Made by a program: the position numbers and the translations under genes
The notes under the pieces: model-generated
The model's input: only the letters and a program-made list of their open reading frames with translations
What the model was told of the DNA's origin: nothing
Database searches by the model: none
Shown: one piece after another, positions 1 through 64,000 of the stretch
Layout of the letters: every line of letters starts with the position of its first letter
How positions within the stretch are numbered: the first letter of the stretch is position 1
Source: a bacterium
GTDB lineage: Bacteria > Bacillota_I > Bacilli_A > Mycoplasmatales > Mycoplasmoidaceae
Reading direction: 5' to 3'
Length of the DNA stretch: 64,000 nt
Assembly (NCBI GenBank): GCA_017445805.1
Contig: JAFSSC010000002.1
Location: forward strand, 1 to 64,000

Positions 1-78
1 AAATATGTTTTAACTGATAAATTTTGCTGAAAATATTGTGGTAAATTTAATAAATGGTATGCTTGATATAAGGCATAA
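1..78 (+). CDS. C-terminal end of an unidentified protein (partial)
   Basis: One frame is open from the first base of the window to a TAA at 76-78, and it uses TGA as Trp twice. The 25 visible residues are rich in aromatic and basic residues and include a Cys-Trp-Lys-Tyr-Cys segment. The other two forward frames are closed early, so this is plausibly the tail of a gene that begins upstream. It ends 15 bases before rbgA in the same direction. Too little is visible to assign a family. Confidence 0.35.
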
Positions 79-93
79 TATTTTAATCACTTT

Positions 94-903
94 ATGAATT
101 TTTCATGATTTCCCGGTCATATGAAAAAAACAATTGATGAATTGTCAACTATTGTAAAAAAAGCTGATTTAATTCTTCATGTGGTTGATGCGAGATGTAT
201 TAATTTATGTAGTGATAATTGGATTTTTAAATTTAATAAACCGATTTTAAAAATTTGTAATAAGGTTGATTTGTGTGACCAAAAAACAATTAAATTAAAA
301 GAAAATGAATTTTTTTTAAGTTGTAAAAATAAAAATGCGAAAAAGAAATTAATTAATGTAATTAATAAATTTTTAAAGAAAAGAAAAAATTCATTAATTA
401 AACAAGGATTAAAAAATCCATTTTTTTATTTAATTGTTGTTGGATTGCCAAATGTTGGGAAGAGTTGTCTTATTAATTTATTAAAGGGGAAGAAGGCAAC
501 AAATGTAAAAAATCAACCAGCGACAACACAAACAAAAAATATTATTAAAATTAATAACTCACTTTTTTTGCTCGATACTCCAGGTATTTTATTTAATAAG
601 ATAAAAGATCATCTAACATTGTATAAATTAGCTCTAATTAATGCCATCAAGCACGATCTTTTGCCGCTTGATGAAGTCACTAAGTTTGCCTACGATTTTT
701 ATGTTAAAAATTATTATCAACAATTGAAAAAGTTTTATCATTTTACTGAACGATTATCTTTTGCTGACTTTATCATTTTCCTCGCAAAAGAAAGAAAATA
801 TTACTTATCGAATGATAAAATTGATTGTAATCGAACAATAAAAGCTTTTTATGATGATTTGATTAATGGTAAAATTTGTTTAGTTAATTATGAAAAAAAA
901 TAA
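94..903 (+). CDS. rbgA: Ribosome biogenesis GTPase RbgA (YlqF)
   Basis: 269 aa circularly permuted GTPase that acts late in 50S subunit assembly. The G motifs come in permuted order: NKVD near residues 56-59, then the P-loop GLPNVGKS near 117-124, then DTPG near 161-164. The start at 94 gives the typical family N-terminus (MNFSWFPGHM) and needs one TGA read as Trp; the next ATG at 121 would remove this conserved segment. The C-terminal helical domain is present and the length is usual for the family. The 3' end overlaps rnhB by 14 bases, so the two are probably cotranscribed. Confidence 0.95.
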
Positions 904-1513
904 ATCAATGCTTCTCTATGAAAATAAATATTATCAAAAAGGTTTTAGCGTCATTGGTGGTATTGATGAAGTAGGGCGTGGTTGTTGGGCAGGACCAGTT
1001 GTTGCTGCATGTGTAATTTTTCCCCGATCTTATAAAAATACTGCAATCAAAGATTCAAAAGTCTTATCGCAAAAAAAAAGGCAACAATTATATTTTGAAA
1101 TCACAAAAAATGCACTAGCCTATGGCATTGGCTATTGTAGTGCAAAAAAAATTGATCAAATTAATATAAAAAAAGCTACGATTTTAGCCATGCAAAAAGC
1201 AGTAAAACAATTGAAAATAAAACCCGACTGTCTCTTAGTTGATGCAGAAGAAATTACTAATGACTCGGCAACAATTGTACCAATTGTTAAAGGTGATACT
1301 AAAAGTATTAGTATAGCCGCAGCAAGTATTATTGCAAAAGTAACACGCGATAATTTTTTAAATATTGTCGATGAACTTTTTCCCTTGTACGGTTTTAAAA
1401 AACATAAAGGTTATGGAACATTATTGCATTTAAAAGCATTAAAGAAGTATGGACCAATAAATAATTTTCACCGAATGAGTTTTGCTCCAATTTCAAAAAA
1501 TTTTAAAAACTAA
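890..1513 (+). CDS. rnhB: Ribonuclease HII
   Basis: 207 aa. RNase HII removes ribonucleotides and RNA primers from RNA:DNA hybrids. The catalytic signature GIDEVGRG is at residues 24-31 (acidic pair Asp26-Glu27), with a further Asp in LLVDAEE and a conserved SIIAKVTRD segment carrying another acidic residue. The start at 890 overlaps the end of rbgA. A second in-frame ATG at 908 would shorten the N-terminus by six residues and is equally possible. Intact and of normal length. Confidence 0.95.
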   Translation: MKKNKSMLLYENKYYQKGFSVIGGIDEVGRGCWAGPVVAACVIFPRSYKNTAIKDSKVLSQKKRQQLYFEITKNALAYGIGYCSAKKIDQINIKKATILAMQKAVKQLKIKPDCLLVDAEEITNDSATIVPIVKGDTKSISIAAASIIAKVTRDNFLNIVDELFPLYGFKKHKGYGTLLHLKALKKYGPINNFHRMSFAPISKNFKN

Positions 1514-1529
1514 TTTTCCATAAAATTTT

Positions 1530-2033
1530 ATGAATTTTACACTTAAATTTACTATTATTTTTCTTGTTGTCTTTTATTTTTTATTTTTTCTTTTTCGCAT
1601 TTGTCAAATCATAATTATAAAAAGACGAATTTTGCAATTGGCCACAAACGAAAAAGAAATTTCACCTAATGTTTTCTTTGTGATACATAATGTTTTGAAT
1701 CGAAAACAAGAAAGTAAATTTTTTTATTTCGATTATTCGTATTGGAGTGAGCGAAATTCTTATGGTGTTTATCTTCTTTTTAATAAAACAAGGAATAAAT
1801 ATTATGTTGGTCAATCCAAAAAAATTTTTTATCGAATAAATAGTCATTTTTCTGGTCGTGGTAATCATGATGTTTATGTCGATTACTGTCATGGTGACAC
1901 CTTCACAATTAAAATAATTCCTTTAGTGAAAAGTAATTATGTCTCATTAAATAAATTGGAAAGACATACAATTATGACATTTAAATCTTATCGAAAAGGA
2001 TACAATAAAACACGTGGCAATCGTGGTCGGTAA
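1530..2033 (+). CDS. Membrane-anchored GIY-YIG domain protein
   Basis: 167 aa. Residues about 7-30 are strongly hydrophobic and form a single N-terminal membrane anchor, followed by a basic linker. From about residue 79 there is a GIY-YIG nuclease-like domain: GVY at 79-81, YYVG at 91-94, Arg102, Glu144 and a final Asn159 match the expected catalytic positions (Tyr, Tyr, Arg, Glu, Asn). It lies 16 bases after rnhB in the same direction and ends almost touching the convergent glycosyltransferase gene. The nuclease fold assignment is from motif order. A DNA substrate or a cellular role is not evident. Confidence 0.75.
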   Translation: MNFTLKFTIIFLVVFYFLFFLFRICQIIIIKRRILQLATNEKEISPNVFFVIHNVLNRKQESKFFYFDYSYWSERNSYGVYLLFNKTRNKYYVGQSKKIFYRINSHFSGRGNHDVYVDYCHGDTFTIKIIPLVKSNYVSLNKLERHTIMTFKSYRKGYNKTRGNRGR

Positions 2034-2034
2034 T

Positions 2035-3168
2035 TTAATATTTTTTTTTATTTTGCATTGAAGAATATTGTTTATTTGCTATCTTTATTTCTAATTTAAT
2101 TTTTTTCTTTGTATATGGGTTATAGGTTGTTGTTGCGAGTAAACTTCTTTTTGCAAAACATGTAATAAGTTTAGCAAAACAGATAAAAAAAGAAGGGAAG
2201 AAATTTAAGATTTTAAAAATAAAATTTTTGAAGGCAAAGCGATAATGTCGATGACTCTTAACAAAATTATTTATTTTTTCCATGCAATTTTTAAGAATTT
2301 GAATTTTTTTATTTTTTGGTAGGTTATAACTTTGTGAAATAATTTCAAGAATCCAAAAAATTCAATATTTGATGATTTTTGCTTGGACAATAATTCTCTT
2401 TTTTGCACTATTTTGTGGTAATGGATTTTTTAATAAATGTTCCAAAATAAGTGTAAAGTGATTGAAATTATTTATACTTCTTTCCATACTTATTGATTGG
2501 TTACCTTTACGGATAAAATAATTGTAAAGATATATATTCTTATCGATATATCCAATTACTTTTACACGTTGTAAAGCATAATAAATAAGAAGTGTATCAG
2601 TATAACAAACGTGGCAAGGCAATAATTTAATTTTTTTAAAAATTTCACTTCTAAAAATCGTTGCATGAATCGTAATAAATGAGAATAATTTTATTTTTGT
2701 AAAGATTTTAAATTTTATTTTTTCTGTTGTTTTTGAAATTCTTTTTTTAACTATTTTTCCATTATCAAGGAAGTTCAAACAGTAATTTACCAATAATAAA
2801 TCTGGAGTACCAGCAATTGTTTTCATGATATTGATAATTTGATTAAAAGAGTTAGTATTATATTCATCATCACTGTCAAGAATACTAACGTATTTACTAG
2901 TAATTTGATCACGGATGAAATTTATACATCCACCCCAATTGCTATTTTTTTTATGAAAATAAAAAAGAGTTTTTCGATATTTTTTTAAAAAATAGTTAAT
3001 TTTTTGTTTTAAATGATCTGTGCTACCATCATCAATTACAAAAACAGCAATATCATCGTTTTCTAGATTTAAAGAATTTAAAGTATGACAAATAGTTTTT
3101 GTCGAGTTATAGCAATTAATAATGATCGTTCACAATTTTTGCTTTTTTTTATTTAAAGAATTTACCAT
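2035..3168 (-). CDS. Family 2 glycosyltransferase
   Basis: 377 aa once TGA is read as Trp (it joins two shorter open segments). The GT-A fold signatures are DDGSTD near residues 46-51 for nucleotide-sugar binding and DSDDEY near 98-103 as the DxD metal site. The C-terminal half is basic and aromatic with a hydrophobic patch, suggesting membrane association. Its ATG lies 20 bases inside the end of galE, so it is the third gene of a galU-galE-GT operon. The context suggests that it uses UDP-glucose or UDP-galactose to build a glycolipid or surface polysaccharide; that substrate is inferred. Confidence 0.85.
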
Positions 3169-4126
3169 ATTTTTTACGGAATTTATAATCGGAAATAATC
3201 ATTTTTTTTAAATCGTATTTTGCCTTTCATTTTAGCAGTTTTTGAGCTTTTTTTGCATTGGTCAAAAGTTTATCAGGATCACCATCTCGTTTTTTTGCAA
3301 AGAAAAATTTCAATGTTGGATCAATATTTTTTTTTGCCATTTTCACAACATCTAAAACGGTATATCCTTTGTTCGTCCCTAAGTTAAAAATTGCTGATTT
3401 ATTTTTTTTTAAGAAATTTATCCCACATATTGTGGCTTGAGCAAGATCATGAACATGAATGTAGTCGCGTAAACATGTTCCATCTTTTGTTTTGTAGTTA
3501 TTACCATAAATGGTAATTTTTTTTTTGTTAATTAAACAATCATTCAAAGCAGGAATTAATAGTGTGGGATTTTTCTTTGCCATTCCATATTTGCCAGTAA
3601 TGGAACTACCAGCAACATTAAAAAAACGAAAGATGACATAATTAATTTTATGTGCAATTGCTGCATTAATGATCAATTGTTCACAGCAAAGTTTTGATGC
3701 TCCATAAGGATTACATGGCTCTTTTCTTGTTTCTTCAGTAATAGGAAAAGATTTACTTTTTCCATAGACAGCAGCAGAGGAAGCAAAAATTATTTTTTTT
3801 ACATTGTGTTCTATCATTACTTCTAAAACATTTGTTAAACCATTAATGTTTGTGGAAAAATACATAATAGGTTTTTTCATTGATTCCGCAACAATTGTTT
3901 TTGCTGCATAATGATAGACAAGATCAATTTTATATTTTGTGAAAATTTTTTCTAAGATTTTTCTATCAAGTACTGAACCACGGCAAAAAATAGATTTAGG
4001 ATGAACAAGAAAATCACAACCAGTTGATAAATCATCTAAAACAATAACACGATATTTTTTTTTAATTAAAAGTTCGGTTGTTACTGAACCAATATATCCA
4101 GCTCCACCAATGACTAAGATATTCAT
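3149..4126 (-). CDS. galE: UDP-glucose 4-epimerase
   Basis: 325 aa short-chain dehydrogenase/reductase. The NAD-binding GGAGYIG is at residues 7-13, the catalytic Tyr/Lys pair is in YGASK (141-145), and the GTCLRDYIHVHDL segment is typical of GalE. An in-frame TGA read as Trp extends the protein by the usual C-terminal helix (LLKWKAKYDLKKM), so the true stop is at 3149. The start codon overlaps the galU stop by one base (TAATG) and the end overlaps the glycosyltransferase start. It interconverts UDP-glucose and UDP-galactose. Confidence 0.95.
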
Positions 4127-5013
4127 TATTTATCAACTTTATCTTTAATTAATTTAATAATATCATTTTTAATTTCTGGATCTTCTAAAGCATAATCAAT
4201 TGTTGCTGAAACAAAACCAATTTTGCTTCCAAGGTCATAACGCTTTCCAGTAAATTGACAAGCGCTTACTTTCTTCCCTTTTTTAATCAATATTTTTAAA
4301 GCATTAGTTAATTGAATTTCACCAGATTGGTCAACTTTTGTTTTTTCTAAAGCTTCAAAAATATCATTTGTCAAAACATATCTTCCTAAGATGGCATAAT
4401 TACTTATTGTTTTCGTAATAGATGGTTTTTCAATCAAACCTTTTAAAGTAAAGATTTTTTCGACTTCTTTTTTCTTATCTTTAGGAATAACAATCCCATA
4501 TTTGTTGACCAATTCTTTCTTTATTTTTTGTATTCCGACAACACATGAATTCGTTTTTAAAAAAGTTTCAATGCATTGTCTTAGAGCAGGTTTTTCGTTT
4601 GGTAAATTTTTTACAACATCATCACCTAAAATTACTGCGAAGGGATCATTACCACAAAAAATTTTTCCACATTTTATTGCATGTCCTAACCCTAAAGGTT
4701 CTTTTTGACGAATAAATTGAATATTGGCAATATCACCAATCTTTTTAATCATCATTGCTAATTCTTTTTTATTTTTTTTAATTAAACGTTGTTGTAATTC
4801 ATAGTTGTAATCAAAATGGTCAATAATAGGGTTTTTGGTTTGACTAACAACAATTAAAATATCTTTTATTCCACTTTTGACAGCTTCTTCAACAATTAAT
4901 TGAATGGCTGGTACATTGATGATTGGTAGCATTTCTTTGGGGATGGCTTTTGTTGCTGGTAATAACCTTGTCCCCAATCCTGCCGCTGGAATAATTGCTT
5001 TTGTTATTTTCAT
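4126..5013 (-). CDS. galU: UTP-glucose-1-phosphate uridylyltransferase
   Basis: 295 aa nucleotidyltransferase that makes UDP-glucose from glucose-1-phosphate and UTP. The N-terminal activation loop GLGTRLLPATKAIPKEML starts at residue 12, and LIEKPS and a QLTNAL segment are present as in GalU. It is the first gene of the leftward galU-galE-glycosyltransferase operon and its stop is joined to the galE ATG. Full length. Confidence 0.96.
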   Translation of the reverse strand: MKITKAIIPAAGLGTRLLPATKAIPKEMLPIINVPAIQLIVEEAVKSGIKDILIVVSQTKNPIIDHFDYNYELQQRLIKKNKKELAMMIKKIGDIANIQFIRQKEPLGLGHAIKCGKIFCGNDPFAVILGDDVVKNLPNEKPALRQCIETFLKTNSCVVGIQKIKKELVNKYGIVIPKDKKKEVEKIFTLKGLIEKPSITKTISNYAILGRYVLTNDIFEALEKTKVDQSGEIQLTNALKILIKKGKKVSACQFTGKRYDLGSKIGFVSATIDYALEDPEIKNDIIKLIKDKVDK

Positions 5014-5039
5014 TTATTAAAGAATAATCGATAATTAAA

Positions 5040-5068
5040 TTACTTAATTATATTAACTATGCTACAAT
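5040..5068. promoter_or_regulatory. Divergent promoter region between galU and the DAG kinase gene
   Basis: A TATAAT -10 box for galU on the minus strand is at 5047-5052. A TACAAT -10 box on the plus strand for the lipid kinase is at 5063-5068, with a weak -35 (TTACTT) at 5040-5045. The two start regions overlap, so the transcripts may compete. Assigned by consensus only. Confidence 0.45.
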
Positions 5069-5099
5069 ATGAGTAGGTTCTATTCTTTAATTGTTTAAT

Positions 5100-6008
5100 A
5101 TGATTTATCATTTAATTTACAACCCTGTGTGTCGTTCTAAATCACATTCTTATCATGTCGTTGACGAACTAATTGATCATGCTATTAAGAAAGGGATAAA
5201 AATTATTGTTCATGAAACTAAGTATAAAAAACATGCAACAGAAATTACGAGAGAATTAACTACTAATGTTGCAACAGAAATTAAAATTATTAGTTTTGGT
5301 GGTGATGGAACATTACATGAAGTTTTGAATGGTATTGTTGATTTTGAAAAAACAATAATAGCAATTTTACCATTAGGTAGCGGTAACGATTTTGCGAGGT
5401 ATTGGGGAATAGATTTAAATGCAAAACCAATTGTGATGTTTGATCAAATCATTACGCAATATGAAGCAAAAAAAATTGACTATTTACTCATTAACGACTC
5501 ATTGCGTGTCATTAATTCAGTTAATTTAGGAATGAGTGCTAGTGTTATTAAATTTATGGAAAAAATAAAACATTTCAAACCAAGATTAAAATATTTGATT
5601 GCAACATTTTGTAAATGTATATTCTATAAAAATTTTAATTATCGGATTTCCTTTGATAAAAAACCATTTGTTGAAATATTATCTCCTTCGATTACTTTTT
5701 GTAATGGACCATATTTTGGTTGTGGGATGTTGATTGCTCCAGGTGCCGAAGCTGATGATGGTATCATTAAAACTTCGATTATTCATAAATTTAATCGTTT
5801 GGCAACATTAAAAATATTAATGCGATTAAAGAAAAATAAAATATGGTTAGAGAAATGTTATCAAGCTATTGATAGCAAAGAAGCGGATGTTATTTTTGCA
5901 AAAAACGATGTGCAAGCGGATGGACAATTATTCTATGATTGCGATCATTTGAACATAAAAATTATTTCAAAAAAGTTAAGAATGTTATTACCCAAAAAAA
6001 AGAATTAA
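5100..6008 (+). CDS. dgkB: Diacylglycerol/lipid kinase (DagK family)
   Basis: 302 aa. It phosphorylates diacylglycerol to phosphatidic acid, returning lipid to phospholipid synthesis. The conserved nucleotide-binding GGDGT is at residues 67-71, followed by PLGSGNDFAR, the hallmark of the diacylglycerol kinase catalytic domain. The ATG at 5100 is preferred to a TTG at 5091 because the family N-terminus begins with the short strand reading IYHLIYNP. It is divergent from galU and 9 bases from deoD. The gene symbol is by analogy with Gram-positive soluble DAG kinase. Confidence 0.88.
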   Translation: MIYHLIYNPVCRSKSHSYHVVDELIDHAIKKGIKIIVHETKYKKHATEITRELTTNVATEIKIISFGGDGTLHEVLNGIVDFEKTIIAILPLGSGNDFARYWGIDLNAKPIVMFDQIITQYEAKKIDYLLINDSLRVINSVNLGMSASVIKFMEKIKHFKPRLKYLIATFCKCIFYKNFNYRISFDKKPFVEILSPSITFCNGPYFGCGMLIAPGAEADDGIIKTSIIHKFNRLATLKILMRLKKNKIWLEKCYQAIDSKEADVIFAKNDVQADGQLFYDCDHLNIKIISKKLRMLLPKKKN

Positions 6009-6017
6009 AAAATAAGA

Positions 6018-6746
6018 ATGGTTAATCTAACTCCTACACCCCATATTGGTGCAAAAAAAAATGAAATTGCTAAGTATGTCTTAATGCCGGGTGATCCTCA
6101 ACGGGCAAAATACATTGCTAAAAAATATCTTTATAACTATAAACTTGTTACCTCAATTCGTGGTATTTTAGGTTATACCGGTTTTTATAAACAAAAAAAA
6201 ATTACTGTTATTGCTCATGGTATAGGTATCCCTTCAATTGGAATTTATGCTTATGAACTTTTTCATTTCTATGATGTTAGGGTAATTTATCGTATTGGTT
6301 CAGCTGGATCATATCAGAAAAATTTAAAAATTGGTAATGTTGTACTTGTTAAAAAAGCATGAAACGATTCCAATGTTAATAAATGATGAAAAGTAAGCGA
6401 AGATGAAAAAAACGTCTTTTATCCATCAAAAAAATGCAATGATAATATTTTAAAAACGGCAAAAAGAATGAAAATTGAGATTTTACAAGAAAATGTTTCG
6501 TCAGAAGATTGTTTTTACAAAGATTATTCAATTGATGATGCAAGAAAATTAATGGGTAATGTAAATGTTTGTGAAATGGAAGCTTATGCATTATTTGCTT
6601 TAGCAAAAAAATTTAATAAAAAGGCAGCTTGCTTATTGACAATTAGTGATAATCTTATTACCAAAATATCAATGTCCGCTAAACAAAGAGTTAATAAATT
6701 TAATCAAATGATTAAATTGGCTTTAGAAGCAATAATTAACGAATAA
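6018..6746 (+). CDS. deoD: Purine nucleoside phosphorylase (DeoD type)
   Basis: 242 aa after reading three TGA codons as Trp. It cleaves purine (deoxy)nucleosides with phosphate in the salvage pathway. Family features: PHIGA at the N-terminus, MPGDPQRAKYI at 23-33, HGIGIPS, RIGSAG, the ribose-binding EMEA around residues 186-189, and a catalytic Asp in TISD (210-211). The hexameric DeoD family is usually about 235 aa, so the length is normal. It ends about 110 bases before the decayed lipoprotein gene. Confidence 0.93.
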
Positions 6747-6858
6747 ACTGATGACATTGTTAATTTTTAAAACTAATCATCATTTTCTAAAAAACACTCA
6801 ATTTTTTAATTTGTTCGTATATTCATCGTTGTCATATTGATAACCATCTATTTGCTTA

Positions 6859-9026
6859 TTAACTAGGATTAGAATATCAATCATTATTTATAGATAATTC
6901 ATTAAACATATCTTTTTCTACATTTTCACTTCATGATTCTTCATAATTTTCAAATATATTGATTAATTCATCAAATTTTTTACTTTCATTATCATAAATA
7001 ATAAATTTTAGCAATTCGAGTCAATTATTAATTTTTCAATTAGCGTACCAACATTTTGCGTGTTAAGTTTTTGCATCAAATTATAGAGTAATCTCATCAT
7101 TTTTTCTTGTTTAATAAGTGTTTGATCAACCTTAGTTTTATTGGTTTCATGTAATTTATTAAATTTTTCCAATATTTCCGTAATTGTTGTTTTTTGTTCG
7201 ATTTTTTCATCTGCAAGTGAAGTATAAATTCCTAACGAAATATAACAAAGTTTATACATTACATTTATTCGTTTAAGAAGATCATTCATTTTATTAAAAT
7301 TTTGTTTTAAATTTTCGTTTTTTATACTATTCATTCTTAATAGATTATTAAGATCATTTGTTTTAATGAGTGACTCAAACTCATTTTTTATTTCTTCATC
7401 TAAATCATCAATTTTTTTTACTATTTATTTCTTCATTTGAACAATTTAAAACACTAGCTAATTTTGTGATAATTAATTCATTTTTTTCGCTTTCATTCTT
7501 GATCATCAAATTTTGTAATAAACATACTTTAAAGAGAGTAATTTTCATCCCATAATTGAACAAGATAAATAGCAATTAATTCCTTTTTACTTTGTTCGAA
7601 TTGTTTTTCATTTTTTCTCATTTTTTCTTTAATTTATTTGCTCGTTTTTTATCAATAATTTCTTAACCATATCCACTGTTATTTGATCTAAATCAGCAAT
7701 TTTTTGGTGATTTATTGCACTATAATCACAACCCAAAATTTTAGCTAATTTTTCAATAATTTTTTTGTTTTTTTCTTTTCATTCAACATTATCAAATTGT
7801 GTAATAAAATTATCCCAACCAATATAATTTTTACCACCCAATTGGCCAAGACAAATAGCAATTGGTCCATCTTTATATTGATTGATTTCATACCATTTTA
7901 ATGATCTTTCTTTGATTTTATCTTTTCAATTATCTCATGCTTCTTTTCTTTTATTCAATAACCCTTGGACTTTATCTTTTATATCTTTGTCTAATTGCTC
8001 AATTTTTTGTTTGTTTACTTCATCAAAACTACAATCTAGAGAAAAATCTAAATTTTCAATAATTGCTTTATTTTTTTCTTTTCATTCAAGATCATCAAAT
8101 TGCTTAATAAAATTCTCTCAACCAGTATAACTTTCATCCCACAATTGGCTAAGATAAAACGGAATCAATTCTTTTCTATCTTGTTCAAATTGTTCTAATT
8201 TGTTTTTTCATTCATCCTATTTTTCGTTCTTTTTAACTAATAATTCTTTGGCATTATTCTTTATGTCTTCATCTAATTGCTCAATTTTCTGTTTGTTTAC
8301 TTCATCAAAACTACAATTTAGGGCAAAAGCTAATTTTTCAATAATTGCTCTATTTTTTTTCTTTTCATTCAAGATCATCAAATTGCTTAATTAAATCCTT
8401 CCCAATTAGTATAACTATCATCTCCTAAGTGTTCAAGATAAAAAGGAATCAATTCTTGGTTATTGTGTTCTATATCAATTTTAAGTTTATCTATTTCATC
8501 TTCTAGATGTTTAATGAAATCACTATCGGTTGCTTTAGATATTTTCAGCAAAAGTTATAATCTCTTTATTGATGGTAAAATGACTTTTTAGATCATTTAC
8601 TAATTTTAAATTAAAGGGAATCACTAATGTCTTTAAAATTTCTACATTTTCATTTCATCATTATTCATCATTTATTTTTTCTTGCAATTTTAGAAATGTT
8701 ATTGTTTTTGTTCTTAGTAAGCAATCTGCCAATGATAAAACTTGTTCTTGCAAATTAGGATCATTAAGACAAGTTAATTCTTTCATTAGATCGCTATAAT
8801 TATTAACACCATATTTGTGCATTAGATTTTTAAACGGTTCAAATTCATGAGAAAGATCAGACTTAAATTTTTCTAAAATCTTAATTTCTTCTTTTAGTTT
8901 ATTAATTTCGTTCTCGTATTTTTCAACATCTTTCTTCTTACTACATGCATTTTGAGTAAAAATAGTTGGCAAAACAAAAGTTGTAACTAACAAAATTTTA
9001 AATATTTTAGACTTTATTTTTTTCAT
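6859..9026 (-). pseudogene. Decayed repeat-module lipoprotein gene (paralogue of the intact gene at 36798-38615)
   Basis: The 5' end still encodes a lipoprotein signal: basic start, hydrophobic core and a lipobox ending at Cys28. The frame then closes with TAA at 8661-8663. Homology to the intact paralogue continues through the rest of the region in changing frames, with several frameshifts and stops. At least four copies of a module of about 94 aa can be read, with the recurring pattern PFYL / SYTxWExF / KQFDDLEW / KIEQLD. A longer surviving piece (7008-7334, 108 aa) matches the paralogue's C-terminal domain. The original product was probably a surface lipoprotein. Confidence 0.85.
7980..8395. 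repeat. Tandem direct repeat, period about 282 bp, inside the lipoprotein pseudogene
   Basis: The stretches at about 8000-8116 and 8280-8391 are nearly the same sequence and encode successive modules of the decayed lipoprotein. More diverged units lie on either side. The period corresponds to about 94 codons. Such repeats are substrates for slippage and recombination. Confidence 0.7.
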
Positions 9027-9501
9027 TATTGTAATTTTTAATCTAATAATTATAATCCTATTACTATCGATATCAAATTTACTATCTTTATTTAAATTGA
9101 TATTATTTGTAATGTAAAGTTTCTTTGATAGGACATTGAATTGAATTAAACTTTTAATTCAAAATAATTAATAATATTATTGAACAATAATTATCGTTTC
9201 ACATATATTTGAATAATATTAATCTAACAATTCGAATAGTAATAGTAGGGATGGATTAATTTTGAATAACATTGCTTAATGAATGTGATTAAATAACGAT
9301 TATTTGCTATTTCATACTTTAATCAATGACTTTGAATTGTTCAATAACATTAGTTGTTTTATGAACAATTATAAAGTTAGGATTAATAAATTTAACATTA
9401 TTTGATTAATGCTGTAAAAGATTAACAATATTCAAGTAAATAACCATTTAGACACAACCTTTTCAATTTTAATATTAGGATAAATTTATAATAAATAGAT
9501 A
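9027..9501. other. Intergenic region between the lipoprotein pseudogene and deoA
   Basis: 475 bases of very AT-rich sequence between divergent genes. I see no open frame with coding character and no RNA gene. It must hold, or once held, the divergent promoters of the lipoprotein and deoA, but no -35/-10 pair stands out with confidence. Confidence 0.6.
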
Positions 9502-10794
9502 ATGAATTTTGTCAATATTATTCAAAAAAAAGCAAAAAAAAATAGATTAAATAGGCAAGAAATTGATTATGTGATCAAAAACATTGTTTATGGAAAAATT
9601 CCTGATTATTTGATTACTTCTTGATTAATGGCACTTTATATTAATAATTGTAGTTTGGATGAAGCCTATTTTTTAACATTAGCAATGTGAAAATATAGTA
9701 AAAAAATTGACTTAACAAAATTAAAGACTAAATATCCTATCATTGATAAGCATTCAACTGGTGGTGTTGGCGACAAAGTAACATTAATTTTGGCACCAAT
9801 TATTGCATCATTAGGTATATCGGTTGCAAAATTATCAGGTAAAGGACTTGGTTTTACCGGGGGAACAATTGATAAATTAGAATCTATTGGTTGCCAAACA
9901 GAATTGTCACAAAAACAAATGATTAAATTATTAAAAGAAAATAATCTTTTTGTTGCTAGTCAAACAAAAGACATAGCACCTGCTGATAAAATTTTATACA
10001 ATTTACGTGACTTAACAGGAACAGTTGATAATTATGGTTTAATTGCTAGTTCAATTTTAGCCAAAAAATTTGCGATTATAGGTACCCATGTTTTTTTAGA
10101 TGTTAAATATGGTTCAGGGGCTTTTTGTCAAACATATCAGCAAGCGAAGCAATTAGTCAAATATTTAAAATATATCGCTAAAAAAATGGAAAGGAAATTG
10201 ACAATTATTATTTCGTCAATGCAACAACCGTTGGGCAAAGCAATTGGTAATCTTATTGAAATAAAGGAAGCAATCGATTTTCTTTCAGGTAATGTTGCCA
10301 ATTATCCAGATCTTAAAAAATTAATTTATGAATTTGCAATAAAAATTTTAGTGGAGACAAAAAATATATCTTTTTTGCAAGCGAAAAAAAAAATTGATTT
10401 TGTTATTAGGTCAAAAAAAGCGTTGAATAAGTTTTATTTATGAATTAAAAAACAAAAAGGAATTGATTTAACAAAAAGTGATTTACCTTTTAATCCTAAG
10501 CATAGACTTTTAATTAAAGCAAATAAATCTGGTTATCTAAAATGAAAATCAACAGCTCAAATTGGTAATATATGTAAAGATTTAGGCGCGGGGCGAATAA
10601 AAAAAGCAGATAAAATTGATTTTCAAGCAGGAATATATTTAATGAAGAAAATTGGTGATTATGTTAAAGTCAACGAAATAATCGCAATATTTTATTCATC
10701 AACAGTAATTAGCATTGATACAAAACGAAGATTTATCGACAATATTGTTCTTGCGAATGAAAAAAATATAGTATCACCGATTGTTGCGAAATAA
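9502..10794 (+). CDS. deoA: Pyrimidine-nucleoside (thymidine) phosphorylase
   Basis: 430 aa, read through five TGA codons as Trp. It performs phosphorolysis of thymidine, deoxyuridine or uridine in nucleoside salvage. Family features in order: an N-terminal helical domain, the KHSTGGVGDK phosphate-binding motif near residue 83, GLGFTGGTIDKLES, YNLRDLTGTVDN, LDVKYGSGAF, and the C-terminal alpha/beta domain with GAGR. Full length and intact, unlike the three other copies or fragments in this window (35097-36310, about 11515-11765 and about 39095-39250). Confidence 0.95.
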
Positions 10795-10817
10795 TTTAGC
10801 ATACTTCCAACACTGAC

Positions 10818-11172
10818 ATGATAAAAATCTTGGGTGAAATGTTATCAAAAGTGTGTACAAAACAATTTAACATTGCATTTTGCATATTAGCAAATCAAAT
10901 TAAATTGTGTAACAAAAATAAATTCAACAAATTTTCGATAACAAAATGTTAACACTATTGCCGAAAAAATAGATGAACTCACTTGTGGACATTTAATAGC
11001 GATGCACAATTTTGAAATATTTGGTAAAACTAATGAAGTAATTGATTTTCGAGGCGAATATAGTTCTATTCATTATCTAAGATAAACTTTTTGAGCAAAA
11101 CAAAAAAGAACTAATTTATTTCATGATTTGTTATTTTGTGGTGAAATAATAATAGTTGATAGAGAATGATAA
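10818..11172 (+). pseudogene. Remnant of an unidentified gene downstream of deoA
   Basis: An ATG at 10818 opens 44 codons ending at TAA 10950-10952. The coding character then continues in another frame from about 10945, including a segment reading DELTCGHLIA and later GEYSSIHYLR, broken by TAA at 11083 and ending at TAA 11170-11172. The composition (mixed polar and hydrophobic with Cys) looks like decayed coding sequence and not spacer. I do not recognise the family. Confidence 0.4.
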
Positions 11173-11514
11173 TATCTCAACAAAAAAATGCTAAAAGAAG
11201 TGAAAAAAAAGATTATAAAAATAGCAAAAAATATATTTTGATGAGAAAGATATTTTAAATCCGACTCTTTTAGTATTTTGATCATGAATTTGTTCATTAT
11301 TTTCTTTCGGTAATAATGTTCATTTGTTTTAGGACAATACTTCATTAGTAATTAAATAACGATATTGTTTTCTATTAATTTAATTTATGCGTTTAATAAA
11401 AATATTTGATAATTAAGTCATAGATTATTAGTTAGTTCTCTATAGAAGACCTAACATTTTGAAAATATTCTTTTATTTGATGCATGTTATCAAATGTCGA
11501 TTGTGATTTTTTAT

Positions 11515-11765
11515 TAGATGTATCAACAAACGAAACAATTAGTTAAATATTTAAAATATTTTTATTAAAGAATGTATTGAGAATTAACGATTATTACTTC
11601 GTCATGATGCCCTTAAGCATAAAATTGATAATTTATATTGCAACAAGGAAAGATAATAGATTTTTCCTTTAGGGAATATTAATAGTTTCTTTTTCATTAA
11701 GGAATTAATTTATTAATTTGCAACAAAATCTTAATAGAAAAAATACTAAAAGCAATAATATCAAA
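11515..11765 (+). pseudogene. Relic of a third deoA copy (internal fragment)
   Basis: Nucleotide-level resemblance to the deoA region around 10131-10370 can be followed by eye. The match starts with the ATATCAACAAACGAAACAAT block, continues through the segment corresponding to the TIIISSMQQPLG coding region, and ends at a well-kept AAAATTAATTTATGAATTTGC-like stretch. Many indels and stops are present and no reading frame survives. It lies about 0.7 kb downstream of the intact deoA in the same orientation. Confidence 0.7.
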
Positions 11766-12145
11766 ACACATACATTAGAAATAAATGTAATAAATTTTTA
11801 TTGTTTGTTAATTGTTGAGTAAATAAAGCATCATCTTTTAGAGAATGAAATATTTAAAATAACAAATTTAATTACTAGCTAAAAGTAAAAATTCTTTTAG
11901 TAAAATAAGCGCATATATAAGGTGAATAATTTATTATCATTTTGTTTTAAGAATAATAATTTAGAATAAACCAATCGAATTTAAAGAATTTTTGCTCTTG
12001 ATGGGAAGAAAGATTTTATTTAAAATTAAAAAAAATACAATAGTAATAGGAAGGTATTAAATCAATTTCTTTTTACTTTTGCGCTAATATCAAAAATAGA
12101 ATAAATTCTTTTATGTAATCATTAGTAAAATTTTTCGAAATTTAA
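11766..12145. other. Non-coding debris region
   Basis: AT-rich sequence with no open frame of coding character on either strand. It is probably eroded remains continuous with the neighbouring relics. The stretch 11173-11514 before the deoA relic is similar. Confidence 0.45.
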
Positions 12146-12328
12146 TCATTTGTATTTGGTGATAATTCGCAAAATCAAGATTTTTACGCAATTGCTTATT
12201 TCGCTTTCATAAAAAGTATTCATGAATTTAATATTAATAATAATACGTATAGTAATAGCATTGTGTTATCAAAATTTATTGTTTCTTGAATTTTGAAATT
12301 AAGGTCAAAATGCATTAATTTTTTCTAA
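12146..12328 (+). pseudogene. C-terminal fragment of an unknown protein
   Basis: 61 codons (one TGA as Trp) between a TAA at 12143 and a TAA at 12326-12328. The residue mix is protein-like (NSQNQDFYAIAYFAF, then a hydrophobic stretch and a basic end). No start codon context is visible and the frame is closed upstream. It overlaps the end of the minus-strand gene by 14 bases. Not recognised. Confidence 0.3.
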
Positions 12329-13871
12329 TATTTAAACCCCTACTATCCGATACGATATATTTAATTATTTTAATTGTATTTTTTCCAAAAATTTCTTCTA
12401 TTGGTGATTCTTTTGCCAGAAGAAGACTCAACGTCAAATACCATCTAGGAAGAGATTTATCCTTCGGATATTTACAAAGATAAAGTATTTCTAAAAATTT
12501 TTCTATCAATAAAACTATAGATATCGATGAAGAAAAGTTTAACTTTTGATTAAGATATTGTTTATTGTCTATTATGTTTGACATATCTTTAGAAATCCAA
12601 TCTTTTAATAGCAACATTTTGATTTCATCATTGTAAGAAAATTGATTAAAACTATCTTTAATCAATTTAATACATTCTTTTAATAAATCCGTTAACATTC
12701 TAAAAAATATATCATTTTTTTTCGTAGATAGATAAAATTCCCTTAAAATTCATACACAATATTTAATATGAATATTTAGATGATCCATTTTTGAAGAAAA
12801 AAAATATTCCTCATCGTCACAAATCATGTCTATTATATTTTTTTCATCACCACCGATTTCCTCAAAAAATGAAATAAATTTTTTGTCATTTTTTTTATGA
12901 TGGGTTAAACTAAGAATTTTGACATATCAATCTTGCTCAATATTGCTATACGCATCACATATCATTTTTTGATTTTGTTGTGATAAATTAAAGGAAACCT
13001 TTGTTCCATATTTTTCAAGATATTTATCTTGATATTCGTCTATATCATTTTCAATTTGTTTACATAGTTTATATTCTTTTTTAGTTTTTCTAAAATAATT
13101 AAGTATATTACTTAATATTATTTTATTTTCCAATCAAGAAGAAGTATCGTCGATATTTTTAATTTTTGAATGATAAAAGTCCAATTTTTCTCTCAAAAAA
13201 TTTTCAAAATGTTTATATTGTTCTTTAATAATTATGCTATTATGATCTTTAAAGTTTACAACAAAATTTAAAAATCAATCGTTTATTATCATACCATTAT
13301 TTAAATATTTCTGTAATCGCTCAAAATTAAAAAAATACTCACATCAGTTCGAATTGTTTATAAAATCATTCTTGATTCGTGAAAAGTTATTAATTATAAA
13401 TCACTGATAATAATTATCATTTTTAATTTTTTCAAAGAAAGTATCGAATTGTTTTGTGCCTCAGAAAGACCAAAAAATCATCTTTTTTAATCAATTGTTT
13501 TTCATTTCTTCTTTTAAACAATCAAAATTATTTAGAACAAATTCATTGATTTTATGAATGTTATATTTTTTTAAGTATTTTTGAATATTTTGCACAATAT
13601 TTGCAAATTTTTTTCTATTTTCTTCTGTTTTAATGTCATGAATGTAAATCTTCATTCTTTCACATTCGGAAAGAAAAAAATAATCATACATCTTGTTAAG
13701 TTCATTATCCGATAAAGAATGCTTAAAATGTATTTCTAATTTGCTCCAATTATCAAGTAAAAATTCTCGTAAAAATACATCACATGAGTTAAATATCAGT
13801 TGTTTAAAATTATATTTGCTAGATTTAGAGATGCTATTATTTTTTTCAATAAAAGAAAATATATTATCCAT
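12315..13871 (-). CDS. Large unknown protein, C-terminus resembling DUF4209-type proteins
   Basis: 518 aa, a single open frame once eleven TGA codons are read as Trp. No signal peptide or membrane segment. It is mostly helical, and rich in Asn, Lys, Phe and Trp. The last part (IIKYIVSDSRGLNIRKN) resembles the end of DUF4209-type proteins, where an RGLNLRN..AHG-like motif is expected; here the frame stops just after NIRKN. A one-base shift would continue as NAFWP, so the gene may be truncated. It begins 10 bases after rmuC in the same direction, so the two are probably one operon. The family call is from memory and tentative. Confidence 0.6.
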
Positions 13872-13880
13872 TTACATTTT

Positions 13881-15017
13881 TTATTTTTTTACAATATCAC
13901 TTTTAAGATCATATTTTTCATCCTCTTTTAGTTGTAATTTATTGAGCAATTCCTCATATTGTTTTTTTGTTTTTGTATAGTGGCGATCCTGAACAAGATG
14001 AAATTTTCTTTGCAAATCGTCAAAAATTTTTCGAATATCAATAATGTCATTGATAAATGATTTGATCGAGAGCATTAAGTTATTTACATCTTCATGAAAT
14101 TTTTGATCATTATGAAATTTTTTAGAAAGAGCAAATGAAAACCATAAAATGTAACATCATTGTAAGAATATGCTTGTCGAAGCAACAACTACACCATAAT
14201 TTGTAAAAATTTCTTTTATTTTTTTTACGTATCGTCGACTAATTTCCAAATACAATCCATCATCGGGAATTATCATTATTCCAATTCGCTCTGTATTTTC
14301 ACAATTCAAATATTTTTTAATTTTTTTTGCTTCTAATTCAATAGTTACAATTAAATCATCAAAATTTATTTCATTATTTTCATTGGGTTTAAAAGACGGA
14401 AATGTCTTTACATCAATTGGAATCCATTTTTCTTCATTATCATTCAAACGAAAAGCAAACTCAACGACATTATTATCAATAGTTAAATTTTTTGTTCAGA
14501 ATTTTTTTTCAATGCCACATTGTTCAAAAATTTGTTCGATTCCTTTTTCACCAAAATTTCCGATTTGTTTAGGTGAGCGTAAAAATATATTTTCAATTTT
14601 ATTCATAATTTCGGTATTGTAAATGATATTTTTGTTTATTTGTGCTTTTCAACTGTAATATTCGTTATTTGTTTTCGTCAAATTTTCAATTTGTTTTTTT
14701 AATTCATTAGTACGTTGTTCGTCAATAATAAAATTATTTTCTTTTTTCTTTAATTCTTTAATTTCTAATTTTAATTCGTCGTTCTTGTTTTTTAATTCAA
14801 AAAAGTCATTATCTGTTTTTTGTAACTTTTTAATTTGTTTTTCAAAATGATCTACAAGTTTTAATTTAAGATCACTTACTAAACCTTCCTCAATTTTTTG
14901 CCGTTGAAATTCGTTAATTTTATAAAAATCTTCAAAATAATTTACTAATTTATCTCACGATCAAAAAAATCGCTTTCATCGACTTAATTTTTTCGGTTTT
15001 TGATCATTATTTATCAT
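13881..15017 (-). CDS. rmuC: RmuC family DNA recombination protein
   Basis: 378 aa with seven TGA codons read as Trp. After a basic start there is a long coiled coil (about residues 35-150, heptads rich in Lys, Glu and Leu). The RmuC core follows: GNFGEKGIEQIF, then VVEFAFRL, then the IPIDVKTFPSF segment that corresponds to the IDAKFP signature, then IMIIPDDGLYLEI and VVVASTSIFL. In other bacteria RmuC limits recombination at inverted repeats and has a PD-(D/E)XK nuclease-like core. The ATG at 15017 is the first in frame. It lies 29 bases after ung and just before the large unknown gene. Confidence 0.85.
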
Positions 15018-15046
15018 TTGTTAGAAGCAATCAATGTTAATTATAA

Positions 15047-15685
15047 TTATCAAATTATTTTTTTATCATGTAAATATATATTTACCTTTCTAAAACAATT
15101 ACTACCTAAAAAGCCATAGTTAGCACTTAATGGGGAAGGATGTGCACAAGTAATAATTTTATGTTTATTTTGATCAATTAATGATTTTAACTGTTTCGCA
15201 TTATTTCCTCATAGAACAAAAACAATATTTTTAGTATTTTCATTAATAAATTTAATTAAATTATTTGTAAAAATATTCCAACCGATAGTTTTATGACTAT
15301 TTGGTTTATTTTCTTCAACGGTTAATGTACGGTTTAATAGTAACACACCTTGTTTTGCTCAATCAATCAATGTTTGATCGGCAACAACCTCTCCATACTC
15401 ATTTTTAATTTCTTTAAAAATATTAATTAAACTCTTTGGTATGGCACAATTATGATTAACAGCAAAGGCCAAACCATTGGCATAACCCTTTGTATAGTAA
15501 GGATCTTGACCAACAATTACTACTTTTGTTGCCTCAAAATCAAAATATTGAAAACAAGCGAAAATTTTATTTCTTGGAGGAAAAATATTTTTGCTTTTGT
15601 ATTCATCCTTTAAAAACGATCACATCTTTTGAAAATATGGTTGTTTTGCTTCTTGTAAAATAAAACTTTTTCAATTAGTTTTCAT
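15047..15685 (-). CDS. ung: Uracil-DNA glycosylase
   Basis: 212 aa family 1 UDG that removes uracil from DNA to begin base excision repair. The water-activating motif GQDPYY is at residues 59-64, GLAFAV follows, [10 protein letters not shown] is the mid motif, and the DNA-intercalating HPSPLSA loop is near residue 185. TGA codons are read as Trp. The start overlaps the end of the lipoprotein gene by 11 bases. Full length. Confidence 0.95.
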
Positions 15686-17189
15686 TATTAATTTTAAAGT
15701 GACCAATGATAATTTTATCGCAGTAAATTTTATTATTATCACTAAATAAATAATTTAAAAATTGTAAATATTTTTTATCATCAATTGGTGATTTATTACT
15801 ATAAATATTTAACAACTTTTCTTTCATTTTTAAAATCTTATCAAGATTAATAATATAACCAGATTCACTATGTTTTTCGGAAGCTTTGATAAACAAATCA
15901 TCATCGTTGCATATTTTTAAAAAATAAGAGGGAAAAATTGTTTGCAAAGACAAAGAAACAACATTTTTTTTTGGTTCGTCAAAGTATTCAACAATTTTGT
16001 ACTTAAATAAACCAACAAAAGTATTACCATCGATTTCATTGGGTAAACGTGTGTCTTTGAAAATACGAGAAATTTTCAATGGTTTTTTCTTTTCATCCAT
16101 TTTTAATTCAAAACTTTTATATGTTGGTAAATATTCTTTGCTCTTGGTATAAATATTTTTATTAACTTTTTCTTTCATTACATTTTTTCATGCATCCCCA
16201 ATCGCACCATTAATTTTTTCTATATCATTTTGATAGTAGGAAAAAGAGAAATCGTCACTATCTTGCATTGGATCTATATAAGATTTAATTAATGATTGTG
16301 GTTCAATTAAAATTGGGACACAATCGTAAATAAAAATTGTTTTCTTTTCGTTATTATCTTGTTTATTCAATTGTGGGGTTACCTTTTCGGTTCAATGACA
16401 GTCGTACCCCTTATCTGTTAATAATTTGTTTTGCATATCTTTTCCTTCTAATATTTTTTTAAACATTGGGGAAAATCCTTTATTTTTTTTATCAAAGAAA
16501 TCATATGTTGGGAAAGGGAAAAAATCTTTTGCAAAATTAAAATTCATTTGTGTTGTTTTTAAAAAAGCATTTGATTTACCAATGGAATGACAATTAGAAT
16601 TAGCCATAACTAATTCGTAATAGTTTTTTTTTGCCAAATCAATCGCATTTTGCTTATTTGAATTTGTAAATTCTAATTGACCACCCCAAGCATCATTTGT
16701 TTTTTTCCAATCATTAATCATACTACCTTGATACGAAAGGCCACTATCAATTAGTATTTTTGTCTGGTTTGCAATTTCACTAACAATATTTGTATTAACA
16801 AGAATTGTTGTTTCTTTATCTTTAATTTCTAATTCATTTATTTCCTTAAAAATAGATAGAGATTTATCAAAAGTATTCCATGCAATCTGTTTGTCATCAT
16901 TTTGTGAAGTTGGTAAAGTGTATGAACTTATTTTTTTTTCTGTATGGATATAGAGACTCGATAGATAGTTTTCATGAAACATATCCTTACCATCATTGGT
17001 GTAATACAATTTTTGCTTACGGAAATAATAGTAAGGATCAGTTTTATCACCAAGAAAAGCACTACCAACAAGTAAGGGGGTGGTATTTGCCCAACTTTTT
17101 GTACAACTTGTTAGACTAAAAATACTAGGGGTTAGTGCTATTGGTAGCACTAAACTCAATAAAAATAAAGATTTTTTTTGTAACTTCAT
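15675..17189 (-). CDS. Putative lipoprotein between dnaB and ung
   Basis: 504 aa after joining three open pieces across TGA (Trp). The N-terminus has a basic start, a hydrophobic core and a lipobox SLTSC with Cys29, so it is exported and lipid-anchored. The rest is hydrophilic, with no repeat or enzyme motif that I recognise. It overlaps dnaB (TAATG) and ung (11 bases), so it is embedded in the replication/ribosomal operon. From memory, M. genitalium also has a lipoprotein gene in this position (MG095, between dnaB and ung), so the arrangement appears old. Function unknown. Confidence 0.85.
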
Positions 17190-18601
17190 TATTGCTTTTC
17201 TCGTGGGATAAATAGACCAATTTTTTTAAGTAATGTTAGATCAATTTTAGCTGTTGCACCATTACGATGCTTTGCAATGATAAATTGAATATCAATTTCA
17301 TTTTGTTGGTTAGTCATTGAATTCTTTATTTCTTGCCCACTAATTTCATCATTTTTATTTAAACTATCGGGTTCTGGATGATAGAGAAAAGAAACGATAT
17401 CGGCATCTTGTTCAATTGCTCCTGACTCTCGCAAATCGGCTAAAACTGGACCGGTTGATCGTTTTTCAATATCACGTGACATTTGAGCAAGAGCAATAAT
17501 TGGTGTATTAATTAAGCGAGCAATAGATTTTAATGTTTTACTAATAAAAGCAACTTCTTGCTGACGAGTATATTGGACATTACCTCTTATTTTTTGTCCA
17601 CGAATAAGTTGCAAATAATCAACAACAACAAGTTTGATTTCATATTCATTAGATAATTGTTTTAATTTCGATTGGATATCGATAATCGAAAGATTAGCAC
17701 TATCATCAATCAAAATTGGTAAAGTAGAAATTTCATCGCATGCGGCAGTGACCATATCCCATTCGCTATCCGAAAAATTACAATTTCTAAGTTTATTACT
17801 ATCAATACTTTCAGCTTTTGCACACAAACTAATCAAGCGTCGACAAATTTGCTCTTTTCCCATTTCTAACGAAAATAAAACGATTTTTTTCTTTTTACTC
17901 TGTTTATTTTTTGTTAGACTTTTTGCCGCATTGTAAATAAAATTTAAAGCAATTGCGGTTTTACCCATACCTGGACGTGCTGCCAAAATGATTAAATCAC
18001 CTTTTTGAAAACCATTGGTTATATTATCAATTTCTTCGAATCCAATAGGTGTACCTGTAATTTTTCCTTTATCCTTAAAGTTAGCTTCTAGACTTTTGTA
18101 GCATTTTATAATAGCCTTATCAACTGGTTCAAGTTGTGAATTTTTTTTGCGTTCGATAATATCGAGAAAATTACGTTGTAAATCAGCAATTTGTTCCGTT
18201 GATTTTGTTCAATCAATTTTTGTTGCGATGATTTGACTAGCGAATTCATCTAATTGTCGTTTCGTTGATGCATTATAAATAATTTCAATATTACTTGTAA
18301 AATCATCTTCGTTATAAAAATTTGTTATTAAAGTCTCGATGTATATTTGTCAATTTTCAAATTGGTATTTTTCGTTTGTTGCGAAAAAATCGAGCAAAAT
18401 ATTTTTATTAACTTGTGTTGAATTATTTTGATTAAATTCACATAATGCTGAATAAATTGCACGACACTTATCACTATAAAAATCCTTTGCATCAAGTGTT
18501 AAAATTGCTTCAGCCATTTTTTGGGGAAGATTTAAAATGGTCGTGATAACATCTTCTTCGATTTTTTCAATGTAATTGCGAAAAATTTTTTCATTATTCA
18601 T
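17189..18601 (-). CDS. dnaB: Replicative DNA helicase DnaB
   Basis: 470 aa. The N-terminal primase-interacting domain (about residues 10-110) is joined by a linker to the RecA-like helicase domain. Walker A is ARPGMGKT near residues 208-215; Walker B is in VVDYLQLI; there is an ARLINTPIIALAQMSR sensor segment and an ADLRESGAIEQDAD motif. Several TGA codons are read as Trp. Its ATG overlaps the end of rplI by 8 bases and its stop overlaps the lipoprotein start. Confidence 0.96.
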
Positions 18602-19049
18602 TATTGTTTGTTGCTTTTGTAATTAAAACATTTAAATTGACAAACTCATTATTTCCAAGATTCAATTTAATAACATGTTTACCAATCTTATAATTATTAG
18701 CATTTTGTTCGAACATTGTTTTATCAATTGTAATGTTGTATTCTTTTTTTAATTTATCAATAATTTTTTTATTTGTAATTGCTCCAAAAGTTTTATCGTC
18801 ATTTGCTTTCAAAGTAAAATTTAAAGTAATATTCGTAATCTTTTCAATTAAAGCAGAATTTATTAGGTGTTGTTGTTCATTTTTGTGATTTTCTTTTTCT
18901 TTTTGTTTTGCTAAAATTGCCAAAGAAGTTTCGGTAACAGGAACAGCTTTATTTGTTAAGATTAAATAACGACCATAACCGTTTTTAACATTGACAATTT
19001 CATTTTTTTTACCATAATTTTTTACTGGCGATAGTAAAATAATCTTCAT
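18594..19049 (-). CDS. rplI: 50S ribosomal protein L9
   Basis: 151 aa. The N-terminal domain starts MKIILLSPVKNYGKKNEIV and contains the NGYGRYLI rRNA-binding stretch. A central Lys/Glu-rich connecting helix follows, then the C-terminal globular domain with GAITNKKI. It sits two bases after rpsR in the classic rpsF-ssb-rpsR-rplI-dnaB order. Confidence 0.95.
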   Translation of the reverse strand: MKIILLSPVKNYGKKNEIVNVKNGYGRYLILTNKAVPVTETSLAILAKQKEKENHKNEQQHLINSALIEKITNITLNFTLKANDDKTFGAITNKKIIDKLKKEYNITIDKTMFEQNANNYKIGKHVIKLNLGNNEFVNLNVLITKATNNNE

Positions 19050-19051
19050 TT

Positions 19052-19300
19052 TTAATCCTTTTTAATAAAAGGCAATAATGCGACAATTCTTGCCCTCTTT
19101 ATACAATTAGTAATCATTCGCTGATGTTTTTGACATAATCCTGTAACACGACGAGGAATAATTTTTCCACTAAAGTTAATATATGATTTTAACAATTCAG
19201 TATTTTTATAATCGATGTAATACATACCTTTCGCACAAAGTAAACAATGCTTTTTTTTAAAAATATTTTTTTTCTTTTTTACAAAATTTGTTTTTTTCAT
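19052..19300 (-). CDS. rpsR: 30S ribosomal protein S18
   Basis: 82 aa basic protein. It has the S18 core: [22 protein letters not shown] followed by [10 protein letters not shown] and [12 protein letters not shown] (given here as separate motifs). The N-terminus carries a CLLC-like pair, which suggests the zinc-ribbon form of S18 together with the Cys in GLC. The ATG shares a base with the ssb stop. Confidence 0.95.
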
Positions 19301-19800
19301 TATTTGTTTTCCTCACCATCATTGCTAATATTGTTATCTAATCATTCTAAACCATCTGATTTTGTTGTATCATTAGTAGTACTATTTTTTTCATGTTCAT
19401 TAGGTTTATTAAAATCAATTTGTTGATCAATTGCATTGTGGTCAAATTTTTCTTCGACAGAAACTAACTTTTCACTATTATTTCCTGGTTTCTTATAACC
19501 AAAAGATTTAATATTTTCGACAATAATTTCAGTAACATAAACATTATTTCCTTCTTTATTAATAAAATTTCTCCGATCAATTTTACCTTCAATTACAACT
19601 GGTGCACCTTTTTTTAAGAATTTACCGATGTAATCTGCCCTTTGGTCCCAAGCTTTGCAATTAAGAAAAATTGTTTTTTTTACTTTTCCTTGGTAGTACT
19701 CATTGATGGCAAGAGAAAAAGATACCATACTTTTCCCATATGCTGTTTGTTTCAAGATAGGATCGGCTGTAATATTACCGACAAGAAAAACTTTGTTCAC
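19300..19800 (-). CDS. ssb: Single-stranded DNA-binding protein
   Basis: 166 aa. The OB fold occupies residues 1 to about 110 ([14 protein letters not shown], with VSFSLAIN and VVIEGKI). The tail is acidic and rich in Asn and Asp, and continues through a TGA (Trp) to the true stop at 19300, which overlaps the rpsR ATG. The tail ends in GEENK and does not match the classic DDDIPF tip. The start codon is GTG at 19800. Confidence 0.94.
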
Positions 19801-19801
19801 T

Positions 19802-20239
19802 TTATTTTTCCCCTCCTACATCATTATTTTGTTGATTTTCCGTCTTTTTATTTGCAGCCATCATTTCAAGTTTTTTTTGCTTTTCACGAAATTTTGCTTG
19901 TTTAATTTTTGCTTTTTCAATTTTCTTCGGATTAATACTTGCTAAATAACCATAGTTTTTTGTTATGTTAGTAATTAGGTGGCGCAAGACATTTTTATTT
20001 AATAATATGGAATGAGAAAATTCATGAAGAAGATTAGAATCATCAGTTTCAAAGTTATAAACATAGTAATAAGCAGTATTTATCTTTTTAATCGGATAAG
20101 CCGTTTTAAGTAAACCCATCTTTTTTTCACTAAAATTTTTTGTCGTTTTTAATTTTTTTTGTAAATCTAAATTAATAAGATTGGCATCTTTTTCGGACAA
20201 AGTACCGTTAATTAAAATCATTATTTCGTATTTACTCAT
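19802..20239 (-). CDS. rpsF: 30S ribosomal protein S6
   Basis: 145 aa. The S6 fold is at residues 1-95 (MSKYEIMILINGTLSE, KKMGLLKTAYPIKK, YYYVYNFETDD). A highly charged Lys/Gln/Asn tail of about 45 residues is longer than in most bacteria. It is preceded by a good Shine-Dalgarno (GAGGAG, 8 bases before ATG) and by a strong hairpin in the leader, and it is the first gene of the operon. Confidence 0.94.
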   Translation of the reverse strand: MSKYEIMILINGTLSEKDANLINLDLQKKLKTTKNFSEKKMGLLKTAYPIKKINTAYYYVYNFETDDSNLLHEFSHSILLNKNVLRHLITNITKNYGYLASINPKKIEKAKIKQAKFREKQKKLEMMAANKKTENQQNNDVGGEK

Positions 20240-20258
20240 TTACTACTCCTCGGTTTAA

Positions 20259-20280
20259 ATGTCAAATCATCATTTGACAT
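20259..20280 (-). promoter_or_regulatory. Hairpin in the rpsF leader, possible S6:S18 autoregulatory site
   Basis: A perfect 9-bp inverted repeat (ATGTCAAAT / ATTTGACAT) with a 4-base loop lies 20 bases upstream of the rpsF ATG. On the transcript it is followed by ACCGAGG, close to the Shine-Dalgarno. Many bacteria have an rpsF leader motif bound by S6:S18 that combines a stem with a CCG element. The match here is suggestive only. Confidence 0.45.
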
Positions 20281-20391
20281 AGAGTCTAAATTAAAGAATT
20301 TAGTTTCTAAGAAAATTATATTAAGTTTAAGCATATATTCTAAAAATAAGTTTAAATAATTACAAAAGTGAATTATTTAAACTCTTTTATT

Positions 20392-20468
20392 TGGCGCGCC
20401 AAAAGGGATTCGAACCCCTCACCGCATACTTAGAAGGCATGTGCTCTATCCAGCTGAGCTATTGGCGC
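20392..20468 (-). tRNA. trnR: tRNA-Arg (anticodon TCT)
   Basis: A complete cloverleaf of 74 bases plus encoded CCA (TGG at 20392-20394 on the plus strand). The acceptor pair GCGCCAA/TTGGCGC, an AGCTGGATAGAGC D-arm, the anticodon loop CTTCTAA, and the TTCGAAT T-loop are all canonical, including G19 and C56. It reads AGA/AGG. Confidence 0.95.
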
Positions 20469-20625
20469 AAATTCTTTTACTTATCAATAATAATTTTATC
20501 GATATTTTTATTGTTTATGCAAAAGGATGATATCTAATCTAACATCAGTAATTTTTAAATAAATGAATGAATTGCTCTATAAAAAGTAATTGTTTCACTA
20601 ATATTATTTAGTTACCACGGTTTAT

Positions 20626-21290
20626 TTACAACACTTCATCTAATATATTGCTGGTGTCCAAGGATTTACCTTTGACAATATAGCAATTTCTACTATAGTT
20701 GATATTTTTTTTATTTAATTCATCAATTGTCTTATTATTTTCAAAAACTTTATTAATAACGATGTCTTTAATAAATAATTGATGGTAAATTCCTTATTTT
20801 ATTAGGATTTTATTATTTCATTTTTTTCATATTTTCAATATTTTTGATCATATGTGTAGATATCAAAATGATCACCTATATTTCTCGTTGTGTTGTAAAA
20901 TGTATTTTCTTTCATATTCTTGTTTAGAACATGAGATTTGTTTCTTTATACGAGTCAATGTATAAGAGATTTATCAATACTTCAAGTGTCATTTCTTTGA
21001 CCTATTTTCAAAATTTATAATCTCTTTTCTTTTTTGAAATAATATTTGTTCCTTTTTTTATCACCATCAAGTTCATTTAAGTATTCATTTGGTTTCCAAA
21101 TTTGTTAATTTTGATGAGTGATGTACATCAAGTATTATCATTGGGATCATGCTTGATACTAACAATGATTTAAATTCAAATCATTAGATGACTTTATAAA
21201 AACAAAGTATTTATAGTTCAAATATTTTGTTTCTTTTTTAATTTTATTTATTTCATCAATCATTTATTTGACGACTATCTCACTTGTATT
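20626..21290 (-). pseudogene. Decayed gene, unidentified product
   Basis: On the minus strand, stretches with protein-like character follow one another in shifting frames. One piece (about 20870-20940) reads KENTFYNTTRNIGDHFDIY. The 3'-terminal piece reads KTIDELNKKNINYSRN and KGKSLDTSNILDEVL before a TAA at 20626-20628. In-frame stops and frameshifts separate the pieces. It lies between tRNA-Arg and mnmA. I do not recognise the family. Confidence 0.45.
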
Positions 21291-21450
21291 AGATAAATTT
21301 TTAATTTTTAGTTATTAAAACCTATGATTATTTTTATGTAAGTGTTATAGCAATAAAAGATTGTAAACAGATAATTAGGTAAATTTTTACAATAGTTTGA
21401 ACTCAAATTTATTACACTTGCATTAATTTATATTTTGTTAAAATAATTTT

Positions 21451-22578
21451 ATGTTGAAAAATAAAGTTGTTGTTTTAGGTTTATCGGGTGGTGTTGATTC
21501 AGCAGTAAGTTTTTATTTATTAAAAAAAATGAATTACAAAGTAATCCCAATTTTTATGCAAAATTGAGATACAGTTGCTAATAACGATATTAGAGGACAT
21601 AATAAAAAGATTCCCGATGGTTGCGAGAGCAATTTAGATTATTTATCAGCAAAAAAAATTGCAAATTTTTTTCATACAAAATTAATAAAAATTAATTTCG
21701 TCAAAGAGTATTGAAAATATGTTTTCAAAAATTTTTTATTGCAATATCAGCGTTCATATGCTCCTAATCCTGATATTTTGTGTAATAAATACATAAAATT
21801 TGGTTTTTTTAAAAAATACGCTTTCGAAAAATTTAAAAATTCTTACATTGCTACTGGTCACTATGCACAAATTAAAAAAACAAAAAATGGTTATTTTTTA
21901 GTAGCAGCGAAAGACAAAACAAAAGATCAGACATATTTTTTATGTAATTTAGGTCAACAACAAATTAAAAATGTTATTTTTCCTCTTGGCAAAATGTATA
22001 AAAAAGATGTAAGAAAATTGGCGAAAAAAATCAAACTACCAGTTTGAAATCGCAAGGATTCAACCGGAATATGTTTTATCGGAAAGAGGAATTTTTTTGA
22101 TTTTTTACAAAATTATCTTCCAAGTAAACCTGGCAAAATAATTGATATAACTTCGAAAGAAATCTTAGGTGATCATATTGGTACAATGTACTATACAATT
22201 GGACAAAACAAAAACTTACATCTTGCTGGACAAAAACACAAGTATTATGTTTGTAAAAAAGATGTTAATAACAACTATCTTTATGTATGTCAACAAAAAC
22301 TAAAAAACAAATATTTATTATCGAACAAATGCTTATTAAAAGATTTTAATTTTATTAATGATTACTCAATCATGCACAAAAGTAAATTTTTGAAAGTTAG
22401 ATTTCGCCATTTACAAAAATTAAATAAAGTATTATCATTTACCAAAGCAAAAAAAAATAATTTTTGGGAATTAGAATACACCAATACATTGGCAGTAACA
22501 CCTGGACAATATGCTGTTATTTATGATCGAAATATTTGTATCGGTGGTGGAGTAATAGAAAAAGTCTATGAAAACTAA
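21451..22578 (+). CDS. mnmA: tRNA 2-thiouridylase MnmA
   Basis: 375 aa with TGA read as Trp. It installs 2-thiouridine at position 34 of tRNAs for Lys, Glu and Gln. The PP-loop SGGVDSA is at residues 12-18; the two catalytic cysteines are Cys111 ([11 protein letters not shown]) and Cys208 (TGICFIG); GTMYYTIGQ and the C-terminal barrel with [10 protein letters not shown] are present. A possible promoter (TTGCAT at 21418, TAAAAT at 21439) sits so close to the ATG that the leader would be very short. The end overlaps alaS by 11 bases. Confidence 0.95.
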
Positions 22579-25372
22579 ATGAACTGTTGATAAAATTAGA
22601 AAAACATGATTGGAATTTTGAAAAAGCAAGGATCATCTTGAACTTCCTTCACAGTCATTAATTCCTATTAACGATCAATCATTAATGTGGATTAATTCTG
22701 GAGTTGCAACATTAAAAAAATATTTTTCAGGACAAGAAAAACCTCCATATCCGCGTCTTACTTCGTGTCAAAAAGCAATTCGCACGAATGATATTTTTTA
22801 TGTTGGTCATACTTCACGTCATCATACTTTTTTTGAAATGTTAGGAAATTTTTCGATTGGTAATTATTTTAAAAAGGAAGCAATTGATTATGCATTTGAA
22901 TTATTGACAAAAACATTTAGTTTGTCTTTAGATAAATTGTACATTACCGTTTTTGAAAAAGATGAGGAAACATACCAATTATGATTAAAAAACGGGATTA
23001 AAAAAAATCATATTATTAAATGTGATGAAAAACGAAATTTTTGAGATGTTGGTTCAGGCCCTTGTGGCCCATGTACAGAAATTTATTACGATCGAGGTGA
23101 CAAATATGATGCACATAATGAAGGGGAAGAATTATTTAAAAAAGATGTGGAAAACGATCGTTATGTTGAAATTTGAAATATTGTTTTTAGTCAATATAAC
23201 AATGATGGTAAAGGTAATTATCATGAATTAGCACAAAAAAATATTGATACTGGTGCTGGTCTTGAACGGTTAGCATGTATTTTACAAGATGTACCAACGA
23301 ATTTTGAAATTGACACTTTTCAAAAAATCATCAAAGAGATCGAAAAATTCACTACACATAAATATGATGCAAAATATTATCCACAATATCTTTGAAAGGA
23401 ATTATCAGATAAGCCAATTGATGAATATTTTAAATGAGCGGGTGGTATTCGTTCTAATTGGTCATTTAGAATTATTGCTGATCATATCCGGGCAGCATGT
23501 TTTGCTATTGCCGATGGTTCTATCCCGAATAATAAAGGAAGAGGATATGTAATTAGAAAATTAATTCGCCGAGCAATTTTACATGGTCATGATAAATTGA
23601 ATATTAAAAAAAATTTTATCGATAAAGTTGCCATTTCTATTATTGAGGTTATGAAAAACTATCACTTCTTGTTGGTTACATCAAAAAAACAGATTATTAA
23701 AGTGTTAATCAATGAAGAAAATTTATTTCGACAAACTTTAACGAAAGCATTGAATTTGTTTAAACAAACGATAAAGAATAGGAAATTTGATGGGCAATTA
23801 GCATTTGAATTATATGATACTTACGGTTTGCCATTTGATTCAATAGTCGATTTAGTTAGTGAAGAGAAAGAACATGGTAATTTTATTAATGATGATTGAC
23901 TAAAATCATTCGTTCATTTATATCGTCAACATCGAGAGATATCTAAAAATAAAAACATAGTTTTAGCTATGCAAGAGCAAAATGCTAATCTTGTTAATTT
24001 TAAAAAAGAGTCAGAATTTGCATATTCAATTTTTCATCAAAAAGGAAAAATAATCGGTATTTTTGATGAGAGTTTTAACTTGATTAACAATCTTGATCAA
24101 AAAAAAGGTACATATTGATTTGTTTTTGATAAGACATGTTTATATGCCGCTTCAGGGGGGCAAAATGCTGATCAAGGTACAATTAAAATTAATGATAGAC
24201 CTTATAAATTAATTAATTGTATTAAAGGCCCTAATCTTCAACATTTTCATTGTCTAAATTTTGTTAATCCAATAACAATAAAAATTGGTGACATTGTCGA
24301 AACAGTTGTCGATGTTGATAATCGAAAAATTATTTCAGCACATCACACATGCATTCACTTATTACAAAAAAGTTTGAAATTACATGTTAATCAAGATATT
24401 AAGCAAGAAGGATCACTAATTACAAATACAAAAGCATCTTTTGATTTTAATTATTCGCAAAAATTAACTAATAAGCAATTAGAAATAATTGAGAACCAAA
24501 TTAACGATTGAATAAAATCAAATTTTGTTGTTACGACAAAATTAATGACATTTGACGAAGCAATTAAATTTGGTGCAATTGGTTATTTTGAAAAAGTTTA
24601 TGAAAAAGTTAAAACAAAATTAAGAGTCGTAATTATCGATAAAATTACAAGTGAAATTTGTGCTGGCACACATGTTAATTCATTGGGAGAAATCGGCCAA
24701 TTTCGGATTTTGAAGCTAATTGCTAAAGGTTCTGGTTGTTGAAGAATTGAATTTATTTGCACAACAAAATTGATTGGTGATTATCTTTATCAGAAAAATA
24801 ATGAATTTAATAAAATAATTCAACAATTAAAAGAAAAAATAGATTCGCTTGGTACGAAAACGACAAATATTATTGATAAATCGCTTTCCATGGGAATTAT
24901 TAATTTTAAGCAAGCAAAGACATGATTCGAATTTAAAAAAAATTCTTTATTAGTCATTAATTTGCAAGAAAAAATTGAAAAAGCGGTAAATAATTTTAAA
25001 AAGGAAAAAATGGCGAAAACAATTAATGAATATTTAAATAATTTTGCTAAAAATTTTTCTTCTTCCACAAAGAAGCACATTCTTCTTATTGAAAATCAAC
25101 CAATTGAAGTTGCACAATCATTATCAAAATCTTTAATTACTAAATACCAACATTGCTACTTTTTAATTTTAAATTTACTTAGTGAAAAAATATTTTACAT
25201 ATTGATTAAACATAAATCTTCATCAAACATGATTGCTGCTAGCGATTTAGTAAAAATAATAAGTAAAAAATATTTTGGTAAAGGTGGTGGAAAAGACGAT
25301 TATGCTCAAGGAATTATTCCTTTTTCAAACGAAAATTTAGAGCAAATTAAAATATTATTTTTAGAAAAATAA
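22568..25372 (+). CDS. alaS: Alanine-tRNA ligase
   Basis: 934 aa once many TGA codons are read as Trp (standard code would split it into about eight pieces). Class II synthetase motifs: [45 protein letters not shown]. The editing domain has HHTCIHLLQ near residue 590 and CAGTHV near 698. The C-terminal domain ends with [12 protein letters not shown]. The start overlaps mnmA. The stop is one base from the end of the convergent trpS. Confidence 0.96.
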
Positions 25373-25373
25373 T

Positions 25374-26384
25374 CTATTTAATTAATCCAATTTTTTTATA
25401 AACTAATTTCGTCTTTTTTTGAACAATTACTGTGCAATATTTTGCATTTTTTTTCAAAATTGGTTCAATTTTTTTGTCAAAATCTTTTGAAATTTGTTTG
25501 AATTTTTTTTGAATAACACTTAGTTTTTCAACAACAATTTTCGCTAAATCTTCTTTAAATACCTTGTAATTTTTATTTTCATATTTTTTTACGATACTAT
25601 TAACGTCTCTTGCTGATAAAGCAGCATAGATTTCTAGCAAATTACTAATTTCGGGTTGATTTTTTTTATCATATTTAATTTTGTTAAGTGAATCCGTTTT
25701 TGCTTCCATAATTTTTTTGGTAATTGTTTCTTTATCATCCAATAAATAAATTACACCTTTTTGATCTTTATTAGATTTGGACATTTTAACTTTAACATTA
25801 GCTAGATCCATAATTCGCGAAGCATTTTTTAAAATAAATGGTTGTGGAGCAATAAACATTTTTCCATATTTATTATTCATCCTTATTGCTAGATTTCTTG
25901 CTAATTCAAGATGTTGTTTTTGGTCAGCACCAACAATAACAATGTCAGCATCGTATAAGAGAATATCTGCTGCCATTAAAATAGGATAAGTAAGTAATCC
26001 AGTTTTTATAAATGAGGTATTGTTAGAATTTTTTGTTAATGCTTTGCTTTTAAACTGTGTCATTCGTTTTAATTCACCAATTGTTGTATGGCATAGTAGA
26101 ATGTGACTCAAGTCATTATGACTGCAAATGTCAGATTGATTAAAAACTATTGCTTTTTTAAGATCTAAACCACATGCACTATATAAACAAGCAATATTTC
26201 TTTTGTTTTTTGATAATGCGATAGGATTAAATTCATTTGTTATTGCATGCAAATCTGCAATAAAAACAAACATTTTATATTTATCTTGTAAGTCAACAAA
26301 TGGTTTAATTGCCCCCAAATAGTTACCTAATGTTATATTATTTGAGGGTTGAATCCCACTTACCATTATTTTCTTATTATGCAT
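25374..26384 (-). CDS. trpS: Tryptophan-tRNA ligase
   Basis: 336 aa class I synthetase. The HIGH-like motif occurs as PSNNITLGNYLGA near residues 13-25, the KMSKS loop is at 200-204, and the AIDLxAIT-like segment FIADLHAIT is at 41-49. In a UGA=Trp organism this enzyme must charge both tRNA-Trp species (CCA, in this window, and UCA, not seen here). Convergent with alaS. Confidence 0.97.
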   Translation of the reverse strand: MHNKKIMVSGIQPSNNITLGNYLGAIKPFVDLQDKYKMFVFIADLHAITNEFNPIALSKNKRNIACLYSACGLDLKKAIVFNQSDICSHNDLSHILLCHTTIGELKRMTQFKSKALTKNSNNTSFIKTGLLTYPILMAADILLYDADIVIVGADQKQHLELARNLAIRMNNKYGKMFIAPQPFILKNASRIMDLANVKVKMSKSNKDQKGVIYLLDDKETITKKIMEAKTDSLNKIKYDKKNQPEISNLLEIYAALSARDVNSIVKKYENKNYKVFKEDLAKIVVEKLSVIQKKFKQISKDFDKKIEPILKKNAKYCTVIVQKKTKLVYKKIGLIK

Positions 26385-26448
26385 ATAAAATAAAATTGTA
26401 TAAATTATAATTTATTGGTCGTATTTTTGTTAACGAACGATTGTTGAT

Positions 26449-26811
26449 ATGAAAAAAATAATTTTTTGAATTTTAAATCTTTTGACATTTGGTTATTTCA
26501 AAAAAAAAGTAGAAAAAAAAATTAATGAAATCAACAACAAAAAAAATTTAACATTAACACTTGATACTATTGAAAAACCTAATTTAGAACAATTTTTTTT
26601 AATCTTTGGTGGAAAGAATAATATTGTGCATGTTTCGACGACAATTTCTACTATTTCAATTACAATAAAAAATATATTGTTAGTCGATCTTAAAAAAATA
26701 GGTTCATTGTCAAAAAAAGGTTTTAGTCAAAATGGTAATAACTTTATTTTATTGTTAGGTGATTGTAGTCAAACATTCGCTAGTGATATAAAAAAAGAAC
26801 TTAAGAATTAA
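26449..26811 (+). CDS. PTS EIIB-like domain protein lacking the active-site Cys
   Basis: 120 aa. A short N-terminal hydrophobic segment (KKIIFWILNLLTF, one TGA as Trp) precedes a domain that resembles glucose-family EIIB: FFLIFGGKNNIVHVSTT, then SITIKN, LKKIGSLSKKG and a final FASDIKKEL. In EIIB the phosphorylated Cys lies in an ACxTRLR strand; here the equivalent reads STTISTISI, with no Cys. From memory, M. genitalium MG129 is a similar small EIIB-like protein beside rny. It cannot act as an ordinary phosphocarrier. Confidence 0.65.
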
Positions 26812-28129
26812 TTTTCTTTTCCTTGATATTACTAAAAATAATTTCAATATTGTTTTCAATAAAATTTTTATTCTTCTTTAGTGCATTTAATAGGTCAAAT
26901 TTTAATTCATCTAAATGATTGTAATAGTTTCGTTTTGGAATAATAATTATTTTTAAAAAATTTGTTCCAGAAATTGTATAGACACCGCGAACACAAATGT
27001 TTTTTTTGCAAATACTTTCTGCAATTTTTGCTTGTTTAAAACCTACTTCGCTTATTGTTCTTGCCCCTTTTCTTCCAGCAGATATCGTATCGGAAATTTT
27101 TGTTATTGTCACATAAGGATTTGGAAAAATTTGATCATGGTGGTGAGCAATAGCGATAATAACTTCTTTTGGTAAATGATATTTTTTTGCTAATTCAATT
27201 CCCTGTGCAACGTGATCGTAATCAAGATCATAGTCAATTGATTTTCCGATGTCGTGAAAAAAACCACACATTGTTGCCAATTCCTCATTTAATTTAAGTT
27301 GCTTTGCAATTTTTCGTGCAATAACTGCTGTTTCGTAGCAATGTTCAAGAACATTTTGTGAATAGGAAGATCGATATTGCAAACGACCAATATATGTGTA
27401 CAAATTTTCATCGATTTTTTTAAATTTTAGTTTGTTAACATATTGCTCACCTATATCATCAAATGAAATTAGTAACTTTGCCTTTTCTTTTTTATATATA
27501 TTCGTAATAGCTTTTTCATCAAAAGCATTTGATTTAATCATGTGTTTAATAGTGTTGATCGCGATTTGCTTTCGAATAGGATTAGGACAAGATAAAGAAA
27601 TATATGGCTCTTTTTCAATCATAACATCGACTTTTGTTGTTTTCTTAAAAAAATTTATATTTCTCCCCTTTTTTCCTATAAATTTAGCTTTAATATTTTC
27701 GTCATCTAGAAGAATATAACCGGTTGAAGTTTCATTTGTAACCTTTAGACAATTTGATTCAATGGCATTCAAAATAATTGTTTTTGCCATATCATTTTTG
27801 TGTTGATTGATTTGATGATCGATTTCCATTATTTTTTCATTTTTATAGTTATCTAAATCAATTTTCAAATCTTTTTCTATTTCTTTTTCGATTTCATAAA
27901 ATTTATAACCATATAATTTTTCAAGCGAAGTCTTGTAGTTTTTTCGTAATTTTTCAATTTCCTTTTGTAAAAATTCAATGTATTTTTTATTTTTTTCTTC
28001 ATCTTCAAGAAAAGAATTAGTAAAAGAATTTTTTGTTTTTTTGAAATGAAAGAAAAAAGCTAATATCATTGTTAGTAGTAGCACTAAAACTAAAATTACG
28101 GTAATACCAATAGTTACAATTTTATCCAT
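26801..28129 (-). CDS. rny: Ribonuclease Y
   Basis: 442 aa membrane-anchored endoribonuclease that starts mRNA decay. One N-terminal membrane segment (residues 5-27), a coiled coil (about 35-120), a KH domain with IGKKGRNI at 152-159, and an HD domain with His264 and HDIGK at 293-297, followed by AHHHD and ISAGRKGARTISE. The length is slightly below the usual 510-520 aa because the coiled coil is short. Its 3' end overlaps the convergent EIIB-like gene by 11 bases. Confidence 0.95.
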   Translation of the reverse strand: MDKIVTIGITVILVLVLLLTMILAFFFHFKKTKNSFTNSFLEDEEKNKKYIEFLQKEIEKLRKNYKTSLEKLYGYKFYEIEKEIEKDLKIDLDNYKNEKIMEIDHQINQHKNDMAKTIILNAIESNCLKVTNETSTGYILLDDENIKAKFIGKKGRNINFFKKTTKVDVMIEKEPYISLSCPNPIRKQIAINTIKHMIKSNAFDEKAITNIYKKEKAKLLISFDDIGEQYVNKLKFKKIDENLYTYIGRLQYRSSYSQNVLEHCYETAVIARKIAKQLKLNEELATMCGFFHDIGKSIDYDLDYDHVAQGIELAKKYHLPKEVIIAIAHHHDQIFPNPYVTITKISDTISAGRKGARTISEVGFKQAKIAESICKKNICVRGVYTISGTNFLKIIIIPKRNYYNHLDELKFDLLNALKKNKNFIENNIEIIFSNIKEKKINS

Positions 28130-28181
28130 ATCAAAATTATAAAATACTCAATTTATAATAAACTAATAGAAAAAATGGTTT

Positions 28182-28814
28182 ATGCTTACACGTATTGAAA
28201 AATATAAATCTTATCGTGAAGAAATAGCAAAAGAAATTAAATTAAATAAGAATGTTGTACAATCTGAGCAATTAATTTCAAAATATAAAAAAAAAATTAA
28301 TAAATTTAATCCAAATATTCTTTCTTTAATAAAAAACGATGACACATTAGATTTGATTAATGGTATTTTTGATTCCTCACAAATAAATCCGTATTTACCA
28401 CACGATTTTTTTAATAGTTATAAAATTTTAAATGAATATCAATTAAAATGTGTTGAAAAAGAAAAAAACGAATTATTTTTTCAATTAAATAATTTTTCAA
28501 TTTTAACTAATGATAATAAATCTTTGCGAAAAGATTGACTCGTTACAAATGATTTGTACGACAGATTTCAAAAAATCAAAGAAAAAAATAATATTTTTCT
28601 TCAAAATAGTGAAAAGGAAAAAGTCAAAAAAAATTTAATTCTTAATTTTAAAAATTGTTCCCATGTTCCGAATGATGTACAACAAGATGAAATCAAAAAG
28701 TATGATGTCGAAAAACAATTTTCTTTCCTAAATTGTTTGTGACAGAGTGCAATTGCTATTTTTATTGCATTTTTTATTTGTTTTATAATACTATTCATAG
28801 TCATTACATTTTAA
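28182..28814 (+). CDS. Hypothetical C-terminally anchored protein upstream of cmk
   Basis: 210 aa with two TGA codons read as Trp. Residues 1 to about 185 are hydrophilic, Lys/Asn/Glu-rich and predicted helical; the last 25 residues form one hydrophobic segment ending at the C-terminus (tail anchor). No enzyme motif. It is followed after 5 bases by cmk, so it is probably cotranscribed with cmk-der. Divergent from rny. Not recognised beyond a possible positional counterpart next to cmk in other mollicutes. Confidence 0.75.
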
Positions 28815-28819
28815 GATTG

Positions 28820-29476
28820 ATGTTAAAAAGACAACGATTACAAATCGCAATTGATGGTGTTGCTGGTAGTGGTAAAACAACGATTGCAAAAAAATTAGCT
28901 AATTACCTCGGTTTTTACCATTTTTCAACTGGAAATATTTTTCGTTCGTTCGCTTTAATTCTTCATAATGAAACTAGTTTTGAACCAAAAAAAGTTAAAA
29001 AACAAATCAAAAAGGCTACTTTAAAAATTGTGAAAAACAAAATTATTTTAAATGGTAAAGATGTCACCAATTTACTATTTGATCCAAAAATTTCTAAAAT
29101 TGCTAGCTTAATTAGTGGGCAAAAATATGTTCGTAAAAAATATCAAAAATTGATTAAAAAAATTTCAAAGCAAGAAAAAATTATTTTGGATGGTCGTGAT
29201 ATTGGAACCGTGATCCTACCAAAGGCAAAATATAAATTCTTTTTTGTCGCTTCACCAGAAATTCGCGCAAAACGGAGACTCGAACAATTAAAACTTTCTT
29301 TGTCAAAATTAAAAAAAACCATTGATGCGATAAAAAAACGCGATATTGAAGATACAAAAAGATCTATTTCACCGCTAAAGCCTGCTAAAGATGCGATTAT
29401 TATTAACACATCAAAATTAACAATCACTAAAGTTTTTGATTTTGTTGTAAAAAACATCAACGAGTGTAAAAAATAA
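28820..29476 (+). CDS. cmk: Cytidylate kinase
   Basis: 218 aa. It phosphorylates CMP and dCMP. P-loop GVAGSGKTT near residues 13-21, YHFSTGNIFR for nucleotide binding, LDGRDIGTVILPKA, and the lid segment KRDIEDTKRSISPLKPA. The ATG at 28820 is chosen because it gives the family N-terminus directly before the P-loop; longer open frame upstream belongs to the preceding gene. der follows 30 bases downstream. Confidence 0.95.
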   Translation: MLKRQRLQIAIDGVAGSGKTTIAKKLANYLGFYHFSTGNIFRSFALILHNETSFEPKKVKKQIKKATLKIVKNKIILNGKDVTNLLFDPKISKIASLISGQKYVRKKYQKLIKKISKQEKIILDGRDIGTVILPKAKYKFFFVASPEIRAKRRLEQLKLSLSKLKKTIDAIKKRDIEDTKRSISPLKPAKDAIIINTSKLTITKVFDFVVKNINECKK

Positions 29477-29506
29477 TTAAAATTATTATTTTATAATTTT
29501 TTAATT

Positions 29507-30832
29507 ATGAAAAAGGTGGCATTAATTGGTAAACCAAATGTCGGTAAATCTTCTCTTTTTAATTGCTTGATCGATAAAAATAAGGCGATTGTTGATGATC
29601 AACCCGGAGTAACACGTGATCGAAATTATGCTTTTTGTGAATGAGTTGGGAGGAAATTCCAACTTATTGATACAGGTGGTATTTTAAATAATCTTGATCT
29701 ACCATTTCAAGAAGTTATTAATACACAAGTTAATTTAGCGATTAAAGAAGCAGAAGTTATTCTATTTCTTGTTAGTTATAAGGATGGATTAACAAACGAT
29801 GATTATTATGTTGCTAAATTATTAAAAAAAAATTTTGCTAACAAGAAAATCATTCTAGTTGTCAATAAAGCAGAAAATTGTCACGAACAAGAAATTAATA
29901 AATTTTACAATTTAAAATTTGGTAATTTTTTTCTTGTTTCGGCTGCTCACCGGATAGGAATTGGTGATTTACTCGATGCGATTATTAAAAGAATAAATCT
30001 ATCTTCTTCTCCTCTCAAGTATGAAGAAGAAAATTATAAATTTTGTATTATCGGTAAAACAAATGTTGGAAAAAGTTCATTGGTTAATGCAATTTTAAAC
30101 GATAACCGTGTTATTGTTTCAAATCAAATTAATACAACGCGTGATAGTATCGATTGCGAATTCAAATATCATCAAAAAAAATATACGATTATTGATACAG
30201 CTGGAATTAGACGCAAAGGAAAAATGTCATTAGATATCGATAAAAATTGTTATTTGCGAACGAAGCAAGCAATTGCACGGAGTGAACTAATTATTATTAT
30301 GCTTGATGGTAGTGAGGAAATGTCAGAACAAGATAAAACGATTTCAGGATTGACATATGATGCTAATATCCCAACAATGATCGTTGTTAACAAATGAGAT
30401 AAAGTGAAAAAAGAAACTAAAACAATGAATGATTTTATTCGGAAAATTAGAGTCAACTTTGCTCATTTAATTTGAGCTCCAATTGTTTTTATTTCGGCAT
30501 TAAAAAAGCAAAGAATCGAGACAATTTTTAAAACAATGGATCAAATTAAACAACAATTAAAATTACAAGTGAAGAGTAGGTTACTCAATGATCTTCTTAA
30601 AAAAGTTCAAATTGTAAATCCCCCACCAAAATTCAAAGGAGGAAGAATAAATATTTATTATGCTACACAAGTCAAGAGCAAAATTCCTACTTTTGTTTTA
30701 TTTACAAATAATCCGAAATATTTACATTTTAGTTATTCGCGATATCTTGAAAATCAAATTCGACAAGCCTTTGGTTTAAATATTGTTCCCCTTTGCTTAT
30801 ATTTTAAAGATAAAAATAGTCGTGTTAGATAG
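29507..30832 (+). CDS. der: Ribosome-associated GTPase Der (EngA)
   Basis: 441 aa with two tandem GTPase domains and a C-terminal KH-like domain. G1 motifs GKPNVGKSS near residue 8 and GKTNVGKSS near 184; DTGG and DTAG for G3; VNKAEN and VNKWDKV for G4 (the second Trp is a TGA). The C-terminal domain ends with [13 protein letters not shown]. It acts in 50S subunit assembly. The 3' end is 3 bases from the convergent P-ATPase gene. Confidence 0.96.
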
Positions 30833-30835
30833 ATA

Positions 30836-33508
30836 TTACAATCATTGATTGTGATTAATTTTTAAATAAATTTTTTTTATCACTTCAAGAAAAAATACAT
30901 AAAAAATTTCGATAACAATAAGAATTCACCAAAAATTAGTTAGAAACTCTTGATGTTTACTTAAATCAATAAAATTTAAATTAACATTAACATAGGGAAT
31001 AAAAGGAAGAACACAACAAAAGACAAGAAGAACAATTGTTGCCCATATTACAATTTTTGACGGATGCGTTTGGATAAAAGCAATTTTTCTACTTCGTAAA
31101 ACTCAATTTGTTAGAACCTGTGTTGCAATCGATTGAATAAATCAACATGTGTGAAATTTATCAATGCTTTCGTTAGTTGCTCCGTTAAATTTAAAATGAA
31201 AAAATAGTATGGCAAAAGTTATAAGATCGAATATCGTACTAATTGGACCAAAAACAAGCATAAATTTTAAAATTGATTTTGCCGATCAATTTTTTGGTTT
31301 TTGCAAAAAATCAACATCAACATTATCTCAAGGGATTGCTAATTGCGAAAAATCAAAAATAATATTTAAAAGCAAAATTTGAATTGTTGTTAGAGGGGCA
31401 AAATTTAATCAACATATTCCAATTAAGATTGATAACATGTTACCAAAATTTCCACTAATAACAAGTTTAATGTATTTGATGATATTGGCAAATGTTTTTC
31501 GTCCTTGAATAATTCCCTTTCCTAAGATTGACAAATCCTTTTCTAATAAAACAATATCGGCAGTTTCTTTAGCAATATCAACGGCAGAATCAACAGAAAT
31601 AGCGATATCCGATTCTTTCATTGCTGGTGTATCATTAATACCATCCCCCATAAAGCCAACAACATGGTTATTTGTTTTTAATGCTTTAACAATTAATGAT
31701 TTTTGTTCAGGATTTAGTTTTGCAAAAATCGTTGTATCATTTGCTCTTTCCTTTAATTCATTGAAAGACATTTTTTCAATATCATCCCCAAGAAGAACAT
31801 CTTTTATCGTCACATTTAATTCTTTGCAAATATATTTTGTCACCTTTTCGTTATCACCAGTTAGAATCTTTATTTCTACACCTTTGTTCAATAAGTCGTT
31901 AATTGCCTTCTTTGCGGATAATTTAGGCGGGTCTAATAATGCAATATATCCAACAAGCATTAAATCTGATTCATCTTCGTCATTGAATGCTTCGTTTTTT
32001 AATAATTTTTGATAGTTTGTTGCTACGCATATAACACGCATTCCACATTCATTAAGATCAAAAATTTTTTTACGAATTCTTTCATTGTCATCAACCGTTA
32101 AATTTTTTACTTGTCCATTAATGAAAATTTTTGAGCAAATTTTCAAAATTTCTTCGGATGCACCTTTCGTGATTAATTTCCGTTCACCATCATTTTTATT
32201 CTGTAAAATAATGCTCATTCTTCGTCGTTCAAAATCAAAAGGTACTTCATCAACTTTTTGATAATCAAAAATAGATTTTCATATTTCTTTTCTTTTGGTA
32301 TGTTCAATTATTGCTTTGTCAATCAAATTTTTTAATCCTGTTTGATAATAACTATTTAGACATCCATAGAGTAAAACATTATCATCTTCATTTCCCATAA
32401 CATTTAAATATTTTTGCAAGATAATATGATCTTCTGTTAACGTTCCAGTTTTGTCAGTACATAATATATTCATTGCTCCAAATGTTTGAATCGAATTGAT
32501 ATTTTTTACAATTGCTTTTTGTCGACTAAATTTAATTGCTTCTTTTGCTAGATTTAGTGTTACAATCATTGGTAACATTTCAGGAATAATACTAATTGCA
32601 ACTGATAATGAAAAAATTAAAGCTTTAATTCATGATTGCATTATTCCTTCATGTGCAATCAATCCATAAATTAAAAATATAATAACACTCATCAAAGACA
32701 TTGTTTCAACAATAATAATTCCAACTTTTTTTATTCCTTTATCAAAATTAGTTTTTGGTCTTTTTCCAGCAATAATTGTTGCAATTTTTCCTAAAAAAGT
32801 ATTTTTTCCAGTTTGAATAGCAATTCCATAGGCACTACCAGAAGCAACAGTTGTCCCCATATAACAAATGTTGTTACAATTTAAAACATTAGTTATATTT
32901 TGTGTGATCGGTTGCGAAATTTTTTCGACTGGTTCGGATTCACCAGAAATAATTGATTGCGTAATAAATAAGTCTTTTGTATAAAGCAAACGCATATCAC
33001 AAGGGATCATATCACCGGCGGCAAGATAAATAATATCACCTGGAACAATTTCACCAATTGGGATTTCAGATTTAATATTTTCGCGAAGAATTGAAGCGGT
33101 TGTTTTAATTGTTTTATTTAATTTCTGCATCGCATTATTAGCTTTAAATTCTTGAATAAATTTTAAAATACCAGCAACAAAGAAAATAATCATTAGTATG
33201 GTAAAAGAGCACCAATCACGATTATCACGAGATATTGTTACATTTAAGATTGCAATAACAATTAGGATTCAAGAAAAAATATTAAAAAAAGAGGATAATA
33301 AGGTCTTATACCAAGTTTTTTTAGATTTATTTGCTAAAATATTATAACCATATTGATCGTGTTTTTCTTTGACATTTGCTAAACTTAAACCTTTTGGTGA
33401 TGAGCAAAAATCTTTAAATAGTTGTTCACTTGTTTTTTTTGCTTGACTAAACAAAAAACTAGCTTGTTTACTACGAATATTTACTTTTATTTTTTTCGTG
33501 CTAACCAA
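30836..33508 (-). CDS. mgtA: P-type cation ATPase, Mg2+ transport (MgtA/MgtB) type
   Basis: 890 aa once TGA codons are read as Trp (otherwise seen as four pieces). Domains: N-terminal cytosolic segment, actuator domain with SGESEPVEK, phosphorylation site DKTGTLTED, MGDGINDTPAMK hinge, and about ten membrane segments. The C-terminal IPWDNVD...FLQKPKNW segment is typical of the Mg-transporting IIIB group, which favours magnesium over calcium. The start is a TTG at 33508, as no in-frame ATG lies between it and the upstream stop. recA lies upstream in the same direction. Confidence 0.92.
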
Positions 33509-33626
33509 TTTGATTAAAGTATGTTAGATCGAAGCAGAATAACAAAATTAGTTTTTGAAGAAGATGTCTAATTTTATCATTTTTCACTCATCACTAGACA
33601 TACTACCTCAACTTTAATAATTATAT

Positions 33627-34625
33627 CTACTTAATTTTACTTTTTTCCTTTTCTTTAAGAGATATCTTTTCAATTTTATTAAAAATTGCTAAATTATTTT
33701 TATCCTTTAAAAAGAGTTTTAATCCTTCTTTTCCTTGTGCCATTTTTATTTCATTAAAGTAAAATCAACTTCCTTTTTTTGTAATAATATTTTTTGCTAG
33801 TGCTAAATCAATTATTTCACTCACATAATCAAAACCATGATCAAAGTAAATATTCAAATATGTTGTTGTTAATGGTGGAGCTAATTTGTTTTTAACGACA
33901 CGAGCAAATGTTTTTATTCCAATGATTGTTGTACCATTTTTGATAATTTCTGCACGTTTTAATTCGATGCGAATGCTCGAAAAAAATTTTAATGCTCAAC
34001 CTCCAGTTGTTGTTTTTGTTTCACCAAAAAAAACACCAATTTTTTCACGAATTTGGTTAATAAAAATGATTGTTGTCTTGTATTTACTAATTATTCCTTG
34101 GATGATACGCAAACCCTTTGACATTAATCTTGCATGCAAACCAATTGTTTGATCCTCATATTCACCATTAATTTCGGCTTCTGGGACTAAAGCAGCAACG
34201 GAATCAACAACAATTAAATCGATCATCCCTGTTTTTGCTAAGGCCTCAATAATCGCAAAACTTTGTTCACCACTTTCAGGTTGGGCAAACAAAAGTTTAC
34301 TTAAATTGACACCATTTGCTTGACAATATTTAGCATTTAAAGCATGTTCGGCATCAATGTAAGCACAATGTCCACTGTTTTTTTGACATTGGGCAATAGC
34401 TTGTAAAGCAATCGTAGTTTTTCCACTTGACTCACTACCATAAATTTCAATAATTCGTCCTTTTGGGTACCCACCAATTCCTAAAGCTTTATCAAGATTT
34501 AAACTTCCTGTTTTAATAATCTCGATATTTTTATCGATATCGTGATCGAAATTAGTAATTGAATTTTTTCCAAATTGTGTTTCGATTTCTTTAATTGTTT
34601 CGTTAAAAATTTTTTCTTCTTCCAT
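33627..34625 (-). CDS. recA: Recombinase RecA
   Basis: 332 aa. Walker A GSESSGKT at residues 63-70, the LIVVDSVAALVPEAEI Walker B segment, loop L1 and L2 regions, and the FINQIREKIGVFFG motif. A TGA at the conserved TTTGGWALKF tryptophan is read through. The length is normal, with a short Lys/Glu-rich tail in place of a long acidic C-terminus. Homologous recombination supplied by RecA is relevant to the repeat-driven duplications seen on both sides of this gene. Confidence 0.97.
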
Positions 34626-34663
34626 AAACTAATCTTAATTGTATTACTCATTTTATATTTGTC

Positions 34664-34830
34664 AGTAAAAAACAAAATATGAGAAAATTTTCTCATATTT
34701 TGTTTGTCATAAGTATTTTTTCCTGACAAACACTTTTTGGTTTTTTAATTTTTCGTTGTTATTTTTACTATCTTTTGCTTTTGTATCGATACCTCATTAT
34801 TGAACTTGACAAGATTGATTCATCATTTTA
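34664..34830 (-). pseudogene. Duplicated 3' end of dnaK with its terminator
   Basis: This stretch closely follows the sequence at about 39625-39795, which holds the dnaK terminator and last codons: the same hairpin, the CTTTTTGG block that encodes the PKK tail, and the TTTTTACTATCTTTTGC block. The copy then diverges before 34830. It encodes no usable protein. Its position beside recA, about 5 kb from the real dnaK end, marks one edge of a rearranged segment. Confidence 0.75.
34667..34702 (-). terminator. Rho-independent terminator (copy of the dnaK terminator)
   Basis: A perfect 15-bp inverted repeat, CAAAATATGAGAAAA at 34673-34687 and its complement at 34688-34702, followed on the minus strand by a run of six T (34667-34672 as A on the plus strand). 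It is better paired than the original at dnaK. It would stop any leftward transcript entering recA from the right. Confidence 0.75.
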
Positions 34831-35096
34831 AAATATATTTTAAATTATAAAATTAGAAATTATGTGTGTCATTGACAATTAGAAAAACAACGATAAATTT
34901 CTATATCATTTAACTACGCAAAATTTTAAAATCAAGAAATGTATCCAAATAAATAAAAACTCAAGTTTTTTGAGTTAATTGATAAATAATCATTTTATTA
35001 ATCATAATTAATATTCCGTAGTAGTGGTGCAAAAACAAATAATGTTTGTAATAGAAATTCACAATTAAATAATTGGTAATTTATAATTAATCAACG

Positions 35097-36310
35097 ATGA
35101 ACTTTGTTAGTGTTATTCACAAAAAAGCGAGGAAAAATAAATTGAATAAGCAAGAAATTGATTATTCGATTAAAAGCATTGTTGAGGGGAAAATTTCCGA
35201 TTATTTAATTACTGCTTGATTAATGGCATTCCACATTAATAATTGTAGTTTGGATGAAGCTTATTTTTTGACTTTAGCAATGTGAAGATATAGTGAAAAA
35301 ATTGATTTAATAAAATTTAAATCTCAATATCCGATCATTGACAAGCATTCAACTGGTGGGGTTGATGATAAAGTAACATTGATTTTAGCACCGATTGTTG
35401 CATCATTAGGTGTATCAATTGCGAAATTATCTAGCAAAGGTCTCGGTTTTACTGGGGGAACAATTGATAAATTACAATCAATTGGTTGTAAAACAGAATT
35501 ATCAAAAAAGCAAATGATTTCATTATTGAAGGAAATCAATATTTTTGTTGCTAATCAAATGAATGATATTGTTCCAACCGACAAAATCTATATAATTTGC
35601 GTGATTTAACAGGCACAGTCGATAATTATGGTTTGATTGCTAGTTCAATCTAAAAAATTTACCGTTTTAGGTACACATGTTTTTTAGATGTTAAATATGG
35701 TTCATGTGCTTTTTGTCAAACATATCAACAAGTAAAACAACTAGTCAAATATTTAAAATATATTGCCAAAAATACAACGAAGATTAATAATTATTATTTC
35801 TTCAATGCAGCAACCATTAGGAAAAGCAATCGGTAATCTCATTGAAATAAAAGATGTAATAGATTTTCTTTCAGGTAATGTTAACAAATATTCTGATATC
35901 AAAAAATTAATTTATAAATTCACAATAAAAATTTTAAGCGAAACGAAAAAATATATCTTCTAGTGTGGCAAAAGAAAAAATCGATTTTGTTATTGAATCA
36001 AAGCGAGCATTAAATAAGTTTTATTTATGAATTAAAAAGCAAAAAGTATTAGATTTAACACAAAAAAATAAATTACCATTTAATCCAATATAAACTTTTA
36101 ATTGAGGCAAATAAAATAGGTTATTTAAAATTCAAATCTACAGTTGTGATTGGCAACATATGCAAAAGTTTAGGTGAAGGAAGATTAGAAAAGGAGATAA
36201 AATTGATTTTCAAGCAAGAGTATACTTAATGAAAAAAATGGGTGATCATATCAAGGTTAATGAAACAATTGCAATATTTTATTCATCAAAGAAGATTAAC
36301 ATTATATTTT
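35097..36310 (+). pseudogene. deoA pseudogene (second copy)
   Basis: It is closely similar to the intact deoA at 9502-10794 from the ATG onward (KHSTGGVDDK, GLGFTGGTIDKLQS and SSMQQPLGKAIGNLIEIK are all readable). It contains frameshifts (near 35586, 35650, 35685, 35777 and 35960) and stops, and it lacks the last part of the gene beyond the FYSS segment. One visible substitution changes the phosphate-binding GVGDK to GVDDK. It lies between the copied dnaK 3' end and the intact repeat lipoprotein. Confidence 0.92.
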
Positions 36311-36797
36311 TGTTTTTGCTTTTAAGTTATTCACATATTTCGAATATTTTTATAATTGTTTTTTTAATTTAATATGTAAAAATTTTTATTGCTTTTATCT
36401 AATTTGTCTAACCGAATTATTTTTTTTAATTGTTTAGATGTTTTCGTTTATCGTTATTATTAACATATTGGTCTTTAATATTAATATATTTTTTCATTTC
36501 TTTGTTTATTTTTGGTAATATTATTTCTTCAATAGTCTTTTAAGAGAATTATCTTTTGCGATATTTTTTGTATTTTTTATAGTTGATAAGAAGAGATAAT
36601 TCATCTATGATTAGTTCGCTTAATTTGTGTTGTTTCTTCTTTATTTAATTTTTTATTTTTAACTTATTCTCCATTATGTCGCATTTTGTTTATAAAATAC
36701 GACATGTCCTTAGATCAATCTAAAAAACTAAAAAAAACTTGTAATAGGTTTCTAGCAAATTAAACATTTTGTTTTCCATTTTTTTTATCGTTATTAT
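36311..36797. other. Gene-free region with a hairpin and possible coding debris
   Basis: 487 bases between the deoA pseudogene and the lipoprotein gene. The minus strand shows short protein-like stretches (for example KINKEMKKYINIKDQYV before a stop, about 36430-36510), consistent with decayed extension of the lipoprotein gene or another relic. A near-perfect hairpin is annotated separately. No intact gene is seen. Confidence 0.45.
36676..36705. repeat. Inverted repeat / hairpin downstream of the repeat lipoprotein
   Basis: Arms ATGTCGCATTTT (36676-36687) and AAAATACGACAT (36694-36705) pair over 12 positions with a single C/T difference, which is a G-U pair in one transcript orientation. The loop is 6 bases. 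It lies about 95 bases after the lipoprotein stop. It has no clear T run, so it may be an mRNA 3' stabiliser and not a classic terminator. Confidence 0.5.
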
Positions 36798-38615
36798 TTA
36801 ATCATTTTTGTATTTATCCAGATCTTCATGAATTAATTGATTAATAGTAATAGTAGATGTATCATTATCATTATTATTAGTAATAAATTTCAATACTTCA
36901 CATCAATAATCAATTCTTTTAAATAATTCGTAGATTGTCTGAACTTTAAGTCTTTTCATTACATTGCAAAGAAATGTCAACATTTTTTTTTGTGATATTG
37001 ATAGACCAACATCTTGACATTTCATTTCTAAATCCTTAATTGTTGTTGTGGACGATAAATTACTAAAATTAGAATGAATTGTTTGTATCGTATCACAAAA
37101 ACTCTTAAGTGAACATATATGTTTGTTAATATCATTTAATTTTTTAAATTCATTATATTTTGATGATAAATCCTTAAGATTCACCGCCCCCGTTTCTTGC
37201 AATAATTTATAAACAATATTTTCTTTAATTAACTTCATAACTATCTCTTTATCTTGTGGCGTTAGTGATGAGATTATTGTTTTTTGACTTATTTCATGGT
37301 AATCATGATTTAAGAGTTTGGCCAATGAAGTGATTAATTGCTGGTGTTGACTTTTTCACTCTTTATCATCAAATTTAGCACTAAACTTATCAAAAATATC
37401 ATAATTCTTTATGCCGAATTGAGCGATGCAATCACTTCCTAATTGAACCAAGCAAGACAAAATTAATTCTTTTTTATCATTTTCCGACATTGTGGTACGA
37501 TGTTTATCTTGCAATAATTTTTTTGCTTGATCTTTTATTTCTTCATCTAAACCGTTAATCTTGTCATATATTTCATTAGATTGACATTTTCAAATAGCAC
37601 ATAGTTCCCCAATAATTTTCATATTTTTTTCTTCTTTTTTTCAATTTTCATCTTTAAATTTTGCAACAAAACTATCCCAATCAGTGTAAGAATTTTCATC
37701 ACATAGTTGCAATAACTTAAAAGGAACCTTTAGTTGGCCAATTTGAGCATTTAATTGCTCTATGTCTTTTTCTTTTTCATTTTTGTCGTTTTCCAACTCT
37801 TTTATCATTTTTGTGCTATCATGCTTATCTTGCAATAATTTTTTTGCTTGATCTTTTATTTCTTCATCTAAACCGTTGATTTTTTGAAATATTTCTTCCG
37901 TTTGACACTTAAAAAGTTTGGTCAACTCGCCAATACTTGCTTTATTTTTTTCATTATTCCTTCATCCTTCATCATTAAATTTTTCCACAAAACTATCTCA
38001 ATCGATGTAAGCATCATCATATAACTCCAATAATATAAAAGGAACTAACTTTTCATTAATTTTGTTAATCTCATCCTCGATATTTTTTACAAAATCACTA
38101 TCGTTTATTTTAGATATTTGTTCTGCTAAAAACTTAATTTTATCATCAACGGTAAAATTAGTAGTTAAAGCATCTAACGATACCAAATTAAAAGGGAGTA
38201 ATAGAGTTTTTAAAATTTCTTTATTTTTATCTTTTCATTGTGTATCAGCTAAGTTTTGCTTTAATTTTTCAATTTTTAGTGTTTTTGTTTTCAATAGACA
38301 GTTTGCTAAAGATAGTGATTTTTCTTGCAAATCTAGATCATTAGGATCAATCAATTTTTTCATTAAATCTTTGCAATTATTCACATTATATTTGATCATT
38401 AAATCATTGAACGGTTTAAGTTGCAGAGAAAAACCATTGTTTTTTAGTTCGAGATTTGAAATTTTTTTTTTTAATGTATCTATCTCTCTTTCAAAAGCAT
38501 CATTATCACTATTTTTAGAACATGAACTTTGAAAAAAAATAACTGGTATAACGCAAAATGTAATTAATAAAAATTTAAATAGTTTTTTTGACTTTATTTT
38601 CGTATTTAGTCTCAT
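36798..38615 (-). CDS. Modular repeat lipoprotein (intact paralogue)
   Basis: 605 aa in one frame when TGA is read as Trp (seven codons, mostly at a conserved Trp inside the modules). The N-terminus is a lipoprotein signal with lipobox FQSSC and Cys32. A helical region follows (about 35-140), then three modules of about 100 aa. Each carries a (I/V)PFxLLxL segment, a DWDSFVxKFxDExW segment and a KINGLDEEIKDQAKKLL segment; the third is diverged. A separate C-terminal helical domain of about 150 aa ends the protein. It is the live counterpart of the pseudogene at 6859-9026. It is probably a surface-exposed protein, and its function is unknown. Confidence 0.85.
37504..37877. repeat. Pair of identical 53-bp direct repeats in the lipoprotein gene
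   Basis: The 53 bases at 37504-37556 recur exactly at 37825-37877, a spacing of 321 bases or 107 codons. They encode the LDEEIKDQAKKLLQDK part of two successive modules. Such identity beside weaker similarity elsewhere suggests recent unit duplication or gene conversion and allows loss or gain of one module without breaking the frame. Confidence 0.9.
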
Positions 38616-38762
38616 AGTATCATAAAAATTATAAATTATTTATATTAAATCGTTAACCCATTATTGATAATCGTATTGCAATATTTATTAATCGTGTTTA
38701 CACAACATTACACCATCTTAAATCGTAAAATAGTGGGAACCCACCAATTATCAAGAGATGTG

Positions 38763-38838
38763 ACATTATTTGTGATAAATTTATGTAATTAATCGTAAAA
38801 TTCTATTTCGTTTAGCCTACTTAGATCACAAATAATGT
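38763..38838. repeat. 14-bp perfect inverted repeat in an intergenic region
   Basis: Arms ACATTATTTGTGAT (38763-38776) and ATCACAAATAATGT (38825-38838) flank 48 bases. They lie about 150-220 bases upstream of the lipoprotein start. They could form a cruciform or be the ends of a lost small element; there is no transposase gene between or beside them. Confidence 0.5.
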
Positions 38839-39094
38839 TATGTTATTGTTTTTATGACGCAAATTTCGCTAAAATTCCATAAGCTTTTAGTATGAGCCAA
38901 ATTAAAGATAAAAATCTTTTGTCAACCAAGTAATTTACCTAAGTATCAAAAATTTTATGTAATATCCTCGTTATTTTAGTGTGATTTTTACTAACTTATC
39001 ATCATTACCATTAATATAGGTTTAGTATATAGAGATTCACGTACTCATGTCTTTATTATTACATTTAATTTAGACACAGGAATTTAGATTAATT

Positions 39095-39250
39095 ATGCTA
39101 ATTTAAAGTGTATTTAAAGATTTAGGGTAAGAAGAAAAAGGATGGAAAATTAATTTATAAGGTAGAAATCTTTTTCATGAAGAAATTTGGAATTATCGCA
39201 ATATTTATCGGAGCAATTAAGATATTTACTCTTCCAAATTGATCAATAAT
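39095..39250 (+). pseudogene. Relic of the deoA 3' end (fourth copy or lost tail of the second)
   Basis: By eye it follows the intact deoA around 10575-10715: an AAAGATTTAGG block, then a purine-rich stretch, then an ATGAAGAAA-TTGG block and AATCGCAATATTT followed by a diverged end. The frame is lost. The second deoA copy at 35097-36310 stops short of its 3' end, so this could be its separated tail, displaced by the lipoprotein segment. Confidence 0.5.
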
Positions 39251-39628
39251 AAGTAATATTTAAACAATATATTTAATTAACAATCGAATTTTCATAAAGC
39301 AATTTTAAAAAATTAGATGCGTCATAAAATAAATAATGCTTTACTTAATTGGATTAAAATTTATGTCCTTGATTGTTTAGCGTTTTAAAATGCTAATATA
39401 TTTTAATGTGGTGTTAGGTGAAAACTAATATTGTTTAATTGATGTTTAACGAGAAAAAGCAAAAATTAGAAAGAAAAAGTTTTGATAAAATATTTTAATC
39501 TTAATATTTGTGGCATAAGTCATTCGGAAAACACAGATATTATGCTTTTATTTATTTTTAAAGTTAAAATAATAGTTTAATTATTTGCTATCTATAGTCA
39601 AAAATAAATGCCATTTTCATTTATTAAT

Positions 39629-39663
39629 AAAAAACAAAATATGGGAAATTTTCTCATATTTTG
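39629..39663 (-). terminator. Rho-independent terminator of dnaK
   Basis: Hairpin arms CAAAATATGGGAAA (39635-39648) and TTTTCTCATATTTTG (39649-39663) pair with G-U wobbles. On the minus strand the hairpin is followed by a T run (39629-39634). It lies 28 bases beyond the dnaK stop. Confidence 0.8.
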
Positions 39664-39690
39664 TTCATTGTAAATACTTTTTCTTGACAA

Positions 39691-41511
<1,821 letters not shown>

Positions 41512-41522
41512 TTACTTTAATC

Positions 41523-41528
41523 ATTATA
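41523..41528 (-). promoter_or_regulatory. dnaK promoter -10 box
   Basis: TATAAT on the minus strand, 8 bases downstream of the CIRCE element and about 35 bases upstream of the dnaK ATG. The -35 region falls inside the CIRCE, so a bound repressor would block RNA polymerase. Confidence 0.7.
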
Positions 41529-41536
41529 TACAAAAA

Positions 41537-41563
41537 TTAGCAAACTAAACAAAAGAGTGCTAA
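41537..41563 (-). promoter_or_regulatory. CIRCE operator of dnaK (HrcA binding site)
   Basis: Read on the minus strand: TTAGCACTC, nine bases, GTTTGCTAA. The consensus is TTAGCACTC-N9-GAGTGCTAA, so the left arm is perfect and the right arm differs at two positions (GTTTGC in place of GAGTGC). The same two changes occur in the clpB element at 50041-50067. HrcA itself is not in this window. Confidence 0.9.
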
Positions 41564-41568
41564 TTTCA

Positions 41569-42618
41569 TTAAATGATTTTTTCCAATAAACAATTTAAAA
41601 GATTGATATTACAGCATTTTATTGTGTTCTTATTTTTAATAAATAATGAGGAAGAATCCAATTCTTTCTTAAAAAAATTATAGGATTCATTAACTAACTT
41701 ATTTTGTAAATTTAATCCTTTTGATAATCGTAATCCCATAATTAATACTTGTTGATATAACTCCTTTCGTGTTAAAGTTTTTTTTATTAATTTTCATTTT
41801 AGGATATCTCCCCCATAACGATAACAGACATTATTTTCAAAACCATGTGCTCCTCATCCAATTGCTGCTCATTCGTTTGTTTGTCAAATTAAAACATTAT
41901 GATGCGATTGATTTTTAGTTGTTTTACACCAATTACTTACTTCATAGCGCATAAATTTTTTTTGCTTCAAATATTGAATGATAAATTTTAGTTGTTTTTC
42001 AATTTTATTTTCATCTAGTTTATAGTTTTGTTGGGCAAAAATAGTTTTTGGTTTTATTTCAAGGCAATAACACGAAATATGTTTAATCTTATTTTTTATT
42101 AAAAAATCTAAATCTTTTTTTATTGTAGCAATTGATTGTTGTTTAAAACCATAAATAAGGTCACAAGATAAATTACTAATTTTAAATTTTTTAAATAATT
42201 TAATTGTACGAGTGATGTCTTGTCGCTTATGTAAGCGACCAATCGATTTTACAATTTTTTTATTTAATGTTTGTATACCTAATGAAACACGATTAATTTT
42301 ATATTTTTTAAAAATTTCCACTTGTTGTCTTGTAACAAATTCAGGATTGCATTCAATGGTAAATTCATATTTTGGTAGTAATTTATTAGCAAGGCAATCC
42401 AATAATTTTACTAATTGTTTTATTGTTAGACAATTTGGTGTTCCTCCTCCAATATAAATGGTCTTAAATTTATTATTTTTATATTTTGACTCTATTATTT
42501 TTTCGATTAAAATAAGATATTTGTCAACTTTTTTTTGACAATAAAGTTGTCGAACAAAGGCACAATATGGACATATCTTTCGGCAAAAAGGAATATGAAT
42601 GTATAAAGATTTAACCAT
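41569..42618 (-). CDS. hemW: HemW-like radical SAM protein
   Basis: 349 aa after reading TGA as Trp. The radical SAM cluster CxxxCxxC is at Cys12, Cys16 and Cys19, followed by YIGGGTPNCL (SAM binding), ECNPEF, NRVSLGIQTLN and DLIYGF. HemW is a heme chaperone or coproporphyrinogen dehydrogenase-like protein; mollicutes lack heme synthesis, so its role here is unclear. It ends six bases before the dnaK CIRCE and points towards dnaK. Confidence 0.88.
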
Positions 42619-42740
42619 ATAATTAATGATATTAATTATCTTTTTGTTTTTTTATTAATAATATCAATGAATCGATTAATAGTGATTTATATTATTAAAA
42701 CTTTATTTAAAAAATAAGTGAGAGTTTATGCGAAAGTAAT

Positions 42741-43526
42741 ATGCAACAAATTTCGTCAAATAGTAATAAAACAATTAAATGAGTTAAGAAACTTTCTTGC
42801 GATCAAAAACAACGAAAAATGGAAAAATTTGCCGTCGGTGAAACAAAAAAAGTTTTTTGTACATTATGCGAAATTAAGAAGCAAAAATTTATTAAAATCT
42901 TCGTTACAAAAAGATTTTTCGAAAATAACCGAGTTTTATTAAAAAAATTTACGAACATTCTTATTATTTTGAATGATCATCTTTTTAAAAAAATAAGTAA
43001 TTTAAAATCTCCAGATGGAATTGTCTTTGTTGTTCCATGAGAAGTTACAAAACTTAATTTCAAAAAAGAAGGTAATTATTTTGGTATTGTTGATTTACAA
43101 AGTCCTAATAATTTAGGAGCAATAATCCGCAGTATTTTTGCTTTTAACATTGATGGTTTATTTCTTATTGGCAATTGTGTTGATATTTTTCATCCGGAAG
43201 TAATTCGTGCATCAATGGGTTATGTTTTTCAAATTCCAGTAATGTTTTTTAAAGAATTTTATTCGTTTTTAAAATTTGTTAAAAACAATAAAATTAATTT
43301 ATTAGCATTAGCTAATAAAAAAAATGCTCTTGCTTTAAATAAATACAAAATGAAGACGAATAATTGTTTCTTACTTGGTAACGAGGGTAATGGGTTAAAA
43401 AAAGAGATTATTAACCAATGCCACCAAACATTAAAAATTGAAATTGAAAATGTTGAATCATTAAACGTTATTGCGGTTGCAAGTATAATTTCCTATTATT
43501 TAAAGCATGAAAATAATAAAAATTAA
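42741..43526 (+). CDS. TrmH/SpoU family RNA 2'-O-methyltransferase
   Basis: 261 aa. The N-terminal substrate-binding region precedes a SPOUT domain with the motifs SPNNLGAIIRS (motif 1), LLGNEGNGLKKEII (motif 2) and IENVESLNVIAVASIISYY (motif 3), the knotted SAM-binding core. It methylates ribose in rRNA or tRNA; the exact site is not visible, and RlmB-like 23S modification is one possibility. The end overlaps the next gene by 20 bases. Divergent from hemW. Confidence 0.88.
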
Positions 43527-44445
43527 TGATAGTGATTGTGGTATCCGCATTGATAAATTCATTAGCAAACTTTTCCCATATTGGAAAAAAAATTTTATTT
43601 TTCAAACTCTTCGCACAAAAAAAATCAAAGTAAACAAAAAAAAGTGTTTACCATCATACCATCTAAATAGTAATGATTTAATCTATATCTATGTGAATGA
43701 AAAAAAATTTCATGAACAAAAAACGACACAAAAATGAAAATTAGCAAAAAATGTAATTGATATTGTTTATGAAGATAGAAATTTATTAATCGTTAACAAG
43801 CCAGCAAAATTAGTTGTTATTGATCAAAAAGATCAAAAAAACGATACGTTGATTAATCGTGTAAAACTTTATTTATATAAAAAAAAAGAGTGGGATGAAA
43901 CCAAACTTTTTACTCCATGTTTACTTCATCGCCTTGATACAAACACAAAAGGACTAATTATGATTGCCAAAAACTACCAGACAGCAAGAATTTTATCAGA
44001 AAAAATTAAAAATCATGAAATCGATAAATATTATCAGTGTTTAGTCTATGGAAAATTTAATATTGTAAATCAAGAAGTAAAGGCTTTTTGGTTTAAACCA
44101 AAAAACGGTAATTTTGTTAAAATTGCTAAAACAAAAATTAATGCAAATTATCTTCCAATTGCGATGATTTATCGTGTGATTAATTACGATAAATCTAAAA
44201 ATATTAGTCATTTAGAAATTAAATTAATCACTGGTAGAACTCACCAAATTCGTGCTCATTTAAATTTTTTAAATCATCCCATTATTGGTGAACAAAAATA
44301 TGTAAAAAAAGAATTTAAAAAAAATACGAAATATAAGAGTCAATGCTTAATTGCTACAAAAATCCATTTTAATTTTAAAAACAGTCCAACTTTTCTTGAT
44401 TATCTAAAAACAAAAATAATTTCCTTGAAAAAAATTATTTTTTAG
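43507..44445 (+). CDS. RluA family pseudouridine synthase (RluC/RluD-like)
   Basis: 312 aa. An N-terminal S4-like RNA-binding part (residues 1-70, GIRIDKFISKLFP) is followed by the catalytic domain: IVYEDRNLLIVNKPA, then LLHRLDTNTKGLIMIAK with the catalytic Asp near residue 144, then ITGRTHQIRAHL. It converts uridine to pseudouridine in 23S rRNA. The start lies inside the end of the methyltransferase gene, forming a two-gene RNA modification operon. Confidence 0.9.
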
Positions 44446-45251
44446 TTTCCACTTTCGCCATTTATTATTTGTTTTGCTAAATAGTGGCTTTCTAGATTAA
44501 GTAAATATTCATCTTTTTTGTTCATTTTACCATCTTTTTTGTTCTTTGTAATTTTTGTAATTAATTCGTCTTCGTCTTTGTTATGGCAAGATATTAATGC
44601 AAAAAATTCAATAAAATTTTCAATTTTCACCGAGTTTTCGATTTTAAATTTACATGTGTTAGTGTGAATTGATTTGGTATTACTTTTTGTTACTTTTGTA
44701 ATATATTCAGAAGCATTAATTTCTCAATCGTAATTACCAAATCAAATCGACAATTTTTTAAAAGTTTGATTTACATTTGTTTCGACAACAAATTTAATAT
44801 TACTAAAATAGTATTTACCATCAATAGTTGTGGTCAATGTATCACTATTGTCTAAAGAATTTATTTTACACTTTACATTTAAAATAAAGCTGACGGTATT
44901 AGCACTTTCATTAATAATGAAGTTATTTATCCCAATCGCACAATTTTCGCATGTGTATATATTTTCTTTTTTGGCTAATAAAATGTGATGGTGTAATGTA
45001 TTTTGTCATTCATCAATAAAGATTTGCCTATCTTGAGTAAGATGCTTTAGATATTCTTGAACAATTGCCTCTTCATCATGCAAATTAAGATTTTGCAACT
45101 GTTTACTCTTTGTTTGATCAAATTTCAAAACATCAAACATTTTTATATTCGAGCAAGAACAACAAAAGATAATTATTGGTACCGTTGGTAATAAAATAAA
45201 AGGAAAAAAAATTTTTTTCTTTTTTCGTAGTTGTCTTATTTTTGTTGTCAT
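44442..45251 (-). CDS. Putative lipoprotein next to the permeases
   Basis: 269 aa (three TGA codons as Trp). A very basic start, a hydrophobic core and a Cys-rich lipobox region (IIIFCCSCS, Cys30/31/33) indicate a lipoprotein. The rest is hydrophilic with a beta-like middle, a further Cys pair (CENC near 100) and Lys/Asp-rich C-terminus. Its ATG lies 16 bases inside the end of the amino acid permease gene, so it is translated from the same message and may assist transport; that is inference. No family recognised. Convergent with the pseudouridine synthase gene (4-base overlap). Confidence 0.8.
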
Positions 45252-46774
45252 TTTTTAGTTAATAAACCGTTAAGGCAAGGAAGAGCAAATAAAAATAGTG
45301 TCATACTTCAATATGTGATTGCTCCTTGCCAATTAACGAGATAAGTAATTTGTCCCTCACTAATAAAAAGTGACCAATTATTTTTTAATTCTTCCATACT
45401 ATTTGGTTCGATGCATGGGAAATAAACATATTGATAAATTGAACAAAAACCAAAAATAAAAATTGCTATAATTGCTGATAAAAACGAAAGGAATTTAAAA
45501 AATTTTATTCGTGCCGATACTTTAACTTTATGTGTAAATTCATTAAAAAAAGCACCTAAAACAATTAAGCCATAAATTAAATAAAAACTGATGATAATAC
45601 TATCACCTAGACAACAAAAAAATTGATCAGTATTCAATAATAATGACGGAATTAATGTTACCACAAACAAAAATACCATTAAAATTATGTAATAAATCAA
45701 CCCACCAAATAGAGGGTTTTTTTCTTTTTTCAACAATTTTTGCGATTTGAAAAGAATTTTTTGATCAATTATTGCTTGAATTGATTTAAGTGAGCAAATT
45801 GTCATACTATTAGCGATTCCCAAGACACAAACAAACAATAAAAAAGAAAAGAAAATATTCATGATATTATTTATTTTTGTGTCGTTTCCAAAAAGAATAT
45901 TGATTAATTGGTAAACATTACCCGTTCCGGATGTAATGCAACCAATGGTAATTAATAAATAAAAAACTGCAATCAAGATAATTCCAACAATCACTGATAA
46001 TGGAACATTCTTTTCTGGTTTGTCAATTCGGTTTGTGACATTACCAATAATTAAATATCCTTCGAAGGCAAATAATATACCAGGAATAGCAAAAAGTGAT
46101 TTTATCGAAAAAATTACTGGTGAAGAATTTTGTCATGAATCTCCATCCCAATATTGATTTGTTCACAAACCACCTTGATGGGAAGAATTAGTAATACCAC
46201 CAATAATTCCAAAAATAATCACCAAGAAAATTGGTAAAAATTTTGCTCAAGTGAGAAAATAGTCGAATTTTGTTGAAAATTTCTCTCATAAATAATTAAT
46301 AAGAGTAAAAATTATTACTAACGATAAAGCACAACCAAAAATTGCTAAACTTTGATATTTAAAATTTATTTCACCTACAACTTTTCCCCCATTTTTGAGA
46401 CAAATAAACATATTAATAATCGCCTCAGAGGAAAATAACATTAAAACAAGAGACAAAGTCACATAGTAGCAAAAAGGTTGCAAAATTTTTACATAATGAC
46501 CAAATTTTTTACCATTGTATTGTTCCGCCCAACTACCCAAACCTAAATTATCGTTAGTTTTGCACGAAACAATTTGGCCAAAAGATAAAGCAATACACAA
46601 GACAAAAAAAATGGAAATTATTCATGTAATAAGTGTTGCTACTGCATTAAAATCATTGTTTTTAAAAACACTATCATTTTTAAAAAAAATTCCAATCCCA
46701 ATTACACCACTAAAAATGGTTATAATTGCCGAACCTAATCCTACTTTAGCAGCTGTCTCTTTTTTGACATTCAT
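45236..46774 (-). CDS. APC-family amino acid permease, second of a tandem pair
   Basis: 512 aa, about 12-13 membrane segments, joined across many TGA (Trp) codons. The N-terminal VGLGSAIITIFSGVIGIGIFF is a typical APC helix 1 with the GIGIFF-like unwound site, and GILFAFEGYLIIGN with a conserved Glu follows in the middle. It is clearly paralogous to the upstream neighbour (shared LGSWxEQYNGKKFG and NFKYQSLAIFG blocks). Its start lies 52 bases after the neighbour's stop. The substrate cannot be inferred. Confidence 0.87.
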
Positions 46775-46825
46775 TGTGCTACTCAAAATTATATGTGATT
46801 GGGTAATAATAAAAATTAATATAAA

Positions 46826-48403
46826 TTAAATCAAGCAATTGCTTTTGTGATAATATTTGTTCTTGCAAATTTTCATTAAGAAATCGTTGAATATTGGTAA
46901 TAAACATAGAAAAAAAAGAAATGATCAAAATACGATCGCTGTTTGTCAATTTTGTAGTGTTGTCATATAGCCATCGGTATCTTGAACAAAAAGATGTCAT
47001 GTCTTACCAACTTCATAGCCTCACGGATTATAGAATAAAGGAAGAATAAATTGATTAATCGTGTTAAACAAAAAAATTGTAAATGCCCCACATGCTCCTA
47101 AAAATGAAATTATCACAAAACCTTTAATATTTACAGAGGTTTTTATTTTTTTTGTTAAAGAATTAATAAAACCACCAAAAACAACAATTCCATAAATTAA
47201 ATAAAAGAAAATGATGTTAACATCGCAAAAACCATTGACAAATTGTTCTGACTCAAAAATCACCGATGGGATGAAAAGACTAAATCCAACAAATCCAACG
47301 ACAAAAAGATAGTACATTATGGCGATCTTTTTGTCGTTTTTTTTCGTATTGTTGTTGTGTATTTTTTGTGGTACAAAAATCATATTATTTTTCAATAAAA
47401 AATTGATTGATTTTAATGAACAAATAATTTTGCAATCGCTAATATTAATCACACAAACAACTAAAAAGAAAGAAAAAATATTATTCATAATTTGGCATAT
47501 TTCAGGGTTTTTTCAAAAAAGGACATTCATCAAATCATAAACATTACCAACCCCTACTGTGATGCATGCAATTGTAACCGATAGGTAAATTATTGTAACA
47601 AGAGCAATACCAAAAATAATTGATAAAGGAACATTTTTTTCCGGTTTATCAATCTCATCGGTTAAATTACCAATAATTAAATATCCCTCAAATGTGAACA
47701 AAATTGAAGGAACAGCTAAAAAAGTGTTCAATGAACAGTTATTCGTTCCAATTGGTTGTCATGATCGTGTACTAGCTTGATAATACTCTGCTGTTCATAA
47801 TCCAAATTTATGATCAACAATAAATCCTCCAATAATTCCAGAAATAATAACAATTGCAAGAGGGAGAAATTTAAAATATGAAAGAATTAAATCAAATTTT
47901 TTTGTAAATCGTTCCGCAAAATAATTTAGTAAAACAAAAATAAAAAGTAAGGCAAAACCACTACCAAAAATCGCTAAACTTTGATATTTAAAATTAATAT
48001 TACCAACATCACACCCCCCCGTTTTAATACTAATTGCCATGTTGATTATGGCTTCACCACAATATAAAACACAAACAAGGGATTGACCTATTCAATAAGC
48101 CAATGGTTGCAAAATTTTTACATAGCGACCAAATTTTTTACCATTGTATTGTTCTACCCAACTTCCTAAACCCAATTTATCATTCGTTTTACATGAAACG
48201 ATTTGACCAAAAGATAAAGCAATACAAAAAACGATGAAGGTTGTAACAAATCATGATATTATTGTTCCATATGGATTATGTTGATTCAAATTAAAAACAC
48301 TCGTATTTTTAAAAAAAATTCCTAATCCTACAACACCACCAAAAATTGTTATTATCGATGAGAATAAACCGATTTTTGCAGCTGTTTTTTGTGTTGTTTT
48401 CAT
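46826..48403 (-). CDS. APC-family amino acid permease, first of a tandem pair
   Basis: 525 aa, about 12-13 membrane segments, TGA read as Trp. Helix 1 is IGLFSSIITIFGGVVGLGIFF; a LGSWVEQYNGKKFGRYVKI loop and a SILFTFEGYLIIGNLTDEIDKP segment follow. The two permeases are tandem duplicates that have diverged in their second halves. This one is first in a permease-permease-lipoprotein operon starting just after tRNA-Thr. Confidence 0.87.
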
Positions 48404-48418
48404 TTTATTTTTTAAATA

Positions 48419-48494
48419 TGGTGCCGAAAATCGGAATCGAACCAACAACCTACTGATTACAAGTCAGTTGCTCTGCCTGTTGAGCTATTTCGGC
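48419..48494 (-). tRNA. trnT: tRNA-Thr (anticodon TGT)
   Basis: 76 bases including encoded CCA. Acceptor stem GCCGAAA/TTTCGGC, anticodon stem CTGAC/GTCAG type pairing around CTTGTAA, T-loop TTCGATT. D- and T-loops are canonical (G18, G19, C56 present). It lies 15 bases upstream of the first permease on the same strand. Confidence 0.95.
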
Positions 48495-48569
48495 ATTTAT
48501 TTCAATTATATTTTGAAAAATTCCACAAAAAATTAAATAACATGCTTGTCGACTAATGTTTTATGAATT

Positions 48570-49951
48570 TTATATTTTAAATTTCTTCAATTTTTCTATT
48601 GGATAATCAAGTATTTTGCTTAAAACATCATAACCTTCAAGTATTTTTTTAGATTTCATTTCTATACCTTGCTTGATTGAAGTATCTATATCTACATACG
48701 ACGTGTAGTGTAATCCATTTTTTCCGTCCGATTCACAAATGACAACATTGAGATAATCACTATATTTATCATTTTGCTCTTTTCAAAAAAACACAGGAGA
48801 ATGTGTTGTGAGTACAACGAAAATATTTTTATTTTCACTAATAACAGATTTTAGATATTTTAATAGAGAATATTGAGTATTAACCGATAAATTATTACAA
48901 ATTTCATCGATTAGTATCAAAAAGTTTTTTTCTTTTTCATTAATACAAATATTAATTATGTAAATCAATTTAATTAATTTAATGACACCTTTTCCTTGGT
49001 TATTTAATGATGAGGCACATATTTTATTTTCACTATTAACCTCTATGTGAATATCGGCAGTTTTACTATCAAGACTAACTTTAAGTTTGCAATTTAAAGA
49101 TTCAAAATTCTTGAAAATTTCATCAATTTTTATTTCAAATTGTTTATTTACATATTTAATCGCTTCATCTCATTTTTTTTAGCCTCAAGCCTATCCTCTT
49201 CATTATTATTGTTTGACATAGTAGGTTTTTTTAATTCTTTTAACCTATTCATTACTTCATCGTGATTTTTAGTAAAAGATTTAAGTATGAGTGATAAATA
49301 TTTAAATTTAGAATTTTTCATGTCTATATCAGCATTTGTATAGGTTATATGTGTTTCTATTTCTGGGGAAATATCATTAATCAAGTTAACTATTTCAGGA
49401 TATAACTTTGTAATTTCGTTATAAAAATCATCATGAATTCATGTTTGATGTTTTTTGCAAGTTACATCGTCAAAAGGATGAGAAAAACGAGGTTTATCTT
49501 CTTGATCTTCACTTAATTTACCACTAAAAGTTAATTCAAAAGATTTAAAGTTATCAATTTCATGTTTTAATTTTTTATATTCATCCGGGGTAAATTCTTT
49601 TGATTTATTGAAAAATTCATCAATTTTACCTTTTGACAAATCAAATTCTAATTTGAAACGATCATTTTGCATTGTCTAAGTTAGAATCGATTTTTCTTGG
49701 TTTATCTTCATTTCTACTATATCTTCTAGCATTGTTAATTTTATTATTAAAAAAATGTTAGATGATGACACTAATGATAATTTAGACATCGCTCTTAAGA
49801 TATTTGTTTTACCAATATTATTCTCACCTACAATCAAATTTAGTTTATTTTGAAGGACTGGAATCGGTATAGCTTTATGATGTTCGTTATCAATAGGTGG
49901 CGACAAAATATTTTTATAATTTTCTATTCAAATCTTTAAAGCATCGTACAT
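48570..49951 (-). pseudogene. Broken AAA/OLD-like ATPase gene
   Basis: The N-terminus reads MYDALKIWIENYKN, and a Walker A GENNIGKTN follows near residue 44, as in RecF/OLD-type AAA proteins. A TAG at 49676-49678 interrupts it, and near 49700 the better-looking reading is in another frame. A second open piece (49672 to 49148) closes after a run of eight A at 49172-49179 (on the minus strand). One base more there would join it to the C-terminal piece, which has the FLILIDEICNNL Walker B and a VVLTTHSP segment, and continues to TAA at 48570. Proteins of this kind often serve in phage defence; this copy looks inactive. Confidence 0.8.
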
Positions 49952-50040
49952 ATTTTACAATTTTTACAATTTAAGATTATATTATGGTATGTTTTATATT
50001 CGATGATATAACAATTACCCATAAAGTTCGGTTTAATAAA

Positions 50041-50067
50041 TTAGCACTCTTTTGTTGAGTTTGCTAA
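50041..50067 (+). promoter_or_regulatory. CIRCE operator of clpB (HrcA binding site)
   Basis: TTAGCACTC, nine bases (TTTTGTTGA), GTTTGCTAA. The two arms equal those of the dnaK element, including the same two departures from consensus in the right arm, and the spacers differ at one of nine positions. It sits over the -35 region of the clpB promoter. Confidence 0.9.
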
Positions 50068-50075
50068 TTTTTTGT

Positions 50076-50081
50076 TATAAT
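50076..50081 (+). promoter_or_regulatory. clpB promoter -10 box, near-leaderless
   Basis: TATAAT ends 13 bases before the clpB ATG. A start site about 7 bases after the box leaves a leader of only about 6 bases and no Shine-Dalgarno, so translation would be essentially leaderless. Confidence 0.65.
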
Positions 50082-50094
50082 ATTTTTTGAAAAT

Positions 50095-52236
50095 ATGGAA
50101 TTTACTTATCAAAAACCAAACGATGATGTTCTAAATCAATTTGGGCGAAATATCAATAATGAAATTAAAAACAATAATTTTGATCCTGTTATTGGGCGGG
50201 AAAAAGAAATTCGTCGATTAATCGAAATTATTTCACGAAAAACAAAAAATAATCCTGTTTTAATTGGTGAACCTGGTGTGGGTAAAACCGCTATTGTTGA
50301 AGGTTTTGTTCAACGGATTGTTAATCGTGATGTTCCTAATAATTTACTTGATAAACAGGTTTATGAACTTTCATTATCTTCTTTAGTTGCAGGAGCAAGT
50401 TATCAAGGTCAATTTGAGAATCGAATCAAGAAAATTATTAATCAAGTCAAAGCTGCAAATGGTAACATTATTCTATTTATTGATGAAATTCATCAACTTA
50501 TTGGTACTGGCCGAAATTCTGGTGGGACAATGGATGTTGCCAATATTCTTAAACCAATGATGGCACGTGGAGAGATTAAAATTATTGGGGCAACTACCCT
50601 TGATGAGTATCATAAATACATTGAAAAAGATTTAGCTCTAGAGCGAAGAATGCAAAAAATTTTTGTTGCTGAACCGACAAAAGAAGAAGCAATAACAATT
50701 ATGCGTGGTTTAAAAGAAAAATGGGAGATATTTCATCAAGTGAAAATTCACGATTCGGCAATTGTTGCAGCCGTTAATCTTTCTGATCGTTATTTAACTA
50801 ATCATTATCTACCCGATAAATCAATTGATTTAATTGATGAAGCGGCAGCGAAAATCAAAACACAATTTCATTCTTTGCCTAATGATTTAGATGAAATGAA
50901 GCGTGAAATAATTAATCTTGAAACCGCCAAAGCTGCTTTATTAAAAGAAGAAGATTTAAAAAGTAAAAAGCAACTAGAAGAGGTCGAAACGAAATTGTCA
51001 AACTTAAAATCTAAACAAGAATTACGTTCAAAGGAATGACAAAAACAAAAATCGCTTCATGATGAAATCAGTTCAATCAAAAACAAGATTGAAACTGCCA
51101 AACTTAATTTAGAAAATTATCAACAAAAAGGAGAATTTACCCAAGCTAGTCAAATTTTATATGAAACAATCCCCCAATTACAAAAACACTTGAAAAAAGT
51201 TGAAAAAGCTTTTGAAAAAATTAATGTTAATCATTCCTTTTCTGATAGTGTAACGGTAAATGAGGTTGCGGAAGTTGTGGCAGAAATTACCGGTATTCCT
51301 TTAACAAAATTATTAAAATCAGAAAAAGATAAATTGATGAATTTGAATCAAGAAATTAAAAAAAATGTTAAAGGACAAGATGAAGCTGTTAATCTTGTTA
51401 CGGCTGCAGTGTTACGTGCTCGTGTTAATATTAATGATCCTAATCGTCCACTAGGGAGTTTTCTTTTTTTAGGACCAACCGGTGTTGGCAAAACACAATT
51501 GGCTAAAGCTTTAGCTTTATCATTATTTGATTCTGATAAGCAAATTGTTCGTTTTGACATGTCGGAATATATGGAAAAACATTCCGTGGCAAAATTAATT
51601 GGTGCCCCCCCAGGTTATGTTGGTTACGAACAAGGAGGACTATTAACACAAGCCATAAAAAATAAGCCATATTGTGTCTTATTGTTTGATGAAATTGAAA
51701 AAGCCCATCCAGATGTTTTAAACGTTCTTTTGCAGGTTTTAGACGATGGCCATTTAAAAGATAATCAAGGCAAACTAATTAATTTTAAAAATACAATTAT
51801 TATCATGACAAGTAATTTGGGTAGTCAAGAAATTTTAAAAGGAAAAAAAGATAATAAGATTCCGGCGCAACTATTGCAAGTTTTAAAACCTGAATTTATC
51901 AATCGTATCGATGAAATAATTCAATTCAATCCTTTAAAACAAAGTGTTATTAAAGAAATTGTCAAAGAACAAATCGCTATTTTGATTAAAAGAATTAATG
52001 ACAATGATTTCAAGATTGATGTTGATCAAAAAGTTATTGATTACATTGCCATCAACTGTTATGATCCTTTTTATGGGGCACGACCGATTAAAAGATTTAT
52101 TCAAAAAAATCTTGAAAACCTTTTTGCTAATGAAATTATTTCAGGTAAAATTAATAAAAACGAGAAATATTTAGTTGTCGTTAATAATAAAAAAACAAAC
52201 CAAAACTATTTTGATATTATTCCAACCGAGTCATAA
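50095..52236 (+). CDS. clpB: ATP-dependent chaperone ClpB (Hsp104 type), lacking the N-domain
   Basis: 713 aa disaggregase with two AAA+ modules: Walker A GEPGVGKT at 58-65 with LFIDEIHQL, and GPTGVGKT at 460-467 with [12 protein letters not shown], plus GYVGYEQGG pore loop. A shortened coiled-coil M domain (about 290-370) separates them; one TGA there encodes Trp. The usual N-terminal substrate domain of about 150 aa is absent, as I recall for other mycoplasma ClpB. It should act with DnaK in protein rescue and is under the same CIRCE. Confidence 0.96.
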
Positions 52237-52273
52237 TTTTATTAGAAAAATTTATTTTATTTGATAACTTTGC

Positions 52274-52279
52274 TATAAT
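52274..52279 (+). promoter_or_regulatory. tuf promoter -10 box
   Basis: TATAAT 56 bases upstream of the tuf ATG, in the gap after clpB. The -35 region is AT-rich and weak (TTTATT at 52251-52256). A Shine-Dalgarno-like AGGAA lies about 9 bases before the ATG. Confidence 0.55.
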
Positions 52280-52335
52280 CAATGTAAATTGAAATATTTA
52301 TTAAGTAATATTATGTTAAAAAGTAGGAACAAGTA

Positions 52336-53520
52336 ATGGCAATAGGAAAATTTGATCGAACAAAACCTCATGTTAATGTTGGAACAATTGGTCATATTGA
52401 TCATGGTAAAACAACATTAACAGCGGCAATATGTACCTATTTGTCAAAAAAAGGTTTAGCGCAAGCTCGTGATTATTCGTCAATTGATAGTGCTCCAGAA
52501 GAAAAAGCACGTGGTATTACAATTAATACTTCGCATGTTGAATACGAAACAGCAAAAAGACATTATGCTCATGTCGATTGTCCTGGTCATGCTGACTATG
52601 TTAAAAACATGATTACTGGTGCTGCTCAAATTGATGGTGCTATTTTGGTTGTTGCTGCTTCTGATGGTGCAATGCCCCAAACAAGAGAACATATTTTGTT
52701 AGCAAAACAAGTGGGTGTACCAAAAATTGTTGTTTTTATCAATAAATGTGATGTTGTTACTGATAATGAAGTAAAAGACTTGGTAAAAATGGATATTATT
52801 GATTTATTAAATAAATATGGTTTTGATGGTGATAACACCCCAATTATTTTTGGTTCGGCTTTAGGAGCATTGAAGGGTGAACCACAATGAGAAGAAAAAA
52901 TTCAAGAATTGATGGATCAGGTTGATAGTTACATTCCAACTCCTGTGCGAGAAGTTGATAAGCCTTTCCTTTTACCAATTGAAGATATTTTTACAATTAC
53001 TGGTCGAGGTACGGTTGTTACTGGTCGAGTAGAACGAGGAAAAATTAGTTTAAACACAGAAGTAGAAATTGTTGGATTAAAGCCATCAAAAAAAGTTGTT
53101 GTTACTGGAATTGAAATGTTTAAAAAAACTTTGGATTTTGCTCAAGCCGGTGATAATGCTGGTATTTTGCTTCGCGGTGTTGATCGTGCCGATGTCGAAC
53201 GTGGTCAAGTCTTAGCTGCACCTGGTTCAATTAAACCTTATAAAAAATTCAAAGCACAAATTTATGCTCTTAAAAAAGAAGAAGGAGGAAGGCATACCGC
53301 TTTTCATAAGGGGTACCGTCCACAATTTTATTTCCGTACAACTGATGTAACGGGAACAATCGAATTAAAAGAAGGTGTTGATATGATTATGCCTGGTGAT
53401 AATGCTGAAATTACTGTAGAATTGATTGCCCCAATTGCGATTGAAAAAGGTTCTAAATTTTCTATTCGTGAAGGTGGTCATACTGTTGGTGCTGGTCATG
53501 TTGTTGAAATTGTTGGTTAA
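52336..53520 (+). CDS. tuf: Elongation factor Tu
   Basis: 394 aa. G1 GHIDHGKT at residues 19-26, the RGITIN switch I segment, DCPGH for G3, and NKCD for G4. Domains 2 and 3 are complete ([44 protein letters not shown] given here as separate motif starts). One TGA (Trp) at 52888 in domain 1. It delivers aminoacyl-tRNA to the ribosome; EF-Ts (tsf) is also in this window. Confidence 0.98.
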
Positions 53521-53922
53521 TTTTTGCTAACTCTATAAAATCTTTCAATTATTTTAGATAATTTTCGATAAAGTAGATTAATATTAGCATTAAGATTTTG
53601 TAATTTAAAATTGTCCGTCACAGACAATTCATTGATATCAATCAATATAAGCCCTAGTTAATGCTTCAAGTATCAAACACTTGTGGTAGGAATTGCACTA
53701 GATCGATAAAGTTATAAAAATAAATATTGGTAGTAAGTTGCTTCTCTTATTGCCATAAACTTATTGATTTAAACATATAAATATTCATTTAAGTTAATTT
53801 TTTTACAAAAAATTTATTAAATAACAAAATAAGATTCGTTAAACAACATTGAGACTAACGAATAAAAATCTTATAAAATCAAAAACTAAAATTTTTTAAA
53901 AAACAAAAAAATAAATAAAACA
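53521..53922. other. Intergenic region after tuf
   Basis: 402 bases without a gene. Two hairpins are visible: AATTGTC/GACAATT (53609-53615 and 53623-53629) and ATTCGTTA/TAACGAAT (53834-53841 and 53856-53863). Neither has a good T run on the plus strand, so the tuf terminator is not certain. Confidence 0.5.
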
Positions 53923-54825
53923 ATGAAAAATATAGAAAAAATAATTAAATTTTTTTATTGATGTTAATTCCTTTGGCATCGCTTAATTTCTTTGCTTGTT
54001 ATGAAAATAAAACTAATAACGACATAGGTGAAATAAGCGAGTTAAATGATACTATTGACAAATTAAGCAAAAAACAAAAAAATTAGAAAGTGAAAAAGAT
54101 AAAAATAAATAATAAATTAATAATTTAAAAAAATCACTTGATAAGGCACACAAATCAATTGATAATTTAAATAGTGCCTATGGCAAATTACAGAATGAAA
54201 TAAATGCGAAACAAAACGGATATGAAATTAAAATTAACGAATTAATTAAATCAATTAACGATCTAAAAGAAAAAAATAAAAATAATACCGATTGCAACAA
54301 ATTGCAATTACAAAATCACAACGATGCATTAAAAGCAAGTGCCACAATTTATAAAAATGCTTTAAAATACTCATTAAAAGAAATTGGCGATCTAAACGAA
54401 GAAAATGCTCTTAGGCAATGAAGAAAAATTAGAAAAAGAACTTATGAAAATACAAGGAAAAAAATGGACTAGTTTGTTGTGGAATATTAGGAGTATTAGC
54501 AATTGCTACTCTTACTTTTTATAGTGGAATGTTAGATCCAATAATTAATTTTATTGGTAATAGGATCGGACAATGAAACATAGAGAAAATGGTTGACAAT
54601 CCTAATAAATGCGATGTTAAAGAAAATGCTTTAGAAAATAATGAAAATTTGGATATTGCAGAAAGTGACAATAGTGCTTTGCTGTTGCCACATTTCTCTA
54701 AGTTTGAAAACGAAAGTATTATTGTTGGATCTCTTAATGATGGAGACATACCGCAATCAGGTGAAGATAATTATTTTTTTCCAGTAAATGATAGTAATCG
54801 ACTATCTATATACGATTATGATTAA
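53923..54825 (+). pseudogene. Decayed lipoprotein / coiled-coil membrane protein gene
   Basis: The first frame (MKNIEKIIKFFYW) stops early. A shift of frame continues as MLIPLASLNFFAC, a lipobox-like end, so the original had a lipoprotein signal. Long Lys/Asn-rich heptads follow (KSLDKAHKSIDNLNSAYGKL and further) in another frame to about 54420. After more shifts a hydrophobic segment (GILGVLAIATLTFYSG) and an acidic tail ending SIYDYD reach a TAA at 54823. At least three frame changes are needed. No family recognised. Confidence 0.7.
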
Positions 54826-54859
54826 ACACAATTAAGAATCAACAATTTTTTTATTATAA

Positions 54860-55139
54860 ACCAAACGAAAATTGAAAGCGATTGACAAGATTACTCTTTT
54901 GATAAGAATAGAGTAAGAACCAAAAATTATATGAGATATTAAAATTTCAAAATAACTTGCTACGATTGAATGTAAAAACAAAAAAAATCATTTTTAGCGA
55001 TAAAATGTGATGAGGAATTAAAAATTTTAATTTACCGTAAAATGAAAATTTCAACAAAAACTATATCTTAAAAATCATGAGAGGCGAACCAATAGTTATT
55101 AATAGTGGTTGAAAATATATCACTGTTTTATTAAAATAA
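54860..55139 (+). pseudogene. Remnant of an unknown gene before recU
   Basis: Protein-like stretches in two frames: one from about 54866 (KIESDWQDYSFDKNRVRTKN) stopping at about 54943, and a second reading LLRLNVKTKKIIFSD, one TAA, then ILKIMRGEPIVINSGWKYI to a TAA at 55137-55139. The tail overlaps the end of recU on the other strand. Not recognised. Confidence 0.4.
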
Positions 55140-55616
55140 TTTTTTAAGATTTAAAATTCCAGGAAAAATTAATTCAATTAATATACCATGCCGTCTTAAT
55201 AAAGAATACTTTATTTTCTTCTGCTTATTTTTTTGTATTAGCTTCTTTAATTCTTCATAAAAAATACCAATTGTTCGATCAAATAGCTCAAAATAAACTA
55301 TTAATAAACCTACTCCGTCCATTTTTTTAATTTCATTTAAATATTTTGCTTGATGGTTTTTAATTAAGGATAAATCAAAATGATCCTTTTTTGTTTGCTT
55401 GCATTCAATTTCGACATATTTTTTATTGATGTATAAAAAGTAATCAACTTTTGCTTTATTAATTAATTTGGCAATAACAATTTGCTTATTAATATGTTTT
55501 AAAATTTTAATTGGAATTTGTCTTTTCTCTAAATGGGCAATATTATTCGTTTGGTAATATTGAATCGTTCGATTCATTAATTGTTCAATATACATTCCTT
55601 TATTTGCATTAATCAT
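55131..55616 (-). CDS. recU: Holliday junction resolvase RecU
   Basis: 161 aa. Family signatures: the N-terminal NKGMYIEQLMN (as NRGM..E..IN in RecU), the KVDYFLYINKKYVEIECKQT nuclease core with the D..E.K-type residues, NHQAKYL, and GVGLLIVYF. It resolves Holliday junctions made by RecA. The ATG at 55616 fits the family start; a longer reading from a TTG at 55646 is less likely. Slightly shorter than the typical 200 aa. Confidence 0.82.
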   Translation of the reverse strand: MINANKGMYIEQLMNRTIQYYQTNNIAHLEKRQIPIKILKHINKQIVIAKLINKAKVDYFLYINKKYVEIECKQTKKDHFDLSLIKNHQAKYLNEIKKMDGVGLLIVYFELFDRTIGIFYEELKKLIQKNKQKKIKYSLLRRHGILIELIFPGILNLKKLF

Positions 55617-55710
55617 TTCATAATATATATAGTGATAAAAGCACAAATTTTTAAGTATTTTTTATATTTCGATCAATATTTTTCCACTAAAATAGCAATT
55701 AATTATTAAA

Positions 55711-55716
55711 TATAAT
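55711..55716 (+). promoter_or_regulatory. Probable -10 box of the tRNA cluster
   Basis: TATAAT 18 bases before the 5' end of tRNA-Ile. The -35 region is AT-rich with no clear TTGACA. No other gene lies between it and the three tRNAs. Confidence 0.5.
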
Positions 55717-55734
55717 TACTATGTAATTGTATAA

Positions 55735-55811
55735 GGGAGTATAGCTCAGTTGGTTAGAGCACACCCCTGATAAGGGTGAGGTCGATAGTTCGAGTCTATT
55801 TACTCCCACCA
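55735..55811 (+). tRNA. trnI: tRNA-Ile (anticodon GAT)
   Basis: 77 bases with encoded CCA. Acceptor GGGAGTA/TACTCCC, D-loop with G18-G19, anticodon loop CTGATAA, T-loop TTCGAGT. All canonical, which makes it a useful control for the two unusual tRNAs that follow. Confidence 0.96.
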
Positions 55812-55812
55812 C

Positions 55813-55887
55813 GGGGGTATAGCTCAATGATAGAGCACTTGATTTGCACTCAAGGGGTTGTGGGTTTGAGTCCCATTACTTCCACCA
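55813..55887 (+). tRNA. trnA: tRNA-Ala (anticodon TGC) with an altered 19-56 pair
   Basis: 75 bases with encoded CCA; acceptor GGGGGTA/TACTTCC with two G-U pairs; anticodon loop TTTGCAC. D-loop reads AATGATA, so position 19 is A (not G). T-loop reads TTTGAGT, so position 56 is T (not C). Together they can form an A19-U56 pair in place of the conserved G19-C56. All stems pair. Confidence 0.93.
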
Positions 55888-55897
55888 TAAAAATTTA

Positions 55898-55971
55898 AGG
55901 GATTTAGTTTAATGTTAGAACGGTAAGCTCCAAACTTACTAGTATGGGTTAAAGTCCTGTAATCCCTGCCA
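55898..55971 (+). tRNA. trnW: tRNA-Trp (anticodon CCA) with an altered 19-56 pair
   Basis: 74 bases with encoded CCA; acceptor AGGGATT/AATCCCT; anticodon stem GTAAG/CTTAC around CTCCAAA. It reads UGG. D-loop AATGTTA gives T at position 19, and T-loop TTAAAGT gives A at position 56, so a U19-A56 pair replaces G19-C56. The T-stem contains G-U pairs. The UGA-reading tRNA-Trp (UCA) is not in this window. Confidence 0.92.
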
Positions 55972-55997
55972 TTTAAATTAGAGATTATTATTTTATT

Positions 55998-56651
55998 ATG
56001 ATACTTTACTGATCTACCGTAGTTTTCAATATTCTTAGTGGAATTGCACTTACATATGGTATTGTATCATTTACTTTAAGATTTTTCATAAAACGAAAAA
56101 ATCTAATATTGTTCAATCATTATGAAAAATTAATTAAAAAATTCCCAATAATCATGAATCATGGTTTTTTGGATAATTATGCTAATTATCACAACAGTTT
56201 AAGTCAAAAGGATCGAGATTTTAGTGTATTTAATTTTTGAAGATTATTGATAGCAAATAGAAAATTGAATAGAATTAATCATTCAATTCATTCATTTATA
56301 AAAGCATACAAAAAAAATAAAGCGTTAACTTTTTCCTCTAAGGATTTAAAAAAACATAGTGCAAAGGACTTAAAAAAATATCGTGTATTTATTCCTAGTT
56401 TTTTTGATATCTTGAATATTAATATTATTAATAAAGAGATTATTTATCATCTCGAATCTATTGATTTTTCCTCATTCTCACGTGGCTTAGTGACATTTAA
56501 TTTCAACTTGGAAGGTTATAATTATGATATTCTTCCCCCCCTTCTCGTTTCCATTTTACCATATTTAAATTTTATCCTTTTGATCGCATTCATCATATTT
56601 ACAGTAATTGATTTAAGCATCAAAAAAATGAAAAAAATTATGATTGTCTAA
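55998..56651 (+). CDS. Hypothetical two-TM membrane protein, possibly frameshifted
   Basis: 217 aa (two TGA as Trp). One membrane segment near residues 8-30, a basic hydrophilic region (about 35-180), and a second hydrophobic segment (about 185-208) close to the C-terminus, then KKMKKIMIV and a stop. Immediately after, another frame continues with protein-like sequence (see 56635-56887), so the natural protein may be longer by about 80 residues. Not recognised. Confidence 0.65.
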
Positions 56652-56887
56652 TATGTGATGATGTCTATTGTTTTTGAAAATTGAAACGGAAATATCGAGT
56701 AAAAAAAATTATTTTTATAAATTTACCACGATGAACAGAGAATAAGGTAAAAGAAATGTTGTTGTTTGATATCGATTTTACTGGTTTCTTAAAGAATCAA
56801 TTTTCAACTAATTATTCAAAGGTTTATGACCAATTTGTCGACAAAATAATAAGTTTTCTAGCAATTAATGGTTTTATTGAGTCATAA
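56635..56887 (+). pseudogene. Possible detached C-terminal part of the preceding membrane protein
   Basis: A frame different from that of the preceding gene reads NYDCLICDDVYCFWKLKRKY, then VKKIIFINLPRW, then a helical end finishing GFIES before TAA at 56885-56887. It overlaps the end of the preceding gene at two runs of A (56623-56639). A single-base slip there would fuse the two into one protein of about 300 aa with a cytosolic Cys-containing tail. Confidence 0.45.
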
Positions 56888-56949
56888 CTCTTTTGTAATT
56901 TTATTATTTAACACTCTAGTAGTACTATAGATGCTCAATTTAATTCTTG

Positions 56950-58482
56950 CTAGAATAGTGTTTTGCACAATAACATAAATTGTATCATTGTTGCTTTACC
57001 TAAGATATACTTTGTTTTTTGTTTTATATTTTTTTTTTCGGAATTAAATTTATATTGTTCAAATATTTTTACAATTTTTTGTGCAAAATCATAATTATCG
57101 ACGATTAGTTGCGATTCAAAATCAAAATATATTGAGCGATAATCAAGGTTAAATGAACCAAGTAGTGTATATTTGTCATCAATTAAAATAATTTTTGAGT
57201 GAATAAAACCTACATATTCATAAAGTGTAATATTTTCATTTACGATTTGGTTGTAACAATATTCGTTCATCATTTTTGTAAATCAAACATTTTTTGCTGG
57301 AACGATAATTTCAATTTTAACACCCTTCATCGCCAATAATTTTAAAAAATCATTAATTTCTTGTGTTGGGCAAAAATACGGTGTTGTAATTTTAATTGTT
57401 TTTTGTGCTTGGGCCATTTCATTTAAGATTGTTTCATTCAACGAAAAAGAGTTAATTTTAGGGTTAAAGCAAAGTAATTGCATATTCATATTTGTTTGTG
57501 CGAATTCCCCACTAGTTAATTGAAAATATTTTTCATCAATTACAAAATTATTCTTTCCTTTCTTATTGCGACCAAATGTTAATCAATAATTCAAAAACGA
57601 TTGATTAATTATTTGCACAATTGGTCCCTTGATAATGACATTCAAATCAGTTCATAGGCATTCATTTTTTGCCATTGACAAGTACTCATCGCCGAAATTA
57701 CTTCCCCCATAAAAGCAAGATTCGTTATCAATAACAACAAATTTACTATGTAAACGATAATTTGTTGAACTAGTAAAAATGTTGATATGCAAAGGATTAA
57801 AGCAAGCTATTTCAATTCCGTATTGTTCAACTCATTTTAAAATTCTCTCTCCCTTTTTGAGAACTGTACCAAAATGGTCATACAAAATTTTTATTTTTAC
57901 TCCTTCTTTAGCCTTTTTTATTAATTCTAAAAAGATAATTTTTGTAAAAAAACTTTGCGAACGGAAAATAAAAGATTGCAAATTAATAGAATGTTTTGCC
58001 TTTCGAATTAATTTAACTAATTGGTCAAGAATTAAAGTGGAATCATCGATAATTACAACTTCATTATTACGATAAATATCTTTTTTATTTATTTTAGAAT
58101 TTAAAAAAATTTCTGGAACTTGTTCATACTCATTAATTTGGTAATCGTGAAAAAAATTAAACTTTTCTAATCTTTCTTTGTTTAAATAAAATTTGTCTTT
58201 TGTTTTTTTAGTAATCGGCTTAATTTCAAATAAACAAAAAAATGCAATCCCCAAAAATGGGAATATTAAGATTACAATTAATCAACAATTTTTCGTATAT
58301 GTTATCTTATTTGAAAATAATGTTAGCAAACAAAAAATTGTGTTAAGAAATCAAAGAGTTGATACGAAGATTAATAGATGCGAAATAGTTTTTAAATTAA
58401 TGATTAAATTTATCCCCAAGCCAATAAAAAAAAGTGCGACAATTGTAACAAATAATTCAATGAAAAAGCCTACTTTATTCAT
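56950..58482 (-). CDS. cls: Cardiolipin synthase
   Basis: 510 aa after joining across TGA codons. Two or three N-terminal membrane segments (residues 5-75), then two phospholipase D motifs: HSKFVVID with His245 and HSKIILID with His428, each followed by a GGSNFGDE or GSFNLD segment. It makes cardiolipin from phosphatidylglycerol (or CDP-DAG). It is divergent from tsf. Fits with cdsA and DAG kinase, also in this window. Confidence 0.93.
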
Positions 58483-58554
58483 TGTGTTTTGTTAAATTAT
58501 ATATAATCATAAACAAGCGATATTAAGCGATAAATCGTCAAGTTATTTGTGTTT

Positions 58555-59442
58555 ATGGTAAGTGCGGATTTGATTAAACAATTGCGAGAAATGACCCAAG
58601 CTGGTTTTTTAGATTGTAAAAAAGCATTGGAACAAAATGATTGTGATTTGGAAAAGGCCGCAAAATATTTACGTGAAAAAGGAATTGCAAAGGCCTCAAA
58701 AAAAGCAGGAGCAATTGCCACCGAAGGTATGACATTGGTTAATGTTTGTGGTAATAATGGTGTTATTTGTGAAATCAATTGTCAAACTGATTTTTCAGCA
58801 AATAATCAACTTTTTCTTGCTTTAGGCGATGAAGTAAAAAAAGTTTTAGTTGAAAAAAATGTTAAAACGATTGACGAAGCTAATGCTATTATTTTGCCAT
58901 CAGGACAAAGTATTAATGAAGCGTGTCAAGAATTAACAACAAAAATTGGTGAAAAAATATCATTAAGGCGTTTTGTTAAAATTATTAAGCAAGATGAACA
59001 AGATTTTGGTTTTTATCAACATGCTAATAAGAAATATTCAGCATTAGTTTTATTTAGCGGTAAAATTTCTCCTTTATTAGCAAAAAATATTGCAATGCAT
59101 ATTGTTGCTCATAATCCAAAATTTATTAGTAAAGCGAACATTGACCAAGATTGATTAATTAATGAAACAAATGTTATCAAACAACAAGTTTTAGCCTCTG
59201 GTAAACCTAAGGAATTTGCTGATAAAATTGTGCAAGGGAAAATCAATAAATCTTTGGGTGAGATTTGTTTATACGAACAAAATTTTGATTTTGCCGAAGA
59301 CAAGAAAATTTCAACAATTCTTAAAGAAAACAATGTTGAAATACTTAAATTTATTCGATATGAATTAGGTGAAGGAATTGCTAAAAATAATGTTGATTTT
59401 GCAGCAGAAGTGTCCCAACAAATGAATTCCAATCATGAATAA
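58555..59442 (+). CDS. tsf: Elongation factor Ts
   Basis: 295 aa. The N-terminal UBA-like domain has LIKQLREMTQAGFLDCKKAL. The core follows with KKAGAIATEGMT, EINCQTDFSANN and MHIVAHNPKF, one TGA (Trp) at 59152. A GTG at 58549 would add two residues; the ATG at 58555 fits better. It recycles EF-Tu (tuf). Overlaps pyrH by 8 bases. Confidence 0.96.
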
Positions 59443-60151
59443 AAAGCAAATAAAAAGAATTTTAATAAAAATTTCCGGTGCGAGCATTAAATCCAAAGAC
59501 AACAATATTTTTGATTTGAATCACATTAAAAATTTAGCTAAGCAAATTGCAATATTAGCTAAAAAATATCAAATCGGAATCGTTATCGGTGGGGGTAATA
59601 TTTGGCGTGGTAATATGACTGTTGGCAATGTTTTTAAAAAGGCAAATGCTGACTATATGGGAATGTTATCAACAATAATTAATGCTCTTGCTTTCAAAGA
59701 TATCTTGGTTAACTATGGTTGTCAAGTTAATTTATATTCTGCTCTTGCCATTAGTAATGTAACAAAACCTATTGTTATTGAAAAAATAAATAATGATTTA
59801 AACAAAAAAAAAGTCGCTATTTTTGCTGCTGGTACAGGTCATCCATATTTTACAACCGATACAGGATGTGTTATTCGAGCCATTGATATGGATGCTGATG
59901 TTATTTTAATGGGTAAAGATTCAGTGGATGGAGTTTTTTCTGACGATCCACAAATAAATAAAAAAGCAAAATTTTATTCAGATTTAAAATTCATTGATGT
60001 TTTGAAAAAAAAATTAAAAGTTATGGATTTATCAGCTTTAACACTATGTGAACAACATGATATTGATATCTATGTCTTTAATATTTTACAAAGTAATAGT
60101 TTGCTTAAAATAATTAATAAAAAATGTAAATTCACTCACATTCATAAGTAA
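59435..60151 (+). CDS. pyrH: Uridylate kinase
   Basis: 238 aa amino-acid kinase fold that makes UDP from UMP. Phosphate-binding LIKISGASI at 10-18, GGGNIWRG at 52-59, then ADYMGMLSTIINALA, GTGHPYFTTDT and a VDGVFSDDP segment. The start lies inside the end of tsf; frr follows after 15 bases. Confidence 0.96.
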   Translation: MNKKQIKRILIKISGASIKSKDNNIFDLNHIKNLAKQIAILAKKYQIGIVIGGGNIWRGNMTVGNVFKKANADYMGMLSTIINALAFKDILVNYGCQVNLYSALAISNVTKPIVIEKINNDLNKKKVAIFAAGTGHPYFTTDTGCVIRAIDMDADVILMGKDSVDGVFSDDPQINKKAKFYSDLKFIDVLKKKLKVMDLSALTLCEQHDIDIYVFNILQSNSLLKIINKKCKFTHIHK

Positions 60152-60166
60152 AATTGAGGCGAAAAA

Positions 60167-60721
60167 ATGGTTGAATGGATAGAATTAAAAAAAGAGTTTG
60201 AACAAAATTTTGCAAAAATTAAATTGTGATTAAGTGAGGAATTTGCAAAAATTAATTCAGGTCGTGTTAATAGTAATATTTTCAATCACATTAAGGTTGA
60301 TGCTTATGGTCAAATTCTTCCTTTAATGCAATTAGCAAACATTTCTTCAATTGATGCTCGTCAATTACTAATTAAACCGTACGATCATAATTTGCTCAAA
60401 GAAATAGCCAAAGCTGTTGCTGAAAGTGAATATCATGTTAATCCACAAATCAATAGTGATTCCATCCGTGTTATTTTTCCACCATTGACAGAGCAAACGC
60501 GAAAAGAAAGTGTGAAAAAAGCAAAAATTTACTTGGAGCAAGCAAAAATAAAAATTAGAAATATTCGTCAACAAATTCAAGCAAAATATAAAAAAGATAA
60601 TAGCATATCAAAAGATTTAGTTCGTTATTTTGAAGATGAATTAAATTTGGTAACTAAAAATGCGAACAAAGATGTTGAACAAGCTTTTGTTAAAAAAGAA
60701 AAAGATTTAATGACTTTATAG
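60167..60721 (+). CDS. frr: Ribosome recycling factor
   Basis: 184 aa. The three-helix bundle signature includes INSGRVNSNIFNHIKVDAYG and LANISSIDARQLLIKPYD (motif starts), and the PPLTEQTRKESVKKAK segment. Two TGA/TGG Trp codons lie near the N-terminus. A Shine-Dalgarno-like GAGGCG is 7 bases before the ATG. It splits post-termination ribosomes with EF-G. Confidence 0.96.
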
Positions 60722-60737
60722 TTAATATATATTTCGG

Positions 60738-61805
60738 ATGATTGTTTTAAAAAAAATAAAAAATTTTGGTGCCAGAGCAAAAACAAGTTTTTTGATTGTT
60801 CTAATCTATATATTTTTGATAACACTTGCAATTTTTTCTAACCAAAAAACAACTGGTTTTCTTTTCGTACACGAAAAACAACAAGCAATTTTTGCTTTCA
60901 TTTTTAATTTTTGTCTCATACCGTTTATTATTTTTAGTTGTCTAGAGATTGCAAAACTTTCGTTTGTCAAATGAAAAAAAGTTTCTATAATAATTTCGTT
61001 TATTTGTTGTGCTTTTTATTTATTTGCAAATACTTTTCTTATTTTGAATAAATACCATTTTAAAAAATTTTCTTTAAATTTTTTATTTACACCTTATTTA
61101 TTTTATTTGATGTTAATTTTTGGTTGAGTGATTATTATTTTTATCGGTAGTTTTGTTTTCGTTATTGCATATCAACAAGCGAAAATTTTGATGTTTGGAG
61201 AAACATTTTTTTGATTTCCAATTTTAATGGTATTGATAAATCTTTTTTTTCCAATTATTTTTTATTTAACAGTTTTTCATCATTGGATTAGTTTTATTTT
61301 TTTACTATTGATTAGTAATTTAAGTGATGTTTTTGCCTATCTTGGGGGAAGTGTTTTTGGTAAAAAAAAACCTTTTATCAAAATTAGTCCAAATAAAACT
61401 TTAATTGGTTTTGCCCTTGGTTTCATTTGTACATTGGTCGTTATATTTTCGTTATATTTACTAATTTTTTTTATTCATAAAAAAGACGGTAATGTTTTGC
61501 TTTTTTATTTTCTTGGAATTCAATTTTCATGTCAACCATCAATTGTCGATCAATGATGGTGATGATTAATTGCTTTTTCATTCACTTTTACTTTCATTTT
61601 TATTAGTTTCACTGGTGACTTATTTTATAGTTTAATTAAGCGGATTTATCACATCAAGGATTTTGGTAATTTATTGCCTGGTCATGGTGGAATTCTTGAT
61701 CGGATTGATGCTTTAAGTTTTGTTTTTATTTTCTATTTCTTTTTCACTTTCTTGTTTCAAATTTTTCTCGATAACAACTCGTTAGAATTGATTTGATGTA
61801 AATAA
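60738..61805 (+). CDS. cdsA: Phosphatidate cytidylyltransferase
   Basis: 355 aa integral membrane protein, about eight membrane segments, several TGA as Trp. The CdsA signature near the C-terminus is complete: [17 protein letters not shown] followed by [12 protein letters not shown], with [15 protein letters not shown] before it. It makes CDP-diacylglycerol from phosphatidate and CTP, the substrate for phosphatidylglycerol and cardiolipin synthesis. It follows frr by 16 bases. Confidence 0.95.
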
Positions 61806-61823
61806 TTTTAACTTTCACAAAAT

Positions 61824-61845
61824 ATCTTTAATAATTATTAAAGAT
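61824..61845. promoter_or_regulatory. Perfect 22-bp palindrome overlapping the polC start codon
   Basis: The arms read ATCTTTAATAA and its complement TTATTAAAGAT, with the last AT being the first two bases of the polC ATG. In RNA this could form a 9-bp hairpin with a 4-base loop that hides the start codon; in DNA it could be an operator. No Shine-Dalgarno is seen. It is not followed by a T run, so it is not a typical terminator of cdsA. Confidence 0.55.
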
Positions 61846-64000
61846 GTCACTTAATCGCAATTCATATTTCAAGAATTTTTTTATTAAAACGAATGTGTTA
61901 ACTGAACAAGATTTTACTTGTATTTCGACTTTTACAACTTTTTCACTAGAAATGCCGTCTAATAGTAATAAATATGTCAAAATAACAATTAAAACTACTA
62001 ATATTATTCCCTTTGACATTTATGAAAAACTAATCAAAGAACGTGCAAATTTAAAAGTTATCATTGTGGGGACAAAACCGGTAAATAATCTCGTTGAAAT
62101 CGATAAATACATTGCTTTTTTTGCTGAAAAAAATTCCCTTTTAGATCAAAATATTTTTAATCTTTTAACAAAGTCCAATTATTATTTTTCACATAATGGG
62201 AAAATAATGACGATTAAATATTTTACTAACAACGAATTGAATAGTTTAAAAAGTAACAGCAATAAATTACTACATTTTTTAAAAATTAATAACTTTAATC
62301 TTGAAAAAATAGATTTTGCTCTTGATCTAGTCAAACAACAAAAATCCATTAATTTTAAGATTGAGCAAGAAAAAAAAATTGAAGGTATTAAAGTTGCTCT
62401 TCGCAATGTTACGCCTAGCACATTGGATAAATACGAAAATTCTAATAAGGTTTCAGGAAATTTTGTTGTGATGAAACAATTAACAATTGAGATGGCGGAA
62501 GTAAATCAAATTGTTAATTTACAAGGTGAAATTTTTGACGTCGAAATAAAACAAACAAGGAATAATGGTAAAATTTATTATTTTTCTTTGTACGATCATG
62601 ATGATGGGGCGATTACACTTTCGTATTTTTTAAATAATTATGGTGCCATTCCTTTTTCTTCTAAAACTAATAAGATGATTTTTATTAATGAGTCATATCT
62701 TATTTCATTTAAAATTGGTGATTGAGTTAAAGTGCAATGTAAGTTAGAAGCGACAAAATATACGAATTATCAAATTTTTGGACGAATAATTAAAATTTGC
62801 CATGGGAAAAAACCTCCATTTTTGGCGACTATCGATAATGAACCAAAAAAAAGAGTGGAATTGTTGTGCCATTCAAAGATGACGGCATTTGATGGAATTA
62901 GTAGTGTTAGCGATATTTTTCAATATGCCAAACAAATAGGACATCAATCGCTCGGAGTCATTGAACGTTTTAATGTGCAATCAATTCCAGAAATCGTTGA
63001 AGAAGCTAAAAAAACGAAAATTCGACCAATTTTTGGTTGTGAATTTGAAATTATCCCTAAAAAGACAAATTTGGTTATTAATCCATGTAAAAATAAATTA
63101 ATTAGTTCAGCGACATATATTATTTTTGATATTGAAACAACAGGTTTAAATAATGAATTTGATGAATTAATTGAATTTGGTGCTGTGAAGTATAAAAAAG
63201 GAACAATTGTCGATCAAATCGATTTTTTTTGTAAACCAAATAAACTTTTAACTCCTAAAATCGTTAACCTTACTCATATTACCAATGAAATGGTTGCTAA
63301 TGGTTGTAGTCAAAAAGAAGCAATTATAAAAATACGTGAGTGAATCAAAGACGATATTTTAATTGCCCATAATGGAATTAGCTTTGATTTTGCTTTTTTA
63401 AATAAAATTTGTGAAAAAAACAATTTACCAATTTTTAGCAATTGCTTGATTGATACGATGCAAATATCGCGTGCGATAAACGAAACATTGGATTCTCATC
63501 GTTTGCAAAAAGTAACACGAAAATATAAAATCGATTACAACGAATTAGAAGCACACCGTGCTAGTAAAGATAGCCAATATCTCTTATATGTTTGACAAGC
63601 AATGATTGAACAGTTGCAAGAAAAAAAAATCAAATACATTGATGAAATTAACAATCTTCAAACCAATTCTTTAATTGCAAGTCAACATGGATATTTTGTT
63701 GATGTTTATGTCAAAACACAAAACGGAGTTAAGGCCCTATACCAATTAGTTAGTCTATCATTGACTAAACAGCTTTATCAAAAAAATGACCAACTTGATG
63801 ACAAAAAAACAAAAGTTATTGGCAAACCAAAACTATATTTCGACGATTTATTGGAGTATAAGGATGATTTAATTATTTGCCCTCATCCAACAGAGGGTGA
63901 AATTTGACAATCCGTTATGAACGATACGGAAAAAGAACTAATCGATAAAATAAAAAAATATGATTATATTTTCTTATCACCTTACAAGCATTTAGAGCAC
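61844..64000 (+). CDS. polC: DNA polymerase III PolC-type alpha subunit (partial, 5' part)
   Basis: The first about 719 residues of the Gram-positive replicative polymerase; the gene runs off the window. Order seen: N-terminal domain, an OB-fold segment (VNLQGEIFDVEIKQTRNNGK, about 225-330), the first part of the PHP domain (RVELLCHSKMTAFDGISS, GHQSLGVIE), then the inserted 3'-5' exonuclease with ATYIIFDIETTGLNNEFDE and IAHNGISFDFAFL, then RASKDSQYL. TGA codons read as Trp. The polymerase palm lies beyond the window end. Confidence 0.96.

Follow-up and report, generated by a model that had tools for sequence, protein, structure and literature searches.

The Levitt pair of tRNA, between positions 15 and 48, is a tertiary pair whose letters covary, appearing as G-C or A-U. 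At the elbow, where the D-loop meets the T-loop, positions 19 and 56 form a Watson–Crick pair, and the L1 stalk and other partners stack on its flat face (PMC4810234, PMC5309774). It is through G19-C56 that the ribosome, RNase P, RNase Z and T-box RNAs contact the elbow. A partner that stacks on a flat pair may be indifferent to the letters that form it. An engineered A19/U56 pre-tRNA-Gly is cleaved by AtPRORP3 nearly like the wild type, with a k of 1.78 and a KM of 7.7 compared with 1.67 and 4.8 for the wild type (PMC5039416).

Here we describe natural tRNAs in which both letters of this pair have been exchanged. We found no description of A19-U56, of 19-56 covariation or of A18-G55 in the open-access literature, although the sequences themselves are publicly available and the structural rule belongs to textbook knowledge; the swaps apparently represent an under-described covarying tertiary pair of tRNA.

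Two swapped elbows in one tRNA cluster

The window, meaning the whole stretch of 64,000 nucleotides analysed here, comes from a genome of the Mycoplasmoidaceae and contains five tRNA genes, including an Ile-Ala-Trp cluster at 55735-55971. ARAGORN and the Rfam tRNA model each returned the same three genes, listed here with the positions that matter in cloverleaf numbering.

55735..55811, + strand: tRNA-Ile(GAT), which opens the cluster; G19-C56
55813..55887, + strand: tRNA-Ala(TGC); A19-U56
55830, + strand: position 19 of tRNA-Ala, A
55867, + strand: position 56 of tRNA-Ala, T (U in the tRNA)
55898..55971, + strand: tRNA-Trp(CCA); U19-A56
55915, + strand: position 19 of tRNA-Trp, T (U in the tRNA)
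55951, + strand: position 56 of tRNA-Trp, A

An earlier note on this DNA had read A19/T56 in tRNA-Ala(TGC) and T19/A56 in tRNA-Trp(CCA), and both readings are borne out by the gene calls and by the letters of the loops (D-loop AATGATA and T-loop TTTGAGT in Ala; AATGTTA and TTAAAGT in Trp(CCA)). The letters G19 and C56 are absent from both tRNAs, and in each the two positions are able to form a Watson–Crick pair, A-U in Ala and U-A in Trp(CCA). The window's Ile, Thr and Arg tRNAs keep G19-C56 on cloverleaf reading, as had also been claimed.

The elbow of the two swapped tRNAs is otherwise canonical, with G18, U55, U54-A58 and G53-C61. A better cloverleaf that restores G19 and C56, the objection that the earlier note raised against itself, is excluded, because G18, U54, U55, A58 and the seven-nucleotide T-loop fix the register. 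Both genes lie above the Rfam cut-off of 29 (66.3 bits for Ala, 59.5 bits for Trp(CCA)), and the Rfam tRNA model flagged no non-standard stem pairs in either. tRNA-Ala presents a UGC anticodon in a cloverleaf with all stems intact; its acceptor strands, GGGGGTA opposite TACTTCC, include G3-U70, the alanine identity element, and position 73 is A. tRNA-Trp(CCA) has its CCA anticodon, G73, an encoded CCA end and stems that are paired throughout.

Other tRNAs of the same genome

The source assembly (429 kb, with TGA read as Trp) is fragmented and 67% complete, and 20 of the 23 tRNAs recovered from it have G19-C56. The third exception, a tRNA-Gly(GCC) with A19-U56, lies on the same contig outside the window (G000:C5:122300-122373) and coexists in this genome with Gly(TCC); in M. 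mycoides, all four Gly codons are read by the Gly(UCC) tRNA (PMC10853795). Two of the three swapped tRNAs of the genome, Gly(GCC) and Trp(CCA), may be redundant. When the genome is taken together with one complete relative, the 58 tRNAs comprise 52 G-C, 5 A-U and 1 U-A without a mismatch (Fisher p = 2.5e-8, each tRNA being taken as independent), and the pairing of 19 with 56 in this set is not chance.

Elsewhere in the window, an ORF at 9502-10794 (430 aa) resembles a thymidine/pyrimidine-nucleoside phosphorylase, a guess from its translation, and 35097-35609 (170 aa) is a shortened, diverged copy of about the first 165 residues of this putative phosphorylase.

Covariation of positions 19 and 56 in the family and order

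Counts across 95 genomes of the family were made with a pattern in four forms, confined to tRNAs whose D-stem is GCTC/GAGC and whose variable loop has five nucleotides, related genomes being counted separately. G19-C56 accounted for 832 matches and a change at both positions for 73, all of them A19-U56; single changes occurred once as A19-C56 and once as G19-U56, placing mismatches at 2 of 907 matches. The corresponding Fisher p is 6e-106 for genomes that are kin, and because of this relatedness the number of distinct isoacceptor–clade cases is the safer argument: by our own count, with independence judged by isoacceptor and clade, there are at least a dozen. When the search for double changes was extended to 320 genomes of the order, 81 matches resulted, of which 80 were A-U, one was C-G and none was a mismatch. 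No 19-56 mismatch was found among U55 tRNAs in 202 distinct mollicute tRNAs, a set biased towards swaps.

tRNA-Ala is A19-U56 in most Mycoplasmoidaceae genomes inspected and in every genus but g4 and g5, where it is G19-C56. In the complete genome G019 (580,076 bp; 35 distinct tRNAs from 36 matches), the sole tRNA-Ala, tRNA-Asp and tRNA-Glu recovered are all A19-U56. As its single tRNA-Ala has this pair, the swapped form must work, and such a case, in which a complete genome offers no other isoacceptor than the swapped one, is the strongest evidence that it does.

The swap also occurs in Arg(UCG) in genus g9 and in G002, in Asn in g5, in Pro in g4, in Glu(CUC) in G005, in Asp and Glu(UUC) in G019, in Arg(CCU) in f5 and in Met in f4. 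In genus g1, which includes the window's genome (G000), it affects Gly(GCC) and Trp(CCA), the former being A-U in G000, G001, G002 and G004 and, on visual reading of the reverse-complemented L081, in G005 as well. G036, a small genome of another family, combines a U19-A56 Trp(CCA) with the following tRNA.

G036:C1:618763-618814 (L260): tRNA-Asn(GTT), C19-G56, the fourth Watson–Crick orientation, seen once

The swap beyond mollicutes

A scan of named genomes with a pattern that demanded A or T at both 19 and 56 matched at least 119 stretches, mostly from Bacteroidales; given that demand, it yields no overall frequency. Among the matches listed, 80 loci divide into 76 A-U, 3 U-A and 1 A-A, and mollicutes are absent. 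The 79 assigned tRNAs among these listed matches include 47 Gly(UCC), 13 Ala(CGC) and 8 Gly(GCC), besides small numbers of Thr, Met, Lys and Gly(CCC), so that 56 of the 79 are Gly and 13 are Ala; U19-A56 falls in two Gly(GCC) and one Met. Outside mollicutes, A19-U56 is present in Gly(UCC) of Bacteroidales and in Ala(CGC) of several phyla, Saccharibacteria and Opitutae being among the groups concerned, and the cases cover bacteria and archaea. The elbow swap is widespread, mollicutes being one case. The earlier note had described the exchange in two neighbouring tRNAs: both are indeed swapped, but the same exchange is found in Gly(GCC), in many relatives and in unrelated bacteria.

The prevalence of Gly and Ala among the matches listed could suggest that A19-U56 is selected for itself, for example through recognition by alanyl-tRNA synthetase or as an elbow mark of certain tRNAs, as could its retention in Ala over most genera of the family and the reported targeting of the D-loop of tRNA-Ala by a C-terminal domain of C. 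elegans AlaRS (PMC10485164). We consider this unlikely: the switched isoacceptors vary by clade, Ala in g4 and g5 is G19-C56 within the same family, and the enrichment in Gly and Ala reflects biased sampling, as Bacteroidales dominate the matches listed.

Three pairs in tRNA-Trp(CCA)

Within genus g1, Trp(CCA) is G-C in G003 and G005, A-U in G002 and U-A in G000, G001 and G004; in G022, of genus g9, it is G-C. Among the 320 genomes of the order, the pattern found five Trp(CCA) without C56, and the pair is kept in all five (four U-A and one A-U, the fourth U-A being that of G036). G000, G001 and G004 form one group in an EF-Tu tree that settles no other branching within g1; Trp(CCA) in this genus may have passed from G-C through A-U to U-A or may have undergone two separate changes. 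The covarying pairs that the earlier note had sought in sister species are present in G001 and G004, with the same letters.

The window's genome has a second tRNA-Trp, intact, with a UCA anticodon and G19-C56 (L006). In 30 ORFs, TGA outnumbers TGG by 107 to 35, and the G+C content of the window is 26%. Both UGA and UGG should be readable by a UCA anticodon, which probably makes Trp(CCA) redundant. An intact second copy, which according to the earlier note might expose a swapped gene as a pseudogene, was not found for Ala(UGC) among the 23 tRNAs that this 67%-complete assembly yielded; for tryptophan, the intact second tRNA is Trp(UCA), with a different anticodon.

With Trp(UCA) present, and with 18 sites differing between G000 and G003 in Trp(CCA) against 9 in Trp(UCA), Trp(CCA) might be viewed as decaying towards a pseudogene in which U19-A56 arose by chance. 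This appears distinctly unlikely for a gene whose stems all pair, whose G73 and encoded CCA end are intact and which reaches 59.5 bits with the Rfam model; moreover, the same pair recurs in G001 and G004 and in the Trp(CCA) of another family (G036). Given that two of the three swapped tRNAs may be redundant, weak constraint combined with chance pairing may apply to Trp(CCA) alone. Sequencing or assembly error, which a fragmented, 67%-complete assembly might invite, is ruled out in practice by the sequences of relatives, as each gene has two matching changes, separate genomes (G001, G004) share the same letters and Ala A19-U56 is family-wide, single-contig genomes included.

Further readings of the elbow

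Across the order, 19-56 is seen as G-C, A-U, U-A and, once, C-G. In tRNA-Ile of G026, G008, G033, G017, G018, G027 and G009 (L040, L045-L050), A18-G55 seems to have replaced G18-U55 with G19-C56 kept, a reading based on a T-loop that opens with TGC in place of TTC and on a D-loop read as A18-G19. Met, Glu, Trp(TCA) and Pro of G036 (L052, L260) can be read in the same way, Pro ambiguously. The T-loop of tRNA-Gly(GCC) in G109 (L106), TCCGATT, has C55 rather than U55 with G18-G19 kept; this is a single case and could be an error.

A proposed basis for the swap

We propose that the swaps very probably reflect selection on a Watson–Crick elbow pair whatever its letters, together with AT-biased drift and relaxed constraint on Trp(CCA). 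Selection would act on a paired, stackable 19-56 elbow in which the letters G and C are immaterial. In an AT-rich genome, G-C would give way to A-U by two transitions, presumably by way of a brief G-U or A-C intermediate, while purifying selection would remove the mismatches lying between equivalent pairs. In Trp(CCA), probably redundant, looser constraint could let the pair turn to U-A. The selection for pairing that the earlier note claimed is strongly supported by the recurrence of identical letters in G001 and G004, the family-wide swap in Ala, the three Watson–Crick pairs of Trp(CCA) in one genus and the scarcity of mismatches (2/907). We infer that the window's swapped tRNAs function; their swaps are real and appear functionally ordinary.

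A broader proposal, to which we give even chances, is that the D-loop/T-loop elbow of the order is freely rewritable if its geometry is kept, with 19-56 in all four pairs and 18-55 also switching jointly in some tRNAs. If this is true, the textbook-invariant letters of the elbow would be replaceable in pairs. Natural A-U, U-A and C-G tRNAs can already serve as controls for whether partners read the letters or the flat pair, and the recurrent swaps are a countable instance of compensatory change in a tertiary contact. A tRNA finder or quality filter that gives credit for G19 and C56 would score working tRNAs too low.

Comparison with known elbows

Relative to the canonical G19-C56 elbow (PMC4810234, PMC7912444), the swapped tRNAs use the same positions with the same pairing potential and keep G18, U54, U55, R57 and A58; they differ in having A-U or U-A, such that the face turned towards the L1 stalk, RNase P and protein L5 differs in identity. 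The double change G19A/C56U in pre-tRNA-Gly (PMC5039416) is the same as that in nature, although it is a laboratory construct assayed with a plant protein-only RNase P. A19-U56 in Gly(UCC) of Bacteroidales and in Ala(CGC) elsewhere is the same compensated pair in other isoacceptors and other lineages. In contrast to the Levitt pair 15-48, with its accepted covariation, 19-56 is treated in the literature consulted as conserved or invariant.
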